This document shows positions 1-20,359 of a DNA stretch of 20,359 nucleotides, in pieces. Where the stretch lies: positions 1 through 20,359 of the IMG/VR virus record IMGVR_UViG_3300032293_000024; one strand, written 5' to 3'. The notes beneath the pieces are model-generated. The model did no database searches, was not told where the DNA came from, and was given only the letters and a program-made list of their open reading frames with translations. The DNA comes from a virus. Positions within the stretch are counted from its first letter, which is position 1. Every line of letters begins with the position of its first letter. The position numbers and the translations under genes are program-made.

Positions 1-306
1 GACCGTCACAGCACCGGTCGAGTTGTTGAAGATGAAGTAGAGTTTCTTGTTGGCAGGGACGATCAGGTTCGTGCTTGCACCACCCGTACCGGTCAACTCG
101 ATGTACATGTTCCGGGCAACGCCACTGGAACCGTTCGGGATGGTGATCGTCGTGTCAGTGCCGGTTGCAACCGCCTGAGTCACATAGCCAGAGATGGCCT
201 GCTCGATAAGAGTACCGAGGTTCGTGTTGGTGGTAGTGCCCCAGACACCGGCCTGTTCGCCAGTACCGATGAGTTCAAGGGCCAGATTAGTTGAATATGT
301 GCTCAT
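1..306 (-). CDS. Tail fibre-like / virion protein, N-terminal part (runs off the left edge)
   Basis: The first 102 residues are visible, beginning MSTYSTNLALELIGTGEQAG, and the reading frame is still open at base 1. The N-terminus (NLALELIGTGEQAGVWG followed by TNTNLGTLIEQAI) is a pattern I recognise from tail fibre or tail-associated proteins of many environmental phages. The following segment is rich in Thr, Gly and Asn with alternating hydrophobic residues, as in beta-rich fibre proteins. The ATG at 306-304 is preceded by GAGGTAA at good spacing, which overlaps the stop of the upstream repeat protein, so the two are probably translated together. The role in host binding is inferred from family resemblance and position; the receptor-binding end lies outside the window. 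Confidence 0.75.
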   Translation of the reverse strand, partial: MSTYSTNLALELIGTGEQAGVWGTTTNTNLGTLIEQAISGYVTQAVATGTDTTITIPNGSSGVARNMYIELTGTGGASTNLIVPANKKLYFIFNNSTGAVTV

Positions 307-317
307 GTCTAATTACC

Positions 318-1220
318 TCACGCCGCGATCTGTGTCCAATTTGGGTTCTGCGACGTACTGATTCCGTTCCAATTAGCCGTTTGAGAAGTACCTATTCCCG
401 TCCAATTCGGGTCTTGATTGGTGTTGATAATTCCCCAGACGTTGACGGAGCCAACCGCCCCGGTGGCCAACACCCCAGAGACTACAACATTTGCCCCTGC
501 AGATACAGAGACACTTCCTACCGCCCCGGTGGCCGAGACCCCCGTGACAAATACCGTTATCTCAAGCAGGACATTGACCGTGCCGAGCGCCGTAGTGCCC
601 TGTACGCCCGTGACCGAGAGGACTTGGTCCGTGACGACAGATACTGTCCCCACCGCTCCCGTAGCCACAACGCCCGTCACAGCCGCCACAGCAGCCGCTG
701 CTACGACTACAGTTCCTACCGCCCCGGAGGCCGAGACCCCTGAGACAACCGCCGTAGCCGACGCTGCAGCCGTAGCGGTACCAACCTGCCCTGTCCCGGC
801 AACGCCGGTAACAGCAAGAACTTGGTCTGTCTTGACGAAGACGGTGCCCGTCTCGCCCGTCCCAGCAACCCCAGTAACCGCAGCCACCGCCGCTGCAGCC
901 ACCACAACATCGCCAAGCTCACCCGTCCCAGCAAGTCCCGTAACCGGGATGACTTGGTCTGTGACGACAAAAACGGTGCCCGTCTGACCCGTAGCCTCAA
1001 CGCCGTTCAGGACGACATTGGCGATACCAGAGACTACGACCGTCCCTATGGCACCTGAAGCCGAGACCCCGGTGACGGGGATGAGCGTAGACGCAGCAAC
1101 GCTTACCGTGCCGACAAAACCTGTCGCGGTAAGATTACCAACACCCTCGCCCCAGCCTTGTTCGCCCCAGCCTACGCCAGAGGCGTTCCAACCGTCAAAG
1201 GCGACAATTACGCCTGCCAC
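318..1220 (-). CDS. 22-residue repeat virion protein, probably tail-associated
   Basis: This 300-residue protein is built from about ten tandem units of 22 residues with the pattern V-T-G-V-x-A-T-G-x-x-G-T-V-x-V. Two linker types recur within the units (VTDQV and AAAAVAA), giving a looser 44-residue order. The N-terminus (about residues 1-28) is rich in Gly and Trp. The C-terminus has three shorter repeats of about 11 residues around PNW-T-x-I and TSQ. Such regular Gly/Val/Thr repeats suggest a beta-solenoid or a string of small beta modules. It lies between tail-type genes. The start is a GTG with only a short, close Shine-Dalgarno-like AAGGA, so it is less certain. Function is inferred from composition and neighbours. 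Confidence 0.8.
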   Translation of the reverse strand: MAGVIVAFDGWNASGVGWGEQGWGEGVGNLTATGFVGTVSVAASTLIPVTGVSASGAIGTVVVSGIANVVLNGVEATGQTGTVFVVTDQVIPVTGLAGTGELGDVVVAAAAVAAVTGVAGTGETGTVFVKTDQVLAVTGVAGTGQVGTATAAASATAVVSGVSASGAVGTVVVAAAAVAAVTGVVATGAVGTVSVVTDQVLSVTGVQGTTALGTVNVLLEITVFVTGVSATGAVGSVSVSAGANVVVSGVLATGAVGSVNVWGIINTNQDPNWTGIGTSQTANWNGISTSQNPNWTQIAA

Positions 1221-1239
1221 GGTCCTTTGCCTAACTTAA

Positions 1240-1695
1240 TCAGGCGATACGAAGGATAGCAGTCGTCGAGGTCGCAGCCGGGAACTGGATGGTGAAGTTG
1301 CCCGCCGTCGAGGTCTTATCCCCGCCGAACGCCAACACCGCAACAGTCTTGTTACCCTGAGTCGCGTTGTAGATCAACGCACCGTTTGAGGTGATGGTCG
1401 CGCTACTAAAAGTGACATCGTCGAAGTCAAGCCACGCGGTCGTGCTCGTGAAGGTCGGAGCCTGCGAGATCGTAAGCGTCAAACCCCCCGCCGTGTAGTT
1501 CGTGCCAGACGAGGAGACTTCGTTGGAAGTCGTATACGCCGTGGTCGAAGCATCGAGCGTGGCCGATGAGGTGTAGAGCGCGATCTTGAAGACATCCGCA
1601 GCACCCGAAGCACGGGTAGGTGCGGTACCGAAGTTGTGTGTTGCCGTCAAGATTTCAGTCTTGAAGGAAGTCGTCATAGCCTGAGTGATAGCCAT
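1240..1695 (-). CDS. Conserved phage structural-region protein (unknown role)
   Basis: The 151-residue product begins MAITQAMTTSFKTEILTATH and includes FKIALYTSSATLDASTTAYT, a pattern I recognise as a widespread phage protein family of the tail/virion region. Composition is rich in Thr, Ser and Ala with many beta-prone stretches, no signal peptide and no membrane helix, as for a small structural subunit. The ATG at 1695 has a textbook ribosome site (AGGAGATTGAG before ATG). It sits two bases from the preceding gene, in the middle of the leftward virion block. I do not know a demonstrated biochemical function; a tail or baseplate-associated structural role is inference. Confidence 0.8.
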   Translation of the reverse strand: MAITQAMTTSFKTEILTATHNFGTAPTRASGAADVFKIALYTSSATLDASTTAYTTSNEVSSSGTNYTAGGLTLTISQAPTFTSTTAWLDFDDVTFSSATITSNGALIYNATQGNKTVAVLAFGGDKTSTAGNFTIQFPAATSTTAILRIA

Positions 1696-1696
1696 C

Positions 1697-1936
1697 TCAA
1701 TCTCCTAAACGCGAAGCCGCGTCACTAAAACCGTTTTCGTTCAAATACCGTCGCACATTCATCCGCTCGGACTCCTGCGCTTCTTGCAGGTACTTCACTA
1801 GTACCCGGTTCAGTTCTTCCTTCGTCTGTACGCGAAGGATGCGGGTTGTCGCCCGTTCAGCAATCTCTTCCGGGGTATAGCCCCGGTTCTCTGTCGTCTG
1901 GACAAAGACTTGACCAAGTTCCATGTGTCCGTCCAT
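1697..1936 (-). CDS. Small conserved phage protein, helical
   Basis: The 79-residue product contains MELGQVFVQTTENRGYTPEEIAERA, a recurring phage motif, followed by a charged, probably helical segment with many Glu, Arg and Lys. I chose the ATG at 1936 because it overlaps the upstream stop as TGATG and has AGGTGA about eight bases before it. A TTG three bases earlier and an ATG at 1924 are alternatives. The gene directly follows the adaptor-like gene and is very likely translationally coupled to it. Similar small proteins occur next to tail and connector genes in other phages, but the function is unknown to me. Confidence 0.75.
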   Translation of the reverse strand: MDGHMELGQVFVQTTENRGYTPEEIAERATTRILRVQTKEELNRVLVKYLQEAQESERMNVRRYLNENGFSDAASRLGD

Positions 1937-2574
1937 CAAGTCACCTGTACCCGAACCTGACCAGAACGATACGCATCCTGACGGTCCAGACCATCGCCCA
2001 GACGCTTGAGAAGCCCAAGGGCTTCCTGATACTTGGCCTCGTAGTTCTGCATCATATCACCCTCACCCTTGAGGTAGGTGTACGCCTCACGGAGCGAACC
2101 GTAGAGCAGTACCGTCTCGAAGTTCTCCCCAAGCCACGAGGTAGAGTTCGTGACGATGGAGGGCGGGTAGTAGAAATAGTGCAATTCGGCAGAGTAATTG
2201 AGGTCAGGCGTCGGCCCCAACAACATGGTCGCATTATCAAAAATGGCGTAGTAGGCAGGCTTACCCGTGCTGTTGGGCGGCGGATACGCAGCCCGGATGT
2301 AGTTCACATCCTTGTTCAGCAGGTACTCGTACTCGCCCGTAGTCGGGTCGATGACCGCCAAGGAGAACGTCGAGAGCCAATCAGAGGGCAGCGAGAAGTA
2401 CCGAAAATTCTGCGTCATCGTGCCCGTGACGTTCTTGCGAAGCGCCGGGATCTGCACAGAGTTGTAGATGCGCTCCTCAGCCAACTGCACAAACGTCGGG
2501 ATATTGGCCACGAAGCTCTGCTCCGTAGACTCGCAGTAATCCTGAAGCAGCGTGGATAGCTGAGCGTAGTTCAT
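1936..2574 (-). CDS. Phage adaptor protein (SU10-adaptor-like)
   Basis: This 212-residue protein begins MNYAQLSTLLQDYCESTEQS and continues FVANIPTFVQLAEERIYNSV, which matches my memory of the SU10-type phage adaptor family. These are head-tail connector subunits that dock on the portal ring and join it to the tail. Typical family features seen are the helical N-terminus, a central beta region (about residues 55-140) with PPP and YYAIFDNATMLLGPTP, and a C-terminal helical tail with EAKYQEALGLLKRL. Length fits the family. It overlaps the next gene as TGATG. The assignment is from pattern recognition; no profile search was possible. Confidence 0.8.
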   Translation of the reverse strand: MNYAQLSTLLQDYCESTEQSFVANIPTFVQLAEERIYNSVQIPALRKNVTGTMTQNFRYFSLPSDWLSTFSLAVIDPTTGEYEYLLNKDVNYIRAAYPPPNSTGKPAYYAIFDNATMLLGPTPDLNYSAELHYFYYPPSIVTNSTSWLGENFETVLLYGSLREAYTYLKGEGDMMQNYEAKYQEALGLLKRLGDGLDRQDAYRSGQVRVQVT

Positions 2575-2576
2575 CG

Positions 2577-2768
2577 TTACGGAGACCAGCCCGCCCGGAC
2601 CTTACCGTTGAAGGCCAAGTCGATCTGCGAGACGAACTTAGTACCCTTCGTTGCGGCACCGGCACCTTTCATCTTCATGTGGGTGACGCCCTTGTTCACG
2701 TCCTTTTCAGGGTAGCCATTGCGACCCGTCGAGTCGGTGTTCGGCTTGATCTTGCTCATGTCCTTCAT
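2577..2768 (-). CDS. Small basic phage protein
   Basis: The 63-residue product begins MKDMSKIKPNTDSTGRNGYP and is rich in Lys and Gly, with a KGVTHMKMKGAGAATKGTKF stretch. The ATG at 2768 is preceded by GAGGTAATTGAC, nearly the same ribosome site used by the fibre-like gene at 306. An internal ATG at 2759 has no such site. The gene lies two bases before the adaptor-like gene and six after another small basic gene, so it belongs to the same operon. No enzyme motif or membrane segment is visible. It is one of several small lysine-rich proteins in this part of the genome; nucleic acid or virion association is possible but unproven. Confidence 0.65.
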   Translation of the reverse strand: MKDMSKIKPNTDSTGRNGYPEKDVNKGVTHMKMKGAGAATKGTKFVSQIDLAFNGKVRAGWSP

Positions 2769-2773
2769 GTCAA

Positions 2774-2947
2774 TTACCTCGGGCCAGACGAACCGCGCAT
2801 CGGGCTGCGCTGATTCATGACCTTAGCCATGCCACGACCGTACTTCTTCATCTCGCTGTTGGTCTTGCCGCCAGCACGCATTTTGTGCATAGACCTTTCG
2901 TGCTTGCCGACTTCTTCTCGCGCAATCTTACGCATACCGTTCTTCAT
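2774..2947 (-). CDS. 57-residue basic protein
   Basis: This short frame encodes MKNGMRKIAREEVGKHERSM, then HKMRAGGKTNSEMKKYGRGM, and ends SPMRGSSGPR. It has a near-consensus ribosome site (CTAGGAGATTGAG before ATG) identical in its core to that of the gene at 1695. It fits exactly between neighbours, with its stop six bases before the next start, which supports it being real despite its size. The protein is Lys/Arg-rich with the KKYGRGMAKVM pattern common to small phage proteins. Its function is unknown. Confidence 0.7.
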   Translation of the reverse strand: MKNGMRKIAREEVGKHERSMHKMRAGGKTNSEMKKYGRGMAKVMNQRSPMRGSSGPR

Positions 2948-2956
2948 CTCAATCTC

Positions 2957-3334
2957 CTAGGTCGTTACGACCGTTACAGACCCGACCTGACCGGTCGGAG
3001 CCAAAGTGTTGGGGGTCAGCCCCACATCGTAAGAACTTGCCCCGCCTACCGGGTTCCATCCCCACTGGATCATTCTACTACCACCTGCGCCGTTATTGCC
3101 TTCCTCGAAGTAAGACAGGTCAGGGCGAGGGTTCCTAAGCGCCTGCGGGTCATCGACTGGGTACAGCCCAAGCGACAACTGCGGCTGGTCAGGCTCCCAG
3201 CACTCCGGGCAGACCAAGATGTTCACGTTCTTGGTCTTGATGACAAGGCTCTTCAACTGTCGCAATTTGTACCGGAACCCACACCGGTCGCACTCCGCGA
3301 TAGCATGTTTGCCGGATGCAAAACGATTAGGCAT
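2957..3334 (-). CDS. Zinc-ribbon phage protein
   Basis: The 125-residue protein begins MPNRFASGKHAIAECDRCGF and carries two CxxC knuckles, C15-x2-C18 and C42-x2-C45, separated by about 23 residues with basic and hydrophobic content. This is the layout of a zinc ribbon. The phrase VNILVCPECWEPDQPQL is one I recognise from a conserved phage family. The C-terminal half is Gly/Pro/Thr-rich without clear motifs. The ATG overlaps the upstream stop as TGATG, so it is coupled to the connector-like gene before it. A structural or DNA-contacting role at the neck is possible; zinc binding is inferred from the cysteines. Confidence 0.78.
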   Translation of the reverse strand: MPNRFASGKHAIAECDRCGFRYKLRQLKSLVIKTKNVNILVCPECWEPDQPQLSLGLYPVDDPQALRNPRPDLSYFEEGNNGAGGSRMIQWGWNPVGGASSYDVGLTPNTLAPTGQVGSVTVVTT

Positions 3335-4059
3335 CAGTAGCCGCCCAAGAAACTCTGGCGGGGCACAAACCGCACTGCCGCCTTCTCACGGTCCTCGCCA
3401 GCAGCCAAGTCCCAAGCCTCGTCGTATTGTTCCTTCAAGACCGCCATGCGGGACTCAGCCCCCGGAATCTTCATCGAGAGCATATAAGCCAGCCCAGCCA
3501 CAAGGCAGGGCATAAAGCGGAACGGGATGTCCTGACCGTTCACGCCCGTACCGGGGTCGAACATACGCACGAGCCGGGTGTAGACCAGCGTCCACGTCGT
3601 CGTGTTATCGGGCAGGGGCCACACTGTGTACTGCGGATGGACTACGACGTTATCAGCGCCCGTTGCGCCTGTGCGCCGATTGATCCAAATCTGGATGGGG
3701 CGACCCGTCGCGTTCTTGTTAGGGATGGACAGGTAGGTCGAAGAGGAGATGCGCGAGATGTTGATGTCTTGCTGGCTCGTGCCCGACCCAGTACGGATCA
3801 CATGGTCAAGCAGGTCCACCGTATCAACAGGCAGGTTATAAGTCCCGACGTTGTAGGACAGGGTTTGCGTGCCCGTCTCAAGCGTCCAGAGGTTGATGCC
3901 TCGGTTCGCCCAGTCCATCAAAAGCAGGCCGAGACTACGCTTCGACGTACGGAAGTCGTAGCCCGTACGCAGTTCAGCACCGCAACGCTCGAAAGCCTCT
4001 TCGATGATCGTGTTGAGGTCGAGGTTGAAGTCGGTCGTAGCTGTAGTCTTGTCAACCAT
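3334..4059 (-). CDS. Putative head-tail connector / tail tube-type protein
   Basis: The 241-residue product has an N-terminal helical region FNLDLNTIIEEAFERCGAEL followed by GYDFRTSKRSLGLLLMDWAN and RGINLWTLE. This signature is common to a family of phage neck proteins comparable in size and layout to tail tubular protein A or connector subunits of podoviruses. The middle part (about residues 70-160) is beta-rich with YNLPVDTVDLLDHVIRTG, and the C-terminal part is helical (GLAYMLSMKIPGAESRMAVL). The ribosome site is AAAGGA about ten bases upstream. It precedes the zinc-ribbon and adaptor-like genes, consistent with a neck module. The exact position in the virion is inferred. Confidence 0.72.
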   Translation of the reverse strand: MVDKTTATTDFNLDLNTIIEEAFERCGAELRTGYDFRTSKRSLGLLLMDWANRGINLWTLETGTQTLSYNVGTYNLPVDTVDLLDHVIRTGSGTSQQDINISRISSSTYLSIPNKNATGRPIQIWINRRTGATGADNVVVHPQYTVWPLPDNTTTWTLVYTRLVRMFDPGTGVNGQDIPFRFMPCLVAGLAYMLSMKIPGAESRMAVLKEQYDEAWDLAAGEDREKAAVRFVPRQSFLGGY

Positions 4060-4066
4060 CTACTTT

Positions 4067-4315
4067 TTATCCTTTGCCCGCTTGGCGGTAGCTGCGCGTT
4101 TTAGCAGCAATGCCTTTGGGTTGCGAGACAAATTGCTTGCCTTGGGCTTTGCCTTTTCGCTTGGCGGCAGAAGTTCGGGCGTACTCAGCAGGGCTGAGAG
4201 CTTTAATCGCAGCCTCTGGTAGGTATCTTTCACCCGTGTCAGAAGATCGTTTACCACTTTTCGTTCTCCATTTCTGCTGCCCCCAAGCCTTGAGGGACTG
4301 TTGTGGGGCTTTCAT
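4067..4315 (-). CDS. DUF5872-like small basic protein
   Basis: The 82-residue protein contains LKAWGQQKWRTKSGKRSS, then TGERYLPEAAIKALSPAEYA and KGKQFVSQPKGIAAKTRSYR. I recognise this as the conserved core of a small protein family found in phages and large viruses, which I believe is named DUF5872. It is strongly basic, with no membrane segment. The overlapping frame at 4060-4257 on the same strand is rejected because this frame carries the conserved motifs. It lies eight bases upstream of the connector-like gene. Nucleic acid binding is a reasonable guess from charge; no function is established to my knowledge. Confidence 0.8.
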   Translation of the reverse strand: MKAPQQSLKAWGQQKWRTKSGKRSSDTGERYLPEAAIKALSPAEYARTSAAKRKGKAQGKQFVSQPKGIAAKTRSYRQAGKG

Positions 4316-4348
4316 TTAAGCGTACCTGTAACCATCAAAAACTTGCGG

Positions 4349-5506
4349 TCACGCATTGTGCATTCTGGAAGACCTTATCATGTCTTCTAGAACTTTTTGT
4401 CTATGAGGGGCAAGTGCAGAGTCTCCAAAATCAATGTTTTTTGCTGCAAATTGCTGTTTTAAATAATCTATATTACGGTCTACGGTTTTTTGAGTAGAAC
4501 GGCGGTGCTCTTCTTGACTTGCCATAGCACTGAGGGGTTCACTATAAGAACCGGGATAATCGGATGGCGGGTTAATAGGTATTCCATTTGCCCGAGCAAG
4601 AGATGTCAAAGTATTTATTTCAGAAGGTTCAAAGTTTTGCAGTGCGCCGGGCATCCTCGTTATATTGTCACTTGACCCACGCCGCCTCATGTCTGAATAC
4701 AACTGATTTAATTGAGTCTGCGGAGGACCGTTCTGCGAATCAATGTACTGATACTGCGGGAACTGCGATCTGAATCCACCAAGTCCGCTAAACAGACTAC
4801 CCATCATGCCGCCCTGCTGAGGCATCTGTTGCCGCATTGCGGCTTGAGGCGCATCAATCTGACTGTTGGAAGCCGGGACCCGTGAGATACCTGTCATGTC
4901 CCCCATATTAGCCATCATCTGATGCCGATCCATTTCAGTCATTGGACTCGGTCTTGACATACGCATATCCGGCATATCGTCTGTTAATCGCCCTCCTTCG
5001 CGGCCACCCATAAAGTTGGGGCCGAACGCTCCCGTGTGGTAAGGGACGTTGCCGTAGTCAGGCTGTCTGTTGAACCCCATCTGCTGTTGCAACAAATTCT
5101 GCATTATCTGCTGTTGACGCCCAAAGCCAAACCCGCCACCCATCATCGGATTAAATCCGCCGCCAAACATGCCGTAGCCACCAAGGCCGCCAATCCCACC
5201 CATCATCGGGTTGAAGCCGCCGAAGCCTCCGCCGAAGCCGCCCATCATCGGGTTAAAGCCTCCGCCAAAGCCACCCATCATCGGGTTGAAGCCGCCAAAG
5301 CCCCCGCCAAAGCCGCCCATCATCGGGTTGAAGCCGCCGTAGCCGCCCATGCCGCCACCAAAAGGCGACCCATAACCGCCCATTCCGCCGCCGTAGCCGC
5401 CCTGATTACCAAAGCCACCACCGCCCATGCGGGAATTCATGACCTGACCGTATCCGCCTTGTGGGGCAGTAGTCGGCGTACCTTGTCCGGTCATCATGTT
5501 ATTCAA
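4349..5506 (-). CDS. Gly/Met-rich repeat protein with FNPMMGG motifs
   Basis: This 385-residue protein has a low-complexity N-terminal third made of Gly, Phe, Tyr and Met, with five copies of FNPMMGG separated by GFGGG-type linkers (about residues 55-128). The middle is Gln/Met/Arg-rich (QQQIMQNLLQQQ) and the C-terminal part, about residues 270-385, is a more ordinary charged, helical region. The TTG at 5506 overlaps the upstream stop as TTGA; an ATG three codons later (5497) is an alternative start. There is no signal peptide or clear membrane helix. I do not recognise a function. The glycine/aromatic composition resembles adhesive or phase-separating segments, and the neighbours suggest a virion or internal protein. 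Confidence 0.75.
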   Translation of the reverse strand: MNNMMTGQGTPTTAPQGGYGQVMNSRMGGGGFGNQGGYGGGMGGYGSPFGGGMGGYGGFNPMMGGFGGGFGGFNPMMGGFGGGFNPMMGGFGGGFGGFNPMMGGIGGLGGYGMFGGGFNPMMGGGFGFGRQQQIMQNLLQQQMGFNRQPDYGNVPYHTGAFGPNFMGGREGGRLTDDMPDMRMSRPSPMTEMDRHQMMANMGDMTGISRVPASNSQIDAPQAAMRQQMPQQGGMMGSLFSGLGGFRSQFPQYQYIDSQNGPPQTQLNQLYSDMRRRGSSDNITRMPGALQNFEPSEINTLTSLARANGIPINPPSDYPGSYSEPLSAMASQEEHRRSTQKTVDRNIDYLKQQFAAKNIDFGDSALAPHRQKVLEDMIRSSRMHNA

Positions 5507-5802
5507 TCGCGGTATCCCCCGCCTTTGGCCTTATAACTCTTGGCAAGCAACTGTGCTTTGCGTGCCGACCATTGCCCTGCTGCAGTGCCCTGCACAGCCC
5601 GTCCCTTGATGGACTTGAAGAGGCTCTCGCGCATACCCGGCTTGGTGTAGTTCCCGGCCTGATTGACCTTGCTCTTCACCTTGCCGCCCTTGGCATGACG
5701 AATCGGCTCACCCGTGCCAATCACGGGCTTATCGTCCCCACGGCGCTTAGCGCGGGGGATCTTGCTCGGAGCCATAGCGCCCATGCCTCGGGATGGCATC
5801 AT
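5503..5802 (-). CDS. Small basic conserved phage protein (GNYTKPGMR family)
   Basis: The 99-residue protein carries KSKVNQAGNYTKPGMRESLF followed by QWSARKAQLLAKSYKAKGGG, a motif pair I recognise from a widespread family of small phage proteins. It is strongly basic, with HAKGGKVKSK preceding the motif. The first ATG overlaps the upstream stop as TAATG, so translation is likely coupled. No catalytic motif is visible. Its repeated presence beside other lysine-rich miniproteins and structural genes suggests a virion-associated or DNA-associated role, which is inference only. Confidence 0.8.
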   Translation of the reverse strand: MMPSRGMGAMAPSKIPRAKRRGDDKPVIGTGEPIRHAKGGKVKSKVNQAGNYTKPGMRESLFKSIKGRAVQGTAAGQWSARKAQLLAKSYKAKGGGYRD

Positions 5803-6290
5803 TAGACAAACTTCCCGCGAGTCTTACCCTTGGTCACGCAGCCATCAGCACGCTTGGAAGCAGACGAGACGGAGCCGCCCTTCTTCATCTTCTTGACCCC
5901 GCCGCCTTTGCTATACCCCGGCGAATCATCTTCAGAACTACCCTGAAACCGGGCAGCGCCTCGACGCATAGCACGATCCATATCACCCTGCTTTAAAGCA
6001 AGATACATTTTTGGATCTTCTTCACGCATTTTTTCAAGCCGCATACCGGCATCAGCCAATTCTGAACGAACGGCCAAATCTCTGTCTTTTTCAGACATAG
6101 CCCGACGCGGATTGCTCAAAGCACGATCTTTATCGCTGATTAACTCTTCGTAGTCGTATAGACCGCGACCACGAAATTGATTGATCTTAGAGGGATTATA
6201 TATGCCCGACTCGCCGTATCTTTTTTCAGCACGATCAAGGATGCCCTGCCGTTTACCACGCGCAGCAGTACCGCGTTGCGGGCCAGCCAT
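5802..6290 (-). CDS. Basic protein with SASKRADG C-terminal motif
   Basis: The 162-residue protein begins MAGPQRGTAARGKRQGILDR. Its middle part (about residues 40-125) is charged and probably helical (SEKDRDLAVRSELADAGMRL), and the C-terminus is Lys/Gly-rich with GYSKGGGVKKMKKGG and then SSASKRADG followed by KGKTRGK. The same C-terminal motif ends the next gene upstream (6290-6532), which implies shared ancestry or a shared target. The start overlaps the upstream stop as TAATG. I do not know its function. AT content is locally higher in the middle part than in neighbouring genes, which may mark a separately acquired segment. Confidence 0.75.
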   Translation of the reverse strand: MAGPQRGTAARGKRQGILDRAEKRYGESGIYNPSKINQFRGRGLYDYEELISDKDRALSNPRRAMSEKDRDLAVRSELADAGMRLEKMREEDPKMYLALKQGDMDRAMRRGAARFQGSSEDDSPGYSKGGGVKKMKKGGSVSSASKRADGCVTKGKTRGKFV

Positions 6291-6532
6291 TAGCAGGTTC
6301 CACCGTAGCGCAACATCTTGCCCTTGGTCTTACCCTTGACAGCAATGCCGTCAGCACGCTTGGAAGCAGAAGAATGAACCTTGCCACCATGCTTATAACC
6401 GGGCATACCGCCACCCATCATGCCCTTCTTGCCACGCATCTCAGCCATCTCGTGCTTGAGCATCGACTTCGGAGCGCCCTTCTTCTTCATGAACGACACT
6501 TCCTTCTTCATCATAGCCTTGGACTCTTTCAT
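6290..6532 (-). CDS. Small Lys/Met-rich protein with SASKRADG motif
   Basis: The 80-residue product begins MKESKAMMKKEVSFMKKKGA, continues with MLKHEMAEMRGKKGMMGGGM, and ends with KHGGKVHSSASKRADG and KGKTKGK. The last part matches the C-terminus of the following gene. It has extreme Lys and Met content, no hydrophobic segment, and only one cysteine, at the C-terminus. Its ATG overlaps the stop of the 49-residue gene upstream by four bases (ATGA), a sign of coupled translation. Homologous small proteins occur next to capsid genes in other phages as far as I recall; the function is unknown. Confidence 0.75.
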   Translation of the reverse strand: MKESKAMMKKEVSFMKKKGAPKSMLKHEMAEMRGKKGMMGGGMPGYKHGGKVHSSASKRADGIAVKGKTKGKMLRYGGTC

Positions 6533-6678
6533 TTCGATTTACTCCCAAATTTACGGCCTTTGTCGGCCTTGGTGAATTCCTTCGCCACTTTAGCCGGGAC
6601 CCCGACTTTTTTAGCAAAGGCTGGATTATGGGCGGCTGCCCGCATCAGATTAGCTTGAGCTTTGGACTTGCTTGGCAT
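6529..6678 (-). CDS. 49-residue conserved basic miniprotein
   Basis: The frame encodes MPSKSKAQANLMRAAAHNPA, then FAKKVGVPAKVAKEFTKADK and GRKFGSKSK. I recognise this as a very common tiny phage protein (SKAQ-x-LM followed by HNPAFAKKVG and FTKADKG). The ATG at 6678 is preceded by GGAAG at about eight bases, and the stop overlaps the next ATG by four bases. The protein is basic and likely helical. Its role is unknown; conservation of the pattern is the main evidence that it is real. Confidence 0.82.
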   Translation of the reverse strand: MPSKSKAQANLMRAAAHNPAFAKKVGVPAKVAKEFTKADKGRKFGSKSK

Positions 6679-6679
6679 C

Positions 6680-6934
6680 TCAGCACTTCCACGCCCTGAG
6701 CGACTTGTTGATCCGGCTGTCAGGGTCGTTGGCCGTCTTGGCGCTCGTGAGCTTGCTCTTCATGCCCTTCATGCGGGCACAGAACGAATCCCGACGAGAA
6801 CCACCTTCAGGCTGAGGACGCTTCAGGCCCGGCTTACCCGGATTGGCTTTGTTATAAGACGCTCTGCCTTTGGCATTCAAGCCGCCAGCAGGGTTCTTAC
6901 CTTCCTTGCGCTGCCACGCAGGAGACTTAGCCAT
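6680..6934 (-). CDS. DUF6321-like small basic protein
   Basis: The 84-residue protein begins MAKSPAWQRKEGKNPAGGLN, then AKGRASYNKANPGKPGLKRP, and ends with SRRDSFCARMKGMKSKL and DPDSRINKSLRAWKC. This is a well-conserved phage family that I believe corresponds to DUF6321. I start at the ATG at 6934, where the family pattern begins, rather than at a GTG seven codons upstream. This start overlaps the preceding gene by eight bases. It has about 25 percent Lys plus Arg and two cysteines. A DNA- or capsid-associated role is plausible from charge; no activity is known to me. Confidence 0.82.
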   Translation of the reverse strand: MAKSPAWQRKEGKNPAGGLNAKGRASYNKANPGKPGLKRPQPEGGSRRDSFCARMKGMKSKLTSAKTANDPDSRINKSLRAWKC

Positions 6935-7211
6935 AAAACGCCGTAATCGTCGCACTAGTCGGGAGCGTTACGTAAATGTCTGTATAAAACACAATTCCTT
7001 GCCCCGGAATAAGGTTTGAGAACGGGTTATTGGTATTTGCAGGGACATTAAACTGAAGCCGAATAGGGCCGCCTGACCCTCCGTCTCGAAAAATAATATC
7101 TCCAGCCGTACCGCCGGACAGACCTTGATACCCTTTTAATCGGTACCGTCCAATTACTAAAGTTCCTGTCGATTCTTTATGCGCCGACAAGACATCTGTT
7201 TGCATTGTCAT
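6927..7211 (-). CDS. Conserved phage protein of the capsid region
   Basis: The 94-residue protein begins MTMQTDVLSAHKESTGTLVI and contains GTAGDIIFRDGGSGGPIRLQ, with a C-terminal GQGIVFYTDIYVTLPTSATI. I recognise this as a recurring small phage family. Predicted beta strands dominate, with no charge bias, unlike the basic miniproteins that follow, so a small virion subunit is plausible. The ATG at 7211 has CAGGAGATTAGAC before it. A hairpin with a GTAA loop stands upstream. The function is unknown. Confidence 0.78.
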   Translation of the reverse strand: MTMQTDVLSAHKESTGTLVIGRYRLKGYQGLSGGTAGDIIFRDGGSGGPIRLQFNVPANTNNPFSNLIPGQGIVFYTDIYVTLPTSATITAFYG

Positions 7212-7235
7212 GTCTAATCTCCTGTAATGGATGAA

Positions 7236-7251
7236 GGGGGCTTACGCCCCC
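7236..7251 (-). promoter_or_regulatory. Stable intercistronic hairpin (GNRA loop)
   Basis: On the minus-strand transcript this reads GGGGGC, loop GTAA, GCCCCC: a 6-bp perfect GC stem capped by a GNRA-type tetraloop. It lies between the stop at 7261 and the ribosome site of the gene starting at 7211. There is no T-run after it, so it is more likely an mRNA-stabilising or pausing element than an efficient intrinsic terminator. Confidence 0.6.
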
Positions 7252-7260
7252 CACGAAGTC

Positions 7261-7494
7261 TTACGGGACCAGACTGGCGTACAAGCCGATGTAAAGCGTG
7301 GTGCTACCGATGAGAACCGGAATGCGCCCGGCCTGAACCGACACCGTGCCCGAGACCGAACCCGTGGTCAGCTTGGTGCTGCCAATCGTCAGGGTCGTGC
7401 AAAGCAGGTTGGTGATCGTGGCAGAAGCGGAGTCGATAGCGCCTTCAAAGCCGTTGTCAGACTTGACCGGGCCACTAAACGTAGTACGAGCCAT
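7261..7494 (-). CDS. Conserved small phage protein (MARTTFSGPVKS family)
   Basis: The 77-residue product begins MARTTFSGPVKSDNGFEGAI, a start I recognise from small proteins next to capsid genes in many phages. The remainder is rich in Thr, Ser and hydrophobic residues with beta-strand character (ITNLLCTTLTIGSTKLTTGS). The ribosome site is AAGGAG at 7508-7503, nine bases before the ATG. Two alternative RNA hairpins stand immediately upstream of this site. The protein is separated from the major capsid gene by the HNH cassette. A minor virion role is inference. Confidence 0.75.
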   Translation of the reverse strand: MARTTFSGPVKSDNGFEGAIDSASATITNLLCTTLTIGSTKLTTGSVSGTVSVQAGRIPVLIGSTTLYIGLYASLVP

Positions 7495-7508
7495 TGAAAA
7501 TACTCCTT

Positions 7509-7564
7509 ACATGCAAGTAGCGTAGCAGTCTGCATGTCGTCAGCCGGGCCTGTCTGCTACGCTA
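7509..7564 (-). promoter_or_regulatory. Two competing inverted repeats ahead of a ribosome site
   Basis: TAGCGTAGCAG at 7518-7528 is the perfect inverse complement of CTGCTACGCTA at 7554-7564 (11 bp, 25-nt loop). A second pair, ACATGCA at 7509-7515 and TGCATGT at 7531-7537 (7 bp), overlaps the loop and flanks one arm of the first, so the two stems cannot easily coexist. The ribosome site AAGGAG (7508-7503) follows directly. The first repeat may act as a weak terminator or stabiliser after the HNH gene; there is no T-run. Confidence 0.55.
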
Positions 7565-7567
7565 AAA

Positions 7568-8194
7568 TTACCCCGGAACGTACACTGTATACGCCGTATC
7601 TAAAGGGGTGTCAACAAGCTGATTTGACTTGATAAGGTTCTCCTCACGGGTAATGACCCGCAGGTTCCAAGGGACGTGGAGACCGGACACCGTAGAGCCT
7701 AAAAGCGGGATGATGTGATCCACGACATACTGCTCCCCGGTGGTCTGGGTCATCGTCATGGCGATCTGATACAACTGCCGGATCTCGCCCTTCTGCCTGC
7801 GGCTAAGCCACTTGGGGGTTGCTAGGCGGTGCTTGCGGCGTCTGGCTTTGGTGTCGGCACGGACCTGTAAGACGTTATTACGCTTCCAAGCGTTTCTATA
7901 CTCCCGCATGACTGCCGCAGGGCGTGTAGCAGCAGCCCGAATCACCTTGTCTCGGTTGGCGACATACCAATCGTTCTTGCGGTCTCTAACGTAGTCTCTT
8001 TGGTTGTACTGCCTAAAGTACTCAGCACGGGCTACGTTTCTTTTCTCCCAGTCAACCTTTAAGCATTCAATGCAGGCCCCCTTAGTCTTGCGGAGGGCGA
8101 CATGGCCGTGCTTGCACGGCTCTCCGGTGAAGTAGTGCTTAGCACCCGCAGCCTTGGCTTCAGCACGGGACTTAGGCAGCGTTGAAGTGTCCAT
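7568..8194 (-). CDS. HNH endonuclease (probable free-standing homing endonuclease)
   Basis: The 208-residue protein has an N-terminal putative zinc-binding segment (YFTGEPCKHGHVALRKTKGA followed by CIEC, with C27, H29 or H31, C41 and C44). A highly basic helical middle follows (about residues 50-140). The HNH nuclease core is C-terminal: YVVDHIIPL (D159, H160), then GLHVPWNLRVITREENLIKS with N177 and N186 followed by KSN. This arrangement is typical of phage HNH homing nucleases, which cut DNA and spread their own gene. It is a monocistronic insertion between the capsid terminator and the next virion gene, with its own promoter-like sequence. No strong Shine-Dalgarno is visible. Cutting activity and target are not testable here. 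Confidence 0.85.
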   Translation of the reverse strand: MDTSTLPKSRAEAKAAGAKHYFTGEPCKHGHVALRKTKGACIECLKVDWEKRNVARAEYFRQYNQRDYVRDRKNDWYVANRDKVIRAAATRPAAVMREYRNAWKRNNVLQVRADTKARRRKHRLATPKWLSRRQKGEIRQLYQIAMTMTQTTGEQYVVDHIIPLLGSTVSGLHVPWNLRVITREENLIKSNQLVDTPLDTAYTVYVPG

Positions 8195-8202
8195 CTGTGG
8201 CT

Positions 8203-8219
8203 CTGTAACTTAGTTACAG
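8203..8219. promoter_or_regulatory. Inverted repeat at the HNH transcription start (operator-like)
   Basis: CTGTAACTTAGTTACAG is a perfect 7-bp inverted repeat (CTGTAAC and GTTACAG) with a 3-base centre. It covers the expected transcription start of the candidate HNH promoter and ends eight bases before the ATG. Such placement fits a repressor operator or a 5' hairpin limiting translation. Confidence 0.5.
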
Positions 8220-8222
8220 GTA

Positions 8223-8251
8223 ATCCTACATAGAGGGTTTAAAAAGGTCAA
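8223..8251 (-). promoter_or_regulatory. Candidate sigma70-type promoter for the HNH gene
   Basis: On the minus strand TTGACC (8251-8246) is followed by a 17-base spacer and TAGGAT (8228-8223). The -35 box matches 5 of 6 and the -10 box 4 of 6 of consensus. It lies just after the capsid-gene terminator, where a separate promoter would be needed to express the HNH gene. Confidence 0.5.
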
Positions 8252-8280
8252 GACAAAAAGAAGGGGGGCCGAAGCCCCCC
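8251..8280 (-). terminator. Intrinsic terminator after the major capsid gene
   Basis: The minus-strand RNA reads GGGGGGC, UUCG, GCCCCCC (8280-8263), then UUCUUUUUGUCU. This is a perfect 7-bp GC stem with the very stable UUCG loop and a U-rich tail, about 28 bases past the capsid stop codon. Confidence 0.88.
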
Positions 8281-8307
8281 CTCCCAATCAGCGCAATGCC
8301 TGATTTA

Positions 8308-9216
8308 TCAGGACGAACCCGGCGAACCGAACATGCCGAGCGGATCACTCCAGCCGAAGCTGTAGCGTTCGCGGGACTTGTAACGGACGTTGCCCGTATC
8401 GAAATCACCATCCATTGAGTTAGCCAACGGAGTACGCACGAAGTGCTTCATGCCGTTCGGAACGTCGGTCGTGAGGAACCAAGCGTTCGTGTCGGTCAGG
8501 AAGTGGTTCACCGTGTAGCCACCGGGAATCGACCCCATCGCCTTGAGAGCGTTGATGTCGTTGTCCGCAGTCGCCACACGAAGCTCCGTGTCGAGGAGAC
8601 GCTTCGCAGTAAACATCAACGCCGGGGGCACGATGAGTTTATTGGGCTTCGCCGCGATCAGAAGTCCACGCTCGTCGGTCCAGCCAGCGATCTGAATGAC
8701 AGCGGCCTCAAGCGAAGTCTCGTTGAGGTCCGACGCAGTCAGACGGTTGCTGTTGGTACCGCCCGAGACAAGCGGGTGACTCGCGCTGAACAGAGCCACA
8801 CCGTCGCCACCAACGTAGCTGGACGAGAAGCCGTTGTTCAGAACAGAGGCCGCCTTGACCTGCTTCGTGTACGCCATAGCACGAGCAAGAGCCTTCGTAT
8901 AGCGCTTGCTGAGCGAGTCGTACAGGTTGTCTTCAACCGCTTCTTCCGTGATGGAGAAGCCGAGAGCGATGGTCTCGTGGCTGTAACGAGCTGTCCAAGC
9001 TTCCTGCGCGTTATCGTACGCAATGGCGGCACCCTCGGACTTGACCGGGGCAGCGGAGAATCCGCTCAGCTTCGTCTCTTCTTCAAAGGAACGCTCGGAG
9101 GTCTCGGTATCGTAGATCTCCTTGTGCTCCTCACCATAGGACTTGTACTCAAGGCCAAACAGGGCGTTCAAACCCGGAAGGAGTTCCTTGAGCAGTTGTG
9201 CGCGTGAAATAGCCAT
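8308..9216 (-). CDS. Major capsid protein (HK97-fold, Mu gpT-like)
   Basis: The 302-residue protein has the size and sequence style of phage major head subunits of the Mu gpT-like type. Recognisable segments are YDTETSERSFEEETKLSGFS (E-loop region, about residues 35-55), AWTARYSHETIALGFSITEE (about 73-92), a helical spine region RYTKALARAMAYTKQVKAAS, and LFSASHPLVSGGTNSNRLTA. It follows scaffold and decoration genes in the usual order and is followed by a strong terminator. The start has GGGAG about ten bases upstream. It forms the icosahedral head shell. Assignment is by pattern and gene order, with no structure check. Confidence 0.88.
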   Translation of the reverse strand: MAISRAQLLKELLPGLNALFGLEYKSYGEEHKEIYDTETSERSFEEETKLSGFSAAPVKSEGAAIAYDNAQEAWTARYSHETIALGFSITEEAVEDNLYDSLSKRYTKALARAMAYTKQVKAASVLNNGFSSSYVGGDGVALFSASHPLVSGGTNSNRLTASDLNETSLEAAVIQIAGWTDERGLLIAAKPNKLIVPPALMFTAKRLLDTELRVATADNDINALKAMGSIPGGYTVNHFLTDTNAWFLTTDVPNGMKHFVRTPLANSMDGDFDTGNVRYKSRERYSFGWSDPLGMFGSPGSS

Positions 9217-9233
9217 GTCTTAGAACTCCCTTA

Positions 9234-9896
9234 TTAAACGCCGACGGGGCAGTTGTAAGCGTGACCACCAACAATCAACGAAACGCTCGTGAGGTACGGT
9301 GCATTGAACTTCACGATAACTTCGGGATAGTAGGTAGTGCCGCTCGAAACAAACGCCGTGTCTTCGACTACATCGACGATACGCATCGGCAGGGACCGGG
9401 TGGTCGCAACCGAAGACAGCAGGAGACCCCGCTGCGAGTCGTTCGTCGTCGTGTTCAGCGACTCGTCAACCAGTGCAACGTTGGCACCGATATCCTCGTA
9501 CACGAATCCACTCGTGGTCGAGACCACAAGCGAAGCCGATACGCCCACAGCCTTGAACAGGGTGTTTGGATCATCAGCCACATACGCCGTAACGTACGTA
9601 CCAGACTTCACCGCCGTACCCGAAATCCAAGCCTGCGAGAAGGTCGGCTGACCCGTCACAGTGGACACGAACGAGCAGCCCAAGAACACACCGGCAAAGC
9701 CAGCGTCCGGGGGCGTCGTCGTCGAGGTGGAGACAGAAATGGTGCCGCTCGAAGTCAACTGGACCGGATCGCCGTAGCCAATGCTCGAAGCACTGGACGC
9801 AATACGACGCTGGCGAGTTGCCCCGGCAAACACCTGCCCACCGATCAGATTGATCGGCTTCAAGCCATACGGCTTGTCAACAGTAGGATATGCCAT
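9234..9896 (-). CDS. Probable capsid decoration / head-associated protein
   Basis: The 220-residue protein begins MAYPTVDKPYGLKPINLIGG, then QVFAGATRQRRIA, a pattern I recognise from proteins encoded directly before gpT-like capsid genes. It is beta-rich, with many Thr, Ser and Val and few Lys, as in head-stabilising or decoration proteins. TTGGAG lies upstream of the ATG. Seventeen bases separate it from the capsid gene. The decoration role is inferred from location and composition; a minor capsid role is equally possible. Confidence 0.7.
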   Translation of the reverse strand: MAYPTVDKPYGLKPINLIGGQVFAGATRQRRIASSASSIGYGDPVQLTSSGTISVSTSTTTPPDAGFAGVFLGCSFVSTVTGQPTFSQAWISGTAVKSGTYVTAYVADDPNTLFKAVGVSASLVVSTTSGFVYEDIGANVALVDESLNTTTNDSQRGLLLSSVATTRSLPMRIVDVVEDTAFVSSGTTYYPEVIVKFNAPYLTSVSLIVGGHAYNCPVGV

Positions 9897-9916
9897 TGAT
9901 TACTCCAAAAAAGAAG

Positions 9917-10366
9917 TTATTTGCCTTTGCCGAACGAGACCGTAGTCTTTCTCTCGTTAAAGAGCGGCATACGCTCGTCGTTCAGCCTCATAAAGTTGTT
10001 GTCTACAGACTGGATCTGAGCCTGAGCTTGCTTGGCGTAATATTCATCACGCTGCTTCATCAGTTCAGCCGGAGCCTTGCAGAGCACCAACCCGCCGATC
10101 TCGATGTTGCCTTTAAATCGGCTATTCGGATCGGACTGCATCATCAACTTGGGCTGATCTTCGGCCTTTACAGGCTCCCAACCTTCCCGAAATTTTGCGG
10201 ATGTATTAGAGGGATCAGGTTGACCCATAATACTGGTCCGGATCCAGCGGAAGACCCAACCATCCTGCGGCTCCGGTTCAGGGAGCGTCTGGGGCGGGGT
10301 CCACGCCATCTTACGTTGCGTTGCTTCTCGGTTTTCGAGTTCACGAGCCAGTCTGTTCTCAGCCAT
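9917..10366 (-). CDS. Conserved head-module protein, unknown role
   Basis: The 149-residue product begins MAENRLARELENREATQRKM and contains the conserved stretches RFKGNIEIGGLVLCKAPAEL and NNFMRLNDERMPLFNERKTT. I recognise these from phage proteins located between scaffold and capsid genes. It is charged, with helical ends and a short beta segment in the middle. Its ATG lies inside the end of the scaffold gene (8-base overlap), so the two are coupled. A role in head assembly is likely from position. The biochemical function is unknown. Confidence 0.75.
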   Translation of the reverse strand: MAENRLARELENREATQRKMAWTPPQTLPEPEPQDGWVFRWIRTSIMGQPDPSNTSAKFREGWEPVKAEDQPKLMMQSDPNSRFKGNIEIGGLVLCKAPAELMKQRDEYYAKQAQAQIQSVDNNFMRLNDERMPLFNERKTTVSFGKGK

Positions 10367-11321
10367 TGTTGTTCTCCAGTTTCATGATTTCACGTGCGTA
10401 CTGCTCATTGCTGATGCCAAGCTTCTTGGCAAGCGCAACTTGAGACGATGTCAGGCGGACCTGACGCGGCGCGGTTCCCCGCGTTACCGGAGCCACCACA
10501 TTGGCTGGCTTTGTGCGAGAGGGCTTCTCAGGCTCCCTCGTTTGAGTCGTCGTCTCCTCATCGCCCTCGAAGGACTCTGGGAAGCGCTTCCTCATGGTCT
10601 CGTCAATTCGCCGGTAGTAATCATCGCTACGCGGATCGACACCAGACCGGACCAACTTCTCATGCAGGCCGAGTGCGAGGGCGGTCATTTCCTCGTCATC
10701 ACCGAACCACGAGTTCCTAGCCTTCCAGTTTTCTGCCTTTTGATCGGCAACCGGGGTTGGTTGTGGCGGTGTCGTAACCTGTTGGTTGGGTTGTACTCTT
10801 TCTGTTTCGGTTTGTAAAGAGGGCTGGAAGCGCTCGTAGTCCTTAAGGCGGAGCTTGGCGTCCGTCAGGGCTTCCTGCGCGTCGGTAATCTTGTCGGCAT
10901 CCCCAGACTCGTAGGCTTGCTTAAGCCGGTCCTTGGCGGTACCTAGTTCGTTGGTAGCAGCCTTGGTGACCTCTTGAATGTAAGCCTTCTCACCCACCCC
11001 AAGCCGCTGCTTCAGGCGGCGGTTCTCTTCCAACTGGGTCTGGGCAAACCGAAGGGCTTCATCCTTTTCGCGGGCGACGGCTTCCTTGGCACGGCGTTCG
11101 TCGTGCCAGACCTTCTTCATCTGACCAAGGCGCTTCTTGACCTTATCGGAGTACTCCTCAAGGTCGTCCTTGTCCAGTTCGTCCACGATGTCCTTCGGCA
11201 GGGGCTTACGGCCTCGGTCCTCGGGGGGTGTATCGTCTTCGAGTTTGATCTCGATGTCGTCTGAGGCTTGGGCCTTTTCGGTCTCAATCTCATCAGGGAA
11301 CTTAAATTCTTCTTGTTGCAT
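10359..11321 (-). CDS. Capsid scaffolding protein
   Basis: This 320-residue protein is very acidic at the N-terminus (EIKLEDDTPPEDRGRKPLPK region). A long heptad-rich coiled coil follows (about residues 65-165, with KKRLGQMKKVWHDERRAKEA). Next come a Gln/Pro/Thr linker and a compact basic C-terminus ending SSQVALAKKLGISNEQYARE. This layout, with a helix-turn-helix-like C-terminus that binds the coat protein, is typical of phage scaffolds, which guide procapsid assembly and then leave. It lies between portal and capsid genes, as expected. TAAGGAG precedes the ATG. Confidence 0.82.
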   Translation of the reverse strand: MQQEEFKFPDEIETEKAQASDDIEIKLEDDTPPEDRGRKPLPKDIVDELDKDDLEEYSDKVKKRLGQMKKVWHDERRAKEAVAREKDEALRFAQTQLEENRRLKQRLGVGEKAYIQEVTKAATNELGTAKDRLKQAYESGDADKITDAQEALTDAKLRLKDYERFQPSLQTETERVQPNQQVTTPPQPTPVADQKAENWKARNSWFGDDEEMTALALGLHEKLVRSGVDPRSDDYYRRIDETMRKRFPESFEGDEETTTQTREPEKPSRTKPANVVAPVTRGTAPRQVRLTSSQVALAKKLGISNEQYAREIMKLENNNG

Positions 11322-11333
11322 AAAAACAACTCC

Positions 11334-11711
11334 TTATGCGCGACGGATGCCACGGGGGTCTTCAACCACCGCTTCCACCGTGTCGTCGTTGATGATGCGG
11401 AACTCACGTCCGTGGATGACCACGCGGGTGCCGGAATAGGGTCGTGTCAGCACGAAATCCCCCTCCTTACACCACGCACCGGTCGGGAACCGTTCAGCAT
11501 CTTTATAGGCGAGGTTCCCCAACTTGACGACGAACAGAACAACAGTCGTCTGCTCCTCGACCCGTTTGGTGTCATCCGCCTTGATGATGCCGCCCTCAAA
11601 CTCCTCCTCCACGTGTGGCACTGCACACAGGATTCGGAAGCCCTTGGGTTCTGGCAGGAGTTTGGCCTTGGTGGCTTCTTCCTGTGTCTTCTCTACATTG
11701 ATGTTACTCAT
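11334..11711 (-). CDS. Phage GroES-like co-chaperonin
   Basis: The 125-residue protein matches the Cpn10 pattern from about residue 19 to 117. It has PEPKGFRILCAVP at the start, a mobile-loop region with EGGIIKADDTK (GGI at about 40-42, the segment that contacts GroEL), and KEGDFVLTRPYSGTRVVIHG then REFRIINDDTVEAVVE near the end. An insertion of about 20 residues (AYKDAERFPTGAWC region) is longer than in bacterial GroES. I chose the ATG at 11711 (GGAG seven bases upstream, overlap of eight with the previous gene). By analogy with T4 gp31 it would cap host GroEL to fold capsid proteins. Homology is by inspection. Confidence 0.82.
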   Translation of the reverse strand: MSNINVEKTQEEATKAKLLPEPKGFRILCAVPHVEEEFEGGIIKADDTKRVEEQTTVVLFVVKLGNLAYKDAERFPTGAWCKEGDFVLTRPYSGTRVVIHGREFRIINDDTVEAVVEDPRGIRRA

Positions 11712-11898
11712 CGTCGCGCTCCAAGCGTTTTGCAAGGTCTTTTATGTGGTTCTTCGCGAGGTCTAGACCCTGTAATACCCCGCAAAGACGTTTGTATTCA
11801 CCTTCGTCCAATTTGCCTTGGATAAGGGTGTCTACGATCAACATGCGCTCTTCTTGGAGTTTTGAGTCCAAGTACTCCAGAGCGTTTGAATAACTCAC
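11704..11898 (-). CDS. Small helical phage protein
   Basis: The 64-residue product begins with a GTG codon as MSYSNALEYLDSKLQEERML and continues KLDEGEYKRLCGVLQGLDLA, ending AKRLERDDE. It is wholly helical-looking and strongly charged, a pattern I recall from small proteins next to portal genes in phages. The GTG overlaps the portal stop as GTGA, with AGGGG about ten bases upstream, so translation is likely coupled. Function is unknown; a helper of portal or scaffold assembly is conceivable. Confidence 0.75.
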   Translation of the reverse strand: MSYSNALEYLDSKLQEERMLIVDTLIQGKLDEGEYKRLCGVLQGLDLAKNHIKDLAKRLERDDE

Positions 11899-14417
11899 TT
11901 TTCAGTACCCCTGCGGCGCAGGTCCGCATCGTCCCGCGCCTTGCCGATATCAAGCCCAAGCCGGACCCCCTCGATCTGCTGCTTGGCAGAAAGGGCAGCC
12001 TTGTCCTTCTGGATGTCTACGCCAAGGCGTGCTGCATCAAGCTGCTGCGAAGCGGAGATCTCGGCCTTGCGAAGCTCCAACTCGTCGAGTTTGGCAGCGG
12101 CGTCCACCATATCCTTCTGGGCCTTGCGCTGTTGCTCAGCCATGCGGATCTGCCCGTCCATCTGAGCCTGCTGCGCCTTGGTCTGCGCGGTGAGCTGCTT
12201 GATCTGCAGGTCCATCTGCTGCATCTGGATAAGCGGGTCCTGCATCTGCTGTTGAGCCTGCTGCATCTGCGCTTCGGCCTGATCCTTCTGCAAGACACGC
12301 GCTGCGGCAACCGCAGCAAGCTGAGAAAGCTGAGCCTCGAACTCAGGCGGCAGGTCGTACTCCTCGTTATTATCCTGCGGCAGGGGCGGCAACGCCGCGC
12401 CCAACTGCTTCTCGATCTCACGGCGGTACTGGAACGCCATGTGCTCCATGATGTGCGCTTGGATGGCCGCTTGCATCTGTTGAGCCTGCGGACTCTGTCC
12501 AATCGTCGCAGCGATCTTCGGGTCCTGCATCAGCGCCATGTGGACCTGCATGTGAGCCTCGTGGTCCTGATACATGAACACCTTGGTCGGCTTGCCCGTC
12601 ATCAGGTCCATGTTCTCGGTGATGGGGTCACGAGGCTTGGCATCGGAGGGCAACGGGATGATCTTGTCGGCGTTCTTGACACCAAGCGTCTCGATCATCT
12701 GACGGTGCAGATGCGGCAGGTCATAGATCTGCGGGGCGGTCTGGGACAACTGGAGCACCGCTTGGTACTGCACGATCTTCTGCGACATCGTGGCCGCGTT
12801 CGGGTCCGACACCGGGATGACATCCACGTCATCGTAGTCAGCCTTCTTGGCGCTGCGCTTGCCGACTTCCGGCTCGTACGAATACTCGTCCGGGGTGTTG
12901 TCGCGGATGATGAGGGCGAGGAGCTTGAACTCCTGCTTCATCGTGTAATAGATGCGGGCCTGAACAGCCGTCATCACCTTAAGCACGCGCTCAAGGATGG
13001 CAAGCGTCGTACCAACCGGAGCCTGCGAAGACATGTCCGAGACCTTCAGGTCCGACACCGCAGCAAAACGACGGCCTTCCTCGACGAGTTTGTCCAAGAG
13101 CATCGCAAGGGTCTGCGAGGGTTCTTTATAGGGCAGCGGCAGGATGTTGTCGCGCACCGCACCCGAGGGTACATCTACGTCTCGCCACTCGCCGGGAGCG
13201 ATGGGGGTGTCGTCTCCCTTGATACGCAGGCCACGTGACTTGAGACCACCCGGAAGATTGCTAAGAGTTCCGGCATCGACAAGTTGGCGAAGGAGAGAGG
13301 TCGCGGCCTTGCTGTGCCCACCGATGAGGTGGATAAGCCCGAAATAATAGAAGCCAAAGCCGGGAATATATCCGTAATGGACAAAGTGCTGCCGCTTCTC
13401 TTTAAGTCGGTCATCCTCTCTATAGTTCCTTCGTATCGCCAAGACCGTCCCGGTGCCCTTCTCGATGGTCACCACATAAGGAAGAGCGATGCCTGTCTCG
13501 TTGTTGTCCTCATCCGTATCCGGGTAGCCAGCAAGGTCAAGATTGACATGCATCTCAAGCAACTGGAACCGATTGTCCATCGTGGCTGAGAAGCCTTGGT
13601 CCTCTGCCTTCTGCTTCTCCACCTCGTCCATCGTGCGGACCGGTTCACCCAAGTCGATGTCTCGATAGAACCCTGCGTACTGCAGTTTGATCAGTTCGTT
13701 CTTTGTCTTACGCATCCGGTGCGTGACGCGCTCTGCGGTCTCAAGGTTCGGCGCACCGTAGGGCACGATGATGTCTTCAGCCGGGATATAGATCGCCGCC
13801 TGTCGGGCGAGGCTCGGGTCGAAGTAGACCTTCTTGAAGGCGTTGCCTGCCAAGGCGAGGCTGAGCAGCATCCGCTCGTGCTCCGGGCGGTACTCCTTCA
13901 TGACCTCGGTCAACTGATAGTTCATGTCATCCGAGACACGGATGGCGGAGTCTTTCTTCTCCGGGGTCTCCTTACCAATGATCTTGGTCTTGACCGGCCC
14001 TGCCGCCGGAAAGGTCTCCATGATGGTCTCGGACTGGAACTTGACCGCTGACTCCATCAGGAGGGGGTGGAACACGCCACACGCACCCGGCCACGGCTCC
14101 GTACGCTCTTCGTACCGGATGCCAAGGATCTTCAGCCCTTTGACATAAGTGTCCAGCCAGTCCTTGCGGCTGGAGAGGTCCTGCTCATAGTTCCCGATCA
14201 ACTCACTTGCCAGACTCTGCAAGTCTCCCTCGCTCATGTACTCCGCGAGGTTGGCGTCGAAGTCCTCGGCACGAGGCTCATCTTTCATCAGCTCGATGAG
14301 AGCGCCGTCTAGGTTGATGCGGACCGCTTCGGGGTCTTCTATCTCAATCTGGATGTCAGGCTCGACAGCGGCACCAATGCCAACCGGAGCTTCATACAGT
14401 GCTTTGTCAATGGCCAT
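11895..14417 (-). CDS. Portal protein
   Basis: This 840-residue protein is the head vertex portal, a dodecameric ring through which DNA enters and leaves. Typical features are the N-terminal WLDTYVKGLKILGIRYEERT and EPWPGACGVFHPLLMESAVK segments (about residues 85-130), then PEHERMLLSLALAGNAFKKV and YIPAEDIIVPYGAPNLETAE (about 180-225), and a central helical part (LAILERVLKVMTAVQARIYY) that would form stem and wing. From about residue 690 it is a long Gln/Met/Ala-rich coiled coil (AEAQMQQAQQQMQDP). That is the barrel-type extension seen in long portals of P22- or SU10-like phages. It lies ten bases after TerL. The ribosome site is TAGGAGAATTTAG. Confidence 0.9.
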   Translation of the reverse strand: MAIDKALYEAPVGIGAAVEPDIQIEIEDPEAVRINLDGALIELMKDEPRAEDFDANLAEYMSEGDLQSLASELIGNYEQDLSSRKDWLDTYVKGLKILGIRYEERTEPWPGACGVFHPLLMESAVKFQSETIMETFPAAGPVKTKIIGKETPEKKDSAIRVSDDMNYQLTEVMKEYRPEHERMLLSLALAGNAFKKVYFDPSLARQAAIYIPAEDIIVPYGAPNLETAERVTHRMRKTKNELIKLQYAGFYRDIDLGEPVRTMDEVEKQKAEDQGFSATMDNRFQLLEMHVNLDLAGYPDTDEDNNETGIALPYVVTIEKGTGTVLAIRRNYREDDRLKEKRQHFVHYGYIPGFGFYYFGLIHLIGGHSKAATSLLRQLVDAGTLSNLPGGLKSRGLRIKGDDTPIAPGEWRDVDVPSGAVRDNILPLPYKEPSQTLAMLLDKLVEEGRRFAAVSDLKVSDMSSQAPVGTTLAILERVLKVMTAVQARIYYTMKQEFKLLALIIRDNTPDEYSYEPEVGKRSAKKADYDDVDVIPVSDPNAATMSQKIVQYQAVLQLSQTAPQIYDLPHLHRQMIETLGVKNADKIIPLPSDAKPRDPITENMDLMTGKPTKVFMYQDHEAHMQVHMALMQDPKIAATIGQSPQAQQMQAAIQAHIMEHMAFQYRREIEKQLGAALPPLPQDNNEEYDLPPEFEAQLSQLAAVAAARVLQKDQAEAQMQQAQQQMQDPLIQMQQMDLQIKQLTAQTKAQQAQMDGQIRMAEQQRKAQKDMVDAAAKLDELELRKAEISASQQLDAARLGVDIQKDKAALSAKQQIEGVRLGLDIGKARDDADLRRRGTEK

Positions 14418-14427
14418 CTAAATTCTC

Positions 14428-15939
14428 CTAGTAGTAGGCTTCGCGTCGGTGGCTCTTGAACCACTTCGTCGGCTCTGGCTCGTCTGTCGGCAGGCGGATG
14501 AACCCGCCCTGCCTGAACCTCAAGAGTGCCAAAGTCGTCGCGTCAACCAAGTCGTCGTTAGACCCGCTCGGGAAGTCGTTGCACTCCTCGACCACCTCCC
14601 AAGCCCAGCGGCGGTCTGGGACCCAGACTATACCGGAAGAGAAGAGGTCTGATACGGCGTTTACTCTGCTTATCTTGTCCTGACCCTTGCCCGGCGTGAA
14701 CTCTGAGATGGGCACCCCCATCCGACGCATCTCCTGATAGAGCGCCGCACCGTTCGATTTCTTCTCGACGATGAAGGTGTCGGGCTGCCAGTCCTTGTAC
14801 TCCTCCAGCACCAACTGCTTCAGTTCCGGGAACTCCAACCGCTGCTTGATGGAGTTCAACAGGATGATGTTGTAGTTTTTAGTCTCTTCGTTGAAAAACA
14901 CCCCCCAAGTCAGGAGGGCGTTGAAGTCCGACCGGTTGGTCTTTTCTTGGGCAGCGTCGAGCGACAGGATGATGTGTTCACAGTGGGGTGGGTCCTCCTT
15001 GTCCCAGACCTGCCACCACTCGCGCTTGATGAGGGCACCTTCCTCCGAAGTCGGCTGCTGCATGTACTGGGCCTGCCAGTACCGCACGTCCATCGAAGCC
15101 TTCTTGCCCATCAACTCGTCTATGCTCCAGAACTCTGGCCATAGCGGTTTCTCGTTCAGGATTGCCGGGAATTCGACCACTTCCCACTCATCTGCCTCGT
15201 CTTCGCGGGTCATGTGGTCCACGATTTTGCCGGTCAGGTCCATCTTCGACCACCGGGTCATCACCACGATAATTGAGCCACCCGGCATCAGTCGCTGGAC
15301 AGGGCCTGACTGGAACCACTCCCATGCTGGCTCGAATACGTCTGCGCGACCTTGTTTAGCTTCCTGTTCAGAATGAGGGTCGTCAATAATAAAGAGATCG
15401 GCACCACGGCCAGCAAGAGCGCCGCCAACGCCAATAGCGAAATACTCACCGTTAAAATTCGTACCCCAACGAGACGCAGACTTGCTGTCGGCTTGGAGAG
15501 ATACATTGGGGAAGATGTCACGATACGACTCCGAACCGACCAAGTTACGCACCCGACGACCGAAGTTCACCGCCAAATCGGCGGTGTGGGACGCCATGAT
15601 GACCTTTTTCTGCGGGTTTTTGCCTAAGAACCAAGCAGGGGCTAGGTACGAGATCATCTCGCTCTTGCCATGACGCGGAGCGATGTTGACGATGACTCTT
15701 CTCTTCTTGCCTGCCTCGATATCCTCGAAGATTTTAGCCAATCTCTGATGGTGCGGACCCACTTTGTAGCCCGGATAGACGTGCTGGATGAAGTCTAGGA
15801 ACGAATCTTTGCCCAACTTCTGCGTGATCTGGGTCTGATACTGCTTAAGAAGCTCAGCGACACGCCGTTTTTCCTTCTCCGGCATGGTAGGAAGGGCAGT
15901 TTTCAGCTTTTCGAGGCTTTCAGGCGTCAGTTGCAGCAC
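14428..15939 (-). CDS. terL: Terminase large subunit (TerL)
   Basis: This 503-residue packaging motor has both expected domains. The ATPase carries Walker A APRHGKSE (residues 87-94), Walker B LFIIDDPHSE (182-191) and a TRW coupling motif (228-230). The C-terminal RNase H-fold nuclease shows SLDAA (D328), IVEKKSNG (about 390-397) and NDDLVDAT (D462, D463, D466), which would bind metal and cut the concatemer. It pumps DNA into the procapsid through the adjacent portal. The start is a GTG overlapping the upstream gene by 20 bases with a weak ribosome site; an ATG at 15885 is an alternative. All key residues are present. Confidence 0.95.
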   Translation of the reverse strand: MLQLTPESLEKLKTALPTMPEKEKRRVAELLKQYQTQITQKLGKDSFLDFIQHVYPGYKVGPHHQRLAKIFEDIEAGKKRRVIVNIAPRHGKSEMISYLAPAWFLGKNPQKKVIMASHTADLAVNFGRRVRNLVGSESYRDIFPNVSLQADSKSASRWGTNFNGEYFAIGVGGALAGRGADLFIIDDPHSEQEAKQGRADVFEPAWEWFQSGPVQRLMPGGSIIVVMTRWSKMDLTGKIVDHMTREDEADEWEVVEFPAILNEKPLWPEFWSIDELMGKKASMDVRYWQAQYMQQPTSEEGALIKREWWQVWDKEDPPHCEHIILSLDAAQEKTNRSDFNALLTWGVFFNEETKNYNIILLNSIKQRLEFPELKQLVLEEYKDWQPDTFIVEKKSNGAALYQEMRRMGVPISEFTPGKGQDKISRVNAVSDLFSSGIVWVPDRRWAWEVVEECNDFPSGSNDDLVDATTLALLRFRQGGFIRLPTDEPEPTKWFKSHRREAYY

Positions 15940-16471
15940 TTTTCTCGCCTACAACGCGGTACTCGATGCCCTCAAGCACCGACATAAGCTCCTTTTCGAC
16001 CTCTTCGATAGGCTTGACCACGTGTGTGACCTCACTTCGCTTCTTGAAAGCGTCCACGCCGTCTACTTCGCCTAGCTTAGTCAGGGCTTGGAGGCGAGTC
16101 TTGCTGTCCTTCGCAGTTTCAATCTCTTTGACCAGCCCTGTTACCACGTAATTTTTAAGATCCGCAAGGTCATCTACAAGCGCATGGTTCATCTGTTTGA
16201 CCATGCCAGCTAAAAACGCAATCATTTCATTGGGATATATCGCGTAATCCACCTTGGTCTTGGGGTCTTCGACCATTTTACGGGCGACTTCGTGTGCGAG
16301 CGCACTGTCCGAATCATTTGGGATGATTGGCTGCCCTGATACATCAGATAAAAACTTGATCGTCCGCGCCCGCATCTCCAACTCCTGTGCAGGAGTCAAG
16401 TCAGGCAACGCCTCCGCCGCGTTTGCCGGAAGCGCAAGGTTCTCTTCTATGTCTAGGACAAGTGGCTGCAT
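15920..16471 (-). CDS. Terminase small subunit candidate
   Basis: The 183-residue protein precedes and overlaps TerL, the usual place of the DNA-recognition subunit. It reads LPDLTPAQELEMRARTIKFL near the N-terminus, then PNEMIAFLAGMVKQMNHALV and a central helical region, and TRLQALTKLGEVDGVDAFKK and KPIEEVEKELMSVLEGIEYR at the end. It is mostly helical and acidic, and no classical helix-turn-helix is obvious. I start at the ATG at 16471; an ATG at 16501 adds ten mostly hydrophobic residues. Neither has a good ribosome site. The TerS assignment rests on gene order and on a general memory of such proteins before TerL. Confidence 0.65.
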   Translation of the reverse strand: MQPLVLDIEENLALPANAAEALPDLTPAQELEMRARTIKFLSDVSGQPIIPNDSDSALAHEVARKMVEDPKTKVDYAIYPNEMIAFLAGMVKQMNHALVDDLADLKNYVVTGLVKEIETAKDSKTRLQALTKLGEVDGVDAFKKRSEVTHVVKPIEEVEKELMSVLEGIEYRVVGEKSAATDA

Positions 16472-16481
16472 TGTTGCGAAA

Positions 16482-16509
16482 TATATACCAATAAAGGCCA
16501 TGGTACCAA
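16482..16509 (-). promoter_or_regulatory. Weak candidate promoter of the leftward late operon
   Basis: On the minus strand TTGGTA (16509-16504), a 16-base spacer and TATATA (16487-16482) precede the ATG at 16471. The -35 box matches 4 of 6. The predicted start would leave an almost leaderless message, so this is only a candidate. Confidence 0.3.
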
Positions 16510-16519
16510 ATTTGATACC
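16502..16519. promoter_or_regulatory. Imperfect palindrome at the late operon start
   Basis: GGTACCAAATTTGATACC matches its own inverse complement in 8 of 9 positions per half. It overlaps the candidate -35 box and lies immediately upstream of the ATG at 16501, a position suited to an operator. Confidence 0.45.
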
Positions 16520-16680
16520 GGGGGGGTCCTATATACGAGGGGGGTGGGGTCAGCCTAGCCAGAATTTGAAAAAGGTCTGGTGATTTGTGTGGATCAAAGC
16601 GGGGCGGGGCGAGCGCGGGACTCCGAATCGTCAGCGGGGTGTCCGGGTACGGTGGGGTCGGGTCTGGCCCGTTTCGGCGG

Positions 16681-16767
16681 CGGGGTCGGCGCGGCGGACA
16701 AGGTGAGCCGGGCGGACGGGACGGCCTAGCGGTCGGGGTCGGCGCGGCGGACGGGATGGCCTAGCGG
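16681..16767. repeat. GC-rich imperfect repeats with CCTAGCGG
   Basis: CGGGGTCGGCGCGGCGGAC occurs at 16681-16699 and again at 16734-16752. A 21-base unit ending GGCCTAGCGG occurs at 16712-16732 and 16747-16767 with one difference. The units interleave, suggesting past duplication or slippage. Confidence 0.75.
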
Positions 16768-16868
16768 CGCGTATCTGTTTCTGACTGTACCGGGCCGCGC
16801 CATGTCGGGCCGGGTCGGGGCCGCGCTAACCCCGTGGGGATCATGTAGCACCCGGCGGACCGCGCCGG

Positions 16869-16931
16869 GCCTAGCGGGTCGGGCAAGCCTAGCGGGTCGG
16901 GCAAGCCTAGCGGGTCGGGCAAGCCTAGCGG
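16869..16931. repeat. 18-bp tandem repeat, 3.5 copies
   Basis: The unit GCCTAGCGGGTCGGGCAA occurs three times exactly at 16869-16886, 16887-16904 and 16905-16922, followed by half a copy (16923-16931). Each copy contains CCTAGCGG, the box also found at 16725, 16760 and 19396. Confidence 0.95.
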
Positions 16932-16971
16932 ACGGGGTGAGCGGTGCAACAGAATTCTGCTAAATTCCCGC

Positions 16972-17425
16972 TGACACAAGCGCAACCCATTGGCGCGGCT
17001 GGGGTTTTTGGGCCGTGTCCCGGCCTTGTGTCAAAGGTAGATTCTAGCAACACAAGGTAAAGCATTGAAATACAAGGGAAAAAACCGGGTCTGTGCCGTT
17101 GTGTCAGCAAAATTGGGGGGGCGGGGGGAAATGCAGTAGCGCGACGGGATGAAAAAGGCACCGCCGCAAGTGTCCCCGAAACTAAAAAACATTTTGCCGG
17201 ACGCTCATTTTTTAAAAATCGCCTTTTTCTGACACAAAACGCCTTTTATATTCTTTATTTATTACTATCTATATCTAATAAAATCAATAACTTACGCCCC
17301 GACACGCCCGGTTTTTCGCAAAAATAAGTAAAGAAAAACCCGCACAAAACTTGACACAAGAAACGCGTAACCTATTGATTTTATTAAACTTTTTTTGTGT
17401 CAGCATTTTTGACCCGCTGACACAA
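16972..17425. repeat. Seven TGACACAA boxes in both orientations (iteron-like)
   Basis: TGACACAA occurs exactly at 16972-16979, 17230-17237, 17352-17359 and 17418-17425. Its inverse TTGTGTCA occurs at 17026-17033, 17099-17106 and 17395-17402. Several copies extend to GCTGACACAAGCG (16970 and 17416). Such density is far above chance for an 8-mer. I noticed no other exact copy in the window. They look like protein-binding sites for a replication initiator or transcription regulator. Confidence 0.85.
17276..17386. repeat. 14-bp perfect inverted repeat with a nested hairpin
   Basis: TAATAAAATCAATA (17276-17289) is the exact inverse complement of TATTGATTTTATTA (17373-17386), 83 bases apart. Inside, GGTTTTTC (17310-17317) and GAAAAACC (17333-17340) can form an 8-bp stem with a 15-base loop, and one TGACACAA box (17352) also lies inside. 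The surrounding DNA is AT-rich, unlike the rest of the window. Confidence 0.8.
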
Positions 17426-17489
17426 GCGGAACAACCCCGGCACAAGACCCCGCCCGGCTAGGCCCGGCCTAAAAATTTCGCGTCCGGGT

Positions 17490-17518
17490 GTGTTGTAGGT
17501 TGTAAAGATATGTATACT
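17490..17518 (+). promoter_or_regulatory. Candidate promoter of the rightward operon
   Basis: TATACT (17513-17518) is a good -10 box, preceded by TG directly. The region 17-18 bases upstream (GTGTTG) is a poor -35. It is placed about 40 bases before the first rightward ATG, where a promoter is expected. Confidence 0.45.
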
Positions 17519-17540
17519 AACTAGGTCGATTCCCTCACCT

Positions 17541-17710
17541 ACCGGAGAACACAACATGACACGCAAGCGAAACAGAAAAGGGACGCACCTAGTCCGCCAC
17601 GCTCTTGCATGGGCCGTGATTTTATTCGGTGTGTTTTTTATCGGAACGGGCCTTGCGGCCTTTCGCACCATCACCCTGCACTAAACCGGAGAACACAACA
17701 TGACACGCAA
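17541..17710 (+). repeat. Duplicated 26-base translation start region
   Basis: The same 26 bases, running from ACCGGAGAACACAAC through ATG and the next codons, occur at 17541-17566 and 17685-17710. Each copy supplies the ribosome site (GGAG) and the first residues (MTR) of a gene. Confidence 0.9.
17556..17684 (+). CDS. 42-residue single-span membrane protein
   Basis: The frame encodes MTRKRNRKGTHLVRHALAWA, then VILFGVFFIGTGLAAF, and ends RTITLH. The positively charged N-terminus followed by one hydrophobic helix of about 20 residues (approximately 17-36) predicts an inner-membrane protein with its N-terminus in the cytoplasm. The ribosome site GGAG lies nine bases upstream, and the same start region is repeated before the next gene. 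It is the first gene of the rightward block. Small early membrane proteins of phages can modify host membranes or block superinfection, but nothing here fixes the role. Confidence 0.65.
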   Translation: MTRKRNRKGTHLVRHALAWAVILFGVFFIGTGLAAFRTITLH

Positions 17711-17903
17711 CCAACGGCGCGAAGCGTTAAAGGCCGAAACCGTCGCCGCTATCAATCCCGCCATGTCCGCTCGAATGCTCGCCGCGCTACATCGTGCCGC
17801 ATCCCGACGCAGTCAAGAGCAGATTGAAATGGTTATCGGGCGGCTAGGCTTATGGGGCCACTTGATCGAATGCAACGGCGCATTGATACCGGCGGAGGGC
17901 TGA
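17700..17903 (+). CDS. Small early-region protein, unknown
   Basis: The 67-residue product begins MTRNQRREALKAETVAAINP and continues AMSARMLAALHRAASRRSQE, ending with GRLGLWGHLIECNGALIPAE. It is basic in its first half and probably helical, with no recognisable domain. The start region is a 26-base duplicate of that of the preceding gene, so the ATG is well supported. It ends three bases before the next ATG, indicating one operon. I do not recognise a family. Nucleic acid binding is conceivable from the arginine-rich helices only. Confidence 0.7.
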   Translation: MTRNQRREALKAETVAAINPAMSARMLAALHRAASRRSQEQIEMVIGRLGLWGHLIECNGALIPAEG

Positions 17904-17906
17904 ACC

Positions 17907-18383
17907 ATGCATACCGTAGAAATTCAGGTTTTTACCTTTAGCGAATTGTCCGACCGGGCGAAAGAGGCCGCACGGGATTGGTGGCGCAATTGTGACCCCT
18001 ACCCTTGGAGTGACGAAAACCGGGATAGCATAGAAAAATTTTGCGATAGGTATGGGGCGCGGCTAAAGGATTGGACGGTCGGGCCTTATGCGCCTATCGA
18101 CTACCGGTTAGAGATGCCGCCGGGGATGCTACGCGGGGTTAAGTTGCGGGACATCAACCGGGACGCAATGCCGACCGGGTATTGCCTAGACGGTGCGCTA
18201 TATCAGACCTTTCACGATGAATGGAAGCGGACCGGCGACCCCCGCGCCGCCTTTGATGCTGCGATACACGCGGCCTTTCATGAATGGCGTGAGGACTGGG
18301 AGCATTCGCTATCTGATGAGGCCGTGGACGAAAGCCTAGAAATTAACGAGTACACCTTTACCGCTGACGGTCGCATTTTTTAA
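17907..18383 (+). CDS. Conserved phage protein, sometimes annotated antitoxin-like
   Basis: The 158-residue protein begins MHTVEIQVFTFSELSDRAKE and continues AARDWWR, with CLDGALYQTFHDEWKRTGDP in the middle and LSDEAVDESLEINEYTFTAD at the end. I recognise this as a family common in phages and prophages of proteobacteria, at times labelled as a toxin-antitoxin stability protein without strong proof. It is acidic and rich in Trp and Tyr. No partner toxin is evident nearby. The hammerhead ribozyme lies directly after its stop codon. The real function is unknown. Confidence 0.8.
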   Translation: MHTVEIQVFTFSELSDRAKEAARDWWRNCDPYPWSDENRDSIEKFCDRYGARLKDWTVGPYAPIDYRLEMPPGMLRGVKLRDINRDAMPTGYCLDGALYQTFHDEWKRTGDPRAAFDAAIHAAFHEWREDWEHSLSDEAVDESLEINEYTFTADGRIF

Positions 18384-18388
18384 ACCCA

Positions 18389-18440
18389 AGGCGAAACCGA
18401 CGCGAGTCGGTCGCACCGTGAAGCGGTGCCTGATGAGCCT
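18389..18440 (+). ncRNA. Type II hammerhead self-cleaving ribozyme
   Basis: Every conserved core position is present. GAA (18393-18395, positions 12-14) is followed by A15.1 (18396). Stem III ACCGAC/GTCGGT is closed by a GCGA loop (18396-18411) and includes the A15.1-U16.1 pair. C17 is at 18412. Stem I GCACCG/CGGTGC has loop TGAAG (18413-18429). CTGATGA is at 18430-18436 (positions 3-9). Stem II AGGC (18389-18392) pairs with GCCT (18437-18440), starting with the canonical C11.1-G10.1. Cleavage is expected between 18412 and 18413. Stem II is the open helix, which defines type II. It lies in the 85-base gap between two genes of one operon. Activity is untested. Confidence 0.9.
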
Positions 18441-18468
18441 AGACCCACTAGATCAAAACGAGGACAAC

Positions 18469-19008
18469 ATGGACACGACACCCGACGCCCTTAAAGTTTC
18501 GATTCTCGCCGCGCTCGACCGGTTTATCCGTCAGCGGCCGGGCTTGGAGTACGGTAACTACGGCGACCCGCAAGCCTACCGCGCTGAAATGCGGAGAATC
18601 ACGCGGGACTTGAACCATGCGCGGGTTTTGCTGCGGCGGATTGAATGGTCGAGCATCGCCGGGCAGGAATTGCTAGACGCGGCACGCGGTGGAAGGTTGA
18701 GCATTGAAGCGACCCCGGACGGGGTAAAGGTGGATTATTGCACGGGCCAGTACTTCCCCACGGAATACCGCCGGGCGGTGGCTGCATTGTGCGCGAGTGC
18801 CTTATGGGATTGGACGCGTGAAAATTCAATGCCGGAGCCGGAGTACAGAACCCACGGAACCCCGGCGAAGTCTACGCGGAACCCCGGTTATCCCGACGCC
18901 CCCTTGCATACGGTCGCGACCTTTAACGGTCTATCCGCAGGGGATTGGATGCGCCGACACTTTCGGCGCGAATTTGGGCGCGGCCTTGCGTCCCGGTTTT
19001 TTAACTGA
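18469..19008 (+). CDS. Conserved phage protein downstream of the ribozyme
   Basis: The 179-residue protein begins MDTTPDALKVSILAALDRFI, followed by RQRPGLEYGNYGDPQAYRAE, and contains VDYCTGQYFPTEYRRAVAAL and, at the end, DWMRRHFRREFGRGLASRFF. These are segments I recall from a family of phage early proteins. I start at the ATG at 18469 because GAGGA stands just upstream; the longer frame from 18418 would begin inside the ribozyme and lacks a ribosome site. After ribozyme cleavage its message would start at 18413 with a hairpin and a 56-base leader. The biochemical role is unknown. Confidence 0.8.
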   Translation: MDTTPDALKVSILAALDRFIRQRPGLEYGNYGDPQAYRAEMRRITRDLNHARVLLRRIEWSSIAGQELLDAARGGRLSIEATPDGVKVDYCTGQYFPTEYRRAVAALCASALWDWTRENSMPEPEYRTHGTPAKSTRNPGYPDAPLHTVATFNGLSAGDWMRRHFRREFGRGLASRFFN

Positions 19009-19020
19009 GGGGGGCGAAGC

Positions 19021-19329
19021 ATGACAAACGAAACAGGGGTACGGGAATGGTGGTCGGATTCGCACGGGTATATAGAGCTACAGTTAGACCTTGAGGATGC
19101 GGCGACGGGTTACCATTCGGGACAATGCGACGATGACATAGCCGCTTTGCGTGCCGTGCCGTATATCGCGGAACAGTTAGAAAGACTCGACCCTGAAACC
19201 GTGGCGCTTAGCTTGCGAGGATGGGGCGCGTGGGATAACGCGGAATTGGCGAAGCATGATGACAACCTTTCCCGCCTTTTGTGGCTGGCGTGCGCGGATA
19301 TTGCGGAACAATGCGAGCGGCAAAAATAA
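19021..19329 (+). CDS. Small acidic early-region protein
   Basis: The 102-residue product begins MTNETGVREWWSDSHGYIEL and includes CDDDIAALRAVPYIAEQLER and ETVALSLRGWGAWDNAELAK. It is acidic and mostly helical, with no membrane segment. The strong GAGGGGGG sequence about eight bases before the ATG supports the start. It is the last gene before an intrinsic terminator, so it ends the first rightward operon. Similar small proteins occur with the two preceding genes in other phages as far as I recall. Function is unknown. Confidence 0.75.
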   Translation: MTNETGVREWWSDSHGYIELQLDLEDAATGYHSGQCDDDIAALRAVPYIAEQLERLDPETVALSLRGWGAWDNAELAKHDDNLSRLLWLACADIAEQCERQK

Positions 19330-19363
19330 TGCTATAGGCTAACCCGTTTTGTCCGGTGAGCTT

Positions 19364-19391
19364 GGGGCGGGACCGACACCGCCCCCTTTTT
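19364..19391 (+). terminator. Intrinsic terminator of the first rightward operon
   Basis: GGGGCGG (19364-19370) and CCGCCCC (19379-19385) form a 7-bp GC stem with an 8-base loop, followed by C and TTTTT (19387-19391). It stands 34 bases after the stop of the preceding gene. Confidence 0.85.
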
Positions 19392-19424
19392 GATCCCTAG
19401 CGGCCCGACCCACCCGACCCCGCC

Positions 19425-19577
19425 GTGCGAGCCTGAAATAAAACCGGGTGCGAGCGTGTGCGAGCCGGATAGGTCCGGTGCGAGCAGGGCCGGGAAAAAC
19501 TAGGTGCGAGCGGGTGCGACCGCTCCGCCAAAAAAGATTGAAAAAAAGTGGTTTGGCGTACTTGACAGGGTGCGAGC
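19425..19577 (+). repeat. GTGCGAGC direct repeat cluster
   Basis: GTGCGAGC occurs at 19425, 19448, 19458, 19478, 19504 and 19570, with a variant GTGCGACC at 19514. Several steps are 10 or 20 bases (19448 to 19458 to 19478; 19504 to 19514), so those copies would lie on one face of the helix. The last copy lies between the -35 and -10 boxes of the promoter. A CCTAGCGG box at 19396 is shared with the other control region. Confidence 0.85.
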
Positions 19578-19589
19578 CGGTGGTACTAT
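19562..19589 (+). promoter_or_regulatory. Promoter of the second rightward operon
   Basis: A perfect TTGACA (19562-19567) is followed by a 16-base spacer and TACTAT (19584-19589). A GTGCGAGC box fills part of the spacer, and AGCCG/CGGCT (19575-19579, 19590-19594) flanks the -10 box as an inverted repeat. The next gene starts about 50 bases downstream. Confidence 0.75.
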
Positions 19590-19645
19590 CGGCTACACTG
19601 TAAAGAAACATTGTTTTACTCAACTAACCAATGAGGATGCGAACG

Positions 19646-20017
19646 ATGGCTAAAAAGAAATTCGCCCGTGAATGCACAGCGTGTAAGGGCGGCATGAACG
19701 AGGGCTACTGCATCGAGTCGGGCATCGAGTACTACTGCTCCAAGGTCTGTTTGAACACGGAGATATCCGACGAGGAGTTTGCGGAACTCTACGCCGATGG
19801 TGAGGGCGATTCGTACTGGACTGACTGGAGCGAAGACCCTAACGAGTACCTCGATGATGAGGATGAGCCAAGCGAACAAGAGCGGCTGAACCGCATCGCA
19901 CTTGCATTGCGTAAGGCGTACAAGTTGGTCGAAGAAGGCAGCGAGGCGCATGGCTACATCGCAGAAGCGTTGGCCTATGCAGATGGTGACACGGCTAGTT
20001 TTGATGAGGAGGGGTGA
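19646..20017 (+). CDS. Cys-rich acidic phage protein, probable zinc binding
   Basis: The 123-residue protein begins MAKKKFARECTACKGGMNEG and has C10-x2-C13, then C22, C31 and C35 in the first 36 residues, which suggests a small zinc-binding module. The rest is very acidic (SEDPNEYLDDEDEPSEQE), ending in a helical segment (LRKAYKLVEEGSEAHGYIAE). I chose the ATG at 19646, with GAGG about ten bases upstream, over an ATG at 19631 that lacks one. It is the first gene behind the repeat-controlled promoter. The role is unknown; an acidic, zinc-containing early protein could act on host factors, but this is speculation. Confidence 0.75.
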   Translation: MAKKKFARECTACKGGMNEGYCIESGIEYYCSKVCLNTEISDEEFAELYADGEGDSYWTDWSEDPNEYLDDEDEPSEQERLNRIALALRKAYKLVEEGSEAHGYIAEALAYADGDTASFDEEG

Positions 20018-20018
20018 G

Positions 20019-20345
20019 ATGAAGATTCAATTGGATATCGGCACGATGGACGACGCGCTCTATGACGCGCTGTTGGCTGCGTTCCGCAACGAAGCGGCGA
20101 AGCAAAACCTTCAGCCAGAAAGCGACCTTTACTTTGACGAGTGGGTGGTGTCGTGCGTTGCGATGGGGGAGTCAAGCACGATCAATAAAGAAGGACAAGG
20201 TATGAACGGCACAGACCTACAGATTCTGGAGATGTACTACGGCGGTATGGATGCAGAGGTGATAGCCGATGAACTGCGGCTCTCTGTCGCCACCGTGAAG
20301 GAAGTCATCAAAGCGTTTGAAGACGGCGAGTACAAGACACGCTAG
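20019..20345 (+). CDS. Small protein with C-terminal helix-turn-helix-like segment
   Basis: The 108-residue protein begins MKIQLDIGTMDDALYDALLA. Its last part, ILEMYYGGMDAEVIADELRL then SVATVKEVIKAF (about residues 69-100), resembles a DNA-binding helix-turn-helix of the sigma-region type. The ATG at 20019 follows the previous stop by one base and has GAGGAGGGG upstream. A second in-frame ATG at 20202 with AAGGA before it could start a 47-residue form containing only the helix-turn-helix. A regulatory role is inferred from this segment only. Confidence 0.65.
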   Translation: MKIQLDIGTMDDALYDALLAAFRNEAAKQNLQPESDLYFDEWVVSCVAMGESSTINKEGQGMNGTDLQILEMYYGGMDAEVIADELRLSVATVKEVIKAFEDGEYKTR

Positions 20346-20355
20346 GAGGTGTGAG

Positions 20356-20359
20356 ATGA
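20356..20359 (+). CDS. Start of the next gene (cut by the window edge)
   Basis: AGGAGGT, the full Shine-Dalgarno consensus, overlaps the end of the previous gene and is followed by ATG at 20356. Only four bases of the gene are visible, so nothing can be said of its product. Confidence 0.5.

Follow-up and report, generated by a model that had tools for sequence, protein, structure and literature searches.

In satellite phage P4 the alpha protein is a primase-helicase, ori and crr carry short boxes of either orientation, and one element of the origin is distant from the gene. Clusters of short boxes around IHF sites are also found near the terminase genes in P1 pac and lambda cosB, boxes on either side of IHF are a usual feature of P1 parS and lambda attP, and the stoperators of mycobacteriophage L5 are repeated short asymmetric repressor sites. 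The origins of pSC101, R6K gamma and lambda are arrays of replicon-specific initiator sites with an AT-rich segment, to which IHF is added in pSC101 and R6K (PMC5043065). Among the SaPI Rep/Cch families are initiators that recognise short repeats in origins, and specific repeat binding resides in the C-terminal domain of Cch2 (PMC7581432).

We describe here an array of short boxes in a stretch of viral DNA of 20,359 bases (the window, a fragment of a virus contig) and its counterparts in related phages. Plasmid iterons are mostly in-phase direct repeats, whereas these boxes are of mixed orientation in a mirror-symmetric layout; L5 stoperators are scattered over the genome, whereas these are confined to one region; the P4 system has a different word and a different helicase family assignment; and unlike the boxes of P1 pac and lambda cosB, the word used here appears to follow neither TerS nor TerL. 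The likeness to SaPI Rep/ori (SaPIbov1) and SCCmec Cch/Cch2 lies in a DUF927-type initiator helicase and in short repeats as candidate origin sites; however, in those elements the origin is directly downstream of the helicase gene, whereas here the two are 15–22 kb apart, and the present phage group differs further in its IHF sites, its mirror-symmetric arrays and an HTH protein encoded on its own beside the helicase gene.

The box array and its setting

A scan of the window found seven exact copies of TGACACAA, four direct and three inverted, at 16972–17425, and none in the remainder of its 20,359 bases. The initial annotation had called seven copies far above chance, and this holds: 0.44 are expected in the window, and none of 100 shuffles reached seven. 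When the local 520 bases were put through 2000 dinucleotide shuffles, TGACACAA occurred 0.014 times on average, and the most frequent 8-mer, whichever it was, averaged 2.1 copies with a maximum of 4. Some matches do extend beyond 8 bases, as had been noted (CCCGCTGACACAAGCGCAAC and CCCGCTGACACAAGCGGAAC agree at 19 of 20 positions, and TTGTGTCAGCA is present twice). The boxes, unlike the palindromic sites of Cro/C1 operators, are asymmetric; they pair at 22–44 bp, and are arranged in both orientations as a mirror layout and not as direct repeats in helical phase; three additional off-word boxes are words used by relatives. The features of the array and its flanks are as follows.

14428–15939, minus strand: terminase large subunit, start of the late operon (PHROG 38, E 5e-101)
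15920–16501, minus strand: F2, terminase-small-subunit-like gene, late-side flank (profile match to L127:20588-21103 of Planktothrix phage Pag-Yong1, E 6e-10)
16972–16979, plus strand: box 1, TGACACAA, outer left, exact match
17026–17033, minus strand: box 2, TGACACAA, exact match
17058–17070, minus strand: IHF-like site TTTCAATGCTTTA, degenerate (differs from WATCAANNNNTTR at one position), read from the sequence
17099–17106, minus strand: box 3, TGACACAA, inner left, exact; aligns with TGGAACAN in four relatives
17107–17229, no strand: box-free centre between the inner boxes (112–132 bp in relatives)
17230–17237, plus strand: box 4, TGACACAA, inner right, exact; in the alignment shared by the closest relative, L017, only
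17236–17295, no strand: candidate unwinding element, the most AT-rich 60 bases (82% A+T)
17282–17294, plus strand: IHF consensus AATCAATAACTTA, one of two exact matches in 20.4 kb
17340–17347, plus strand: off-word box CCGCACAA, the array word of relative L072
17352–17359, plus strand: box 5, TGACACAA, exact; swapped in register to TGGAACAA in relatives
17368–17380, minus strand: IHF consensus AATCAATAGGTTA, the other exact match in the window
17395–17402, minus strand: box 6, TGACACAA, exact; in the alignment
17418–17425, plus strand: box 7, TGACACAA, outer right, exact; in the alignment
17427–17434, plus strand: off-word box CGGAACAA, the array word of some relatives
17438–17445, plus strand: off-word box CGGCACAA, the array word of relative L053/G017
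17556–17684, plus strand: first small ORF (42 aa) of the rightward early operon, read from the sequence

The array occupies a gap of about 1 kb, with a leftward late operon (the TerS-like F2, TerL, portal and capsid) on one side and, on the other, an early operon of small genes that runs rightward. G+C falls from 0.68 at 16501–17000 to 0.46 at 17001–17500, and the ORFs that overlap the array (16925–17161 and 17384–17674) fall in no conserved family; the earlier description of a non-coding GC-to-AT transition is borne out, and no credible gene overlaps the boxes. Adjoining the repeats, from 17236, is the 60-base segment of highest A+T content in the window. The IHF consensus is matched exactly at two sites, both inside the array and beside this segment, and nowhere else in the window. 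The degenerate site at 17058–17070 is in the half of the array in which relatives have an exact or near-exact IHF site. Neither a search of the window for DnaA boxes nor an Rfam scan gave a match.

Two other repeats were seen nearby. Between the array and the terminase operon, positions 16851–16940 hold GC-rich 18-bp tandem repeats (GCCTAGCGGGTCGGGCAA), and the matching place in L018–L020 holds 12–14 copies of an unrelated 9-bp unit (GCCTGACCC...). An exact 26-bp repeat (17541–17566 and 17685–17710) spans, at each of the first two early genes, the ribosome-binding region with the start codon.

Arrays in related phages

Among named collections, the terminase of the window is nearest to that of the group of phages HTVC023P, DSL-LC04 and Pag-Yong1 (roughly 58–65 kb, all less than 60% identical); hundreds of contigs are closer. 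In about 30 related phages a similar array, often with another word, occupies the corresponding position upstream of the terminase operon. Conservation at that place in close relatives extends to the word itself in the four closest, L017–L020, which have TGACACAA 5–7 times upstream of TerL; others have TGGAACAA, GCGTACAA, CCGTACAA, CGGAACAA, CGGCACAA/TGGCACAA or CCGCACAA there, and the general form of the words is about NSRNACAA. These words too are concentrated in the arrays, which hold 12 of the 14 copies of TGGAACAA in G001 and 7 of the 8 copies of GCGTACAA in G013. Our first idea, that each phage has a strictly different word, was softened because several arrays mix words of this form (L053 and G026–G028 do so within one array), and we would now regard the words as preferences within one site family, not as unrelated codes.

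When the array was aligned with those of L066, L067, L069 and L089 (alignment A1), TGACACA was found to be replaced by TGGAACA in register at five boxes; a sixth box is aligned one base off, and the swap is always GAC to GGA. Outside the boxes, identity to these four phages is 55–60%, which is not below that to L018–L020 with the same word (55–57%). Judging from these alignments, the boxes are swapped in concert, with their spacing and inverted-symmetric layout kept. Across words the same spacings recur (inverted 22/23, inverted 42–44, direct 8 or 9 and inverted 55), and these, together with a box-free centre of 112–132 bp, make the whole array mirror-symmetric.

IHF consensus sites are concentrated in the arrays as well. 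In 26 arrays, delimited by their boxes only, there are 45 matches in 16.3 kb, as compared with 8 in 307 kb outside them, an enrichment of about 106-fold that is inflated because some arrays are near-copies of one another; shuffled arrays gave 0.8 matches, and the reversed consensus gave 4. At least one match is present in 23 of the 26 arrays, and host IHF may act at these sites. The minimum of cumulative GC skew lies less than 2 kb from the array in three relatives, at the same place as the divergence of transcription, by which this indication of an origin is confounded.

Pseudomonas phage Rollin, whose F18 relative (see below) is 24% identical, has an array of eight ATGCAA boxes (word TATGCAA). 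Their spacings are 22, 22, 9, 9 and 55, and an IHF site, GTAAGTGGTTGATTTT, accompanies them, which matches the freshwater arrays. A small HTH-like gene lies a short way upstream of the gene for its primase-helicase. Several long palindromes (AAAAGGTAGNAANTTACTACCTTTT) are interleaved with the ATGCAA boxes there (L275:1-600). In Rhizobium phage RHph_TM3_14A the boxes are less clear, and the IHF consensus occurs only twice in 60.9 kb, as an inverted pair 318 bp apart within the AT-rich divergent gap. By word count, 023Pt_psg01, DSL-LC04 and HTVC023P have no comparable array, and F30 (below) was undetected in the stretches of them that were read.

Other repeated elements occur in this region of the relatives. 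CCTTACAA of L053 and L061 was rejected as an array box, being an 18-bp palindrome scattered outside the core array and hence a different element; in these two phages the 18-bp palindrome CCTTACAAGTTTGTAAGG is repeated near the array, at about -3.2, -2.3, -2.2 and -0.8 kb from TerL. Phages with GCGTACAA or CCGTACAA (among them L025, L052, L057 and L077) have another dispersed palindrome, TCCTGACAATGTCAGGA, in 4–6 intergenic copies between -3.5 and -0.9 kb from TerL; these are perhaps operators or promoters.

Genes that follow the box word

We paired the array with the early-operon genes in 24 genomes, defining box class by base 4 (C, A or T). On careful trees of F30 and F18 box class changes twice, which is the minimum; a quick tree of the SNF2 helicase gene F19 also has two changes, and that gene co-segregates equally well. 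F39 and F44 have three changes, polA four, and F13 and F5 five to six (six for F5). F44 adjoins F30 and lacks the signal (between G017 and G056 it is 65% identical, versus 82% for F30). The gene polA, which sits between the array and the F30–F18 module (about 15–22 kb apart in relatives), was rejected as a word-linked gene on its four changes and on its 85–91% identity in phages with different words, in which F30 is 55–62% and F18 43–49% identical. These patterns are suggestive of co-inheritance of box class with the F30–F18 module, and are not statistical proof because the independent switches are few (about two). Pairwise protein identity over all genomes gives a weak separation (AUC 0.54 for F30), and the trees are more telling. 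Since the window contig stops before both genes, F30 and F18 of the window phage are inferred from the same-word relatives G056–G058.

F30 is an HTH protein of 102–103 aa with a Cro/C1 fold (AF2 pLDDT 88), and its Foldseek matches, of high probability and weak E-value, are mostly HTH regulators. Its recognition helix is SRISVYN in phages with TGACACA or GGCACA, SR[NTM]T or similar with GGAACA, and SKTT with CGTACA; G052, in which SKTTVHN occurs with TGGAACA, is an exception that breaks this link. The adjacent gene, F18, encodes an AEP primase fused to a DUF927 helicase (DUF927 E 1e-22, in relatives); a primase joined in this way to an initiator helicase is a trait of SaPI/P4-type replicons. 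F18 matches SaPIbov1 Rep by phmmer (4.7e-9) and Foldseek (8.5e-12), and its Foldseek matches, made with a model of moderate confidence (pLDDT 76, pTM 0.41), also include SCCmec Cch (6e-14) and S-2L PrimPol (3e-6); the structure entries matched in the comparison with SaPI Rep and SCCmec Cch are 8tch and 5dgk. SaPIbov1 Rep and SCCmec Cch are self-loading initiators.

Two other HTH proteins were considered and rejected. F5 (HTH-DUF3310), a candidate binder of the boxes, has six changes on its tree and is up to 94% identical across different words, and the 'helix-turn-helix regulator' of DSL-LC04 has no homologue in the relatives. F5 is itself a fusion of DUF3310 with an N-terminal HTH (L105:11178-11600 and relatives), present in all relatives whose early region was read.

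Origin and other readings of the array

With moderate confidence, we read the array as a replication origin in which the phage initiator and its sites co-evolve. An origin fits best because the array combines putative initiator boxes and IHF sites with an AT-rich segment, because its word is co-inherited with a helicase of the initiator type, and because the GC-skew minimum lies within 2 kb in three relatives. The box-free centre and the AT-rich segment would be flanked by two half-arrays of short asymmetric boxes, mirror images of each other, which host IHF would fold, and the boxes would be bound by the phage's own initiator module (F30, F18 or both), encoded elsewhere in the early operon. 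The initiator complex might then open the AT-rich DNA and let a ring helicase load, perhaps one ring per half-array, which would give forks in both directions under the two divergent operons. We infer this binding, opening and helicase loading, and the binding of IHF, from sequence comparisons. The initial annotation had likened the boxes to the iterons of an origin, and its comparison stands as regards clustered repeats and an AT-rich segment, to which IHF sites and module co-inheritance can be added, but not as regards classic in-phase direct repeats. A site for IHF or HU is a frequent, though not invariable, part of iteron-type origins.

An origin and a set of operators had earlier been thought equally likely; the comparative evidence favours the origin, and an operator role of the same boxes is retained as its main rival. 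Were the region regulatory only, the boxes would be operators of F30 or another phage regulator which, with IHF looping, times the early/late switch. The location between divergent operons, the Cro/C1 fold of F30 and the broad agreement of its recognition helix with the word would all be expected, but a mirror-symmetric spread over 300–500 bp with an AT-rich segment exceeds the needs of simple repression, a simple scan found no convincing sigma-70 promoter inside the boxes, and box class tracks the primase-helicase gene as well as it tracks F30. We consider a solely regulatory region rather unlikely; F30 may have an operator role in addition to the origin.

That the array is a packaging site of the pac or cosB kind, with boxes for the terminase small subunit and bending by IHF, seems improbable. 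It does adjoin the terminase operon, F2 does resemble a small subunit, and Pag-Yong1 has another box array just downstream of the homologous gene. What speaks against it is the lack of an evident link between the word and either TerS or TerL: the N-terminal part of TerS is 92% identical across different words (whole-protein AUC 0.49), and TerL is up to 99% identical across classes, with four changes on 17 genomes and nine on the set of 30 TerL loci. A region-by-region comparison likewise gave no link of F2 to the word; the TerS tree has three changes against a minimum of two, on 17 genomes only, and TerS stays a minor candidate. The Pag-Yong1 array (L127:21236-21620) consists of about eight TGTCATACA boxes directly downstream of the TerS-like gene, and no IHF consensus was seen nearby by eye.

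A partition or site-specific recombination site like P1 parS or lambda attP, both also built from IHF and protein boxes, is very improbable, as neither ParA/ParB nor an integrase was recognised among the proteins scanned, a subset of the genes. Neutral repeats spread by local duplication, to which the GC-rich tandem repeats next door might point, would not be expected to show in-register coordinated word replacement, conserved spacing and IHF sites, and are scarcely credible.

If the array is an origin, the phages of this freshwater group may share one origin architecture and be split into origin-specificity classes in which the word and the HTH/primase-helicase module are inherited together; this we propose only tentatively. 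As word and module would be inherited together though about 15–22 kb apart, a phage of one class would not start replication at the origin of a co-infecting phage of another class. Phages would then have a counterpart of plasmid incompatibility, in which the Cro-fold protein or the primase-helicase sets the specificity. To our knowledge, the origins of most environmental phages are unknown, and the mirror-image box array with IHF pairs and an AT-rich segment between divergent operons is a recognisable signature, found also in a distant Pseudomonas phage. The approximately 30 natural variants, with matched words and candidate initiators, are a data set for finding the residues that set origin specificity, and could be used to ask whether the classes limit exchange between co-infecting phages. 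Two of the relatives form a natural mixed-word experiment: L182 and L184 (G026 and G028) are 97% identical over 4.8 kb and have identical F30 and partly different arrays, the right-hand boxes being CGTACA in one and CGGAACA in the other.

Follow-up and report, generated by a model that had tools for sequence, protein, structure and literature searches.

A pseudoknot-free type II hammerhead ribozyme motif at a phage gene boundary and its proposed role in separating two cistrons

Here, a complete type II hammerhead ribozyme motif is identified between two co-oriented phage genes, on their sense strand. The window, that is, the whole stretch analyzed, is a complete IMG/VR virus record of 20,359 bases, and the motif occupies positions 18389-18440 of its plus strand. 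With a probability of about 0.7, we propose that this type II hammerhead acts in cis and cleaves itself co-transcriptionally, thereby separating gene 17907-18383 from gene 18469-19008. The case is built from the anatomy of the motif, its position between stop and start codons here and in other phage contigs, and its recurrence beside relatives of the downstream gene.

Anatomy, detection, and setting of the element

The motif has the CUGANGA and GAA core, the A15.1-U16.1 pair, and an H nucleotide at position 17 that define type II, and it has the corresponding topology of three helices, with stems I and III closed by loops and stem II open (Table 1). A reading of the sequence agrees to the base with an initial annotation that had proposed this identity and these boundaries, and the Rfam type II family matches over its full length. 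The cleavage site it predicted, after 18412, coincides with C17, the position of the cut being taken from the hammerhead family, and its two hairpin-capped product ends, stem III upstream and stem I downstream, are borne out by sequence and fold. Energy minimization predicts the hammerhead structure for 18380-18450 (z -2.96) and a mixed structure when 151 nt are folded. A model search with filters off gave no further hammerhead of this kind, nor an appreciable score, elsewhere in the window.

Table 1. Features of the ribozyme motif and its flanking genes (window coordinates)
Feature	Position	Strand	Evidence or remark
Hammerhead ribozyme, type II, assigned to pseudoknot-free subtype	18389-18440	+	Sequence, Rfam, home-made models
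A immediately 5' of stem II	18388	+	A in 42/43 subtype members among the matches listed
Stem II, 5' strand AGGC	18389-18392	+	4 bp with GCCU
Core G12 A13 A14	18393-18395	+	
Stem III hairpin	18396-18411	+	6 bp including A15.1-U16.1; sequence, fold, compensatory A-U to G-C in L007
Stem III strands ACCGAC / GUCGGU	18396-18401 / 18406-18411	+	Loop GCGA, 18402-18405
C17, predicted cut 18412^18413	18412	+	Cut position from hammerhead family
Stem I hairpin	18413-18429	+	6 bp, pentaloop UGAAG 18419-18423; predicted 5' end of downstream product
Stem I strands GCACCG / CGGUGC	18413-18418 / 18424-18429	+	
Core CUGAUGA (C3 to A9)	18430-18436	+	
Stem II, 3' strand GCCU	18437-18440	+	
Upstream gene, 158 aa	17907-18383	+	Match to phrog_10310 (1.3e-15); TAA ends 5 nt before ribozyme
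Probable ribosome-binding site GAGGA	18460-18464	+	
Downstream gene, 179 aa	18469-19008	+	Hammerheads in the retrieved locus of the 94% relative and 9 others among 60 viral relatives
Next gene of putative operon, 102 aa	19021-19329	+	phrog_14450

A search with the Rfam type II model, which had been suggested as a check, returned a match to RF02276 (Hammerhead_II) at 18389-18448 (plus strand) that spans model positions 1-66 of 66 and scores 33.2 bits (E 0.0022 in the whole-Rfam search, 5.3e-7 when that family is searched alone). The match thus runs the full length of the model and misses the curated threshold of 37 bits, which is a search cut-off and not a structural definition. Rfam also matched isrG weakly at 692-772 (18.5 bits against a cut-off of 100), which was dismissed as chance. 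When a covariance model was built from seven other phages with the window left out, the window scored 65.1 bits (E 2.4e-17, with E-values of the home-made models being rough owing to short calibration). A structural descriptor matches once per 12 Mb of random DNA of the window's dinucleotide content, equivalent to 0.0017 expected matches per window. Across 53 model matches, standard pairs fill 99.6% of paired cells and both partners have changed in 14 of 16 pairs, counts that are biased because the alignment is fitted to the structure. Largely free of that bias is a pattern that fixes only the letters of the core and stem II (GGC/GCC): both hairpins are present in 135 of the 163 distinct matches listed, against 0.65 expected after shuffling. 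The descriptor expectation, the leave-one-out score, and this hairpin test together rule out a chance motif.

The left part of the window carries minus-strand genes, including those for the large terminase subunit (14428-15939) and the portal protein (11895-14417), and the right part carries small plus-strand genes at 17700-17903, 17907-18383, 18469-19008, 19021-19329, and 19646-20017, all called by simple open-frame rules. The genes flanking the ribozyme had been termed early, a putative label that derives from their strand, opposite to that of the structural genes. For the downstream gene, a GTG start at 18418 was considered and dropped in favor of the ATG at 18469, which is preceded by GAGGA and leaves 28 nt between ribozyme and start. 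Among annotated phages, the DNA of 17500-20359 has no match and the downstream gene has no relative; the upstream gene has one distant relative, in Pseudomonas phage UAntarctica (29.6%).

Some further features of the window were recorded. Gene 19021-19329 is followed by a terminator-like hairpin with CTTTTT behind it (19364-19390, plus strand), and gene 19646 is preceded by a promoter-like TTGACA-16-TACTAT with a TG (19562-19589, plus strand); the two signals would close the ribozyme-bearing operon, and signals of either kind are no more numerous than expected by chance. The two divergent gene modules are separated by a gap that holds a short tandem repeat (16761-16985, minus strand), a frame of which reads GLPDPLGLPDPLGLPDPLG.

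Placement between stop and start codons

The position of the window element follows a rule that is visible across phage contigs. For 142 of the 207 type II motifs among the matches listed, the distance from stop codon to motif start is -5 to +10 nt, counting only stops that end an open frame of at least 40 codons; the corresponding numbers are 29 for random same-strand sites and 47 for antisense. Within 250 nt downstream, 175 of the 207 motifs listed have a start codon that opens a reading frame and carries a ribosome-binding site, against 101 for random sites and 46 for antisense, and the distance from ribozyme to start among these listed type II motifs has a median of 27 nt and a sharp peak at 20-39 nt. 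Contig L083 (1260-2967, minus strand) illustrates the arrangement, with four consecutive gene junctions that each hold one pseudoknot-free type II hammerhead, 3-7 nt from the stops and 25-31 nt from the starts. As gaps to stop and start are this short, the intergenic gaps hardly exceed the ribozyme plus a ribosome-binding site. Phage type II hammerheads occupy a fixed slot, in most cases starting a few bases from a stop codon and with the next start usually some 20-40 bases on. The mRNA-processing role put forward in the initial annotation gains support from this positional rule in other phage contigs, together with the 5- and 28-nt gaps, the GAGGA, the shared orientation, and the synteny.

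The same proximity to the stop codon bears on a different reading, in which the ribozyme does cut, as a switch regulated by an ion, a protein, or upstream translation and not as a constitutive separator of cistrons. A ribosome terminating at the upstream stop, 5 nt before the motif, would sit on stem II and the GAAA and could time folding; most phage hammerheads of both types likewise have a stop codon at their 5' edge, so that such an overlap would be common, and regulated cleavage has been raised for phage hammerheads (PMC3088659). Compact phage genomes would nevertheless produce this abutment anyway, the motif has no conserved aptamer or extra structure, and arrays over consecutive gene junctions resemble constitutive punctuation. 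We consider regulation of this kind unlikely, and constitutive separation of the two cistrons is the reading we prefer.

Relatives of the locus and their hammerheads

The closest relative is contig 3300034062_002820 (L002/L009), whose proteins are 92-94% identical and whose ribozyme occupies the corresponding junction and differs at one position, in the pentaloop. Identity between the window and L002 is 51/52 in the ribozyme, 31/33 in the rest of the intergenic region, and 168/185 at fourfold sites, the pair being too similar for the comparison to show selection on the motif. Gene 19646-20017, present once in the window, has two related stretches in L002 (7745-8700).

More distant loci are more informative about the structure. 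In L057, where the downstream protein is about 32% identical, the ribozyme lies directly before that gene, and its stem sequences are wholly different while the UGA at the start of the loop is the same and the core is intact. In L007, the ribozyme lies directly before a homologue of the upstream gene and shows a compensatory A-U to G-C swap in stem III as well as a core change of C3 to U. No other conserved core position is altered in L002, L007, or L057; G5, G8, G12, and A14, whose free mutation in homologous phages had been named as grounds for rejecting the motif, are kept in all three. Conservation with compensatory changes is thus observed in L007, in L057, and in further model matches. 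Most relatives of the two flanking genes have no hammerhead, so the ribozyme is dispensable.

Hammerheads of another topology occur next to the downstream gene in related phages. In a set of 60 viral loci that each encode one of its relatives, L032, L035, L037, L040, L044, L045, L046, and L047 hold one to five type I hammerheads each, some of these contigs being close relatives of one another, and the type I descriptor matched nothing when the loci were shuffled. Both L044 and L045 have one type I hammerhead directly before the homologue of the downstream gene and another after it; the last base of the gene in L045 is 6450 and a ribozyme starts at 6451. Most type I motifs lie 0 or -1 nt from the stop, with 14-24 nt to the next start. 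Arrays reach five members, mostly flush with stop codons, as at 5932, 6451, 7168, 7402, and 8045 in L045. Weak type II model matches in L032, L035, L044, and L045 proved to be type I ribozymes caught by the wrong model, and what had looked like a new repeated element in L032-L047 (hairpin-GAAAC-hairpin-GUC) resolved into type I hammerheads once further upstream sequence was included.

These type I ribozymes, for which the nearest Rfam family is RF00163, resemble the window element in occupying slots beside homologues of the same gene, mostly flush with stops, and a 6-bp stem I and a 4-bp stem II with a U-starting loop are listed as shared. They differ in being circularly permuted, with stem I open and stem II closed, and after the predicted cut the ribozyme would stay with the upstream message, unlike that of the window. 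Related phages therefore keep a ribozyme adjoining the downstream gene while its topology differs.

The distribution among relatives could also be read as that of a mobile cassette, with the ribozyme as its boundary and with cleavage or ligation serving the unit of ribozyme and downstream gene instead of phage expression. L003, L004, and L006 retain the upstream gene and gene 19021, and neither a homologue of the downstream gene nor a ribozyme was found in these three loci; the ribozyme of L007 stands before another gene. Against this, no integrase was found beside the ribozyme, the ribozymes of other phages sit at many junctions with unrelated genes, and the presence of both type I and type II next to one gene fits selection for cutting better than transport of a single cassette. 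A cassette boundary is less probable than regulated cleavage, and both are well behind message separation by self-cleavage.

The pseudoknot-free subtype and message separation

The plain type II assignment can be refined, as the pseudoknot typical of type II is absent. The type II sample was collected with the pattern of core and GGC/GCC letters in viral contigs (at least 120 stretches), and among the matches listed its motifs split into groups of 164 and 43, the latter picked by stem lengths and not by loop letters. In the group of 164 listed motifs, stem II is mostly 3 bp, and loop I and the tail share a complement of at least four bases in 62%, against 31% with swapped tails. In the 43 listed, stem-loop I has 6 bp and 5 nt, stem II has at least 4 bp, and loop I-tail complementarity (21%) is close to that with swapped tails (17%); loop I starts with U in 43/43 and ends with a purine in 41/43, and an A precedes stem II in 42/43. 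With its 4-bp stem II preceded by A and a U-NNN-R pentaloop on stem I, the window element is, by sequence, a member of this subtype. A loop I-tail pseudoknot was considered for it and rejected, the longest complement being 3 nt and the subtype being at swapped-tail level; such a pseudoknot with the 3' tail (at least 4 bp) is present in the majority of type II hammerheads and is not required.

At its cut-off, Rfam finds one subtype ribozyme across 27 subtype contigs among the matches listed, and 57 ribozymes across 12 listed contigs of the other type II kind; L007, the 28th subtype contig and the one with the C3-to-U change, is missed as well. Surveys at the Rfam cut-off therefore undercount phage hammerheads. 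Two subtype hammerheads were also noted in L309 (395-471 and 630-698, minus strand), contig JAFSKE010000054.1 of a Synergistaceae metagenome-assembled genome, and virus contig L138, which has a subtype hammerhead, also carries a strong match to Betaproteobacteria-1 RNA (RF02932, 217-340, plus strand, 84.5 bits).

Compared with the type II hammerheads of RF02276 and of Perreault et al. (PMC3088659), the window element has the same core and block order (GAAA, cleavage site, CUGANGA), the same closed stems I and III and open stem II, and the same phage intergenic setting with proposed cutting of long phage transcripts. It differs in having no loop I-tail pseudoknot and a 4-bp instead of a mostly 3-bp stem II, and its subtype differs in the invariant loop U, the near-invariant 5' flanking A, and the sub-cut-off score. 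In an assayed type II example, the pseudoknot was needed for fast cleavage, and pseudoknots were reported in the majority, not all, of type II hammerheads (PMC3088659); as far as the text of that paper goes, members of the subtype may therefore sit in its alignments. Without a pseudoknot, the window ribozyme may cleave slowly, unless a different tertiary contact forms through the conserved loop U and the A before stem II, as it may. It is very improbable that the element is a hammerhead-like hairpin pair that has lost cleavage and serves only in end protection or insulation between cistrons: the sub-cut-off score, the missing pseudoknot, and the inactivity in vitro of 4 of 18 consensus-conforming hammerheads (PMC3088659) point that way, but phages with fully changed stems retain the core, A15.1-U16.1, C17, the loop U, and the flanking A, and core conservation would not be expected of an element with a structural role only.

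Other known hammerheads place the element further. HHphage of haloviruses HF1/HF2 likewise precedes an early phage gene, with a few bases between it and the start codon, and a mapped transcript 5' end falls at most 3 nucleotides from the cleavage site (PMC3088659); it differs in its core insertions near C3, its archaeal host, and its location at the first gene of the transcript, the window element lying between two genes. The non-circularly permuted hammerheads of type SGC (PMC10085705) share the core in another block order, the window element being an ordinary type II (GSC).

We infer the following course of events for the message separation proposed here. A polycistronic plus-strand transcript of the small-gene module would fold at 18389-18440 and be cut after C18412. 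Hammerhead cleavage in cis after C17 yields a 2',3'-cyclic phosphate and a 5'-OH. The upstream message would thus end in the stem III hairpin with the cyclic phosphate, just behind its stop codon, and the downstream message would open with the stem I hairpin, bearing the 5'-OH, 56 nt ahead of the ATG at 18469. The two cistrons would then be translated and would decay separately; judging from general knowledge of RNA decay, the hairpin ends and 5'-OH probably slow 3' exonucleases and 5'-monophosphate-dependent entry of RNase E.

That phage hammerheads separate the cistrons of long phage transcripts was proposed in 2011 by Perreault et al., who also described arrays flanking prophage genes, three of which cleaved in vitro and one in E. 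coli (PMC3088659), and the role of hammerheads in prokaryotes and phages has been described as an open question (PMC6155905). The role is hence already proposed; the present case is distinguished by a subtype that falls below the Rfam cut-off and by a striking stop-to-start placement. What is added beyond the initial annotation is the pseudoknot-free subtype, the fixed slot between stop and start, and the type I hammerheads in slots next to the downstream gene in related phages.

Tentatively, and at slightly under even odds, it could be proposed that many phages use interchangeable hammerheads (type I, pseudoknotted type II, and an overlooked pseudoknot-free type II with its own contact between loop I and the flanking A) as their standard intercistronic punctuation, in the order of stop, ribozyme, about 25 nt, and start. 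If so, the slot is kept while the topology is swapped, and self-cleavage at gene boundaries would itself be under selection in operons of this kind. The subtype is, in addition, a compact natural ribozyme. The placement rule, the array in L083, and the difference between type I and type II lead to testable predictions of fixed cut sites and monocistronic messages, and a change of a core base would be expected to alter expression ratios.
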